Assembly (NCBI GenBank): GCA_903875045.1
Contig: CAIQUS010000027.1
Coordinates: 1 to 45,762, forward strand
DNA: 45,762 nt
Direction: 5' to 3'
Source: an uncultured Bacteroidales bacterium
Lineage (GTDB): Bacteria; Bacteroidota; Bacteroidia; Bacteroidales; FEN-979
The first letter of the stretch is position 1. Each line of letters starts with the position of its first letter. This document shows positions 1-45,762 of the stretch, piece by piece. A program made the translations under genes and the position numbers. Below the pieces are notes generated by a model. The model was not told the DNA's origin and did no database searches. It saw only the letters and a list, made by a program, of their open reading frames with translations.

Positions 1-2
1 CA

Positions 3-110
3 TCATTTATTTCAAAAAACAAAATTATTGATCAGATAGAAACTAACAATGCTAACAGTTCTTATAACAAACATAAAGAAATAGTAATCTATTATATTAT
101 TAAAAAATGA
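3..110 (+). CDS. Possible 3' end of an upstream gene (partial)
   Basis: A frame is open from the window edge (frame 3) and ends at TGA 108-110. That stop overlaps the nadA start codon in an ATGA arrangement, which is typical of coupled genes. The 35 codons are rich in Asn, Lys and Ile and match no family I recognise. The stretch is AT-rich and short, so this may equally be intergenic leader sequence. Confidence 0.3.
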   Translation, partial: SFISKNKIIDQIETNNANSSYNKHKEIVIYYIIKK

Positions 111-1045
111 AAAATCATTTATCTGAACCACTCATTGAAAAGATACGTGTTTTAAAAAAGAGTAAAAATGCTGTGATACTTGCCCATTATTATCAGATTC
201 CGGAAATTCAGGATATTGCTGATTTTGTCGGGGATAGTCTGGGACTGGCACAAAATGCACTGCAAACAACTGCCGATATCATCGTTTTTGCCGGTGTTCA
301 CTTTATGGCAGAAACGGCAAAGATTCTGAATCCGACAAAAAAGGTTTTGATTCCGGATTTAAATGCCGGATGTTCACTGGCAGATTCCTGTCCGCCGGAT
401 AAATTCAGACTATTCAAGTCCAACTATCCCGATCATATTGTTATATCATACATAAATTGTTCAGCAGAGATTAAAACCATGTCGGATGTAATCTGTACAT
501 CTGGCAACGCAATTAAAATTGTTGAATCCTTTGATAAAGATCAAAAAATCATTTTTGCCCCGGATAAAAATCTGGGCGGATATATCAATGGACTTACCGG
601 ACGGAACATGGTTCTGTGGGATGGAAGTTGTGAAGTTCATGATGTAATCAAAACAGAGGAAATTATCAGGTTAAAAGAAAAATACCCCGATGCAAAATTA
701 ATTGCCCATCCTGAATGTAAAGCAATTATACTTGAATTGGCTGATTATATTGGTTCTACGACTGCCTTGCTGAATTATACCCGGAAAAGCGATTTTTCCA
801 GATTCATTGTTGCTACAGAAACCGGAATTTTACACGCGATGAAAAAAACATCGCCCGACAAGGAGTTTTTCATTGTACCAACAGATAAATCGTGTTCATG
901 CAATGATTGTCCATATATGAAAATGAATACATTGGAAAAATTACATGCTTGTCTTTACAATGAAGGTCCGGAATTAAAGTTATCAAAAAGTGTGATTCAA
1001 AAGGCAAAGAAACCTATCTTGCGGATGCTAAAATTATCAGTATAA
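107..1045 (+). CDS. nadA: Quinolinate synthase NadA
   Basis: This 312-residue protein condenses iminoaspartate (from NadB) with dihydroxyacetone phosphate to make quinolinate in de novo NAD synthesis. It acts in the cytoplasm and uses a [4Fe-4S] cluster. The three expected cluster cysteines are visible: C89 in NAGCSLADSC, C175 in WDGSCEVHD and C268 in DCPYMKMN. The N-terminal ILAHYYQ and GDSLGLA motifs and the late VGSTT-type segment (here IGSTTALL) also fit. Length is normal for the short bacterial form. The ATG overlaps the TGA of an open frame from the window edge, so it may be the distal gene of an operon. The MORN-repeat gene follows after an 18-bp gap. nadB and nadC are not in the window. 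Confidence 0.95.
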   Translation: MKNHLSEPLIEKIRVLKKSKNAVILAHYYQIPEIQDIADFVGDSLGLAQNALQTTADIIVFAGVHFMAETAKILNPTKKVLIPDLNAGCSLADSCPPDKFRLFKSNYPDHIVISYINCSAEIKTMSDVICTSGNAIKIVESFDKDQKIIFAPDKNLGGYINGLTGRNMVLWDGSCEVHDVIKTEEIIRLKEKYPDAKLIAHPECKAIILELADYIGSTTALLNYTRKSDFSRFIVATETGILHAMKKTSPDKEFFIVPTDKSCSCNDCPYMKMNTLEKLHACLYNEGPELKLSKSVIQKAKKPILRMLKLSV

Positions 1046-1063
1046 TAAACCCATTGAGTTTTT

Positions 1064-2632
1064 ATGAAGTTGATTATCAGATATTATTTAATCAGATCAT
1101 TTTTGTTCATCCTATTATATCTGTTAATATTTGAAATGTATGCCCAGGATACGATTCAAAAGGACGGATATTGTAAATTTTATTACGCAAATGGAAAAAT
1201 ATCCAGTGAAGGGCTTTTGAAAAACGCGAAGCCTGATGGTTTCTGGAAATCGTATTATGAAACGGGTACTATCAAATCGGAAGGGAACCGGTTGAATTTT
1301 GAGTTGGACAGTTTATGGAAATTTTACAATGCGGAAGGAAAATTATTGGTTGAAATAAGCTACAAAGGAGGAAAAAAGGATGGAATAAAAACCACCCGGA
1401 TGGATAAAGAGGTTATTAAAGAAAATTTCCGGAATGATATAAAAGAAGGTTATACACGATATTATTATCCCGATGAAAAAGTTAAACAGGAAATACCATT
1501 TTTAAAGGGTCTTGAACAGGGTTTTGGCAAAGAGTATGGCCCGGACGGTACCATTGTTACATTAACTGAATATAAGCGTGGTTTTGTTGTTGACCGGGTA
1601 AGAATTAACAGAAGGGACGGAAATGGTAAAAAACAGGGACGCTGGTGTATTTTTTATGATCAGGGCAACCTGAAATCGGAAGTTACTTACCGCGACGACC
1701 TGAAAAACGGATATCTCAAAGAATATTCTGAAAACGGGGATTTACTGAAAATATCCAAGTATATCGATGATGTTGTTCAGACAGAAGCCGAAGAAATTCA
1801 AAAGCTTGAGATTCAGAATGAATATTATCCTGATGGAAAAGTGAAAACCAGTGCCATGTTCCGGAATGGTATTGCAGAGGGAATCAAACGGGAATATTCT
1901 GCTGAAGGCAAGATAGAAAAAGCATTTCTTTACAAAAGTGGTGTGATCGTCGGTGAGGGAATTGTGAAAGAGGATGGAAACCGTGATGGCCACTGGAAAG
2001 ATTTTTATCCTGACGGATCGCTTAAAGCAGAAGGAAATTATGATAATGGCAAACAAATCGGCGAGTGGAGATACTATCACTCCAACGGAAAAACAGAGCA
2101 AACAGGTAAATTCAACAAACAAGGTAAGTTTGATGGTACCTGGAAATGGTATTATGACAGCGGCCAGTTGTTGAGAGAAGAGAGTTATCGCCAGGGTCTC
2201 AGGGATGGATTATCAACGGAGTATGAAGAAACGGGAAAAGTGATCACGGAGGGTGAATTTGTTGATGGCAATGAGGACGGACCATGGTTTGAACTTATTG
2301 GTGACAGTTATATTCGAGGAACTTACCGCGACGGGCTGAGAAATGGTTTATGGTATAATTTTTATCTGGACCGTAATGGGGATAAAACCGATAGTCTTTG
2401 TTATTTTAAAGGTAGTTTTATTGAAGACAATCCTGATGGAAAACACATCTGGTACTGGGAAAATGGAAAGGTGAAGGATGAAGGCAGTTATATCAATGGC
2501 AGAAAAGAGGGAGAATGGTATAAATACAATTTTGATGGAACTCTTTTTATGGTCATTACGTACAAACAAGGGGTCGAAACCCGCTATGACGGGGTAAAAA
2601 TTAAGCCCCCATTTGAAAAGGAGGAGGAATAG
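1064..2632 (+). CDS. Secreted MORN_2-repeat (YwqK-like) protein
   Basis: This is a 522-residue protein with an N-terminal hydrophobic signal sequence ending near EMYAQD. The rest is almost entirely repeats of the MORN_2 pattern, roughly 'Gxw..YYxNGkikseGxYxnGk', more than a dozen in tandem (e.g. DGFWKSYYETGTIKSEG, DGHWKDFYPDGSLKAEG, DGTWKWYYDSG). Such arrays form extended beta-hairpin stacks. Databases often label them 'YwqK family antitoxin', but the signal peptide and length here argue for an envelope or periplasmic repeat protein rather than an antitoxin. The stop codon abuts the ATG of the pseudouridine synthase, so the two are probably cotranscribed. The function is unknown. Confidence 0.85.
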   Translation: MKLIIRYYLIRSFLFILLYLLIFEMYAQDTIQKDGYCKFYYANGKISSEGLLKNAKPDGFWKSYYETGTIKSEGNRLNFELDSLWKFYNAEGKLLVEISYKGGKKDGIKTTRMDKEVIKENFRNDIKEGYTRYYYPDEKVKQEIPFLKGLEQGFGKEYGPDGTIVTLTEYKRGFVVDRVRINRRDGNGKKQGRWCIFYDQGNLKSEVTYRDDLKNGYLKEYSENGDLLKISKYIDDVVQTEAEEIQKLEIQNEYYPDGKVKTSAMFRNGIAEGIKREYSAEGKIEKAFLYKSGVIVGEGIVKEDGNRDGHWKDFYPDGSLKAEGNYDNGKQIGEWRYYHSNGKTEQTGKFNKQGKFDGTWKWYYDSGQLLREESYRQGLRDGLSTEYEETGKVITEGEFVDGNEDGPWFELIGDSYIRGTYRDGLRNGLWYNFYLDRNGDKTDSLCYFKGSFIEDNPDGKHIWYWENGKVKDEGSYINGRKEGEWYKYNFDGTLFMVITYKQGVETRYDGVKIKPPFEKEEE

Positions 2633-3766
2633 ATGAAAACAGAAAGACCAAACAGACCGCAAAAAACGGGCAGATCGGCAGGCGGTGGAGAAAAGTCAGA
2701 AAGATCAGCCAGGGCCGGCAGAATCAGTAAACCTGAAAGAAACTCAGAAACCAAGCGGGGAGGCCGGCCCGATAAACCAATCAAACCTGAACGATCAGGC
2801 AGGTCAGACAGAGGGGAAAGGCCTGAAAGGACAATTAAGCCGGTGGTATCAGGAAAATCATCCAGGCCGGAAAGAATTGAACCGACCGGAAAACCCGGAC
2901 GCGTTGTAAAGCTTAACAGGTTGGAAAAACCCGAAAGAGCCGGCAGGCCTGACAAATCCATTAAGCTTGACCGGTCAAGTCTGCCCGACAGGACGAGTAG
3001 CCCCAAAAAGGTTGTACGCAGGGGCGAGAAAAATGAAAATCCTGATTTGATGAGGCTTAACAAGTATATTGCCAATTCAGGTATATCTTCACGTCGTGAA
3101 GCTGACAGGTTGATTGAGGCAGGTGCAGTATCGGTAAATGGGGTAATTGTGACTGAATTGGGCACAAAAGTCGGGCCCGGCGATAAGGTACAATATGGCG
3201 ATCAGACCATCAATCGGGAGAAACCGAGATATGTATTGCTGAACAAGCCCAAAGGCTATATCACCACCGTTGATGATCCTGATAAACGCAAAACCGTAAT
3301 GAGTCTTGTTGCGGGTGCCTGCAAGGAGCGGATTTACCCTGTTGGCCGGCTTGACCGGAATACCACCGGGCTGCTGCTTTTTACCAATGATGGCACCATT
3401 GCAAAAAAACTGACCCATCCAAGGTACGGGATCAAGAAGATTTATCATGTTGAAATTGATAAAAATCTGACGAGGGCGGATTTTTTGAAAATTACCGAAG
3501 GGTTTAAACTTGATGACGAAGTAATTACCGTTGATGCCATTGAGTACATTGGTGACGGAAAGGATAAAAAACAGATTGGTATCGAATTACATTCCGGGCA
3601 AAACCGGATTGTAAGGCGCATTTTCGAACATTTTGAGTACAAGGTTTTACGACTTGACCGTGTTTATTATGCGGGGTTGACCAAAAAGAACCTGCCACGA
3701 GGCAACTGGCGTCTGCTTGATGAGCAGGAAATAAACCTGTTAAAGATGATCAGCTCAAAACCTTGA
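2633..3766 (+). CDS. rluB: 23S rRNA pseudouridine synthase (RluB/RsuA family) with long basic N-terminal tail
   Basis: The protein has 377 residues. Residues 1 to about 135 are low-complexity and made of Lys, Arg, Pro, Gly and Ser (PERxGRxDR-like units). The enzyme follows: an S4 RNA-binding domain at about 140-200 (LNKYIANSGISSRREADRL) and a RsuA/RluB/E/F catalytic domain with the nucleophile D241 in GRLDRNTTGLLL. A conserved basic segment near the end (GQNRIVRRIFEHF) also fits the family. It would isomerise a uridine in 23S rRNA, by analogy with RluB of other Bacteroidota. The repetitive charged tail resembles those on many Bacteroidota RluB proteins and is probably disordered and RNA-binding. 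The ATG directly follows the upstream stop, and a GGAGGAGG run lies just before it. The gene for a response regulator begins 3 bp after the stop. Confidence 0.9.
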   Translation: MKTERPNRPQKTGRSAGGGEKSERSARAGRISKPERNSETKRGGRPDKPIKPERSGRSDRGERPERTIKPVVSGKSSRPERIEPTGKPGRVVKLNRLEKPERAGRPDKSIKLDRSSLPDRTSSPKKVVRRGEKNENPDLMRLNKYIANSGISSRREADRLIEAGAVSVNGVIVTELGTKVGPGDKVQYGDQTINREKPRYVLLNKPKGYITTVDDPDKRKTVMSLVAGACKERIYPVGRLDRNTTGLLLFTNDGTIAKKLTHPRYGIKKIYHVEIDKNLTRADFLKITEGFKLDDEVITVDAIEYIGDGKDKKQIGIELHSGQNRIVRRIFEHFEYKVLRLDRVYYAGLTKKNLPRGNWRLLDEQEINLLKMISSKP

Positions 3767-3769
3767 TAA

Positions 3770-4597
3770 ATGAACCCGATCAGTATATACATTGTTGAAG
3801 ATGAATTGCTCATTTCCGCGAGTTTAAAATCACAACTCCAGCAGTTTGGTTATGAAGTATCAGGATCTTCCATCAGGGGGGAGTCTTGTCTTGAGGATAT
3901 TGCTGAACTTTCCAGGCAGGGGAAAGAGCCGGAAATTGTCCTGATGGACATTCATCTGCGTGGCGAAATGGATGGGATTGAAACCGCCAAACAGATCAAT
4001 GATAAATTTAATTGTGCCATTATTTTTCTCACCGGACAGAGTTCCAAGGAGATATATGAACGGTCATTTAAAATTAAGCCATTTGGATACCTCCTGAAGC
4101 CCATCGATATGGAGCAAACCAAAATGACTATAGAAATAGCCTCTTACCAGCGCAATCTTGAAATAGAGAATACTTTGTACCAGAAAGACCTTGAAGCGTT
4201 GCTGGAAAAACGGTCCCAGGAAAACAAAGAACTCATTGCCATGTATCAGACAATTGTCGACAATTCAGTGATGGGTTTGACCATTATGCAGGATGAAAAA
4301 TTTGTTTTTGCCAACAACCGCACGGCAGAAATATTTGGATACCCGCTTGAAGAGTTTTTATCTTTTTCTATTTCGGACATAGTTAATTTAATGCATCCTG
4401 CAGACCGGGCAAATGTTATTTTCCAGACGCAGTTACAATTGAGCGGAGCAGAATTTCCCCACAACAAACGGATCCGCATTTTTACAAGCGACCATCAATT
4501 GAAGTATGTTGAAACACATGTTAAGTCGGTTATGTTCAAAGGAAAACCAGCGCTTCATCAAACCTTTCTTGACATCACAGATTTCAATTTAACGTGA
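3770..4597 (+). CDS. Response regulator with receiver and PAS domains
   Basis: This 275-residue protein has no DNA-binding output domain. The receiver occupies residues 1 to about 125: acidic pair near E10-D11, phosphoacceptor D60 (VLMDIHLRG), T88 (FLTG) and K110 (LLKPI). A probable coiled-coil linker spans about 125-155 (QKDLEALLEKRSQENKEL). A PAS sensor domain follows at about 155-275 (YQTIVDNSVMGLTIMQDEKFVFANNRTAEIFGY). Similar receiver-PAS proteins act in phosphorelays that regulate other kinases. No histidine kinase is present in the window, so the partner is an orphan elsewhere. It starts 3 bp after the rluB stop, suggesting cotranscription. Confidence 0.85.
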   Translation: MNPISIYIVEDELLISASLKSQLQQFGYEVSGSSIRGESCLEDIAELSRQGKEPEIVLMDIHLRGEMDGIETAKQINDKFNCAIIFLTGQSSKEIYERSFKIKPFGYLLKPIDMEQTKMTIEIASYQRNLEIENTLYQKDLEALLEKRSQENKELIAMYQTIVDNSVMGLTIMQDEKFVFANNRTAEIFGYPLEEFLSFSISDIVNLMHPADRANVIFQTQLQLSGAEFPHNKRIRIFTSDHQLKYVETHVKSVMFKGKPALHQTFLDITDFNLT

Positions 4598-4624
4598 TTT
4601 ATTCAGGTATAAAGACCAATTTCA

Positions 4625-6571
4625 ATGAAAAAGAATCTATTGCTGCTGTTGCAGTTCACCTTTGCAACGATTGTTTATGGTCAATCTTTTGCCGACCTGG
4701 CAAAAAAAGCCGGGGATGCCACCGCCTATCCCAATCATGATCAGCTGATCATTTTTGACAGTACAATTGTTGATATGCAGGAAACCGGATTGACATTTGT
4801 GCTGAATCATACCCTCACAAAGGTTTTAAACAACCACGGGGCGATCGACCTGAATGTGGTTAAATATGGTTATGATCCGTTATCGGCATTTACAGAGATT
4901 AAAAAAGCGGTGATTTACAAGAAGGATGGCCGGATTATTGAACTTGATGTTCAGAAAACAATGGATTATCCAGCTCCGGCACGTGCAATTTACTGGGGAG
5001 CCAGGGAAAAAATGGTTGAAATCGGCCGGCTTGAACCGGGCGATGCCGTAGAAATGATCATGTTTCGCAAAGGATTTACTTATGCCCTTCTGGCTTCAGA
5101 TGAAGATGACAAATATATTCCACCGATGAAGGGCCAGTTTTATGATATTGTGGAATTTTTCGGCAGTTATCCTATAAAAAACAAAGTATACCAGGTTACG
5201 GTCCCGCGCGATAAACCACTTCAGTACCAGTTTTATAACGGAGAGGCGCAATCATCATGCTGGTTTGAAAATGGCAAAATCGTATATACATTCAGCAAAA
5301 AGGATATACTCCCGTTAAAGAATGAATCACGAATGGTCGCCATGGTCGACGTTGCACCGAAGTTATTGGTTTCTACCACAGAAGGCTGGAATAAGAAATC
5401 GACATGGTTTTATAAAGTAAATGAGGATTTTGGAAGTTTTATCCCCGATAAGGAGATAAGGGATAAGGTAAATGAGATATTGAAAGGTGCCACCAGCGAG
5501 ATGGATTCCGTTTCGAGACTTACCCACTGGTGTGCAGATGAAGTGCGCTATTCAGGCATTTCGATGGGTTGCGGCGAAGGATTTACACTGCACAAAGGGC
5601 CAATGACTTTTACCGACAGGTGCGGAGTATGCAAAGATAAGGCAGGTATGCTGATCACCATGTTACGGGCGGCCGGGTTTCAGTCCTATCCGGCCATGAC
5701 CATGGCCGGATCGCGTATTGATTACATTCCGGCCGATCAGTTCAACCATTGCGTTACGGTTGTCAAACTTCGGGATGGGAAGTACCACCTGCTCGACCCC
5801 ACCTGGGTGCCGTTTGTGCGTGAATTGTGGTCAAGTGCTGAGCAGCAGCAACAATATCTGATGGGGGTTCCCGAAGGTGCTGATCTGGCAACCACCCCGG
5901 TTTCCGACCCCGAAAATCACTACGTTAAAATAGATGGCGTGGCTCAATTACAGGCAAACGGAACGCTGGCCGGGCGCATTACCATCACGGGTGAGGGGCA
6001 ATCGGATGCCGCCATCCGCGGTTTATTCAAGTATTCAAACAAAACAGCCTGGTATCAGAATGTGGAACGGGAGCTGCTCAGGATATGGCCACAGGCAAAA
6101 GTTACCCAGGTCAAATATTCGGATCCGGTTGATTATCTGAAATACAATATCTGGGTAGCCATCGATTACACCATCCCCGAATTTGCCCTGGTATCGGGAA
6201 ATATGATGATGTTTACTCCTCTTTCTGCAGGTGGAATATTCAAAAATTTTCAGGGACAGTTATCCTTTGAAACCGGGATAAAAGAACGCAAATATCCTTT
6301 CCGGGACCGGTGTTCCAGAAAAGTCGAAATCAATGAATCAATCAGGCTTCCTGACATAAAAAAAGTAATCCGCATGCCAGAATCACTGGTAAAACGTGGA
6401 GAAACCGCCTCTTATCAGGGTAATTATTCCATGGCCAACGGGTCGGTCATTTTTTCAGGAACATCGGTTTTCAGCAAAAGGCAATATGATGCCCAGGATT
6501 GGCCTGAATTCAAAGCCGCAGTTGAAGCACAGACTAAGTTTACCGAGCAGCCTGTAGTGATCGAGTTATAA
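4625..6571 (+). CDS. DUF3857/transglutaminase-like secreted protein
   Basis: The protein has 648 residues and a signal peptide (MKKNLLLLLQFTFATIVYGQS). An N-terminal DUF3857 domain (about 50-250) precedes a transglutaminase-like cysteine-protease fold (about 290-400). The triad can be read as C336 in CGVCKDKAGML, H375 in FNHCVTVV and D391 in LLDPTW. A C-terminal beta-rich DUF3858-like region follows. Such proteins are common in Bacteroidota and are predicted to be periplasmic or surface peptidases or cross-linking enzymes; a substrate is not known to me. It lies 29 bp upstream of a second DUF3857 protein that has lost the triad, so an active/inactive pair is plausible. Confidence 0.85.
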   Translation: MKKNLLLLLQFTFATIVYGQSFADLAKKAGDATAYPNHDQLIIFDSTIVDMQETGLTFVLNHTLTKVLNNHGAIDLNVVKYGYDPLSAFTEIKKAVIYKKDGRIIELDVQKTMDYPAPARAIYWGAREKMVEIGRLEPGDAVEMIMFRKGFTYALLASDEDDKYIPPMKGQFYDIVEFFGSYPIKNKVYQVTVPRDKPLQYQFYNGEAQSSCWFENGKIVYTFSKKDILPLKNESRMVAMVDVAPKLLVSTTEGWNKKSTWFYKVNEDFGSFIPDKEIRDKVNEILKGATSEMDSVSRLTHWCADEVRYSGISMGCGEGFTLHKGPMTFTDRCGVCKDKAGMLITMLRAAGFQSYPAMTMAGSRIDYIPADQFNHCVTVVKLRDGKYHLLDPTWVPFVRELWSSAEQQQQYLMGVPEGADLATTPVSDPENHYVKIDGVAQLQANGTLAGRITITGEGQSDAAIRGLFKYSNKTAWYQNVERELLRIWPQAKVTQVKYSDPVDYLKYNIWVAIDYTIPEFALVSGNMMMFTPLSAGGIFKNFQGQLSFETGIKERKYPFRDRCSRKVEINESIRLPDIKKVIRMPESLVKRGETASYQGNYSMANGSVIFSGTSVFSKRQYDAQDWPEFKAAVEAQTKFTEQPVVIEL

Positions 6572-6600
6572 ACCAAGGTTCATCAAAATACTTTTTCTAA

Positions 6601-8436
6601 ATGAAAACAAACACGCTGATCATATTCCTGTTTTTCGTTGCCATTTTCCTTCCTTCTCCATCCAAAGCACAGGATGAAAAATACGATGGCTTGTATATTT
6701 CCCTGACCAAAGAGTACACACTGAATGCCGACGGAAGCATGGACTATCGTTACATCAAACAGCAGAAACTACATACGTATCGTGCATTCCATAATCTTTA
6801 CGGGGAAACATTTATTATTTTCAATCCAACAGTCCAGAAACTGAAATTCAATGAAGTTTACACCATGATGGCCGATGGAAAAAAAATTGTGGCACCCCAA
6901 AACGCATTCAATGAAGTACTCCCTGGTTTCGCAGTGAACGCACCGGCTTACAATTTGCTGCGTGAAATGGTCATCACCCATACAGGTCTTGAGCGCAATG
7001 CGATCATAAACCTCGATTACCAGGTTCACACTCAAAAGGGGGCATTTCCGGCCATGATGGGCAATGAATTGCTTGCCGAGACAGAACCGGTGAAAAGTTT
7101 TGTGATCAGGGTCAGGGTTCCTGCCGGACAAAGCCTCTATTACAAAATGTTCAATGGCGATACCCAGCCGGAAAAGAGTTCAGAAGGAATTTTTCAGGTA
7201 TTTACCTGGAAATTAAATGATGTTTCAGCGATTTCCACAGATGAGGCGCAAAAGGGAGTGAATGAACGCTATTCCCGGCTTATTTTCAGCACATCCGATA
7301 AACGCGGAGAGGTATTCTCTTTCCTGACAAGCCAGCCAGCTTTCAGCTTTACACTGACCGATCAGATGAAAAAGGAGGTCGGTACCATCGTTTCTGAAAA
7401 CCGGGACCAGTTCGAAATCGCTTTGAAAATCCAGGAAAAAGTGGTGAACGACCTTCGGCTTTATCCTATTCCATTGAAATATGCATTATATCAGTGTCGC
7501 ACCCCCGAACAAACCTGGAACAGCAATGGCGGGACTTCGATTGAAAAATCAGTGTTGCTGACCGCATTGTTAAAACAGGCCGGAATAGATGCAGCGGTGG
7601 TTGGAGTTGTCCGGTCAGCTTTTGTTGATGATAAAATAGCCACACTGGCCGATCTGGAAGATTTTGCGGTGAAGATTGACGACAAGGAACACGGAACATG
7701 GTTTCTCTCGGTAGCAGCCTTGAATTCCGTTAACCTCAACCTGACCCTGCCCGGTCGTTCATTTATTTCTTTGAAGCCCCATGATAAGTCAACCATTCAG
7801 AAAACGGAAACACCTAACCAGACGATAAAGGTTATCGGAACTTTTATTGTTTCGTCCGATCCAAAACTCACAGGAGAAATTTCGGTTTACATGGACGGGA
7901 GTGTTTATCCGTTTGCAGGTCTTCAGCGGGATAAAAGAAGAATGAAGAATTCCATTTCCGGAGGGTTGATCGGTAATGATACCAATCATCAGAAAAAAAG
8001 CATCCTGAATACAGAAAACGGCTTTCAGGCTTACATTGTCCAGAGCGATAAACCATTCCGGAAGGATTCAAATTATTATTATTTCAATCTTCCAGCTACC
8101 ACTTCGGGGATTGACAGTTGGGGAATTAAAACTTTATCGGGTAAACGCGAAACACCTTATGAAATTCCTGCCATGGCTGTTGAAAGTTATTTATATACCA
8201 TCGCATTACCGGCCACATTCAGTTTGTTTACGCCATCAAAAAACCTGTCGGTCAGCAACAAGGCTGGCAGTTTTTCATGGGAGGTAAAAGTTAATGAAGG
8301 AAAGGTAACGGTAAGGCGGCAAATGAAATTCAACGAAAGTGTTTTCGAGGTTTTAAACTACCCGGATTTTAAAATCCTGATGGATTACTGGAACAATCCA
8401 TGGTACCGCCAAATCATTTTCGTGGCGGGAAAATGA
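6601..8436 (+). CDS. DUF3857-type secreted protein with degenerate transglutaminase domain
   Basis: The protein has 611 residues with a signal peptide (ending near PSPSKAQDEK). Its overall layout matches the preceding gene: DUF3857 beta domain, transglutaminase-like core, C-terminal beta domain. Aligned by eye, the catalytic cysteine of CKDKAGML is replaced by S313 (in TSIEKSVLL). The histidine position reads DFAVKI instead of NHCVTVV, and the aspartate position reads FLSVAAL instead of LLDPTW. The enzyme is therefore probably inactive and may be a binding partner or regulator of its neighbour. The stop lies 5 bp from the convergent dnaG stop, so there is almost no room for a separate terminator. 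Confidence 0.8.
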   Translation: MKTNTLIIFLFFVAIFLPSPSKAQDEKYDGLYISLTKEYTLNADGSMDYRYIKQQKLHTYRAFHNLYGETFIIFNPTVQKLKFNEVYTMMADGKKIVAPQNAFNEVLPGFAVNAPAYNLLREMVITHTGLERNAIINLDYQVHTQKGAFPAMMGNELLAETEPVKSFVIRVRVPAGQSLYYKMFNGDTQPEKSSEGIFQVFTWKLNDVSAISTDEAQKGVNERYSRLIFSTSDKRGEVFSFLTSQPAFSFTLTDQMKKEVGTIVSENRDQFEIALKIQEKVVNDLRLYPIPLKYALYQCRTPEQTWNSNGGTSIEKSVLLTALLKQAGIDAAVVGVVRSAFVDDKIATLADLEDFAVKIDDKEHGTWFLSVAALNSVNLNLTLPGRSFISLKPHDKSTIQKTETPNQTIKVIGTFIVSSDPKLTGEISVYMDGSVYPFAGLQRDKRRMKNSISGGLIGNDTNHQKKSILNTENGFQAYIVQSDKPFRKDSNYYYFNLPATTSGIDSWGIKTLSGKRETPYEIPAMAVESYLYTIALPATFSLFTPSKNLSVSNKAGSFSWEVKVNEGKVTVRRQMKFNESVFEVLNYPDFKILMDYWNNPWYRQIIFVAGK

Positions 8437-8441
8437 TGAAT

Positions 8442-10388
8442 TTAGCGGGTGATTATTCGTCCAAGTCCGTCCTTATTAATCAGGATGCTCTGTTTTTTCA
8501 GTTCATGAAAAGATTTCATTAAAACGGCCTGCTCTTCCTGAGATGTTGCCCCGGTTAATTTTTTCCGGGTTTCGGTCATCATCTTGTCCAGTTTCCTTGA
8601 TTTGAAAGCATGAAGGGCTAGCATAACGTGCATTTGCAAGCGTGTTTCCTCGGTGGTGACCATGATGTTATTTTTGAGCCAGTTTTCACTTAATTCATAA
8701 GGAGTGAACACCAGGTTGACCGCCAAAGTTGAAATCTCCTGGTTACTGTGAGAAAGAAAGAATGTGCGGTCGGGGATGGCATCCTTTTCAACACCAAGAA
8801 CATATTCGTCAAAAATCGATTTAAAAAGGGTATTTTCGAAAGCCATATCATCATGGGTGATATCATGAACAACATAATCAGCCACGCCAACCGGGACTTC
8901 TGCCTCGTCATTTGGATTTAATTTAATCGGAATGACTTCCTGGCCATAGAGCAACAATAACCGGATGACCTCTTTTTCCTGAAATTCAGCTGAGTCAAGG
9001 TCAAATTCAACCTGAGGCTCTGAAGCAGGTTGTTCGGGAGGAATTGCATCAAGCTCTTTTTCCTGATCAGGTGAACTTTTTTTCACCTTTGCCCGCAGGA
9101 TCTTGTTCAGCTCGTTCATGAGCACCTGTTCAGGAACGGTCATCAAACCGGAACATTCCTTTACATAGAGTGAGCGGGAAATCGCATCCGGAATGAGGGC
9201 GATGGTATTCACAATCTCCTTGATCAGAGAAGCTTTTTTAATCGGGTCGTTTTGTGTTTCGCCGAGAAGGAGCCTGGTTTTGAACAGGATGAAATTTACG
9301 GAGTTGGCGGAAATGAACGATTCCACCTCCGTTGGATGGTGTTTACGGGCGTATGAATCGGGATCTTCTCCATCGGGAAAGAGGACGATCTTTACATTCA
9401 TTCCCTGTTCAACAATCATGTCGATGCCTCGGAAAGAGGCTTTGATGCCGGCAGGGTCGCCATCATACAAAATGGAGATGTTCGGCGTATACCGCTGGAT
9501 CATTCGTATCTGCTCCTGCGTGAGTGATGTTCCCGACGATGCTACCACGTTTTCGATGCCGGCCTGGTGCATGGATATCACATCGGTATAACCCTCCACC
9601 AGGAGGCAGTTATCCTTTGAAATAATGGCATTCTTGGCAAAATTGATTCCGTAGAGGGTTTTGCTTTTGTTGTAAATTTCCGATTCAGGAGAATTCACAT
9701 ATTTTGCCTGCGATTTATCGTTTCCCAGGATACGCCCGCCGAATCCGATCACACGGCCTGATGCACTATGAATCGGGAACATGACCCGTCCGTGGAAACG
9801 GTCGAACAGCCGGTTCTCTTTTTCGATGGAGAGACCCGTTTTTACCAGGAATTCCTTTTTATATCCCAGCTGAATGGCGTGTTCGGAGAAGGCATTCCAT
9901 TTTCCCGGACTGAACCCCAGCTGGAACTTGTGTACGATATCATCGCGCATGCCACGCTCTTTGAAATAGCTCAAACCGATGGCTTTGCCTTCTTCAGATT
10001 CGATCAATATTTTTGAAAAATATTGTTGTGCGAAAAGGTTGAGGTTATAAAGGCTCTCTTTTTCATTTAATTCCTGGAGTTGTTCGGGCGTTTGTTCCTC
10101 CTCTTCAACCTCAATATTGTATTTTCTGGCCAGGTATTTCAGTGCTTCGGGATAGGAAAAATGCTCATGCTCCATGATGAAGTTGACGGAATTCCCGGCT
10201 TTTCCGCAACCAAAGCATTTGTAGATCCCTTTGGCCGGCGAGACGGTGAAGGAAGGGGTTTTTTCATTGTGGAAGGGGCACAATCCGATCTGGTTGACCC
10301 CACGCCGCCGCAGGTTGACATAATCGCCGACCACCTCCTCGATGCGGGCAGTCTGGATGATGGTATCGATGGTGTCGTGCGGGATCAT
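8442..10388 (-). CDS. dnaG: DNA primase DnaG
   Basis: This 648-residue enzyme synthesises RNA primers at the replication fork together with DnaB. The CHC2 zinc-binding domain is at the N-terminus (C37, H40, C58, C61 in CPFHNE...YKCFGCGKAG). The catalytic core includes the conserved RNA-polymerase-like segment (FHGRVMFPIHSASGRVIGFGGR). The TOPRIM motifs VEGYTDV and LYDGDPAGIKA supply the metal-binding acidic residues. The C-terminal part (from about residue 430) is the less conserved helicase-interaction region. The start ATG (10386-10388) gives the canonical MIPxxTIDxI beginning. It is convergent with the DUF3857 gene and 24 bp downstream of the GNAT gene on the same strand. Confidence 0.95.
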   Translation of the reverse strand: MIPHDTIDTIIQTARIEEVVGDYVNLRRRGVNQIGLCPFHNEKTPSFTVSPAKGIYKCFGCGKAGNSVNFIMEHEHFSYPEALKYLARKYNIEVEEEEQTPEQLQELNEKESLYNLNLFAQQYFSKILIESEEGKAIGLSYFKERGMRDDIVHKFQLGFSPGKWNAFSEHAIQLGYKKEFLVKTGLSIEKENRLFDRFHGRVMFPIHSASGRVIGFGGRILGNDKSQAKYVNSPESEIYNKSKTLYGINFAKNAIISKDNCLLVEGYTDVISMHQAGIENVVASSGTSLTQEQIRMIQRYTPNISILYDGDPAGIKASFRGIDMIVEQGMNVKIVLFPDGEDPDSYARKHHPTEVESFISANSVNFILFKTRLLLGETQNDPIKKASLIKEIVNTIALIPDAISRSLYVKECSGLMTVPEQVLMNELNKILRAKVKKSSPDQEKELDAIPPEQPASEPQVEFDLDSAEFQEKEVIRLLLLYGQEVIPIKLNPNDEAEVPVGVADYVVHDITHDDMAFENTLFKSIFDEYVLGVEKDAIPDRTFFLSHSNQEISTLAVNLVFTPYELSENWLKNNIMVTTEETRLQMHVMLALHAFKSRKLDKMMTETRKKLTGATSQEEQAVLMKSFHELKKQSILINKDGLGRIITR

Positions 10389-10412
10389 ATTACAGCTTCA
10401 GTATTGGCGAAA

Positions 10413-10847
10413 TTACAAATTTTTGGGGGCATACTTCATCAAATAGTGCCCGATCCCGGCTTCCATGAATGAATCCCCAATTTTGGAAAACCCGTTCCGC
10501 TCGTAAAACGTTACAGCTTTGAGCTGCGCATGCAGGTAAATAGTTTTTCCCGCTGATGAAACATCCCTGAGCACCTCTTTCAGGATAATTTCGCCAATAC
10601 CCCGGTTACGAAATTTCGGCAATACAGCAAAACGCTCAAGTTTAAGCCCATTTTCCGTTTCACGCCAACGCGCCGTGGCGATTGGTTTTTCACCGAGCAA
10701 AAGCAGGTAATGACGGGCTTCTTCCTCATGATCGTACTCAAGGTTGGCATCCACACCCTGTTCATCGACAAACACCATTTTTCTGATGGCCAATGCTTTT
10801 TCTGCCAGCTCTTTATCTTCGAAAGTAAATTTTTTTATCTGAAACAT
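10413..10847 (-). CDS. GNAT family N-acetyltransferase (ElaA/YjcF-like)
   Basis: This 144-residue protein carries the GNAT acetyl-CoA motif A (LERFAVLPKFRNRGIGEIIL, with the RGIG pyrophosphate loop) and a C-terminal FYERNGFSKIGDSFMEAGIGHYLM segment typical of the YjcF/ElaA subgroup. These are small cytoplasmic acetyltransferases of unknown physiological substrate. It sits immediately upstream of dnaG on the same strand. The downstream spacing of 24 bp suggests a shared transcript. Confidence 0.85.
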   Translation of the reverse strand: MFQIKKFTFEDKELAEKALAIRKMVFVDEQGVDANLEYDHEEEARHYLLLLGEKPIATARWRETENGLKLERFAVLPKFRNRGIGEIILKEVLRDVSSAGKTIYLHAQLKAVTFYERNGFSKIGDSFMEAGIGHYLMKYAPKNL

Positions 10848-10903
10848 AAATTAAGGTTAATTGGCCACCCCTGCCAATTGCAAAAGAGGGGAGGGGGTGG
10901 GTA

Positions 10904-11803
10904 TTATTTCAAAGAAACACTGTTCCATCCTGCCGGGGTCAGGTTCATTATTTCCCTGAAACCGATGTCGTACAAAATATCGGCTGTGTCAGCGAATAGC
11001 ATAGATACTTCCGCGGGTTTATGTGCATCGGAACTGATGATGACCGGGATATTCTGGTGATGGATTGTTTTCAGGATGGCCGGGCCCGGGAAAAGGCTGT
11101 CGGATCGTTTTTTGTAGAGCCCGCGTGTATTGACCTCCACAATTGTTCCCGATTTCTTTACAAGTTCAAGGGTTTCATTGACAAGTGCAATATACCATGG
11201 TTCCGTTTCTGTAAAGAATCTTCCGCGGTTATGCATTTTAATTTTGTCAAAATGGCCGATGATATCCATTTTGGAGCTGGTAAGCATCTCATTGATCTGA
11301 TGGAAATAGGCAGTAACCCCTTTTTGGATATTGCCGCCAAACAGTGTTTTTAAACCGTCATCGTAAATGGCCGGATCGGGACCATCGATGAACCAAAGAT
11401 CAGGATCAGATCCGTTCCGCACAAGATGCACCGAACCAATGAAGTAATCGAAAGGGAAATTGTCTTGAAAGTAGGAAAAAGGATGTCCGATGCCGGGAAT
11501 GTAGTCGGCCTCCATTCCGAGAAAAAGAGGAAAAGGGAAATTGGAAATTGGAAACTGGAAATTAAGATTTGAGATTTGGGATTTTGGGCTTGGGACTTGG
11601 AATTTTCCTTTGAGGTTTACAACAGTTTCGCAATATAATCCGGTTTCTTCCTCCCGGAGCGCAAAGGTGTTTTCGAAAGGCAGAGGAGAGTGGTCAGAAA
11701 AACCCAATGCCGTCAAACCCTGAATGATAGCGGCTTCAACATATTTTTCCGGTTCATCGGATCCGTCGCTGAACCGGGTATGGGTATGCAGGTTTTGGAA
11801 CAA
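10904..11803 (-). CDS. PHP-family phosphatase (histidinol-phosphatase-like) with in-frame repeat insertion
   Basis: The 299-residue protein has the PHP metal-binding motifs in order: HTHTRFSDG (H6, H8), FSDHSPL, GMEADYI, GSVHLV, IGHFDKIK and SSDAHKP. Histidinol-phosphate phosphatase (HisK/HisJ type) is the nearest named function. No other his gene is nearby, so the true substrate may be a different phosphoester. Residues about 68-92 are Ser/Pro/Phe/Asn-rich and interrupt the fold just before the conserved LGMEADY strand. The DNA there is a repetitive GGAAATTGG-type tract that looks like an inserted intergenic repeat. The enzyme may still be functional, because the insertion keeps the frame and falls in a loop. 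Confidence 0.85.
   Translation of the reverse strand: MFQNLHTHTRFSDGSDEPEKYVEAAIIQGLTALGFSDHSPLPFENTFALREEETGLYCETVVNLKGKFQVPSPKSQISNLNFQFPISNFPFPLFLGMEADYIPGIGHPFSYFQDNFPFDYFIGSVHLVRNGSDPDLWFIDGPDPAIYDDGLKTLFGGNIQKGVTAYFHQINEMLTSSKMDIIGHFDKIKMHNRGRFFTETEPWYIALVNETLELVKKSGTIVEVNTRGLYKKRSDSLFPGPAILKTIHHQNIPVIISSDAHKPAEVSMLFADTADILYDIGFREIMNLTPAGWNSVSLK
11528..11605. repeat. GGAAATTGG-type repeat tract inside the PHP gene
   Basis: On the + strand this tract runs through imperfect units such as GGAAATTGGAAATTGG followed by GATTTGAGATTTGGGATTTT. It is far more repetitive than the surrounding coding DNA. It is translated on the - strand as the residues ~68-92 insertion of the PHP phosphatase. Confidence 0.7.
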
Positions 11804-12203
11804 TCAGGTTTCGTATTGTGTGTGATGCAAATTTACGGATATCCCGGGTATTTCCGGCACTTATTGTGGTTAACTCAGGTTTCGGATTTGAAAAAACCAG
11901 CAAATTCCTTATCTGTAGCCCTGAAAGGGCGAAATCTGTTAACACAGGGTGAAGCCCTGTGTGTGCCTGGCCAACCACATCTCACTAAGCCCTGAAAGGG
12001 CGAAATCGATTTCGCCCTTTCAGGGCTGTCATTAAGTTTGCAAGGCTCTCTGCGATGGGCTCCACCCATCGTTAATATATTACGCCCCATTCGGGGCTGT
12101 GTTATAACCGAATGTTTAACCCCGAAACTTGCGTGGTCAACAAAAAACGGCGAAATGATTTTCACCATTTCACCATTTCACCATTTCGCTATTTTACGTT
12201 TTA
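11804..12203. repeat. Cluster of palindromic intergenic repeats
   Basis: This 400-bp gap contains no supported gene. It holds two copies of the AGCCCTGAAAGGGCGAAATC unit (near 11917 and 11988). The second copy forms a perfect 40-nt palindrome with its reverse complement, at 11988-12027. A separate hairpin lies at about 11942-11963 (ACACAGGG/CCCTGTGT), another around GCGATGGG/CCCATCG at 12050-12071, and a short GGGGCGTAAT-related repeat near 12081-12100. A run of CACCATTT-type 8-9-bp units lies near 12151-12190. The units resemble dispersed REP-like elements of Bacteroidota. A role in termination between the LruC gene and the PHP gene is possible but not shown. Confidence 0.75.
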
Positions 12204-14246
12204 TCAGTGTGTATAAACATTCGAAGTATTCCGGTAAGCTGGTTTTATCTGATACCAGTCATAGTAAACCGAGCCGGACGATTCGCCCCACGGGATAAAT
12301 TTGAGATATGTTTGTGTAACTTCAGCTTTTTCTACCGGATATTCAAAAGGACCTGCCACATCAATAACCCACGAAAGGTTATTATTTGTGACGTAATAAC
12401 GGCCGGATGCCGGATCACTGTCATCATGTGAGGTTCCAAAAAGTGCAAGATTGGCCAGGTCGGTTGGTGGATGGTTGGGAAGGTGGATTTCATGGCTGCG
12501 AACCTGGTTTACAAAGAGGAACGGGTTATACGGAGGCATACCGAGGGCGGAAAGTGCTGTAGGAGTAGTAAGTGTAATCACGATGTTCAGCGTATCAGGA
12601 GTTACATAGGTTGCACCCGGAGTTGTGTTGACGCCCATTGAAGGATATCCGGGGTAGGGCAGTACCTTATATCCGTTGTCGAATGCAATAATGGTTGCCT
12701 TCGATTGACCGGATTCAGTTCCGTTGCTGTTCAGGGTTATGATATTTTCGTTAAGTGCTGTTCCCGTTACACTCGCAATAAGTGAAGGTGCGATGGGCAA
12801 TTGTATTCCGAAACCATTTTTATAACTGGCTCCCATGGCTTTGAGAATGAGTTTTGCTTTGATCTGAACCACTTTATTCTGACCATTGGTAATCTGGTTG
12901 AAATTGTAATCGATCACCATGTCGTTAAAGTCGTAATCACCTTTACCAGGCCACAAATCTTCGAAAGCAAGGGTGCCAACCGTAGTCTTGGAGGGAAAAT
13001 AATTGTTAAATGCTTTTGTGGGGTCGGTTGGGTAATCATCAAAGTTGTTTGGAATCCCATCATTGTCGGTATCTGTCTGGGTATAATTCGGAAGCGGAAT
13101 GTTTGAAGTTACAATAGACTGGATCGGATTGGCTGAAACATAAAAGATCGCATCGTTAAAATCATTGTCAGTAGAACCATCGCGTCGCTGATCTTCAAAA
13201 CTGAGCAGGAATTTACCACGTCCGATGTCGTTTAATAAGATGGCATGTTGTTTTTTATTCGCGGCGGCTTCCGGATTTAGTTGATTATCGGAATATAAAA
13301 TCCAGTTTCCATTGGTAATTGTCCCATTTCTGAAACCATCAGCGATGAGCACCCAGCCAATTGTTATTCCAGGAGCAAAGATGCCAAGATGAACCCTGTT
13401 TCCTGAAGAAAGGCCACCACCGCTTCCACTGAAGGAGGCATTCGGGAAAATAATGTGAATGGTATCAATGGCTGCCGGAGTTGCCGGTGGGTTGTTTGTG
13501 TTGTATTTATAGTAACCGAGCACATTACGGTATCCGGCACCTTCATGTACAAAAGTAACCCATACGTCACATGCGTCTTCAAGGGCCAGGTTCCGGTCAA
13601 GACCAGAAGTAAAATATTGCGGGTGGCTTGTGGGCGCTGCGATGTATTCGGGCAGGGTAGCATTGATATCATTCAGCATGGCTGCATCGATCGGATCATT
13701 GGTTGGGGTGAGGTAGGTGGGAACACCATTGCTGTTGTAGGTGCCCATGGGTTTGAAAATTGAGTTTGTCGACTTGAAGGTGCCAATTTCGCCATCTTTC
13801 AAAACCGGGGATTTTTTCCCGCCGAGTATACAGTCGAGGGAACCTGAAGTAACTTTGAATTTCTGAAAGTTAACAAAGCCGATGGCAGTAGTGCCAACTA
13901 CAATCGAATCATAAACCATCGGAATATTGTAATCGGTGCTGAATATCCCCATGGCATCTGTAACGCCACTCATAATGATCTGCCCGTTGTTTTCAGGATA
14001 ATCCGTGTAGATATCCACCCTGATATTCGGTACTGGTACATCCACATTATCCAGGGTTGATATTTTCAGGCCAACTGTTCTTACATTTTCGAACATGAAA
14101 CCAGAAGGGACCTTCATGGTTTCAAATGAAGTGGCATTTGATCCTGGAGGTACAGGATCATTGGATTTTTTACATGACGGGAAGATCAGCAACAGCAAGG
14201 AGAACAATGCTGCGGAAAATAATTTCATGAGACTGGTCGTTTTCAT
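12204..14246 (-). CDS. LruC-domain lipoprotein with DUF4114-like region
   Basis: The start is placed at ATG 14246, which gives a clean lipoprotein signal (MKTTSLMKLF...IFPSC, lipobox Cys 25) and 680 residues. The frame extends 15 codons further upstream, but that extension would put a charged tail before the signal. Residues about 280-370 resemble DUF4114 (GWVLIADGFRNG, SFEDQRRDGSTDNDFNDAIFYV). Residues about 392-409 form a calcium-loop-like segment (DTDNDGIPNNFDDYPTDP) that begins the LruC domain (AFEDLWPGKGDYDFNDMVIDY), which continues into a DUF4842-like C-terminus. LruC proteins are surface or periplasmic lipoproteins of unknown function, first noted in Leptospira. A second LruC gene lies upstream in the same orientation. 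Confidence 0.85.
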   Translation of the reverse strand: MKTTSLMKLFSAALFSLLLLIFPSCKKSNDPVPPGSNATSFETMKVPSGFMFENVRTVGLKISTLDNVDVPVPNIRVDIYTDYPENNGQIIMSGVTDAMGIFSTDYNIPMVYDSIVVGTTAIGFVNFQKFKVTSGSLDCILGGKKSPVLKDGEIGTFKSTNSIFKPMGTYNSNGVPTYLTPTNDPIDAAMLNDINATLPEYIAAPTSHPQYFTSGLDRNLALEDACDVWVTFVHEGAGYRNVLGYYKYNTNNPPATPAAIDTIHIIFPNASFSGSGGGLSSGNRVHLGIFAPGITIGWVLIADGFRNGTITNGNWILYSDNQLNPEAAANKKQHAILLNDIGRGKFLLSFEDQRRDGSTDNDFNDAIFYVSANPIQSIVTSNIPLPNYTQTDTDNDGIPNNFDDYPTDPTKAFNNYFPSKTTVGTLAFEDLWPGKGDYDFNDMVIDYNFNQITNGQNKVVQIKAKLILKAMGASYKNGFGIQLPIAPSLIASVTGTALNENIITLNSNGTESGQSKATIIAFDNGYKVLPYPGYPSMGVNTTPGATYVTPDTLNIVITLTTPTALSALGMPPYNPFLFVNQVRSHEIHLPNHPPTDLANLALFGTSHDDSDPASGRYYVTNNNLSWVIDVAGPFEYPVEKAEVTQTYLKFIPWGESSGSVYYDWYQIKPAYRNTSNVYTH

Positions 14247-14456
14247 ATTTTTGGTTTTAATGAACATTAAAGATACAGTTAATTTGGTCAATATATTACG
14301 ATAACCATGCCAAAAAGCAGTATTATTTTTAGTAATTGAAATTCAGATAATTAGAAAGAATTATACATTAACAAAATTCCCAATATGGGAAGATATCCCA
14401 ATTTGCGAAATGAATTATCAATATGAGATCGCCAAGTGTTCATAAACAGAGATAAA

Positions 14457-14484
14457 AAAACCCCGATCGCAGGATCGGGGTTTT
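14457..14484 (-). terminator. Rho-independent terminator of the large LruC gene
   Basis: CCCCGATC / GATCGGGG (14461-14480) form an 8-bp GC-rich stem with a GCAG/CTGC loop. On the - strand it is followed by a run of T residues (complement of the A tract at 14454-14460). It lies about 20 bp past the stop codon at 14505. Confidence 0.85.
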
Positions 14485-14504
14485 AAGGAGGTGATATTTA
14501 GCGA

Positions 14505-17500
14505 TTAATATATATTGTTCACATTCCGATAACCCGGTTTATCCATGTACCAATCGGTATAACTTGCTCCGGAAGATTGAGCCCATTCGGCAAAGTGCAG
14601 GTAGGTTTGAACGATATCGGCCTTTTCAACAGGATATGCAAAATCAACCGGGATTTCCAACCCCCAGGGTAAACCTGTAGTGGAGCGGTAATAGTGTCCC
14701 AATGCAGGGTCGGAGGCGTCGTTCATTGATCCAAAGTATACCGGATTAGCCAATTGGGTTGGAGCATGATCTTTCAGGTGAACCTCTTTTCCACGATCCT
14801 GATTTACAAAAATGAAAGGGTTGTAAGGAGGGGTCCCGATACTTGCCTGGGGGGTTGAGAGGTGAACAGTAACCGTTTGCACCTCTGTTTGTACGGTATA
14901 TCCACCGTGAACCGTATTGATGATCGAACGGCCAAGAAGGGTATTTACGGCATCCACCGGAATAATCACCGTGTTTGTGGTGTGGCCTGATTCATAACCT
15001 TTGGGATCGATGTTCACAACCGAGCCAACTTTGATACAGCCTGTTACGCTTTCAACATTGGAAGGTGCCGTACTCAGTGCAACGCCAAACCCGTTATCGA
15101 AAGATGCGCCGGATGCTTTCACCTTGAATTTTGCAATCAGGTCAACAACGTTATTCTGGGCGTTGGTTACGATTTTATAGTTAAAGTTCATAACCAGGTC
15201 GTTGCAATCATAATCTCCATAAGCCGGCCAAAGATCTTCAAATGCATAAGATGCAAAATCAATTTCATTCGGGTAAAAGGAGTTGAAGGCACGGGTTGCG
15301 TCGTTGGGATAGGCATCCATCGCATCAGCAACACCATCGCCGTCGGTATCAATTATGGCAGGAGCATAAATTGTGATTACCAGTGTTTTGGTATCTGTAC
15401 CCGCGCTGTTTGTTGCACTGAGCGTTACATTGGTCGTTCCGGTTTCTGAGGGAATACCACTGATCACAAAAAATTGAGAATCGAACGTAAGCCCGGCAGG
15501 CAAATTGGATGCATTGCACACAATGGGTTGAGTCCCGGTTGTCGTCATTGCATAACTGAATGGCTGATTTTTTGTCCCTGCAGCGGTTAATGAACTGGTG
15601 ATTTGCGGTGCTGTAACAGGTTCATTGATGGTGATGACCAGAACTTTGGAATCATTTCCATATTCGCTTGAAGCTGTCAGGGTGACATTGACGACTGCCG
15701 CCTGTGATGGCGTACCATTGATGGTATGGGTTTCTTCGCTGAAACTCAAACCGGCAGGAAGGTTTGTTGCATTATACGTTATGGGGGCCGACCCGGAGGC
15801 CGTAACCGTATAGGTGATAAATTGCTGCCCTGTTGTACCGGTTGCGGTGAGTACACTGGTTATTACCGGAGGATTACCTACCGTAAGAACAAGGGTTTTA
15901 TTATCTGTCCCATAATTGTTGGCTGCCGAAACCGGGATATTGAAAGTGCCTGCAGATGTTGGTACCCCACTGATCTCATGGGTTGTGGCATTAAATGTTA
16001 AACCTGCCGGCAAGTTGGTGGCATTATAGGTGACCGGACTTGAGCCCGTTGCCAATATGGTATAGTTAAATGACTGGTTGATAGGGGTATGGGCGATAAG
16101 AGTACTGGTTATAACCGGAGCTGAGCCAGGGGCGAGTATTGTGAAAGTCAAAGTTTTGGAGTCGGTTCCCACCAGATTATCGGCCGTCAATGCCACACTT
16201 TTAACCTGCGCCGTTGTGGGCGTTCCGCTGATGATATGGGTGGTAGCATTGAATGTAAGGCCTGCAGGAAGGTTGGTTGCATTATAGGTGATAGGGTTGG
16301 TACCGGTAGCGGTCATCACGTATGGTGTAATCGCAACACCAACTATCCCGGCAGCCGTAAGTGTACTGGTGATTGCCGGGGCAACCGGAGCACCGCAGTC
16401 CTGGGAAACAATGGTATATCCCGGATTATGCCAGGTAATGTTGGCACCGAAGGTTCCGTTTTTCGGACTGATGGAGGTCGCCCAGAAATCGATATAACCG
16501 GTAAATGTCACTGCCGAAACCTTGCTGGATGATGAACCAAGGGCATGTATTTGTGATCCCTGGGAGGAAGGGCCGGCAATATCACCCTCAATATCGAAAG
16601 TTCCGGTTTCAATAAGGCTTTGCAATCCAAGGGAGACATTTGCACCACCTGAAAAAATTGTCCTACCTGTAACCTTAAGATAAGCATTCGGATGGTTTAC
16701 CAAACCAGGGTTGGATGAAGAGCCTGTGGTAATTTTAAAGGCTTCAGATGAAGTGCTGTTGATAAATAACTGGCAATAATTGATAATCCTGCCATTATTA
16801 TTGGTCTGTGCCTTTTCAACAATGGTCAAATGGTATTCATTGATCAGTTCGCCTCTCACGTCCACACTGTTTGAGATGGTAAGAACACCCCAGTTATGGA
16901 GGGTTGCATCTGAACTGATTTGAAGTTTTTTATCACTTCCACTCTGGGCAAAGTTTGCGGTACCATAATTTTCAATGGTTCCATCCAATTCATTCTCAGG
17001 TATTGTAACAGACCCGGAAGGGGATACGATCAATGTTCCCGAACCATGAAGCGAAGTGATGTTGGCGCTGCCGCAAATACGCACGGTTCCACCCTGATTG
17101 ATTGTCAATTGCAGATTGCTGATTGCAACACCAGGTTGTACAACGGATACCTGACCTGAATTAATTGTGTAGTTACCGCTGCTTGTGATAGCTGTACCGG
17201 TATTGCAATCGTTGGATTCGGTGCTTTTAATTCCGGATTTACCAAATGTATAACTCAACGTGGTACCGGTAATGGGCACAGCGATGTATTCATTCAGCCC
17301 GGTGGCGGAAATTTTTCCGACCCATAGTTCCTTTAAACGGGCAGGAACCCTCAAACTTGTTTTGTATTGAGCGTTAACATCGGTGGCCCCGGTGGCAATC
17401 ACTTTTCCGTCAACTTTGGGATCCCCCTGATAAATCTGTATCACAGAGAGCATTTGTGTTCCCGGGTTCGAAATGCCGATGGCCACTTCCAGGTTGATAA

Positions 17501-17669
17501 AATTATCAAACTGAAAAGAGGGGCTTACTTTCAATTCGGTGAATTTTGTAGGAAGATTGGCAGGGGTATCACCAGTCTTCTTACAGCCAACCTGCATGAA
17601 CAGGCTGAAAATTAAGATCAGGGAGACTGCCATGTTGGTGGTGGCTTTTAAAATCGAAGTATTTTTCAT
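14505..17669 (-). CDS. Large LruC-domain lipoprotein with four Ig-like (He_PIG) repeats
   Basis: The protein has 1054 residues and a lipobox at C29 (MQVGC) after a hydrophobic segment. Residues about 180-380 are beta-helix-like, with many short Gly/Asn/Ser strands. Residues about 428-772 are four tandem ~85-residue putative Ig modules, each with an ITSxLTAxG start, a YNATNLPAGLTFxxxTHxISGxP core and a GTDxKTLxxTI end. The C-terminus (about 772-1054) starts with DTDGDGVADAMDAYPNDA and continues as an LruC/DUF4842 domain (AFEDLWPAYGDYDCNDLVMNFNY), clearly paralogous to the neighbouring gene. It is probably exposed at the cell surface as an adhesin-like lipoprotein. The repeats are similar enough to allow copy-number change by recombination. 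Confidence 0.85.
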   Translation of the reverse strand: MKNTSILKATTNMAVSLILIFSLFMQVGCKKTGDTPANLPTKFTELKVSPSFQFDNFINLEVAIGISNPGTQMLSVIQIYQGDPKVDGKVIATGATDVNAQYKTSLRVPARLKELWVGKISATGLNEYIAVPITGTTLSYTFGKSGIKSTESNDCNTGTAITSSGNYTINSGQVSVVQPGVAISNLQLTINQGGTVRICGSANITSLHGSGTLIVSPSGSVTIPENELDGTIENYGTANFAQSGSDKKLQISSDATLHNWGVLTISNSVDVRGELINEYHLTIVEKAQTNNNGRIINYCQLFINSTSSEAFKITTGSSSNPGLVNHPNAYLKVTGRTIFSGGANVSLGLQSLIETGTFDIEGDIAGPSSQGSQIHALGSSSSKVSAVTFTGYIDFWATSISPKNGTFGANITWHNPGYTIVSQDCGAPVAPAITSTLTAAGIVGVAITPYVMTATGTNPITYNATNLPAGLTFNATTHIISGTPTTAQVKSVALTADNLVGTDSKTLTFTILAPGSAPVITSTLIAHTPINQSFNYTILATGSSPVTYNATNLPAGLTFNATTHEISGVPTSAGTFNIPVSAANNYGTDNKTLVLTVGNPPVITSVLTATGTTGQQFITYTVTASGSAPITYNATNLPAGLSFSEETHTINGTPSQAAVVNVTLTASSEYGNDSKVLVITINEPVTAPQITSSLTAAGTKNQPFSYAMTTTGTQPIVCNASNLPAGLTFDSQFFVISGIPSETGTTNVTLSATNSAGTDTKTLVITIYAPAIIDTDGDGVADAMDAYPNDATRAFNSFYPNEIDFASYAFEDLWPAYGDYDCNDLVMNFNYKIVTNAQNNVVDLIAKFKVKASGASFDNGFGVALSTAPSNVESVTGCIKVGSVVNIDPKGYESGHTTNTVIIPVDAVNTLLGRSIINTVHGGYTVQTEVQTVTVHLSTPQASIGTPPYNPFIFVNQDRGKEVHLKDHAPTQLANPVYFGSMNDASDPALGHYYRSTTGLPWGLEIPVDFAYPVEKADIVQTYLHFAEWAQSSGASYTDWYMDKPGYRNVNNIY

Positions 17670-17703
17670 AATTAATTTTTTATATTGTATGTATATGTTT
17701 GAA

Positions 17704-17735
17704 CAAAGGTAATGGAAAATCGTGCCAGAAACAAA
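17704..17735 (-). promoter_or_regulatory. Bacteroidota-type promoter for the large LruC gene
   Basis: Reading the - strand, TTTG (17735-17732) is followed after 20 nt by TACCTTTG (17711-17704). This matches the Bacteroidota sigma-A consensus TTTG-N19-21-TAnnTTTG. The expected transcription start is about 28 nt before the ATG at 17669. Confidence 0.65.
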
Positions 17736-17886
17736 GGTGGTGAATATAATGTTGATATCCAGAATAATAAATTAATCGTTTGATAATAAAAATGTCCCAT
17801 TATGAGACTTATCTTAAAATGGGAGTTTCAGGAATGCCTTATCGGCAAAACCCCGAATATTTAAGCCCGTGAAAATTATCCCTATT

Positions 17887-19119
17887 TCAAGTAGAAACGA
17901 TCTTATATACTTTATCAGCCTTACGAAGGAAGGTATTTACAGAGATGCTGCTTCGTTCACCCTTTACTGTTTTATGAACCGGTTTCAGGTCAACACGTAT
18001 TTCAGGAACAGTGAGTTCGATGGATCCGGTGGTGGGACCCTGGATGTATATCCGGTCGCCAGGTTTAAGAGAGCCCGATTCCATTTTGATCTCTGCAACC
18101 TTCAGTTTGGTAAAGTAGTTGGTAATTTTTCCTACATATTCCTTTGACCGGGTTGCGACCGATCCATGCTGTTCAGCCCATTCACCCATTTTCCGGCCAA
18201 GATAATAGCCATCCCAGAATCCACGGTTATAAACAGTTTTCAGTTGTTCAGTCCATTTTTCAACCTTTTCGGTTGTAAAGACCCCGGCAATTACTGCATC
18301 AGCCGCCTCCCGGTAGCAGGAAACAACCGTTTTAACATATTCAGGGCTGCGGCCCCGGCCTTCAATTTTGAGGATGTTTACACCGGCTTTTACAATTTTA
18401 TCAAGGAATCCGATGGTACATAAATCTTTTGGTGACATGATATATTCATTGTCGACCTCAAGCTCAATTCCGGTATCTGTATCGGTAACATGGTACGGGC
18501 GGCGGCAAAGCTGATAGCAGGCACCACGGTTTGCCGAGGCGTTGTAATGATCGAGACTCAGGTAACATTTTCCCGACACAGCCATACACAATGCACCGTG
18601 TGCAAAAACTTCGATCTTAACCGGATTTCCGGAAGGACCGGTAATTTTATGACGTTTTATGGCCCTGGTGATCGAAGCCACCTGTTCAAGGCTGACTTCC
18701 CTTGCCATAACGATTACATCGGCTGCCTGTGACCAGAATTTTACCGCTTCAAGATTGGTTATATTGGTTTGGGTTGATAAATGGACCGGCATTTTCACCG
18801 CTCGTGCATATTGGATCACTGCATGGTCGGAAGCGATGATGGCTGTAATTCCGTTTTTTTTTGCAGAGTCGATGATGCGTTTCATTTGGGCTAGTTCACC
18901 ATCATAAATAACGGTGTTCAGGGTAAGGTAGGTTTTCAGGTTGTTGGCCTGGCAAATTCGTGAGATCTTTACCAGGTCGCGCAGGGTAAAGTTAACAGAT
19001 GAACGGGCGCGCATATTAAGTACACCAACCCCGAAGTACACGGAATTGGCACCGGCATGGATGGCGGCCATCAGGGATTCCCATGAACCAACGGGTGCGG
19101 TGATTTCGATGTTTTGCAA
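17887..19119 (-). CDS. Peptidase U32 family protein (TrhP/YegQ-like)
   Basis: This protein contains the U32 signature (EVFAHGALCMAVSGKCYLS) and further cysteines in GACYQLC. In TrhP/RlhA-type members these ligate an Fe-S cluster used in prephenate-dependent hydroxylation of tRNA or rRNA. The N-terminal TIM-barrel half begins IEITAPVGSWESLMAAI, and the family usually starts just before that. No ATG is available. The frame continues upstream to TTG 19137, but that codon lies inside a promoter-like TACCTTTG box (19142-19135). I therefore place the start at TTG 19119 (410 residues). TrhP-like tRNA U34 hydroxylation is the best guess; a protease role is unlikely for this branch. Confidence 0.8.
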   Translation of the reverse strand: MQNIEITAPVGSWESLMAAIHAGANSVYFGVGVLNMRARSSVNFTLRDLVKISRICQANNLKTYLTLNTVIYDGELAQMKRIIDSAKKNGITAIIASDHAVIQYARAVKMPVHLSTQTNITNLEAVKFWSQAADVIVMAREVSLEQVASITRAIKRHKITGPSGNPVKIEVFAHGALCMAVSGKCYLSLDHYNASANRGACYQLCRRPYHVTDTDTGIELEVDNEYIMSPKDLCTIGFLDKIVKAGVNILKIEGRGRSPEYVKTVVSCYREAADAVIAGVFTTEKVEKWTEQLKTVYNRGFWDGYYLGRKMGEWAEQHGSVATRSKEYVGKITNYFTKLKVAEIKMESGSLKPGDRIYIQGPTTGSIELTVPEIRVDLKPVHKTVKGERSSISVNTFLRKADKVYKIVST

Positions 19120-19134
19120 GGGAGATGGTTTTTG

Positions 19135-19142
19135 CAAAGGTA
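19135..19142 (-). promoter_or_regulatory. Candidate -7 box upstream of the U32 gene
   Basis: TACCTTTG on the - strand matches TAnnTTTG exactly. No clear -33 TTTG is seen at the right distance. Its position argues against a translation start at 19137. Confidence 0.4.
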
Positions 19143-19173
19143 AGGATTTTGGGCGAGTGGGGGAAAGGTGATC

Positions 19174-19274
19174 GGGTAAAGTGGTTAAAGTAGTAAAGTG
19201 GTAAAGTGGTAAACTGGTAAAGTGGTAAAGTGGTAAACTGGTAAACTGGTAAAGTGGTAAACTGGTAAACGGGT
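19174..19274. repeat. GGTAAAGT-type 8-bp tandem repeat
   Basis: About eleven imperfect copies of GGTAAA(G/C)T fill the gap between the U32 gene and pabA. Variation is mostly G/C at one position. There is no coding potential and no spacers. Confidence 0.85.
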
Positions 19275-19286
19275 GGGAGGGGTTTT

Positions 19287-19880
19287 TCAGGGGGTGAGCC
19301 AGTTTTGGATTATTTTGGTTCCGAGGGGGGTCATGATTGATTCGGGATGGAATTGCACGCCGGTGATGGGAAGGGTTTTGTGGGCGAGGGCCATGATGCT
19401 TCCATTGGAGCGGGTGGCAAGGATTTCAAGGCATCCGGGAAGAGTTGACGGGTCGACAGCCCAGGAATGGTACAACCCGACTTCACTTTCACCAGGGATT
19501 CCCCTGAATAACGGGTGGTTTGGGTTGACTATTTTCAATTTTCCCGGCTGTCCATGAACTACCGCCGGAAGATTAAAGAGTGTTCCGCCGAAATGCAGTG
19601 CAATGGCCTGATGTCCCAGACAAACACCGAAAACGGGAATGATCTTTCCACCGGAATACCATAAATCCTCAACAGCTGTTAAAATGTGGAACATGGCCGG
19701 TTGTTCTTCCGGTAAACCCGGACCAGGGGAAAAAATGATCCGGTCGAATTGTTCAAGTTTACTGATCTGCAGTTGTTCGGGAGTGAGGATATTAATGTTA
19801 ATTTTACAGGTTTTTCGCAATAGTTCAACCAGGTTCCAGGTAAAGGAATCATGGTTGTCGAGAAGGAGGAGAGAAAGCAT
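19287..19880 (-). CDS. pabA: Glutamine amidotransferase, aminodeoxychorismate/anthranilate synthase component II
   Basis: This 197-residue class I glutamine amidotransferase has the full triad: C87 in GVCLGHQ, and H178 and E180 in FHPES. The oxyanion segment SPGPGLPEE and the start LLLLDNHDSFTWNLVELL are typical of PabA/TrpG. It supplies ammonia to the chorismate-binding subunit. The divergent neighbours pabB and pabC indicate p-aminobenzoate (folate) synthesis rather than tryptophan, although amphibolic use with TrpE cannot be excluded. It is transcribed away from pabB across a short repeat-filled gap, an unusual arrangement because these genes are often in one operon. Confidence 0.9.
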   Translation of the reverse strand: MLSLLLLDNHDSFTWNLVELLRKTCKININILTPEQLQISKLEQFDRIIFSPGPGLPEEQPAMFHILTAVEDLWYSGGKIIPVFGVCLGHQAIALHFGGTLFNLPAVVHGQPGKLKIVNPNHPLFRGIPGESEVGLYHSWAVDPSTLPGCLEILATRSNGSIMALAHKTLPITGVQFHPESIMTPLGTKIIQNWLTP

Positions 19881-19883
19881 TGT

Positions 19884-20015
19884 TTGATTTACGATTTACG
19901 ATTTATGATTTACGATTTATGGCAATAGTATACATTTACCCGTTTACCCGTTCTCCCGTTTACCCGTTCACCCGTTTACCCGTTCACCCGTTTACCCGTA
20001 CACCCGTTCACCCAA
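19884..20015. repeat. Short tandem repeats in the pabA-pabB divergent region
   Basis: Two tracts are present. 19884-19921 has repeats of GATTTACGATTTATG type. 19936-20015 has about nine units of CCCGTTTA/CCCGTTCA. Together they fill most of the divergent promoter region. The second tract is in frame with pabB and open, so automated gene callers could extend pabB to 19880 and add a Pro/Thr/Phe-rich repeat of 47 residues. Confidence 0.8.
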
Positions 20016-20020
20016 AAACC

Positions 20021-21013
20021 ATGACCACCCATCACTCCATTTTCATTCAGCGTCCGGAAATCATCGATAAAATTAATCATTTTTCGGGGCGGGGAGAACC
20101 TTTTTTATTTGCAGTTGATTTTACCGGGGAAAACGGGTTTGTATTATCCCCTGAAGATGCAGATAAATATGGACTTCGATATGAGATTTCCGGGCATAAA
20201 AACTATCAGAAAAACATCGCTTTGAACCCATTGGTTTTTGAACTTTTTCCTGACAGTTTTGAAACGTATAAAAAAGCCTTTGATAAAGTGCTGTTTCATT
20301 TGAAAAGAGGGGATACCTACCTGCTAAATCTTACTTTTGCAACCCCGCTTAAGGTAAATCTTTCCCTGGATCAACTATTTGTTAACAGCAGTGCACCATT
20401 CAAACTTTTTGTGCCCGGCAGTTTTGTTGTCTTTTCACCGGAGGCCTTCGTTTGCATTGCGAATTCCCGTATTTCCTCCTGCCCCATGAAAGGAACCATT
20501 GATGCAGCCATTCCGGATGCAGCGCAACAATTATTGTCAGATGAAAAGGAGTTTTTCGAGCACAACACCATTGTTGACCTTATCCGCAATGACCTGGCAA
20601 TGGTATCAACAAAGGTAGCGGTAACCAGGTTCAGGTATATTGACCGGATACATACCAACCGTGGGGATTTATTGCAGATGAGTTCTGAAATCAGCGGGGA
20701 ACTGCCTCCCGGTTACATGAACAAAATGGGAGAGATCCTGTTTACCCTACTGCCCGCCGGTTCCGTAACAGGCGCCCCCAAAAAAAAGACAGTGGAAATT
20801 ATCCGGGAAACAGAATCATATCATCGGGGTTTTTACACAGGTATATTCGGTTTTTTTGACGGGCAATCTCTTACTTCAGCAGTTTCCATACGTTTCATCG
20901 AGCAAACCGAAACAGGGCTGGTTTTTAAGAGCGGCGGAGGAATTACCGCCCTCAGCGATGTGGAAAAAGAGTATGAAGAGATGATAAAGAAGATTTATGT
21001 GCCGGTTGTTTGA
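20021..21013 (+). CDS. pabB: Aminodeoxychorismate synthase component I
   Basis: This 330-residue chorismate-binding protein is the short form, essentially the catalytic domain only. Visible motifs are DLIRNDLAMV, SVTGAPKKKTVEII, GFYTGIFGFFDG and GGGITALSDVEKEYEE, which bind chorismate and Mg2+. With PabA it makes 4-amino-4-deoxychorismate. The start is set at ATG 20021 (MTTHHSIF). The upstream in-frame extension to 19880 encodes only the tandem-repeat tract. The end overlaps pabC by 17 bp, consistent with translational coupling. Confidence 0.9.
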   Translation: MTTHHSIFIQRPEIIDKINHFSGRGEPFLFAVDFTGENGFVLSPEDADKYGLRYEISGHKNYQKNIALNPLVFELFPDSFETYKKAFDKVLFHLKRGDTYLLNLTFATPLKVNLSLDQLFVNSSAPFKLFVPGSFVVFSPEAFVCIANSRISSCPMKGTIDAAIPDAAQQLLSDEKEFFEHNTIVDLIRNDLAMVSTKVAVTRFRYIDRIHTNRGDLLQMSSEISGELPPGYMNKMGEILFTLLPAGSVTGAPKKKTVEIIRETESYHRGFYTGIFGFFDGQSLTSAVSIRFIEQTETGLVFKSGGGITALSDVEKEYEEMIKKIYVPVV

Positions 21014-21605
21014 AACGATACGGGTTGAAAATGGCAAGCCGCTTCACCTTGGGTGGCATCAGCAACGCATGGAAAAGGCATGCAAGGAATTTTGGCCGGG
21101 GAGCCAACAGCAGGAGCTGGAAAACCTGCTGAAAGTGCCATCTGAATTTTCTACCGGGATTGTGCGATGCAATATCTCTTACGGAGAGGAGATTGAAGAC
21201 ATCAGATATACATACTATTCAAGGCGCAGCATCCGGTCGTTGAAACTCGTATACTGCGATACAATTGACTACCACGTTAAATATCTTGACCGTACGATTC
21301 TCGGGAAGTTGATGGACATGCGGGGTGAATGTGATGATATCCTGATCGTGAAAGATGGACTGATTACCGATACCTCTATGTCGAACATCATTTTTTATAA
21401 TGGTACAACCTGGGTGACCCCTGATAAACCGCTCCTGAAAGGTACTTGCCGTGAGCGGTTGCTGGAAGAGGGAATGATTGCAACGTCAGATATATGTGCA
21501 GATGACTTACATCTGTTCACCGGCTGCAAGCTGATCAACGCCATGCGGTTTCCGGAAGAGGAGGAGATGATCAGGGTGCCACAAATAGACTGCAAACCGG
21601 AGTGA
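20997..21605 (+). CDS. pabC: Class IV aminotransferase, aminodeoxychorismate lyase-like
   Basis: This 202-residue protein belongs to the short class IV PLP fold group. The PLP lysine is probably K95 (HVKYLDRT). The DDILIVKDGLITDTSMSNIIFYNG segment matches the family phosphate-binding region. Context with pabB, which it overlaps, supports conversion of aminodeoxychorismate to p-aminobenzoate and pyruvate. It is shorter than E. coli PabC, as is usual for Bacteroidota versions encoded next to pabB. Confidence 0.85.
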   Translation: MCRLFETIRVENGKPLHLGWHQQRMEKACKEFWPGSQQQELENLLKVPSEFSTGIVRCNISYGEEIEDIRYTYYSRRSIRSLKLVYCDTIDYHVKYLDRTILGKLMDMRGECDDILIVKDGLITDTSMSNIIFYNGTTWVTPDKPLLKGTCRERLLEEGMIATSDICADDLHLFTGCKLINAMRFPEEEEMIRVPQIDCKPE

Positions 21606-21617
21606 TGACTGTCATTC

Positions 21618-21650
21618 CGACCTTCCAGGTTTTTAAAACCTGGAAGGTCT
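21618..21650. terminator. Perfect palindrome after pabC (possible terminator or dispersed repeat)
   Basis: ACCTTCCAGGTTTT and AAAACCTGGAAGGT form 14-bp arms around a single T, at 21620-21648. It lies 15 bp beyond the pabC stop. The hairpin could stop transcription in either direction but lacks a strong T tract. Similar palindromes are scattered in many Bacteroidota genomes, so it may be a mobile repeat. Confidence 0.6.
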
Positions 21651-21720
21651 ATAAAGTCAATGAGTGGACTTAATCCTGAAATATCATGTCAAAAACATCG
21701 GAAAATATCAAAACGCTGTG

Positions 21721-21728
21721 TAAATTTG
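21721..21728 (+). promoter_or_regulatory. Candidate -7 box before small lipoprotein gene
   Basis: TAAATTTG matches TAnnTTTG exactly and lies 14 bp before the ATG. No matching -33 element is evident, so support is weak. Confidence 0.3.
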
Positions 21729-21742
21729 TAAAAAAATGACCG

Positions 21743-22120
21743 ATGAAAATCAGAACAATCATTTATTTCATCCTTTTGGCCGGTTTGGTTGGCATTTCGG
21801 GCTGCAAAAGTGAAAACAAGGAGTTGAAAAAAGAGGCAAAGACCATGGCTGATTTGATGTGTAAAAGCATCGAAGCCATGAACAAGCTGAAAAGTGTTGA
21901 CCCGGCCGATTCGGCCAAGGTGACCATATTGCAGCTGGAGTATCAGAATCTCCAGTCAGAAATGGCCATACAGAACGACAATTTCCAGGTAAAATATGGT
22001 GCAAAGACCACATCTGAGGAATTCAACGAAACCTTTCGCAATTATCTGAATGAATCGATGCTTGAGTGCAAAAATCTGTCGAAAAAGGACCGGGAGACTT
22101 TTGAGCGGGGGACGAAATAA
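21743..22120 (+). CDS. Small lipoprotein of unknown function
   Basis: The 125-residue product has a lipoprotein signal (MKIRTIIYFILLAGLVGISGC, lipobox Cys 21). The rest is a mostly helical, charged domain with heptad-like spacing (TMADLMCKSIEAMNKLK, LQLEYQNLQSEM). I recognise no family. It stands alone between the pab genes and the convergent aspS gene, whose stop is only 3 bp away. Confidence 0.7.
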   Translation: MKIRTIIYFILLAGLVGISGCKSENKELKKEAKTMADLMCKSIEAMNKLKSVDPADSAKVTILQLEYQNLQSEMAIQNDNFQVKYGAKTTSEEFNETFRNYLNESMLECKNLSKKDRETFERGTK

Positions 22121-22123
22121 ACC

Positions 22124-23869
22124 TTATTTCAGCAGCCTGATCTGAAGTTCTTTCAGTTGTTCTTCCTTGATAGCCGAAGGAGAGTCGATCATCACATCGC
22201 GGCCCGAGTTGTTTTTTGGGAAGGCGATGTAATCGCGGATGGAATCGCCGCCGCCAAAGATGGTCGACCATCGGTCGAACCCGAAAGCGATTCCGCCGTG
22301 GGGCGGGGCGCCATATTCAAAGGCATTCATCAGAAAACCAAACTGGTCTGCTGCCTCTTCATCTGAAAAGCCCAAAACAGTAAACATTTTCTTTTGCAAA
22401 TCCTTGTTGTGGATTCGGATGGAACCCCCGCCTATTTCGGTGCCATTGATCACCAGGTCGTAAGCATTGGCGCGAACGGCTTTGGCATCGGTGTCGAGCA
22501 AGGGAATATCTTCGGGTTTTGGAGAGGTAAACGGATGATGTTTTGCATAGAAACGGCGGGTTTCATCATCCCATTCGAGGAGCGGGAAATCGACAACCCA
22601 CAGCGGTTTGAAATCACCGGGCTGAAAGAGATTCAGGCGTTTGCCCATCTCAAGACGAAGGGTTCCCAGGGCAGACAGTGTTTTTTCTTCCTTCCCGGCC
22701 ATAACCAGGATCAGGTCGCCAGGGTTGGCATTGCATTTTTGCAGGATGGTCATTAAATCATCCGGGGAATAAAATTTATCCACAGATGATTTTACAATGC
22801 CATCGAGGCCGTACCTGATATAAACAAGTCCGGAAGCACCTACTTGCGGACGTTTCACGAATTCGGTAAGTTCGTCAATTTGTTTTCTCGAATATTCGCT
22901 GCAACCCGCAGCGTTGATGCCCACGATGATTTCTGCATCATCGAACACCTTGAAATTTTTGCCTTTTACCAGTTCATTCAAAGCGGTGAAAGTCATTCCG
23001 AAGCGGATATCCGGTTTATCGGATCCGTAAAGTTTCATGGCCTGGTCGTACGACATTCTTGGAAAATCGCCCATATCGATGTTCAGTACCGATTTGAACA
23101 GGTGTTTGGCAAGGCCTTCAAAGGTGTTGAGGATATCTTCCTGGGTAACGAAAGCCATTTCGCAGTCGATCTGGGTAAATTCCGGCTGGCGGTCGGCCCG
23201 CAGGTCTTCATCACGGAAACAGCGTACGATCTGGAAATACCGGTCGAATCCGGCTACCATCAGCAATTGTTTGAACGTTTGCGGCGACTGTGGCAGGGCA
23301 TAAAACTGGCCGGGGTTCATCCGAGAGGGCACCACGAAATCGCGGGCACCTTCGGGGGTTGATTTAATCATGTAAGGCGTTTCGATTTCAAGGAATTGCT
23401 GGTTGTTCAGGTAATTCCTGGTTTCGATGCCCATCTTGTGGCGCAACTCCAGGTTTTTCCGGTTCACATTGCGCCGTAAGTCGAGGTAGCGGTACTTCAT
23501 GCGCAATTCTTCGCCGCCATCTGTATTGTCTTCAATGGTGAACGGCGGGGTTTTCGATACATTCAACACCGTAAAACTGCCGACCAGGATCTCGATGTCG
23601 CCTGTGGCCATTTTCGGATTTTTATTGCTTCGTTCGGCCACGGTTCCTTTGGCAGAGATGACAAATTCACGGCCCAGTTTCCGGGCTTCCATGCAAAGGG
23701 CGCTATTGGCTTCAAGGTTGAATACAAGCTGGGTAATTCCGTAACGGTCGCGCAAATCGAGGAAGGTGAGGCCGCCCATGTCGCGTGAGCGCTGGAGCCA
23801 TCCGGATAAAGTTACTTCGAGGCCAACATGGGCCATGGTCAGTTCACCGCAGGTATGAGTTCGGAGCAT
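22124..23869 (-). CDS. aspS: Aspartyl-tRNA synthetase
   Basis: This is a 581-residue class IIb synthetase. The N-terminal OB-fold anticodon-binding domain includes [29 protein letters not shown]. Motif 2 reads [21 protein letters not shown], the GGGSIRIHN segment follows, and motif 3 is [10 protein letters not shown] bacterial GAD insertion domain lies between. The start is placed at ATG 23869 ([10 protein letters not shown]). An in-frame ATG at 23893 lies within a perfect promoter -7 box and is therefore unlikely. A bacterial-length protein and near-perfect motifs leave no doubt about function. Confidence 0.95.
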
Positions 23870-23890
23870 TTTATTAAGTTTAAGGTGTGG

Positions 23891-23898
23891 CAAAGGTA
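23891..23898 (-). promoter_or_regulatory. Candidate -7 box of aspS
   Basis: TACCTTTG on the - strand matches TAnnTTTG exactly and lies 22 bp upstream of the chosen aspS start. The -33 element is not clear. Confidence 0.5.
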
Positions 23899-23992
23899 GG
23901 AAGAAAGAAGGAAAGGGAGTATTTTATAGTTATTTTCGGGTGAAACGGAATAAAATGTATGATTTTTTGCAAAAAAGGAAGGGTTTGACAAG

Positions 23993-24055
23993 GGATTTGG
24001 GATTTTTCGCAAATCGTACATGCAAACTGCCCCGGATTTGGGATTTTTCGCAAAT
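23993..24055. repeat. 22-bp direct repeat upstream of the Lgt-like gene
   Basis: A 22-nt sequence beginning GGATTTGGGATTTTTCGC occurs at 23993-24014 and again at 24034-24055. The copies are spaced 41 bp apart, start to start. This may be a small duplication or a binding-site pair in the divergent region between aspS and the Lgt chimera. Confidence 0.6.
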
Positions 24056-24134
24056 AGCAAATCCGTTTTCCTGCAAATCAGTTTTGATTCGCTTCATTCC
24101 GTGGGTATCTTTGGTTTTTATAAAGAAAGAAATT

Positions 24135-26465
24135 ATGGAAACTAATTTACTAATTGCAACGGGTCACGGGGGGATGTTCTTTTCCATCACCTATGTGGCT
24201 GCATTTTTAGTTGCAGCAGCTATGGCAATTTATGCCGGACTCAAAAAAGGGTATCCACTGACCACCTGGCTTTTAATCATATTATCCGGCGTGGTTTTTT
24301 TTGTGATCGGCAACAAGATGCTCACTTATACCCCCGATCAATGGGTCCAGATTTTTACCGGGCAAAATTTTCCGATGGCGGAGAAAAAGACAGTTTTAGG
24401 AGGGATTATCGGGATATTCGCAGGAATTTTTATAGCCAAAGCCTGTCTGCGCTTTAACCGTCCGGTACTAGATACACTTGCCATTGCGCTGCCTGTTGCC
24501 ATGGCGATTTCGCGGGTTGGCTGCCTCATGGCAGGATGTTGTTTCGGCACCCCGACAACGCTGCCATGGGGAATTCAGTATGATGCAGCATCATGGGTTT
24601 ATCAGGTTCAGCTTGCGCAGGGTTTGGTCCATCTTCATGATATAGCTTCGCTGGCGGTCCATCCTGCACAACTCTACCAGGTGTTAGGTTGTCTGGTGAT
24701 CGCATTTATGGTTTGGAAGTCTAAAAAACAGTGGAAATCGGAAGGAAACCTGTTTTTGTTTTCGGTGTTGTGTTATGCAGTCTTGCGGTTTGTGGTGGAA
24801 TTTGTGCGTGCCCCCGAAACCAATGCTTTTACCGGTGGCTACATCTGGGGACTAAAGGTCATTCAATGGCTTCTCATGGGGGCCATACTGCCCGGCACCT
24901 TTATCCTGATATACCGGGAATTAAAAACAAAATCATTTTCAGTGGTTTCCCCTCCGATCCATGTATCGGAACGGCGCCAGGTAATATTGATCATCCTCTT
25001 ATCCATGATTGTTTTCACCGGTCGGCGCTGGTTTGACCTGATGGAATTAAACACCATCATGTTGTTTCTTATTCCGGTCGGTGCAGCTGTATTTGTAAAG
25101 GCATATCAACGGTATACCGTGGCCGGGTTCAGATGGGTTTTGCCGGCTCTCCTTATCGGGTGTATCAGCTTCATGGCACAGAAAAGCAACAAAGCCGGGA
25201 AGGAAAATGAGCAAACCGTGTTTACCGATCTCGGCCTGATCGGTATGGTTGGTAGTTATTATGAGGATGTTTCTACGGTTAGCAAGGTTTATATTCCCGG
25301 GAGTTGTAATTTACCGGGCCACTACAATACATCCACACTGAACCTGGGTACTGTGAAAAGAGACCTCTGGCAAGGCGGTCTTGATGTTTCTTACAATAAA
25401 TGGGTGGGTAAATATAATAAATTCGCCATCGGGGCAAGGGGTTTTTACGGGTCTGAAACGGGTGAGTACGAAACTGATTATCCAAATAGTGCAACCTTTG
25501 GGATAAGTCCTTATGTCACCTTAGACTGGCAGTACATTGGCATACAAACCGGATTTACCCTTGGACAGACGAAACTTCCCATTGGCACCAAATCGCTGAA
25601 TTCGTATAACGGGGGGGAAATCATTACAACCGATTACAATAATATTTACTTTATGCCCGGGTTAAGTGTGAGGCTCGGTCCACCCGAAATCCTGTTTGCA
25701 GAATTGAGTTTTCCGGGTTTGTTTCCATCCACCGCCCCAAATGCCTTGTTCAAGGCAGGTCTGGGAAGTGGCCTGGGAAAAACGAATGGAACCAAAATAT
25801 CTGTTGGTTATTGCAACGGATTGTATGCCCAGGCAGCCTACCCCATCAAAAATACGGTTGTGCTGGAGGCAATGTATGCCGACAATTTCGGTAAAGGAAT
25901 AGTTGCAAGCAGAATTTTCTCATTTGGGGTTCATTTCAGACTGGATAAAAAAACATCCACGGTAACAGAAAAACAGCCAATCCGTAAAAGCGTAGGAATT
26001 GACAGCAGGACATTCTCAAAACTAAGTGATGTTGTGGTAGATGTTGATGGCAACCTATATCATACCCTGGCGCTTGGGGCACAGGTATGGATGGCGGAGA
26101 ACCTCAAAGTAACCCATTTTCGTGATGGGTCTGAAATTACAGGTATAACCAACAATGACAGTAAAATCCAATACAATTGGCTTGCTGCGAGTGACAGTCG
26201 CAAACTCTGTCCCACAGGCTGGCACGTTCCCTCGATGGTAGAATGGACATCCTTATTTAAATCGCTGGGAGGGGCTGATGAAGCCGGGGTTAAACTGGAA
26301 GAGAGTTTTACAGGAAAAGAACCGGCTGGCCAGTGGTGGTCGACGACAGAAACAGATGTGGAAATGGCGGAAAGTTTTTATTTAAACAATCAAACCATCG
26401 GGGTAATGTTTGCCAACGCAGCGAAAACAGATGGGTTATCGGTGAGGTGTATGAAGGATAATTGA
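24135..26465 (+). CDS. Lgt-like membrane domain fused to beta-barrel-like region and FISUMP domain
   Basis: The start is ATG 24135 (METNLLIATGHGGMFFS), giving 776 residues; the open frame upstream is not protein-like. Residues 1 to about 350 are a multi-pass membrane domain related to prolipoprotein diacylglyceryl transferase, with RVGCLMAGCCFGTPTTLPWG and the HPAQLYQ motif. Residues about 355-620 have alternating aromatic/Gly strands resembling an outer-membrane barrel and ending at an aromatic residue. Residues about 632-776 are a FISUMP (Fibrobacter major paralogous) domain (LGAQVWMAENLKVTHFRDG, CPTGWHVPS, GLSVRCMKD). Inner-membrane, barrel and FISUMP parts in one chain are hard to reconcile topologically. 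No sign of a frameshift is visible. Lipoprotein processing is unproven for this Lgt branch. Confidence 0.75.
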   Translation: METNLLIATGHGGMFFSITYVAAFLVAAAMAIYAGLKKGYPLTTWLLIILSGVVFFVIGNKMLTYTPDQWVQIFTGQNFPMAEKKTVLGGIIGIFAGIFIAKACLRFNRPVLDTLAIALPVAMAISRVGCLMAGCCFGTPTTLPWGIQYDAASWVYQVQLAQGLVHLHDIASLAVHPAQLYQVLGCLVIAFMVWKSKKQWKSEGNLFLFSVLCYAVLRFVVEFVRAPETNAFTGGYIWGLKVIQWLLMGAILPGTFILIYRELKTKSFSVVSPPIHVSERRQVILIILLSMIVFTGRRWFDLMELNTIMLFLIPVGAAVFVKAYQRYTVAGFRWVLPALLIGCISFMAQKSNKAGKENEQTVFTDLGLIGMVGSYYEDVSTVSKVYIPGSCNLPGHYNTSTLNLGTVKRDLWQGGLDVSYNKWVGKYNKFAIGARGFYGSETGEYETDYPNSATFGISPYVTLDWQYIGIQTGFTLGQTKLPIGTKSLNSYNGGEIITTDYNNIYFMPGLSVRLGPPEILFAELSFPGLFPSTAPNALFKAGLGSGLGKTNGTKISVGYCNGLYAQAAYPIKNTVVLEAMYADNFGKGIVASRIFSFGVHFRLDKKTSTVTEKQPIRKSVGIDSRTFSKLSDVVVDVDGNLYHTLALGAQVWMAENLKVTHFRDGSEITGITNNDSKIQYNWLAASDSRKLCPTGWHVPSMVEWTSLFKSLGGADEAGVKLEESFTGKEPAGQWWSTTETDVEMAESFYLNNQTIGVMFANAAKTDGLSVRCMKDN

Positions 26466-26485
26466 TGGGCTGGACCCATGAAATG

Positions 26486-26854
26486 GCACCTCAACCCCCG
26501 GCCCCTTCAAGGGAAAAGCACCTCAACCCCCGGCCCCTTCTCCTTGAGGAGAAGGGGAGGGGGGGGATCGAAACAATGTTGAAGATTGAAACGGTATGGC
26601 ATATTCAGGCAAATCAAGGGAGTTTTTGCTACCGGTGAAGGAACACGAGGAAAACCGTTCAGCGGAACTCGACCGCCTGGGAATAACCATCATCAGGTTC
26701 ACTAATGAGCAAATCATGCAAAACATGGAAACAGTGCTGAAAGAAATAATTTCCTTTGTAAAAGCCCTGAACCGCCCCACCTCCCCTTCTCCTTGAGGAG
26801 AAGGGGCCGGGGGTTGAGGTGCTTTTGAGGAGAAGGGGCCGGGGGTTGAGGTGC
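26486..26854. mobile_element. Inverted-repeat element carrying a DUF559 remnant
   Basis: The left end has two direct copies of the CACCTCAACCCCCGGCCCC unit (26486 and 26518), the second continuing into CTTCTCCTTGAGGAGAAGG. The right end has two copies in reverse orientation (26775-26822 and 26823-26854). Between the arms lies a fragment of a DUF559 endonuclease-like gene. The structure resembles a non-autonomous or decayed mobile repeat. No target-site duplication is certain. Confidence 0.65.
26596..26796 (+). pseudogene. Truncated DUF559 (endonuclease-like) fragment
   Basis: The 66-codon frame holds only the C-terminal part of a DUF559 protein (ENRSAELDRLGITIIRFTN, then a helix around NMETVLKEI). 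Complete family members have about 115-130 residues, with the catalytic-like core N-terminal to this segment, which is missing here. The last residues (RPTSPSP) are encoded by the flanking repeat. It is probably a non-functional relic. Confidence 0.6.
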
Positions 26855-26898
26855 TTTACCCTCAAGAAAAAGGGGGGAAAGGTTTAACAAAATAAATC

Positions 26899-27579
26899 AT
26901 GAAACGATCTGCGTTATTAAGTTTATTTCTCTGGCTCTGTTTGCCCGTCTCCAAAACGATCAACAGGATCAACTGGCGTTTTGGCCGTTCTTTTTGCTGT
27001 ACCTATTCAAAAATGAAGCAGATAAAGGAGCATTTACAACCCGGAACGGTTATCCTGACGCACAAAAAATATGAGTTTACGACCATGTTTATTCCGGGTT
27101 ACTGGACCCATTCAGCGCTGGTGGTATCAACCGACCGGATCGTCGAAGCTACAGGACTGGGGGTTTGCATGAATACGATGGAATCGTTTTTTTCAACCAT
27201 TGATGATTTCATCGTGTTGCGGCCACGGTTCTGCTGTCAGGATACGATGAAAAAAGCTGGCGAGCATGCCTCTTCTCTCATAGGTTATCCATTTAGTTTC
27301 GATTTCCGGAATGCCGGTGATATGTTTTATTGTTCGGGACTGATTTGCTGGGTATATACGCAAATATTGAATGAAAAGGAGCATTCAGGGAACATTCCAA
27401 ATTTACTCAGGAAGTTTAGAAACGGAAATATCATTAAACCCCATGATCTCTTTGCACATCAGGAAGCGTGGCAGGTTGTGGGCGGATTGGACCTCAACTC
27501 CTGCGGGATTGACCTCAACCCCCTGACCCCTTCTCCTAAAAGAGAAGGGGGGAAAGGTTTCACCATTATAGTAGGGTAA
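26899..27579 (+). CDS. Permuted NlpC/P60-like (YiiX family) cysteine hydrolase
   Basis: The 226-residue protein has the permuted papain-like arrangement: H71 in YWTHSALVV, E83 in IVEATGLGV and C145 in FYCSGLICW. YiiX/YebB-type members act on acyl or peptide amide bonds and some are lipid-linked; the substrate here is unknown. The N-terminus (MKRSALLSLFLWLCLPVSKT) is weakly hydrophobic and could be a membrane anchor. The last ~25 residues (from GIDLNPLTPSPKREGG) are encoded by a copy of the CCTCAACCCCC repeat at 27509-27560, so the natural end is probably near GGLDL. It lies about 0.9 kb upstream of the OM-barrel and lipoprotein genes. Confidence 0.8.
   Translation: MKRSALLSLFLWLCLPVSKTINRINWRFGRSFCCTYSKMKQIKEHLQPGTVILTHKKYEFTTMFIPGYWTHSALVVSTDRIVEATGLGVCMNTMESFFSTIDDFIVLRPRFCCQDTMKKAGEHASSLIGYPFSFDFRNAGDMFYCSGLICWVYTQILNEKEHSGNIPNLLRKFRNGNIIKPHDLFAHQEAWQVVGGLDLNSCGIDLNPLTPSPKREGGKGFTIIVG
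27489..27560. repeat. CCTCAACCCCC repeat copy within a coding 3' end
   Basis: The sequence contains GACCTCAACTCC followed by GACCTCAACCCCCTGACC and a CTTCTCC/GGAGAAGG-type hairpin (CCCCTTCTCCT ... AGAGAAGGGG). It is related to the repeats at 26486-26854, 42135-42152 and 45611-45762. It is translated as the tail of the YiiX-like hydrolase. Confidence 0.7.
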
Positions 27580-27649
27580 GAATTTGATGGTCAGGGTGTT
27601 TTTATAAGCGATAAATTGGAAGAGATCATTTGCTTAAATTGATAAAAAA

Positions 27650-28663
27650 ATGAAAAAGGCGAAATTTATTCAAAAGGGAATCCTTTTTTTCCTGATTATG
27701 ATTGGTGGCCATACCGGGGCTCAGATCATTTTAAAGCCTGATCCCAAAGTCACATTCAACAGGAGCAAAGGGATCGCGGTCATATCCTCCTCAACCAAAG
27801 GATCCTTCTATCTGAATGAGCATTTACTGACGGAATTAAAAGGGAAGGATACCATTTACATCATCAATATCACACCCGGGGAATATAAAGCCAAAGTTGT
27901 TTCCGGAAACGGTTTAACCAAAAAGAACATCACGATCATTGGGGGGAAAGTTATTGAAATACAACCCGGGATTGACTCCGTGCACATAAAGAACAATGCT
28001 TTTTTTTATGATGATATTGAAGAAAAGGTGACCGGGAAATATGTCTTTTTGCTTCATAACAGTTACTTCAATATTACTCAGATCGGCCTGTATTCAGCGC
28101 AATTTGGCGAATCATCAAAAGATGTAGCAAACAGGTGGTTCAGAACCCTGACAACGATCAACGGGTTTCAGGTTTCCCCGGGATTTTGTGCAGGGATTGG
28201 AATCTCTTACAATAACTACGAAATTCCGGCGGTATATAACAGCAATTATTATTACTCAAATAATCAATATCCTCAAACAGTTGCTGTATTCAATCATGTT
28301 TCGTTTCTCCCCTTTTTTGTTGATATCCGGTGCCATCTTTCAGGAAGAAGGTTTGCGCCCTTTATCAAACTTGATATCGGATATAACATTTTGCTTGCAA
28401 AAAAAAGCATGTCCGTTTATGAGGCCAATTATATTGGTGGCAAACTATGTACGATGCAAATGGTTGGCGGGGGTATCTGTTTCTCACCGGGTATCGGTTT
28501 CAGGATCGCAGTCACAAAATTGATACAGGTCATCGCTTCCATGGAATATTCGTACGAAAAGTCAAGGGTCATGCTGACTAACGGTACAACCGGCAACCCG
28601 GTTCAAAACATTGGGTTAAACTGGATAAAATTCAACATAGGTATCGGATTTCAGAAAAGGTAA
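27650..28663 (+). CDS. Secreted protein, probable outer-membrane beta-barrel, function unknown
   Basis: The 337-residue protein has a signal peptide (cleavage near GAQIIL). Residues about 30-115 form a PEGA-like beta domain (GSFYLNEHLLTEL, ITPGEYKAKVVSGNG). Residues about 130-337 show alternating hydrophobic strands with a terminal FNIGIGFQKR, typical of an 8-10-stranded outer-membrane barrel. No named family is evident. The large lipoprotein gene starts 38 bp downstream, suggesting an operon with the radical SAM cluster, though it may only be a neighbour. Confidence 0.75.
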   Translation: MKKAKFIQKGILFFLIMIGGHTGAQIILKPDPKVTFNRSKGIAVISSSTKGSFYLNEHLLTELKGKDTIYIINITPGEYKAKVVSGNGLTKKNITIIGGKVIEIQPGIDSVHIKNNAFFYDDIEEKVTGKYVFLLHNSYFNITQIGLYSAQFGESSKDVANRWFRTLTTINGFQVSPGFCAGIGISYNNYEIPAVYNSNYYYSNNQYPQTVAVFNHVSFLPFFVDIRCHLSGRRFAPFIKLDIGYNILLAKKSMSVYEANYIGGKLCTMQMVGGGICFSPGIGFRIAVTKLIQVIASMEYSYEKSRVMLTNGTTGNPVQNIGLNWIKFNIGIGFQKR

Positions 28664-28701
28664 CAACATTCATCTTTCAAACAACCAAAAACCACCATAT
28701 T

Positions 28702-30408
28702 ATGAACAGAAAAATTATTTATCCGATATTTTCCCGGCACCTGATCTATTGTTTCATGGCGGTAATTTCCCTCCATTTTTTAACAGGATGTTCATATTAT
28801 TTCAAGGTAGAAACGAAAACCAGGGTCACAGCCGAAGATATCCGGTGGGCGGATTTTGATCACAAATACATGATTCTTCACCATGGAGCAACGGCCTTGA
28901 ATTTGAGCAAACCTGAAATCACCGATAATATGGTTTCCGGAAATTTGTCCATGTTGCCGAATTCCCGGTTACAATATAAATCCACAGATCCGGGGCGCGC
29001 AAACAGGTATAAAAAAGTTGACATAGACTTGATCATGGATCAGGTACATGTTTATTTGCAGGATTCCATTCTATCGGAAATACAGAATGGGGACAATATC
29101 AAATTTGATGTTTCCGCCATCGGGAAAATGGAGACCTATCAAAAAGCCAAGGGCCGGACGACAGCATCCTGGGTTATTCCTGCCATTGGAGGGACAGTTC
29201 TGGCAGCTGCCGGGGTTGTAATTATCGTTGCCCTGACAAAATCATCCTGTCCGCTGGTTTATATTAAACAAGACAGCAGTTTCACCTTTAGCGGGGAGAT
29301 TTTCGGAGGCGCTATTTATTCCTCACTCGAACGACATGATTATCTGCCACTGCCCGGTTTTGAACCCACAAAAAACCGGTATGAGCTGAAGATTACCAAC
29401 GGGTTGCCTGAAATCCAATATATAAACCTTGCCGAGTTATGGATTGTAAGCCATCCGCAGGATGTGAAGGTGCTGCCCGACCGCTGGGGGATGGTCCATA
29501 CCATCAGGAAACCGGAACTGCCGGACGAAGCGCTTTCTTCGGCAAAATCCGACATTCTCCCGCGCATCAGCATGAAAGACCGGACCTGTTTCCAGTTTGA
29601 TGAAGCGCCCGCCCTAACCGGTGATACAAGTGCATTCAATACAGCCGTGCTGACTTTTACGGTTCCTGCCGGCGCAGATACCGGCAAACTGGTAATCAGC
29701 GCGGGAAATTCGATGTGGGGGGATTATGTATTCGGGGAACTCACCAAATTATTCGGAAACCGGTACGAAGAATTTATCAGGTGGCAGGGAAAGCGCTCGC
29801 CTGAAAAAACGTTGCAATGGCAAAAAGACCAGCACTATCCTTTGATGGTCTGGCTGGAAACCGGCACCGGCTGGAAATTTGTTGATTATTTTGATCTGAT
29901 CGGCCCGCTGGGTGCGAGGGATATGGTGATGCCGGTCGGTTTATCTGAAGCACTATTCACAAAAACCCCGGATAACGGGAGATCAGTAAGGATCAAACTT
30001 GAATCGGGGTTTAAATTCTGGGACCTCGATTACGCGGCCATGGACTTTTCGGGTGATACGCTGATAACGGTCGATCGTGTTCAACCTGCCTCTGCCATAA
30101 ACGAAACCGGGCAGGATGTTATGCAAATGCTTTCAAAAAATGACAACCGGTATTACATTCAGGAGAAAACAGGGGAGGAGGGATTGATCATTTATAAGGA
30201 TAGTCCTGAAATTCCTGGGATGAAAAAGTCGCTGTTTCTGCACACGAAGGGATACTATACCCATGTAAGAAACTATCCCAACCCGCCCGACAAAAAACAA
30301 CTTCAGACAATGCTGGTTCCGGGAAAGTTCAGCCGGTTTTCAGCTGACAAGTATGCAGAATTTATGGAGAAAAAGATGGTGTTTGTTTCTGATCCAAGGT
30401 TGCCATGA
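28702..30408 (+). CDS. Large lipoprotein with internal hydrophobic segment, function unknown
   Basis: The 568-residue protein has a lipoprotein signal (HFLTGC, Cys 30). A single strongly hydrophobic stretch lies at about residues 157-177 (WVIPAIGGTVLAAAGVVIIV). The N-terminal part is beta-rich and the C-terminal half has predicted alpha/beta content. I recognise no family. Its TGA stop overlaps the ATG of the radical SAM gene (ATGA at 30405-30408), which argues for translational coupling and therefore for a connection to the biosynthetic genes downstream. Confidence 0.7.
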   Translation: MNRKIIYPIFSRHLIYCFMAVISLHFLTGCSYYFKVETKTRVTAEDIRWADFDHKYMILHHGATALNLSKPEITDNMVSGNLSMLPNSRLQYKSTDPGRANRYKKVDIDLIMDQVHVYLQDSILSEIQNGDNIKFDVSAIGKMETYQKAKGRTTASWVIPAIGGTVLAAAGVVIIVALTKSSCPLVYIKQDSSFTFSGEIFGGAIYSSLERHDYLPLPGFEPTKNRYELKITNGLPEIQYINLAELWIVSHPQDVKVLPDRWGMVHTIRKPELPDEALSSAKSDILPRISMKDRTCFQFDEAPALTGDTSAFNTAVLTFTVPAGADTGKLVISAGNSMWGDYVFGELTKLFGNRYEEFIRWQGKRSPEKTLQWQKDQHYPLMVWLETGTGWKFVDYFDLIGPLGARDMVMPVGLSEALFTKTPDNGRSVRIKLESGFKFWDLDYAAMDFSGDTLITVDRVQPASAINETGQDVMQMLSKNDNRYYIQEKTGEEGLIIYKDSPEIPGMKKSLFLHTKGYYTHVRNYPNPPDKKQLQTMLVPGKFSRFSADKYAEFMEKKMVFVSDPRLP

Positions 30409-31577
30409 TTACCAGATATACAGCGCATCCCCAACAGATAATTACCGGAATCAGCAAAAAGCTGATCCGGCTCCGGGTTGGTTTTCACATGGCCAAAGTT
30501 GTTTACAGCCAATGCAAAAATGCGGTTTTGTGCATGAAAACACTTGAAAAGCTTGCGCAGCACCGGCGGCAATATGCAGGAGAAAAAATTAAGAAAATCG
30601 CTAAGGTTGACGGGAAATATTACTGGGATATGTACATCCCGGGATATAAATCTCAGGCCATAACCAATTTCTTTGACGGTGAAACAACCAGGACCCTGGG
30701 AACAGATAAAAAAAAGACCCGTTTCACCAACATACTTGTTGCCATGACCAAGCAATGCCCTTTGAAATGCGAACATTGCTTTGAATGGGATGCCCTGAAT
30801 GGCAGGGAAACGCTTTCGTTACCGGAAATAAAAACCATCGTTGGCAAGTTTCAGGAAATAGGGACCGGGATCATTCAGTTAACCGGCGGGGAGCCTATGA
30901 CGAAAGTGGACGACCTTGTTGAAATATTGCAATCGTCGAAACCGGGATCGGAATTCTGGATACTTACATCCGGCTACAATTTAACCCCGGAAAATGCCAA
31001 AAGACTTAAAAATGCAGGGCTTACAGGCGTGGTTGTCAGCATGGACCATTATAACCCCGATGTTCACAACCTGTTCCGTGGATCCGGAAAATCGTTTTCA
31101 TGGGTTCAATCGGCGGTTAAAAATGCGATTGAGGCGAACCTTGTCACCGCATTGACAATTTGCGTATCAAAATCATTTGCCACAGAAGCAAATCTGATGA
31201 ACTATGCCGATCTGGCCAAAAACATGGGTGTTTCGTTCATTCAGCTCCTGGAGCCAAGGGCTGTCGGACATTACGAAGGGCAGGATGTTTCCCTGGATCC
31301 CGGGCATGAAAAAATACTGGAAGATTTCTTTTTAAAAATGAATTACCAGCGTAAATACCGGAAATATCCGATCATCATTTATCATGGATATTACCAGCGT
31401 AAAACCGGATGTTTTGGTTCCGGGAACAGAAGTTTGTACGTAGATACCGATGGCGATTTGCATGCATGTCCGTTTTGTCAGACAAAAATGGGCAACGCCT
31501 TATACGACAACCTTAATGATGCCATCGAACAACTGGTTGCCACAGGTTGCCACAGGTATGCAGCTTCAATTTTTTAA
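30405..31577 (+). CDS. Radical SAM protein with SPASM-like C-terminal cysteines
   Basis: The 390-residue protein carries the radical SAM cluster motif CxxxCxxC (C118, C122, C125 in KQCPLKCEHC) and GGEP (161-164). A C-terminal set of cysteines (GCFGSG, CPFC, GCHRY) suggests an auxiliary [4Fe-4S] cluster of the SPASM/twitch type. Such enzymes modify peptides, or act on small molecules as in the MoaA or HpnH-like branches. No precursor peptide is seen nearby, so a small-molecule or lipid substrate is more likely. The ATG overlaps the lipoprotein stop and the next gene starts 13 bp after its stop. A perfect 10-bp tandem duplication at 31535-31554 sits in its last codons. Confidence 0.85.
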   Translation: MITRYTAHPQQIITGISKKLIRLRVGFHMAKVVYSQCKNAVLCMKTLEKLAQHRRQYAGEKIKKIAKVDGKYYWDMYIPGYKSQAITNFFDGETTRTLGTDKKKTRFTNILVAMTKQCPLKCEHCFEWDALNGRETLSLPEIKTIVGKFQEIGTGIIQLTGGEPMTKVDDLVEILQSSKPGSEFWILTSGYNLTPENAKRLKNAGLTGVVVSMDHYNPDVHNLFRGSGKSFSWVQSAVKNAIEANLVTALTICVSKSFATEANLMNYADLAKNMGVSFIQLLEPRAVGHYEGQDVSLDPGHEKILEDFFLKMNYQRKYRKYPIIIYHGYYQRKTGCFGSGNRSLYVDTDGDLHACPFCQTKMGNALYDNLNDAIEQLVATGCHRYAASIF

Positions 31578-31590
31578 TGAATTGAACAAT

Positions 31591-34500
31591 ATGAAAAAGT
31601 TTGACATTACCCTGGAATCGCCTTTGCACGTTTCAGCGGAAAAAATAAAAACAATCGGTCAGATCCTGTATGATGATTTGCCCGGAAGAGAGGAAAATGG
31701 CCGTATCATCCTGAGCCATGTTGATACAAAATACACGGAGGTGAGTTTGCAGCAGCTCCGGTTTATCGTGGCAAATCTGCTGAAGGATTTTACCCGGCAT
31801 GGAATCAGTTACCGGGAAACCGTGGTGTTGTTGAACTTCCCCGGGTGCAATGAAATGTACACCGCGTTGTTGTTTCTGGCATTGACCACCCGTGGTTGCA
31901 GGGTTTTCATGCCCATGTTTTCTGAAACAGCTGAATTTGACCACTGGCTTGAGGCGGCCAATGTAAAACACATCATCTTGCCCGAAGGTGAGGTGATGAG
32001 CCTGGAGGGGCACGACAAAGAAAAGGATTCGGTGAAATCCATCCGCAGGATTGCCAGCTCAGGAAAGATCCCGGTCCTTGATATCCTTGCTGATTTTGGG
32101 TTCATGGAAAACCTCCCGGAAAAGTGTTTGCCTGATGAGCCAATGACGGAGGAAGTAATAACAGCATTGCATCAGGTACAGCCATCGGATGAAGCGCTGA
32201 TCATCACTACCTCAGGAACGACAGGCCGTTCAAAGCTGGTGGTTTACACCCACGAAGCTTATTGGCTCAATTGCATGGCCTGGCAAGAGGCTGGATTTTA
32301 TGCGCAGGATTTGCTTGGTGGAACAGGATTTACCCCCATGTTCATGCACACCATGGGAATCAGGGCTTTTCTGAATGCATTGTGGACCGGTTCACCGGTG
32401 TGCCTGATCATTACCGAATGGTTTACCCGGAAACCGGAAACCGTAAGGTATTTGCTGATAAAAATGAAACCGGCACACATCACCGGCGGACCTGCTGTTT
32501 ACAATGCATTTCTTGAACTTTACAGGTTATATCCTGAACTTAAATCAACACTGTCGCCATATTTGAAAACCCTTGTTTCCAGTGGGGCCGGATATAATTC
32601 CACAACGGCACAGGAGGTTTTTAATGCCATCGGGCTTCAACTCCACAATGCCTTCGGAACCACGGAAACCCAGCAGGTTTTTTCTACCCTGCTGAGCAAA
32701 CCCGGCATCTTCGGCCATGGATTGCTGCCTCTTGGAAACCCACTGCCTGGCGTTTCTGCCGGACTGATCCGGTCAGAAGCCGGCAATGATTGTTACCAAC
32801 TTTACCTGCGTTCGGTGTTTGGCCACAAGTATTGCATCGGGGAGGAGGATGGACAGGAATATTTTGATACCGGTGATCTGGTAACGCTTGTTGACGGGCA
32901 AAGCCTCCTGTTTACCGGTCGTGCCGGCCGGGATTTTTTCAAAGACTGTTTCGGGGTGAAAATCCCCATTGGAGCGTTGAAAGAGTATTACCACGGATTA
33001 TATGGCCAGATTCTCCATGCCGAGTTTTTTCCAATGGTCAATTTCCCCGGGCTATCTTCACTTTTGTTTGTGGAGGAACCTGATCAGCAGGAGGGGATGG
33101 TAACCAATTCAACCACCCTGAAAAAATATGCAGGTATCATTGAAAGCATCAACGACCGGTTAAAGGAGCGGATTGAACCATTTGAATTTTATCACCGGCA
33201 TATATGCAGAATTGCGGTTGTAAACCAGCCGCCGCCTTGTACCCGAAAGGGAACCGTTTCATCAAAAGAGATTCGTCTGGCTTGGCAGGAGTTGACAGAA
33301 CGCCTGCAGGATTGCCGTAAAGATTCGAACGGCATAGAGATTACCGAAAGCCATTACCTGTCGACCGACAAATATTCAAGATACATCAGTCCGCAGATCG
33401 GCATGATGCTTTCAGCCTTAAAAATGAACCAGGTTTTTCATCGCGGGGAAAAAGATTCCCTGTTCACCTTTATCCGGGGAAAAGAGACCGCGATACTCGA
33501 TCTGGCGGGAGGTTATGGAACAAACCTGATTGGCCATTCAAATCCGCTGATCACCGAAGCCATCACCGGGTTTTTATCATCGGGTAAAATTGCCTTGAAT
33601 AATCAGTTAAGTATTCCATATTACACCGGGCTGCTGGCCGAAAAACTCAGTCTGCTGGTCGGACAGAAAACAGGCAAAAGTTTCAAAGTATTGTTTGGAA
33701 ACAGTGGATCCGAGGCCATGGAGATCGCGCTTCATCACGCGTTGTTTGAATGGAAAAAACGGATCGGGAAAATGCGTGATTTCCAGTTTGAGAAGTTCGG
33801 GAGCCTCACATACCTGGATGTGGCATCGATCTGGCAAAGGAATGATGAAATTATCCGGAGGGCAAAAGTACGTCTGATTGCCTTATCCGATGCTTTTCAC
33901 GGGCAAAGTACCGGTGCACGGAGCGGACTGGGCAATCAGAAAAAACGCACCGCTTTTTCAAATCTCCCGAAAATTGAGGCGATGTTTGTGAATGACCGCG
34001 GAAAAGAGTGGCAAAACCGGATAAAGGAGATCATAGAGAACTCCTTTGTTCAGTTGGAAAAAGTTGTGCAAACCAACGGTCATGCGGAGGTTGAAACATT
34101 CAGACTATGCACCGTTATCGCAGCCATTGCCGAACCGGTTATCGGCGAAGGTGGTGTGAGAAAGGTTGACCCGGAAGTGCTGGGGCACCTTGCCGGGTTT
34201 GAATTCCCGATGATTGCCGATGAAATACAGTGCGGATTGGGACGGACCGGGCAGTTTCCTGCCTGTACAAAAGCCGATTATTATCTCTTTGGAAAAGCGC
34301 TGGGTGGAGGTGTCGAGAAAATATCGGCTGTGCTGATAGAGAGCCAGCGGTTTCGGTTCGATTTCAGTGAACATTATGTCAGCACCTTTGCAAATGGCGA
34401 ACTGGCGGCCCTTGCCGCGCTCAAAACACTCGAAATCGTTGAAAACGAAAACCTGCCCGAACAGGCATTCAAGGCCGGGAATTACCTGTTGGGTCGGATA

Positions 34501-35982
34501 ACCCGGCTACGTGATCAATATCCTTCGGTGATCCTGGATGTGAAAGGAGAAGGCCTTATGCTGGGGGTTTATTTCAACCAGGCCTGTGGTTTGGAAAACG
34601 TGATGCTGCGGGCTTTGTTTAACACCGAAAAAGCCGGATATCTCTTTTCCGCATGGTTTTTTCACAAACACAACATCAGGGTTTTTCCAACCCTTTCGGC
34701 GCCTGATACCCTGCGTGTCGAGCCATCAGCCTATATCACAGAAGCGGAAGCCAACCATTTTTGCCAGGCACTGGAAGATCTTTGTCATATCCTTGCTGAA
34801 AAAAGGTTGTATGATCTTTTTTCATTTTTGATGGATGATGATCCCTTTGATGATCATAAAGGCGCCAAACCCGAGATCGGCCACTATCAGACAACTCTTG
34901 AAGTGCCGGTTGCAGGGGCAACGAAAGTTGCATTCCTGGCCCATTTTGTCGACCCGGTGAACGAGTTGCGCATGCTGGAGCCCGACCTGTGCCGGGCATC
35001 GGATACAGGTTTGCGAATCCTTTTCAACCGCATGCAACTGCTCATGGAGATGAAACCTTTCCGGTTGATCGCGAACAATCTTTTTAACGGGAAGATCCAT
35101 TTTTCCTTTTATGTATTGCCGGTTGATTCTGCAGAACTGGAGCATCTGCACAAGAGCGGAAAAACCCGGCGGGTTATTTCGAAGATCCAGGAAACCATTG
35201 ACCTGGCTGCAAAAGACGGAGCTTCCATCATCAGCCTTGGCGGTTATACCTCCATCCTGACTTGTAACGGGCTGTCGCTGGCCGAACCTGCCGGATGCCG
35301 TATCATCACAGGAAATACCCTTACGGCCGCTTCTGGATTGACCAACCTTCGGAAATATCTTTTTTCAAATCCTGAGTTTAAAAAGCCTGCCCGGATTGCC
35401 ATTGTCGGTGCCACCGGCAACATCGGTCAGGTGATAGGGGAGATGATCAGTGAGCAAGGGGATATTTGCAGCAGTTTGCTCCTGGTGGCACGCTCGGCAA
35501 AACGGCTGGAGGCCATCGCCAGGGAGTTTGAACGGAAAAGGGAAAACAGCATCAGGATCGAAACAAGCACTGATTTGTCGGTGCTTAAAACGGCCGATAT
35601 TCTGATCATTTGCGCCAACACCAACGATCCGCTTATATACCCGCATCATATTTCAAAAGAAAAGCCGGTGTTAATTTCCGATCTTTCGGTTCCATCAGCC
35701 CTGGCCGGCGAAACGGCATCGATGTCCAATGTGATCAGCATGCCCTTTTCAGCTTACGTTTGTATGCCCGATGATCCACGGGCGGTAATCAGTTCCTTGT
35801 CGCCGGCTGGAACGGTTTTTTGCTGTGCGGCCGAGGCCATGCTGGGAGGACTTGAACCCTGTCCGTTTCCATTAAAAGGGCATCTCTTGCCCGAATCGTT
35901 GAGGGGGATAACAGAAATGGCCGAAAAACATGGATTGTTCAATCACCTGGGAAGAATAAAGAGTTATAAAGTAACCATTTAA
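31591..35982 (+). CDS. Trifunctional AMP-ligase / class III aminotransferase / AAR-like acyl reductase
   Basis: The start is ATG 31591 (MKKFDITLESPL), giving 1463 residues. Domain 1 (1 to about 570) is an AMP-forming acyl/aryl-acid ligase: TTSGTTGRSK (206-215), FGTTETQQ, DTGDL (426-430), GRAGRD (443-448) and the C-terminal lysine K553 in RKGTVSS. Domain 2 (about 600-1070) is a class III aminotransferase: AGGYG, D877 in ADEIQCGLGRTG and PLP lysine K902 in FGKALGGG. Domain 3 (about 1095-1463) resembles cyanobacterial long-chain acyl-ACP reductase: LGGYTSI, TGNTLTA, Rossmann GATGNIG (1273-1279), and CCAAEAM with C1412 at the position of the proposed acyl-binding cysteine. No carrier-protein domain is visible. 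A plausible sequence is acid to acyl-adenylate, then aldehyde, then amine. I know of no characterised protein with this order. Confidence 0.85.
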   Translation: MKKFDITLESPLHVSAEKIKTIGQILYDDLPGREENGRIILSHVDTKYTEVSLQQLRFIVANLLKDFTRHGISYRETVVLLNFPGCNEMYTALLFLALTTRGCRVFMPMFSETAEFDHWLEAANVKHIILPEGEVMSLEGHDKEKDSVKSIRRIASSGKIPVLDILADFGFMENLPEKCLPDEPMTEEVITALHQVQPSDEALIITTSGTTGRSKLVVYTHEAYWLNCMAWQEAGFYAQDLLGGTGFTPMFMHTMGIRAFLNALWTGSPVCLIITEWFTRKPETVRYLLIKMKPAHITGGPAVYNAFLELYRLYPELKSTLSPYLKTLVSSGAGYNSTTAQEVFNAIGLQLHNAFGTTETQQVFSTLLSKPGIFGHGLLPLGNPLPGVSAGLIRSEAGNDCYQLYLRSVFGHKYCIGEEDGQEYFDTGDLVTLVDGQSLLFTGRAGRDFFKDCFGVKIPIGALKEYYHGLYGQILHAEFFPMVNFPGLSSLLFVEEPDQQEGMVTNSTTLKKYAGIIESINDRLKERIEPFEFYHRHICRIAVVNQPPPCTRKGTVSSKEIRLAWQELTERLQDCRKDSNGIEITESHYLSTDKYSRYISPQIGMMLSALKMNQVFHRGEKDSLFTFIRGKETAILDLAGGYGTNLIGHSNPLITEAITGFLSSGKIALNNQLSIPYYTGLLAEKLSLLVGQKTGKSFKVLFGNSGSEAMEIALHHALFEWKKRIGKMRDFQFEKFGSLTYLDVASIWQRNDEIIRRAKVRLIALSDAFHGQSTGARSGLGNQKKRTAFSNLPKIEAMFVNDRGKEWQNRIKEIIENSFVQLEKVVQTNGHAEVETFRLCTVIAAIAEPVIGEGGVRKVDPEVLGHLAGFEFPMIADEIQCGLGRTGQFPACTKADYYLFGKALGGGVEKISAVLIESQRFRFDFSEHYVSTFANGELAALAALKTLEIVENENLPEQAFKAGNYLLGRITRLRDQYPSVILDVKGEGLMLGVYFNQACGLENVMLRALFNTEKAGYLFSAWFFHKHNIRVFPTLSAPDTLRVEPSAYITEAEANHFCQALEDLCHILAEKRLYDLFSFLMDDDPFDDHKGAKPEIGHYQTTLEVPVAGATKVAFLAHFVDPVNELRMLEPDLCRASDTGLRILFNRMQLLMEMKPFRLIANNLFNGKIHFSFYVLPVDSAELEHLHKSGKTRRVISKIQETIDLAAKDGASIISLGGYTSILTCNGLSLAEPAGCRIITGNTLTAASGLTNLRKYLFSNPEFKKPARIAIVGATGNIGQVIGEMISEQGDICSSLLLVARSAKRLEAIAREFERKRENSIRIETSTDLSVLKTADILIICANTNDPLIYPHHISKEKPVLISDLSVPSALAGETASMSNVISMPFSAYVCMPDDPRAVISSLSPAGTVFCCAAEAMLGGLEPCPFPLKGHLLPESLRGITEMAEKHGLFNHLGRIKSYKVTI

Positions 35983-35990
35983 CCATCACC

Positions 35991-37073
35991 ATGCCTTCAC
36001 TGTACAATTTTGGTTTATCGCAGGAAGATCCTCTTACGGAGATCAAAGGGCTGCATCTCACAGATGGCGATTCGCTGTTATGTATCGCCGGCGCCGGGGA
36101 GGTTCCGCTTAGCATAGCCGCGTTGAAAGACGTATCTGTTGTGGCCGTGGATGTTTCCGAAAACCAGCTTCGTTTATGCCGGATCAAGCAACACGCGGCA
36201 GTACTTTTTGAACCTCCTGTCGCAGCAGGATTTCTGGGATACAGGCAAATGGACAGTAAAAGGCGGGCTAATTTGTTTGATAAAAAAATCGTCCCGTCTT
36301 TGGAAAAAGAAGATTGTGATTTCTGGAAAAAAAATCGATCAACCGTTGAAAAAGGGGTGATCCATGCCGGAAAGTTTGAACAGTTTATAGGCAAAGCCTC
36401 CCTTCCGGCCCGAATGGTGATCGGGAAAAAGAACTTTTACCGGTTGTTTGAATGCTGTTCAACAGAAGAACAGGAGGAGGTGTTTGACCGTTTTTTTGCC
36501 GGAATAGTTCTTAAAACGATCTTTAAAACGGTATTTCATCCCAGGATTTATAAAAACAGGGGGATTGATTCAACCGGAATGCAGCATCAGAAGGATGGAA
36601 ATATCGGGGATTTCTTTTTCAACCGGTTCCGCAATTTCTGTTGCAGCACCCCTGCCAGGGATAATTATTTACTGCAATATATGTTTTTCAGGAAATCCCT
36701 GTTTCCGGGCGCCCTGCCAGAGTACCTTAAACCGGAAAATCATGAAGCATTTCTGCAACGGCAACATCATATTTCGTTTGTTCCATCTTCCATGGAAAAC
36801 ATGTTAGCACAGGCCTTGCCCGGCCAGTTCAATAAAGTGCTGTTATCTAACATCGGCGATTGGATGTCGAGGGAGGAAATGGCAAAGTTGTTCACACAAA
36901 TCCAGGAGAAAACCAATCCGGGCAGCCGGATGGTATTGCGGTATATTTATCTTGATCATCCAGTTCCGGAATCTGCATCATTTTTAAAACCAGATCACGG
37001 GTTCGGGATGGAACTCATCAAAACAGACCGGTTTCCATTCAGCTCAATCGTACCAATTAATATTTTAAAATGA
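35991..37073 (+). CDS. BtaA-like (DUF3419) S-adenosylmethionine 3-amino-3-carboxypropyl transferase
   Basis: The 360-residue protein fits the DUF3419/BtaA family. A SAM-binding Rossmann start is visible at about 26-60 (GDSLLCIAGAGEVPLSIAAL, then VVAVDVSENQL with D54), and later NIGDWMSREEMAKL and PGSRMVLRY segments are typical. BtaA moves the 3-amino-3-carboxypropyl group of SAM onto diacylglycerol in betaine-lipid (DGTS) synthesis. Some relatives have other acceptors. The partner BtaB methyltransferase is not in the window, so the product here may be a homoserine-type headgroup without trimethylation, or something different. It begins 8 bp after the trifunctional gene, so it is probably in the same operon. 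Confidence 0.8.
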   Translation: MPSLYNFGLSQEDPLTEIKGLHLTDGDSLLCIAGAGEVPLSIAALKDVSVVAVDVSENQLRLCRIKQHAAVLFEPPVAAGFLGYRQMDSKRRANLFDKKIVPSLEKEDCDFWKKNRSTVEKGVIHAGKFEQFIGKASLPARMVIGKKNFYRLFECCSTEEQEEVFDRFFAGIVLKTIFKTVFHPRIYKNRGIDSTGMQHQKDGNIGDFFFNRFRNFCCSTPARDNYLLQYMFFRKSLFPGALPEYLKPENHEAFLQRQHHISFVPSSMENMLAQALPGQFNKVLLSNIGDWMSREEMAKLFTQIQEKTNPGSRMVLRYIYLDHPVPESASFLKPDHGFGMELIKTDRFPFSSIVPINILK

Positions 37074-37087
37074 TGAATCTTTATAAT

Positions 37088-37307
37088 TTTTTTACCACTA
37101 AGACACTAAGTACACTAATGTACACTAAGTTAAGGTTAACCAGCCTTCTTAGTGATTCTAAGTGATCTTAGTGCCTTAGTGGTTTTTAAGGGATGAATGT
37201 TTGCAGTTTTTTACCACAAAGGCACTAAGAGCACTAAGGTACACAGAGTTAAGTTCTAATCAGTCCTCTGAGTGGTTCTAAGTGATCTAAGTGCCTTAGT
37301 GGTTTTA
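37088..37307. repeat. Two tandem ~100-bp palindromic (MITE-like) elements
   Basis: Copies at about 37088-37187 and 37207-37307 each begin TTTTTTACCAC(T/A)AAG and end CTTAGTGGTTTT or similar, giving near-complete terminal inverted repeats with CACTAAG-type internal units. They fill the gap between the BtaA-like and GNAT genes. They could form large hairpins and reduce read-through. No open frame is present. Confidence 0.85.
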
Positions 37308-37328
37308 TTAGTATTAAATTGATTCTGC

Positions 37329-38441
37329 ATGACGAACTATCACATAAAACCCATTGATTCATCTTACGGCACAACGATGCTGGAGATCCTGCGTGGCTCG
37401 CCGATCAATACCGACAGGATGACCATCTGCTTTGACCGGCAACCCGATATTTTTGCACTGGCACGATGCAAATACGATGATTTCTATTACCAGGGACTGT
37501 TTGACGGGGAAATCCTGAAAGGGTTCGGAATGGTCGGATATCATACTGTTGCGGTGAATGGCAAACCAACCAAAGTCTTTTGTGCCCGTGATCTTTACAT
37601 TCTTCCTGAGGCCAGAGGTCAGGGGTTTGTGGCAAAAAGCACAGAAAACCATTTCCGCGAAAACCAGCATCTTTCACCGGTTGGATACGGATTGATCATG
37701 CAGGGAAATGAAGCAAGCATGCGGTTTATCGGAAAAAGGCCTGAGCGCAATCAATATTCACCGCTTTCCAGGATAATCAACCAGCTGGTTATCAATACAA
37801 TTTTATTGACACTGCCGGTTTCCCTGAATCCCGATTATCGTATCCGGCGGGCACAAACGGATGATATCCCGGCCATTGTCAAACTTCTGAACAACGAACA
37901 CAAAGACCGCCTGTTTGGAAATATTTACACGGAAGCCTCTTTTCCCGGCTATTTACAAAAAAACAGCGGGTTGTCCATCTCAGATTATTACCTGGCGTTC
38001 AACAGGAGCGGTCAGTGTTGCGGTGTTTGTGCAGCATGGGACATGAGCGGGATAAAACAAACCCGTGTACTGAAATATGGTAAGGCATTTCTCCCGGCAA
38101 AGATCGCCTACAAATCACTGTCGGTTTTATTTAGACTTCCGGCATTGCCAAAAACCGGTGATTATTACAGGGAAGTTAACATCACGGATTATGCGGTGAA
38201 GGATCGCGATCCTGTTGTGTTGAATGCCTTGTTAAAGGCTGTTTACAACGATTACCGGCGGCTTGGCTTTCATTTCATGGTTTGGGGAAGTTCGTTGGAT
38301 GACACGATGTTAAGAGCTGCCAAAGGGTTCATGTATAAAAAAATTATTTCTAACATTATTCTTTTTTCAACGGAAGGCAAATGGCTAGAGGAGGGGGCGG
38401 TGAAAAACCAGTTGCCGTATATTGATATATCAGCGATTTGA
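37329..38441 (+). CDS. GNAT family acyltransferase (two-domain size)
   Basis: The 370-residue protein has an N-terminal GNAT core with the acyl-CoA loop LPEARGQGF (R96-G-Q-G-F100). The second half (from about 190, YRIRRAQTDDIPAIVKLLN) reads like a second, degenerate GNAT module. The length fits tandem-GNAT proteins rather than a simple acetyltransferase. In the cluster context it could N-acylate the amine or aminocarboxypropyl group, but the acyl donor and acceptor are inferences. It follows the palindromic elements, so it may be transcribed with the upstream genes or from its own start. Confidence 0.8.
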   Translation: MTNYHIKPIDSSYGTTMLEILRGSPINTDRMTICFDRQPDIFALARCKYDDFYYQGLFDGEILKGFGMVGYHTVAVNGKPTKVFCARDLYILPEARGQGFVAKSTENHFRENQHLSPVGYGLIMQGNEASMRFIGKRPERNQYSPLSRIINQLVINTILLTLPVSLNPDYRIRRAQTDDIPAIVKLLNNEHKDRLFGNIYTEASFPGYLQKNSGLSISDYYLAFNRSGQCCGVCAAWDMSGIKQTRVLKYGKAFLPAKIAYKSLSVLFRLPALPKTGDYYREVNITDYAVKDRDPVVLNALLKAVYNDYRRLGFHFMVWGSSLDDTMLRAAKGFMYKKIISNIILFSTEGKWLEEGAVKNQLPYIDISAI

Positions 38442-38464
38442 CGGAGGGGAGGTTAGCATTAAAT

Positions 38465-38566
38465 AGTCACAGGGTCACAGGGTCACAAGGTCACAGGGTC
38501 ACAGGGTCACAGGGTCACAGAGTTACCTGGTCACCTGGTCACCTGGCCACTTGACCACTTTGCCAC
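38465..38566. repeat. GGTCACAGG-type 9-bp tandem repeats
   Basis: About eight copies of GGGTCACAG, then variants GGTCACCTG, fill most of the GNAT-SDR gap. The run ends about 13 bp before the SDR start codon. No spacers and no gene. Confidence 0.85.
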
Positions 38567-38578
38567 AAATTCATTCTT

Positions 38579-39373
38579 ATGAAAACTATACTTATCACAG
38601 GAGCAACATCAGGAATCGGCCTGGTTATTGCGAACCAGCTGCATCAAAATGGTTATAAGGTTTATGGCACAAGCCGGATGCCGGAAAAATTCAGGACAAA
38701 ATTTCCGTTCGAAATCCTGGAACTGGATATTACCTCCGAAGAATCTATTCAAAAATGTATGGCCACCCTTTTGGCCAAAACCAGCACCATCGATGCGCTG
38801 ATCAACAATGCCGGTATCGGTGTTTGCGGTTCGGCCGAGGAGACCTCCATCGAACAGGCGTATAAACAGATTGAAACGAATTTCTGGGGAGCTGTAAAAA
38901 TGACGAGGGCCGTCCTTCCTTTTATGCGGAAGCAACGTTTTGGAAAGATTATTACGATAGGTTCTCTTGCCGGGATTATCGGGGTACCCTATCAAAGTTA
39001 TTATTCTGCCTCAAAGCATGCGATTGAAGGGTTTTTTAAAACCTTGCGCATCGAAGTCCGCCCCTTTAACATTAAAATCTCTGTGATTGAACCGGGATTT
39101 TTCAAGTCAAATCTGCATCATACTTTTGAATATGCACAGCCGGTCATTCCGGATTACGACAATTTACGGAAAAATGCCCTGGCAGTGTTAAACGATTCCA
39201 TCGAAAAAGCACGGACACCCGAACCCATTGCACGGATTGTTTTAAAGATTATGAAATCACAATCCCCTGATTTCAGTTATCGGGTCGGGAAAAACTCCTG
39301 GCTGGCACCCTTTCTGCAATTCCTGTTTTTCAGGGTGTATGAGTTCGGGGTGAGAGTAAAGTTTATGTTGTGA
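38579..39373 (+). CDS. Short-chain dehydrogenase/reductase
   Basis: The 264-residue classical SDR shows the NAD(P) motif TGATSGIG (T7-G14), NNAG (76-79), catalytic S129 and the YSASK dyad (Y142, K146). The sequence after the Tyr-Lys dyad (RIEVRPFNIKISVIEPGFFKSN) suggests the acyl-dihydroxyacetone-phosphate reductase/17-beta-HSD-like branch, so a lipid carbonyl is plausible. It is the last gene of the same-strand run starting at 27650 and may complete the predicted aldehyde/amine lipid pathway. No membrane anchor is obvious. Confidence 0.85.
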   Translation: MKTILITGATSGIGLVIANQLHQNGYKVYGTSRMPEKFRTKFPFEILELDITSEESIQKCMATLLAKTSTIDALINNAGIGVCGSAEETSIEQAYKQIETNFWGAVKMTRAVLPFMRKQRFGKIITIGSLAGIIGVPYQSYYSASKHAIEGFFKTLRIEVRPFNIKISVIEPGFFKSNLHHTFEYAQPVIPDYDNLRKNALAVLNDSIEKARTPEPIARIVLKIMKSQSPDFSYRVGKNSWLAPFLQFLFFRVYEFGVRVKFML

Positions 39374-39451
39374 AGGGGGCAGGGGAGAGGTTTTAGTCAA
39401 TTAAATGATAATCATATTACAAACCGGAATTTGCATTAATCAGGAAAAGCA

Positions 39452-39480
39452 TAAAAAAAGCCACCTGTTCGGGCAGCTTT
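39452..39480 (-). terminator. Rho-independent terminator of the small repeat protein
   Basis: On the - strand AAAGCTGCC pairs with GGTGGCTTT (two G-U pairs) around a CGAACA loop, followed by TTTT. It lies 26 bp after the stop of the small LAPVTP-repeat gene. Confidence 0.75.
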
Positions 39481-39506
39481 ACGAAAAAAACGAAAAATAT
39501 TGCGGG

Positions 39507-39875
39507 TTATTCGAAGTCGGCGGTGGCAGGGGTTACAGGCGCCAGCATTCCCGGATCAATTGTAACAGAAACGATGGTGTCCTGAAAATCAGCGGTGGCC
39601 GGGGTGACCGGGGCCAGCATTACCAGAGAGATCATATCAGAAGGCATTTCTTCAAAGGTTGCCTCAGCAGGTGTAAGGGGAACCAAAGAAACCATCTCAT
39701 TCACAGTGATTATTTCTTCAAATGTCGCCTCAACCGGTGTTGATGGTGCAAGAGATACCAGGGTGATGGCAGAGGTTTCATTTATTACAGAAGTTGAAAT
39801 GTTGTCATTTTCTGCGAAAAGAATACCAACCTGAAGGGTGAAGATTGCGGCTAAGATGATCGTTGTTGTTTTCAT
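39507..39875 (-). CDS. Small secreted protein with four LAPxTPxxAxFE repeats
   Basis: The start is ATG 39875 (MKTTTIILAAIFTLQ), giving 122 residues; the frame continues 60 codons upstream but the promoter box at 39904-39911 argues against that. A signal peptide is visible (cleavage near LFAEN). The mature part is four repeats: SLAPSTPVEATFEE, SLVPLTPAEATFEE, MLAPVTPATADFQD and MLAPVTPATADFE. It is acidic and has no cysteine. I recognise no family. It sits alone on the - strand between the SDR and aminotransferase genes, with its own terminator. The translated C-terminal repeats are also repeated at the DNA level. Confidence 0.75.
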   Translation of the reverse strand: MKTTTIILAAIFTLQVGILFAENDNISTSVINETSAITLVSLAPSTPVEATFEEIITVNEMVSLVPLTPAEATFEEMPSDMISLVMLAPVTPATADFQDTIVSVTIDPGMLAPVTPATADFE

Positions 39876-39903
39876 TTTGTTGTTGTTTTTGATGTTGATG
39901 CAG

Positions 39904-39911
39904 CAAAGATA
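39904..39911 (-). promoter_or_regulatory. Candidate -7 box for the small repeat protein
   Basis: TATCTTTG on the - strand matches TAnnTTTG exactly and lies about 28 bp before ATG 39875. A -33 TTTG is not seen at the expected distance. Confidence 0.45.
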
Positions 39912-40119
39912 TACCGGGTTTTGTTGACGGATGGTATCGAATCGATTGAAATCAGATAAAAACCGGTGAAACGGGGATATAAATCGGTCAAGCAAAAAAA
40001 CAGACCCTGCTTTGTTTGAACTCTTAAGTAAGATTTCAATAGTATCTTTAGCCACATTTAATTTGGAACACGAAGGGAAAAAAATATCAGGAGATTCACA
40101 ATTAGTACTTACATTTGTA

Positions 40120-42132
40120 ATGAGTTACACCGGACAACCCATCAGCAAACTCAGGCTTCCCACCCCGGAATTAAAAGAACACACACATAAAAACATGGAA
40201 ACAACTAAAGCAATTGCTGAACTGGAGCGGGGAGTTTATTCAGCCCTGGAGACCTATTCCAATGTTCACCGGGGCAGCGGTCACTACTCGATGGTGACTA
40301 CGCATTTGTTCGAGCAGGCCCGGGACATTGTGCTGGAATACCTGCGCCTGGACAAAGGAAAATACACGGTTATTTTTTGCTCGCAACGAAGTGCTGTTTC
40401 ACTCACGAAACAACTTGACCCTGAGAATTATCAACTTCTGTCGGACCTTGACATTGGCCTCCATATTGGTGTAAGAGCTTTGGCGGTGAAAAGAAACAAG
40501 TTGCCGGGAGGCACTCCTTCTCTGGTCGGTGGAGGGACGACCAAACTTGTTTCCAAAGAGTGGATAATCTGGGCTGATATTCCCGACAGGTTCGAGGCAG
40601 GCACGCCGGCTATTGTTAATATCATCGCCTTTGCCAAGGCATTGAGACTGGTTCAGCAATCAGGAAAAAATCTTTTCTCGGATTGTATCTCTGAAAAGCT
40701 TACTGCCAGCAAAATATTGTACCATGACGAGTTTGAGAAATACGCCGGCCGGGAATTGCTGGTTGAACTCAGGCAGGCCCTGATAGGCCGCAATGTTCTT
40801 GTTCCAACAATTGCGGGGACCAGCAAATTTATCAATCTTGACAACAGCGCCAGCACACCGACATTCACGCCGGTTTGGAACGCATTCCGGCATGCATGGC
40901 ATCAGTCGGAACAAGTAAAGCAAGAGATTATTCAGGAGGTAAAATCAATTTGTGCAGGCTTTCTGGGTGCCCCCCTGGCTGCTTATGATGTGGTATTTAC
41001 CTCCAATACTACCGAAGCCATAAACCTTGCGGCCGAGAGTCTGAGCCGTGAATCCAATGATGATGCCGGGTCAGTTGTCCTCAACACACTCTTTGAACAT
41101 TCCTCGAACGATTTGCCGTGGCGCATGTTTCCAAACTATTCTCTTATCCGTCTGTTGGTAAACGATGAAGGCTTTGTGGACCTGAACGAGCTGGAAACCC
41201 TGCTGGTCTCATATAACCAAAAGAGTAAGTACGGCAGGAAACGGATCAGGCTTGTTGCTGTAAGCGGGGCATCGAATGTGCTGGGCGTATGCAACAATTT
41301 GGCGGAGATAAGCCGGATCGTTCACCTGCATGGAGCGCACCTGCTGGTGGATGCTGCACAATTGGTCGCACACCGCAAGATCGATGTTGAAATGTGCGGA
41401 ATTGACTATCTCGCCTTTTCAGCGCATAAGGTTTATGCACCCTTCGGGTGTGGTGTACTGGTGGTTAGAAAAGGGATGCTTCGTTTCAATTCCGACGAAC
41501 TGGAGTTGATCCGGTCATCCGGGGAAGAAAACGCGGGGGGCATCGCAGCTTTGGGCAAGGCCCTTGTGCTTTTGCAGCGGATTGGTATGGATATTATCCG
41601 GGAAGAAGAACAGGTTTTGACAGGGCGGGCTTTGCCGGGCCTGGCGAAAATACCCGGGCTCAGGATATATGGGATAAAAGATCCGGAATCGCCGGGTTTT
41701 TCCCACAAAATTGGTGTCATTGTATTCGACCTGAAGAATAAAATGCCCAGCCGGGTGGCCAGGCAATTGGCTATTCAGAGTGGCATCGGTGTACGCTCCG
41801 GTTGTCATTGCGCGCATATCATCATCAAGCACCTGCTGCACATCAGTCCCTTCCTTGAACGTTTCCAGCGACTGATTCAAACCTTGTTTCCGAAGTTCAG
41901 GTTTCTTGGACTTGTGAGAGTGAGCATGGGCATCGAAAACAGCGCAGAAGATGTTGACAAGTTGATTGACGCTCTGGGTCAAATTGTGAATTCCTCACGG
42001 GACTCACTGGTAAACAAATCTGCTATCGGAACACCCATTTTAACGAAGGCGGAAGTAGATCAGCAGATAAAAGATTTCGTGATTGCTTCGGCTGTGAAAG
42101 TATATTCCACTGCGGGTGGAGATGCATCATAA
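40120..42132 (+). CDS. Class V aminotransferase (cysteine desulfurase-like) with degenerate N-terminal copy
   Basis: The 670-residue protein starts at ATG 40120 (MSYTGQPISKLRLPTPE); METTKAIAEL at 40195 is an alternative. Residues 1 to about 210 match the N-terminal and C-terminal parts of a class V enzyme (SNVHRGSGHYSMVTT, then GGGTTKLVSK and RFEAGTPAIVNIIAFAKAL). The central PLP/lysine region is missing, so this is a shrunken, inactive copy. From about 248 a complete class V domain follows (FINLDNSASTP ... LAFSAHKVYAPFGCGVLVV, PLP lysine K437, then SGCHCAH). The reaction could be cysteine desulfuration or a related C-S/transamination reaction. It may belong to the same accessory region as the SDR gene upstream. 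Confidence 0.8.
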   Translation: MSYTGQPISKLRLPTPELKEHTHKNMETTKAIAELERGVYSALETYSNVHRGSGHYSMVTTHLFEQARDIVLEYLRLDKGKYTVIFCSQRSAVSLTKQLDPENYQLLSDLDIGLHIGVRALAVKRNKLPGGTPSLVGGGTTKLVSKEWIIWADIPDRFEAGTPAIVNIIAFAKALRLVQQSGKNLFSDCISEKLTASKILYHDEFEKYAGRELLVELRQALIGRNVLVPTIAGTSKFINLDNSASTPTFTPVWNAFRHAWHQSEQVKQEIIQEVKSICAGFLGAPLAAYDVVFTSNTTEAINLAAESLSRESNDDAGSVVLNTLFEHSSNDLPWRMFPNYSLIRLLVNDEGFVDLNELETLLVSYNQKSKYGRKRIRLVAVSGASNVLGVCNNLAEISRIVHLHGAHLLVDAAQLVAHRKIDVEMCGIDYLAFSAHKVYAPFGCGVLVVRKGMLRFNSDELELIRSSGEENAGGIAALGKALVLLQRIGMDIIREEEQVLTGRALPGLAKIPGLRIYGIKDPESPGFSHKIGVIVFDLKNKMPSRVARQLAIQSGIGVRSGCHCAHIIIKHLLHISPFLERFQRLIQTLFPKFRFLGLVRVSMGIENSAEDVDKLIDALGQIVNSSRDSLVNKSAIGTPILTKAEVDQQIKDFVIASAVKVYSTAGGDAS

Positions 42133-42134
42133 TG

Positions 42135-42152
42135 TACCTCAACTCCCGGCCC
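42135..42152. repeat. Partial CCTCAACYCCCGGCCCC repeat
   Basis: ACCTCAACTCCCGGCCCC follows the aminotransferase stop. It is a single diverged copy of the family seen at 26486, 27489 and 45611. Confidence 0.6.
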
Positions 42153-42198
42153 CAATACCACAAAAACAGATTCATCGCGCCCAAAAATGTTTAACTCA

Positions 42199-42240
42199 AT
42201 GAAAAAAAACTACGTCTTTTTTTTTTCGTCTTTCTTTTGA
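42199..42240 (+). other. Frameshifted signal-peptide start at a T10 run
   Basis: An ATG at 42199 begins MKKNYVFFFSSFF and then stops (TGA 42238). One extra T in the ten-T run (about 42216-42225) would join it in frame to the propeller ORF, giving a signal-peptide-like leader ending in NGASAQNW. The main ORF without it starts at 42237 and lacks a signal sequence. The cause may be a sequencing indel or slippage-based phase variation. Confidence 0.7.
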
Positions 42241-43418
42241 ATGGTGCATCCGCACAAAACTGGACACAACTGGCCCCAGGGACTGGTAAAAACCTAAACG
42301 CTGTGTTCTTTGTCACTGCCGATACCGGATATGTAGTTGGTGACAGCGGCATGATTCTTAAAACGACCAATGGGGGCAATGGTTGGATGCAACAGGATAC
42401 AAATCCTCCCCATCCTTTTCACTTTTCATTTAAATCCGTCTTTTTCAGGGATCAAAACACCGGATGGCTTGCGGGACAATATGGAATTATTTTAAGAACA
42501 ACAGATGGAGGTAATACATGGCTTACCCCGTTAAATCAAATGCCATTTACTGAAGTGCTGAATGCTGTGCATTTTCCCACACCAGACACGGGATATGTTG
42601 TTGGCGGAGGATATCTGACAGGTGGGTATGGCTGGCAGGATAAATCGTTTAATGCAGGACTTCATTGGCTCAATCCTGGTTCAGCTGGTTTAAAATGTTT
42701 AAGATCGGTTTATTTCACTGATGCATATACCGGTTATGCTGTAGGTGATAGCGGAACAATCATCAAAACAGTTGATGGGGCGCTCAGTTGGTTACCTCAA
42801 ACTTCTGGTACATCCGGCAATTTGTATTCAGTTTATTTCACAGATGTGAACCATGGATATGCTGTTGGCGACAACGGAAGCATACTGAAAACCACCAATG
42901 GAGGGGCTGTCTGGACGATGATTCCATCAGGGACTTCATCTACTTTGTTTTCTGTTCATTTCAATGGGATGAATACCGGTTATGCTGCCGGTGACCATGG
43001 TACCATCCTGAATACCGGCGATGGAGGAAATACCTGGACTGGTCTTGTATCCGGAACATCACAACGATTGAATTCAATTTTTTTCCCTGCCACAAATACC
43101 GGTTATGTTGCAGGTGATAGTGGTACCATATTAAAAACCACAAATGGCGGGGGAGTTGGTACCGAAGAAGATACTTGCACCCCGAAACACATAACCATCT
43201 ATCCAAACCCCGTAAAAGAAAAATTTTTCATTAACGTCTCAGTAAAGCAAGGGTTGACCCTTCTGTCGATATTCAGTATTGATGGTATAACAATGATCGA
43301 ACAAGAGATTATCGGGCCCAAAACAGAAATAAATGCAAGTGACCTGCCGTCCGGAATATATTTTATCAGGTTGAGAAACGAAAAAATAGTTGAAACGGGA
43401 AAAATAATTAAAGAGTAG
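42237..43418 (+). CDS. Seven-bladed BNR/YCF48-like propeller with T9SS sorting domain
   Basis: The 393-residue frame contains seven tandem blades with the pattern LxSVxFxDxxTGYxVGDxGxILKTxNGG. Examples are FFVTADTGYVVGDSGMILKT and VYFTDVNHGYAVGDNGSILK. Such YCF48-type propellers are common in secreted Bacteroidota proteins. The last ~75 residues (HITIYPNPVKEKFFI ... DLPSGIYFIRLRNEK) form a type A T9SS C-terminal domain that directs the protein to the cell surface. A natural signal peptide seems to begin at 42199 but is out of frame by one base at a T run. The protein would therefore not be exported unless the frame is restored. Confidence 0.8.
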   Translation: MNGASAQNWTQLAPGTGKNLNAVFFVTADTGYVVGDSGMILKTTNGGNGWMQQDTNPPHPFHFSFKSVFFRDQNTGWLAGQYGIILRTTDGGNTWLTPLNQMPFTEVLNAVHFPTPDTGYVVGGGYLTGGYGWQDKSFNAGLHWLNPGSAGLKCLRSVYFTDAYTGYAVGDSGTIIKTVDGALSWLPQTSGTSGNLYSVYFTDVNHGYAVGDNGSILKTTNGGAVWTMIPSGTSSTLFSVHFNGMNTGYAAGDHGTILNTGDGGNTWTGLVSGTSQRLNSIFFPATNTGYVAGDSGTILKTTNGGGVGTEEDTCTPKHITIYPNPVKEKFFINVSVKQGLTLLSIFSIDGITMIEQEIIGPKTEINASDLPSGIYFIRLRNEKIVETGKIIKE

Positions 43419-43438
43419 AAAAAAGAGGATTATCGGTA

Positions 43439-43469
43439 TTGACTTTTGCTTTTCAAGATAGTATATTTA
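43439..43469 (+). promoter_or_regulatory. Possible promoter of the zincin gene
   Basis: TTG (43439-43441) is followed after 20 nt by TATATTTA (43462-43469), one base off the TAnnTTTG consensus. The ATG is 18 bp further. This is weak but well spaced. Confidence 0.35.
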
Positions 43470-43487
43470 CGACAAATTTCAATCATT

Positions 43488-44441
43488 ATGGCTATTACAC
43501 AAGCAATGTGGATCCACGGACACAGCATTAAAGTGGAATACCACGATAGGATCAAAAGCATCAGGCGGGCCGGGTTTTTTGCACGAATAACCGGCAAGCC
43601 CAATACCACCAATTGGTTCCACTTCAGCATCCCTACCACGGTGATTGTGAATGATAAAAGGCAGATGATAGATTCGGTCATGCTCCGGTTTAGATCAGGT
43701 TCGAACAAAGCCAAGGTCACCAATGTGGATATTTACGATGGGGACTGGAAGATTGCTGCATACGACAACCTTGGGCTCTACCCTGCGACTTTCGGTTTAC
43801 AGCGGTTTAATGTTCCCGGAAAACCAGAAATAAGCTGGGGTGTCGGAATTTCCATTGGTGTGAGTTTTACCGGCACCACCGATGCACAAAACACCATTGA
43901 ATTCAGTTCTGCGGGTTGTGATTTTAACCTTTTCGAGTCGGTTCGGCTCCATTTTAAAGTTCTCACAACACCTACTGTTTCCATCGATCAGATGCTGGCT
44001 TCCATGAGGGAAGTTTATGAACCGGTTGGGGTCAGGGTTGTGCGGATGAGTGATGAAAATCTTGATCTTCCATCCCTGAATACAGTAGATGTTGGCGAGT
44101 GCAAGCGCGGAATCACCACTGCGGAGCAGAATACGCTATTTAATCATCGGAACAACGTTGTGGCAAACGACGTTGTGGTCTATTTCGTTGAAGCAACCAA
44201 TCCACCGTATAATGGTTGTGCCGCTCATCCTGATGGCAAGCCCGGGGCTGTTGTGGCCAGTTGTGCTACAAGGTGGACCATGGGCCATGAGGTTGGCCAT
44301 GTTCTCGGATTGAGCCATGTTGACAACAATGACCGGCTGATGACCGGAAATGGAACAGGAAATATTACCAATCCACCCCCTGACCTGATCAGTTCGGAAA
44401 TTACCACCATGCAGAACAGCAATCTTACCGTTAACCCGTAA
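43488..44441 (+). CDS. Zincin metalloprotease with N-terminal DUF6623-like domain
   Basis: Start ATG 43488 (MAITQAMWIHGHSIKVEY); 317 residues. Residues 1 to about 150 form a domain nearly duplicated as the stand-alone gene at 44981 (shared MWxHGHS, FFxRxxGKxxTTNWFHF, IPTTVIVNDxR, GVGISIGVxFxGTTD). I believe this resembles DUF6623, but I am not certain. Residues about 180-317 contain a zinc protease motif HEVGHVLGLSH (H267, E268, H271, H277), the extended HExxHxxGxxH form of metzincins. No signal peptide is present, so the protein is cytoplasmic or exported by a non-Sec route. The HEAT-like gene follows after 11 bp, suggesting a coupled pair; effector/immunity is a guess. Confidence 0.8.
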   Translation: MAITQAMWIHGHSIKVEYHDRIKSIRRAGFFARITGKPNTTNWFHFSIPTTVIVNDKRQMIDSVMLRFRSGSNKAKVTNVDIYDGDWKIAAYDNLGLYPATFGLQRFNVPGKPEISWGVGISIGVSFTGTTDAQNTIEFSSAGCDFNLFESVRLHFKVLTTPTVSIDQMLASMREVYEPVGVRVVRMSDENLDLPSLNTVDVGECKRGITTAEQNTLFNHRNNVVANDVVVYFVEATNPPYNGCAAHPDGKPGAVVASCATRWTMGHEVGHVLGLSHVDNNDRLMTGNGTGNITNPPPDLISSEITTMQNSNLTVNP

Positions 44442-44452
44442 ATCCCATCAAA

Positions 44453-44908
44453 ATGGCCATTTCAGAAAAAGATCTTCTCCTTGCACTTGGCAATGAAGAA
44501 CCCCGATATTTAGAAATCCTTCCAAAACTCGATGAAAAAGCAATCGCCATACTTTCGGTTTTGTCAAAAGGGAATGACACCATGATGGCCACCAAGGCCA
44601 TCTTTCTGGCAGGCCTGAGTAAAACGCTCTCCGGGGCTGTTATTGTTGAAACCGCTTCCAAAAGCGCCGTTAAGCTGAAAAGGATTGCCGCCGCCTCTGC
44701 GATGGAACATCTGCCGGAGGAAAAAAGAGAGAAAATTGCCTTAAAACTGATTGATGATGCCGACATCAGCATTCAAAAACTGGTGATCAGGGCTACCGGT
44801 AACAGTAAGTCGGTAAAGCTCAAGGAAAAATTTACCAGGCTTTCCAAAGAGAGCCCATCAGGGTATATCCGTGAACTCATTTCGGCACTTCCTCAACCAA
44901 TGCCATGA
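44453..44908 (+). CDS. HEAT-repeat-like helical protein
   Basis: This 151-residue protein is built of paired amphipathic helices. Examples are RYLEILPKLDEKAIAILSVL, MMATKAIFLAGLSK, VKLKRIAAASAMEHLP and ISIQKLVIRATG. They fit three to four HEAT/armadillo-like repeats. It lacks signal or catalytic motifs. Its place between the zincin gene and the stand-alone domain gene suggests protein binding, perhaps control of the protease. This is inference only. Confidence 0.65.
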   Translation: MAISEKDLLLALGNEEPRYLEILPKLDEKAIAILSVLSKGNDTMMATKAIFLAGLSKTLSGAVIVETASKSAVKLKRIAAASAMEHLPEEKREKIALKLIDDADISIQKLVIRATGNSKSVKLKEKFTRLSKESPSGYIRELISALPQPMP

Positions 44909-44980
44909 GACAGGGGCATTAAGGACTGTTCAGATAAACAGATGAATAAAAACGAAGTATAACAACAAAAAAAATAAATC

Positions 44981-45427
44981 ATGGCAATAGCAAACGCAAT
45001 GTGGGCCCATGGTCATAGCATGGTGATTGAGTACCCCGACAGAATTAAAAGCGAATGGAGAGCAGGATTCTTTTACCGTGTAATCGGCAAAACCGGAACT
45101 ACGAATTGGTTTCATTTTGCCATACCTACCACGGTCATTGTGAATGACAACCGCCTGGCCATTGACTCTGTATTGGTCAGGTTCAGGAGTAATTCGACCA
45201 GCGCTGATATTACCAACATTCATGTTTATGACGGTGAAAACAAAATCGCGTCACACGACGGACTCGACCTTTCGCCAGCAGCCTGGACCATGAACCGCTT
45301 TGCCGTACCAGGCAAACCTGAAATAAAATGGGGGGTAGGTATCTCCATAGGCGTGAGGTTTAATGGCACCACCGACAGCCAGAATACGATGGAGTTCAGT
45401 TCTGCCGGGGTCGATTTTTTACCGTAA
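44981..45427 (+). CDS. Stand-alone copy of the zincin N-terminal domain (DUF6623-like)
   Basis: The 148-residue protein (MAIANAMWAHGHSMVIEY) is a paralogue of residues 1-150 of the protein at 43488. Shared blocks include TTNWFHFAIPTTVIVND, IHVYDGENKIASHDGLDL and GVGISIGVRFNGTTDSQNTM. It lacks the protease part and ends at FSSAGVDFLP. It may be a carrier, adaptor or decoy domain. No signal peptide. A 73-bp gap separates it from the HEAT-like gene. Confidence 0.75.
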   Translation: MAIANAMWAHGHSMVIEYPDRIKSEWRAGFFYRVIGKTGTTNWFHFAIPTTVIVNDNRLAIDSVLVRFRSNSTSADITNIHVYDGENKIASHDGLDLSPAAWTMNRFAVPGKPEIKWGVGISIGVRFNGTTDSQNTMEFSSAGVDFLP

Positions 45428-45610
45428 CAGGTTTAAATACACCCAGTTTCCGGCTTACCCATATTCATTCCGGCTTCCTGACGATAACCCGGTTTTGATT
45501 CCTTTTGAGGTACGATTTCATAGAATTTTTTATTGCAGGACCAGCCAATGAAAAGTGGTTGAGCCGGTTTTTTTCATCATGTTTTCACAGAGGATATCAT
45601 AGCAGCGAAT
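45428..45610. other. Gap without a supported gene
   Basis: No conserved protein, RNA or clear hairpin is visible here. A short open frame (45363-45551) overlaps the end of the DUF6623-like gene and is not supported. Confidence 0.6.
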
Positions 45611-45762
45611 AGCACCTCAACCCCAGGCCCCTTTCATGAAAAGCACCTCAACCCCCGGCCCCTTTCATGAAAAGCACCTCAACCCCCGGCCCCTTTCATG
45701 AAAAGCACCTCAACCCCCGGCCCCTTTCATGAAAAGCACCTCAACCCCCGGCCCCTTTCATG
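45611..45762. repeat. 31-bp tandem repeat array at the window edge
   Basis: Five copies with starts at 45611, 45642, 45673, 45704 and 45735 share AGCACCTCAACCCCCGGCCC followed by CTTTCATGAAA. The first has an A for C variant and the last is cut by the window end. Each unit contains the palindrome TTTCATGAAA. The units are almost identical and contiguous, without spacers, so this is not a CRISPR array. Confidence 0.9.

Follow-up and report, generated by a model that had tools for sequence, protein, structure and literature searches.

A candidate Bacteroidales operon joining a predicted fatty acid-to-amine enzyme with a DUF3419 protein and, often, a GNAT-like partner

Ornithine and glutamine aminolipids consist of an amino acid that is acylated twice. 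These lipids (olsA, glsB) lack a diacylglycerol backbone (PMC6298996), and BtaA is named for betaine lipid (PMC10491745). Conversion of a fatty acid to an amine is described for tambjamine YP1 of Pseudoalteromonas tunicata, where PtTamA and PtTamH converted a C12 acid to a C12 amine in vitro; PtTamH required acyl-ACP and C12-CoA was not accepted (PMC9594044). TamA/TamH and PigE, characterised relatives of the enzyme C discussed below, serve secondary metabolites (PMC9594044; PMC8341465). In our searches of open-licence papers we found neither a pathway for a lipid combining a fatty amine with an aminocarboxypropyl group nor a described cluster matching the present one, in agreement with the original prediction for this locus.

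The window, that is, the whole stretch of DNA that was analysed, comprises 45,762 nucleotides from an uncultured Bacteroidales bacterium, in which a six-gene aminolipid or acyl-amine cluster had been proposed. An ORF check of the window located the six ORFs, A to F, all on the + strand at the predicted positions, and the tight spacing claimed for the first four was confirmed: A and B share an ATGA overlap, and gaps of 13 and 8 bases separate B from C and C from D. The D/E and E/F gaps (255 and 137 bases, respectively) are not tight. The former is mostly taken up by two palindromic repeat units on the + strand (37088..37306); in four close relatives D overlaps E, so that there is no space for such units. 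Pfam searches upheld the predicted domain calls for B, C, D and F.

Concerning C (31591..35982), the ORF encodes a single chain of 1463 aa in which an ANL ligase, a class III aminotransferase and an AAR-type reductase follow one another. The start was set at 31591; close homologues start there or at most 4 residues away. Pfam matches were obtained to AMP-binding (9e-25) and Aminotran_3 (8.7e-43), together with a Rossmann domain. The adenylation domain (31591..33315, limits approximate) carries a TTSGTTGRSK loop, GTTE and DTGD motifs and an A10-type lysine, Lys553. The aminotransferase domain (33373..34800, limits approximate) has Asp877-Glu878 and, as the expected PLP lysine, Lys902. The AAR/thioester-reductase domain (34891..35979) displays a GATGNIG cofactor loop, and Cys1412 aligns with a Cys of PigE. 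Among eight homologues of 39-80% identity, all kept the aminotransferase and reductase motifs and seven kept those of the ligase; the exception, G854, has two altered ligase loops, SGTSED and TKD. In PDB profile searches the reductase domain matched PigE (4ppm) and the cyanobacterial AAR (6jzq), which is why we label it AAR, and the best match of the aminotransferase part was CrmG (142.9 bits), followed by PigE (139 bits).

Three features of a TamA/TamH-type system are present in the window's C: an ANL domain with adenylation motifs, a class III aminotransferase that has its expected PLP lysine, and an AAR-type reductase with GxxGxxG and Cys. The PtTamA-PtTamH route likewise begins with ANL activation, continues with AAR-type reduction, for which a catalytic Cys is proposed, and ends in a fatty amine through class III transamination (PMC9594044). 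Unlike that pair, C holds its three catalytic domains in one chain with no fused ACP, and its locus continues with a DUF3419 gene and often a GNAT-like gene. PigE (861 aa) also combines an AAR-type reductase with a class III aminotransferase, but there the reductase match (80-337) precedes the aminotransferase match (577-772). PigE was the best NCBIfam match of C (NF053554), at 239.6 bits against a curated cut-off of 850, and membership of C in the PigE family was therefore rejected. A plasmid-encoded chain from Leisingera similarly unites aminotransferase and ANL domains (Pfam) with an AAR domain (tblastn match span), in the permuted order AT-AAR-ANL; its neighbours are annotated as lipoprotein-sorting and MMPL genes, and no DUF3419 gene is annotated in that stretch. 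The original prediction that an acyl acid is activated, reduced and transaminated is, for C, well supported by homology. Such a single-chain acid-to-amine enzyme could serve as a biocatalyst.

The requirement of PtTamH for acyl-ACP argues against this reading of C, which has neither a fused ACP nor one encoded near it in the window. Pfam gave no PP-binding match in C, and when short frames of the window and of eight loci were scanned for the motif, four hits were returned, none of them ACP-like; an ACP gene is present at the G854 locus, which was among the loci scanned. Since the cluster of the window yielded no ACP gene, the thioester carrier would have to be CoA or the housekeeping ACP.

The neighbourhood of C was then compared among genomes. 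D lies directly 3' of C in all eight fusions found, with an overlap or an 8-base gap in five, and C, D and E are contiguous at five of the eight loci. These fusions represent about three to four lineages, five being close relatives and G840 and G919 belonging to the same genus. E does not adjoin C-D in G840, G919 and G854. Clear E homologues of G854 are found on another contig; G840 gave a weak match only, and G919 none. At the G854 locus, genes for a FabA-like protein, a ketosynthase, an SDR and an ACP come after C-D, an indication that the acyl chain is a dedicated one.

As a conserved set, the six genes did not stand. Scattered homologues, named in the original prediction as a refuting condition, are not what is seen for C and D, nor, in part, for E, but the remaining genes do not pass this test. 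A (28702..30408), a lipoprotein for which no Pfam match was found, is matched in 20 of 149 relatives, in 7 of them along most of the protein, whereas full-length C occurs in 5 of 149, and a specific tie of A to C was rejected. B (30405..31577) is a radical SAM protein with a CxxxCxxC motif (Radical_SAM, 3.4e-23) that missed the cut-off of rSAM_w_lipo (TIGR04133; 52.7 bits against 425). In C-less genomes, B is present at 4 of 10 A loci (L165-L174, apart from the window and G008) and at three of the five where the match spans most of A; the A-B pair is common, not fixed. An A-like gene lies near C at four of five loci, two of these genes being only about 23% identical. F (38579..39373), an accessory SDR oxidoreductase (adh_short, 3.6e-48), adjoins the cluster at two of the five close loci, the window and G001. 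With A and B occurring without C, and F variable, the six-gene cluster was rejected in favour of a smaller operon with C and D as its core, often joined by E. A and B probably lie outside the pathway.

D (35991..37073) matches DUF3419 (2.1e-47, 162.6 bits, cut-off 28.2), described in Pfam as of 'unknown function', which we take to be the family of BtaA. Like BtaA of the BtaA-BtaB system it would be expected to transfer an aminocarboxypropyl group from SAM, and from its sequence D is predicted to be a 3-amino-3-carboxypropyl transferase. No NCBIfam model matched D, neither D nor E had a significant match in profile searches of the PDB, and AlphaFold models of both, made from two-sequence alignments, had a pLDDT of 36.8 each. 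E (37329..38441) belongs to a DUF3419-linked family with the signature F/I-D-R-x-P. The GNAT assignment made for it originally stands by way of homologues and not by E itself, whose best GNAT match in Pfam was not significant (E-value 0.12). E found the L137 protein at 1.5e-13, as did a profile of five E proteins at 3.1e-17; the L137 and L065 proteins match each other at 3.4e-46, and the latter matches Acetyltransf_1 at 9.3e-9. E is called GNAT-like because these homologues match GNAT.

Taken together, we propose, with a probability of roughly 40%, that a nitrogen-bearing lipid is made by an operon of C, D and, in many cases, E. In this pathway C would adenylate a long-chain acid, its reductase domain would release the aldehyde, and its aminotransferase domain would yield a primary amine, R-CH2-NH2. 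D would then move the aminocarboxypropyl group of SAM onto this amine, its presumed acceptor, and E would acylate a free amino group that in a BtaA-BtaB pathway would be trimethylated. What the analysis shows directly is the gene order, the domain content, the conserved motifs and the conserved neighbourhood; every reaction, the acceptors of D and E, the donor of E, the chain length and the thioester carrier are inferred. The product would have two tails and neither glycerol nor phosphorus, resembling ornithine and glutamine lipids in lacking a diacylglycerol backbone and differing from them in being built from an amine plus a side chain taken from SAM. If this is true, two known chemistries, fatty acid-to-amine conversion and aminocarboxypropyl transfer from SAM, would be linked in one compact operon, and an undescribed lipid would be predicted in Bacteroidales.

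The product of C and D, with or without E, might instead be a natural product that diffuses and has a single tail, an alkylamine amino acid, and not a membrane lipid, with E adding a short acyl group such as acetyl to the aminocarboxypropyl product of D. We regard this as unlikely. Acetyl is a frequent GNAT cargo, as this alternative would have it. It also accords with the secondary metabolites that TamA/TamH and PigE serve, tambjamine using a C12 amine (PMC9594044; PMC8341465), and with the patchy distribution of the cluster: full-length C in 5 of 149 relatives and AAR-profile matches in 4 of 393 genomes from the same order, both counts including the genome of the window. On the other hand, visual inspection of the ORFs around the five close loci, some of them also domain-scanned, revealed no exporter or resistance gene, though a possible DNA-binding protein was seen at L002 and signalling proteins at L036.

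D might also act like BtaA on diacylglycerol to give a homoserine lipid whose amine is acylated by E, with the amine of C as a separate product. This is suggested by its family and by three D-E pairs that lack an adjoining C (G209, G382 and G701), where the acceptor should be a common metabolite. G209 and G382 were absent from the 72 AAR-matching genomes of the phylum search, assuming that the genome draw was shared with another search; D must use another acceptor there, a point that tells against the C-D-E pathway proposed above. The gene neighbours and trees of DUF3419 proteins speak against a BtaA-like D. A methyltransferase gene lies within 1500 bases in 0 of 23 distinct proteins of D's group, with none close to D itself, as opposed to 18 of 19 in another group, and the three scanned partners of the latter are methyltransferases by Pfam; the name BtaB is given to them by context, with no library model. 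This methyltransferase-linked group splits off with 100/100 support in two trees, which contain no characterised BtaA, and D falls outside it. Orthology of D to the group was rejected, and of the 'BtaA-like' label the family assignment remains. In the first tree D's group was represented in full (23 rows) and the methyltransferase-linked group by 11 of its 19 rows; G283 (L073) did not pass the ORF filter, and three partial matches (L059, L060 and L061) were left out. The second, without a long-branched Rhizobium row, held 6 of those 11, 6 of 10 from a UbiA-linked group and three new rows. The G670 protein, not in the search profile, was included in both. As D also follows C at all eight loci, which links it to the product of C, we consider a BtaA-like role quite improbable. 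Under the preferred C-D-E pathway, this DUF3419 branch without a methyltransferase partner would gain a testable function.

A wider form of the proposal, which we hold as doubtful, is that the product is a new glycerol-free, phosphorus-free membrane aminolipid on 2,4-diaminobutyrate, with a SAM-alkylated fatty amine tail and a GNAT-added amide tail. DUF3419 enzymes would in that case serve as a general platform, their products going on to trimethylation by BtaB or to acylation by a GNAT, with the AAR-linked forms taking fatty-aldehyde-derived acceptors. A second arrangement was found in other Bacteroidota, where AAR, an aldehyde-deformylating-oxygenase (ADO) homologue, DUF3419 and GNAT are joined, as in the GNAT-ADO-AAR-DUF3419 operon of G342 and G628. 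Strong AAR matches occurred in 4 of 145 relatives of G342 (itself included), all in an operon with DUF3419 and GNAT, which also speaks for the C-D-E pathway proposed above; of the 49 matching genomes these four and G652 were kept and 44 set aside. In the phylum search only G000 and G342 were kept, the other 70 matches (best scores ≤38.4 bits, over part of the profile) being set aside as probable Rossmann matches. That C, D and E stand together only through shared regulation of separate pathways, as the absence of E beside three of eight loci and the variability of A, B and F might suggest, is highly improbable given this separate operon and the C-D adjacency at every locus down to 39% identity. 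In G652, the gene for an aminotransferase-AAR protein adjoins a FemAB-like gene; the contig measures 3.7 kb.

The original prediction had joined six genes into a candidate undescribed aminolipid or acyl-amine pathway, and our reading of the open frames in the window confirmed all six, each on the + strand: a lipoprotein (A, 28702-30408), a radical SAM protein (B, 30405-31577), a fusion enzyme (C, 31591-35982), a DUF3419 protein (D, 35991-37073), a GNAT-like protein (E, 37329-38441) and an SDR (F, 38579-39373). A and B overlap by ATGA, and the gaps that follow are 13 (B/C), 8 (C/D), 255 (D/E) and 137 (E/F) bases. The longest frame of C would begin at 31450; its start was set at 31591 because close homologues start at about the same residue. 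The D/E interval holds two palindromic repeat units (37088-37306), whose 17-base core, with up to two mismatches, has 37 copies in the 5.96-Mb assembly against 5 for a reversed control.

C, of 1463 residues, carries AMP-binding (residues 53-396), Aminotran_3 (634-1037) and Rossmann domains by Pfam. A profile of its last 363 residues matched PigE (4ppm, 1.1e-10) and a cyanobacterial long-chain acyl-ACP reductase (6jzq, 1.3e-9); in the alignment, a PigE cysteine falls opposite Cys1412, the second one in FCC. The aminotransferase part matched CrmG best and PigE next. Across eight C homologues (39-80% identity), 325 of the 1463 positions are invariant. Among the conserved elements are what we take to be the ligase GTTE and A10-type lysine, the aminotransferase DE and lysine 902, and the reductase cofactor loop with Cys1412. 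An ACP domain is lacking in C, and when short frames of the window and of eight loci were searched by motif, no convincing ACP emerged.

Precedents exist for this chemistry. PtTamA (ANL-ACP) and PtTamH (aminotransferase-AAR, AAR denoting the acyl-ACP-reductase type) together yielded C12 amine from C12 acid in vitro when NADH and L-Glu were supplied, and C12-CoA was not accepted by PtTamH (PMC9594044). PigE is reported as transaminating and also reducing a thioester (PMC8341465). PtTamA has an ACP fused to its ANL ligase, whereas C has none, and the three catalytic domains split there over two proteins lie in one chain in C. Taking the precedents together with its domain content, C would most likely convert an acid to an amine within one chain; we put the route from acid through aldehyde to amine at a probability of about 0.8.

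Similar parts occur elsewhere. A Leisingera plasmid gene (L145:13875-18062), beside lipoprotein-sorting and MMPL genes, joins an aminotransferase, an AAR-like and an ANL part into a single chain, as in C but in another order. A Photobacterium plasmid stretch (L144:6925-21032) combines an ACP (Pfam) and an aminotransferase-AAR protein with genes that, judged by eye, are of ketosynthase-like, SDR and MMPL type, and may be a fatty-amine cluster in its own right. An 836-aa aminotransferase-AAR protein of another genome (L140:91-3746, G652) is encoded on a short contig, where its gene overlaps a FemAB-like one.

Some match to C was present in 145 of 149 genomes, and full-length C in five, the window's own (G000) and G001, G008, G014 and G019; the remaining matches, among those listed, cover the aminotransferase part. 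A scan of the contig collection returned one locus, that of G008, whose contig (also L002) comes from the same genus as the window. With an AAR profile (E <= 1e-8), 393 genomes of the order yielded the window's own genome and G840, G919 and G854, the last three with fusions of 1425-1467 aa (39-42% identity), each followed by D (37% identity) with E not adjacent. Of the neighbourhood originally predicted, C-D thus held in 8/8 fusion loci, about three to four lineages, and C-D-E in 5/8, these being the five of the 149 genomes with full-length C; A, B and F probably do not belong to it. C and D lie 8 bases apart in four loci, overlap by 4 bases in G854, and are separated by 39 (G014), 297 (G840) and 139 (G919) bases elsewhere. 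In the four relatives that share C-D-E with the window, the end of D runs into E by 8, 29, 29 and 4 bases, the E start of G001 being set by homology. In G854, two other ligase loops are changed (SGTSED for SGTTGR, TKD for TGD), which may be accounted for by the FabA-like, ketosynthase, SDR and ACP genes downstream of C-D. E homologues of G854 lie on another contig (4.5e-95 and 1.5e-23), the match in G840 is weak (1.9e-6), and a homology search of the G919 genome found none.

The profile of D matches 25 of 395 genomes of the phylum. In one DUF3419 group, a methyltransferase lies within 1500 bases in 18 of 19 distinct proteins; in the group of D, this was so in 0 of 23. Three partners scanned from the former are methyltransferases by Pfam; no library model names them BtaB, and that label is therefore by context. 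The methyltransferase-linked group separates with 100/100 support in both trees, whose roots are arbitrary. In one of these trees, a single group (100/100) unites D, the D of E-less C-D genes and the D-E pairs found in G209, G382 and G701, which no C adjoins. D is thus a DUF3419 protein in a context unlike the BtaA-BtaB kind, in which a methyltransferase partner is expected.

Another DUF3419 group, around the gene in L066-L072, L076, L142 and L143, also has no methyltransferase partner. Its neighbours, judged by eye apart from the scanned cases, include UbiA with a PPDK_N/PEP-utiliser protein and an AMP ligase (L067), HMG-CoA reductase (L068) and PS decarboxylase (L066), and it is apparently another lipid cluster. 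GNAT-like genes accompany part of it; of the five scanned, three matched weakly and two scored above the Pfam cut-off. A Rhizobium plasmid run (L148:3805-10143) is annotated KASIII, oxidoreductase, MBL, CoF synthetase and DUF3419, and includes a protein of 368 aa that is unannotated and unmatched in Pfam.

Pfam gives no significant match for E itself. Searching with a profile built from five E sequences brings up proteins of D-E pairs (1e-67, 4.8e-58 and, in G701, 1.5e-70) and of L137 (3.1e-17), L138 (2.6e-6) and L139 (1.4e-9), loci of other Bacteroidota; the L065 protein joins through L137, and an F/I-D-R-x-P signature is common to the family. Because of these links, E is assigned to the GNAT family as a predicted member, by homology.

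A second arrangement was found in G342, with the order GNAT, homologue of the cyanobacterial ADO (aldehyde-deformylating oxygenase), AAR, DUF3419. The ADO homologue scores 52.1 bits against PF11266 (cut-off 28), and its metal ligands, presumably E, ExxH, E and ExxH, look kept. Strong AAR matches occur in 4 of 145 relatives of G342 (itself, 44%, 44% and 40%), and all four carry the operon (L065:6087-10061, L137:7322-12205, L138:7852-12857, L139:7905-12877), with a fatty-acid desaturase gene within or adjoining it in three. AAR and ADO form the cyanobacterial alkane pair; the Bacteroidota operon adds a predicted SAM side-chain transferase, the DUF3419 protein. AAR, DUF3419 and GNAT-like genes therefore recur with two different aldehyde-using enzymes.

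Following amine formation by C, D would probably move an aminocarboxypropyl group from SAM. The chances that its acceptor is the amine of C are about even, and an acylation step by E may equally well be right or wrong. From the genes, an N-acyl, N-alkyl diaminobutyrate lipid is the predicted product; its main rivals are a diffusible product and a homoserine lipid. In the accessible parts of open-licence papers on DUF3419, BtaA, AAR/ADO, homoserine lipid, fatty amine and aminolipid topics, such a cluster was not found described, which does not prove its absence; the DUF3419 papers, by title, concern algae, plant betaine lipids, a smut fungus and a green alga.

A was rejected as a cluster member, since 20 of the 149 relatives have a match to it, seven of them along most of the protein, against five with full-length C. 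B was rejected too: it accompanies A in 4 of 10 A loci beyond the window and G008 (L166, L167, L169 and L173), all from genomes without full-length C. The A-B pair (28702-31577), far below the TIGR04133 cut-off, occurs with and without the amine cluster. F was not taken as a fixed member either, since it adjoins the cluster in just two loci, those of the window and G001. Further downstream, 40012-42132 encodes a 706-aa cysteine-desulfurase-like protein, whose residues ~1-270 resemble, by eye, a second, degenerate desulfurase half.
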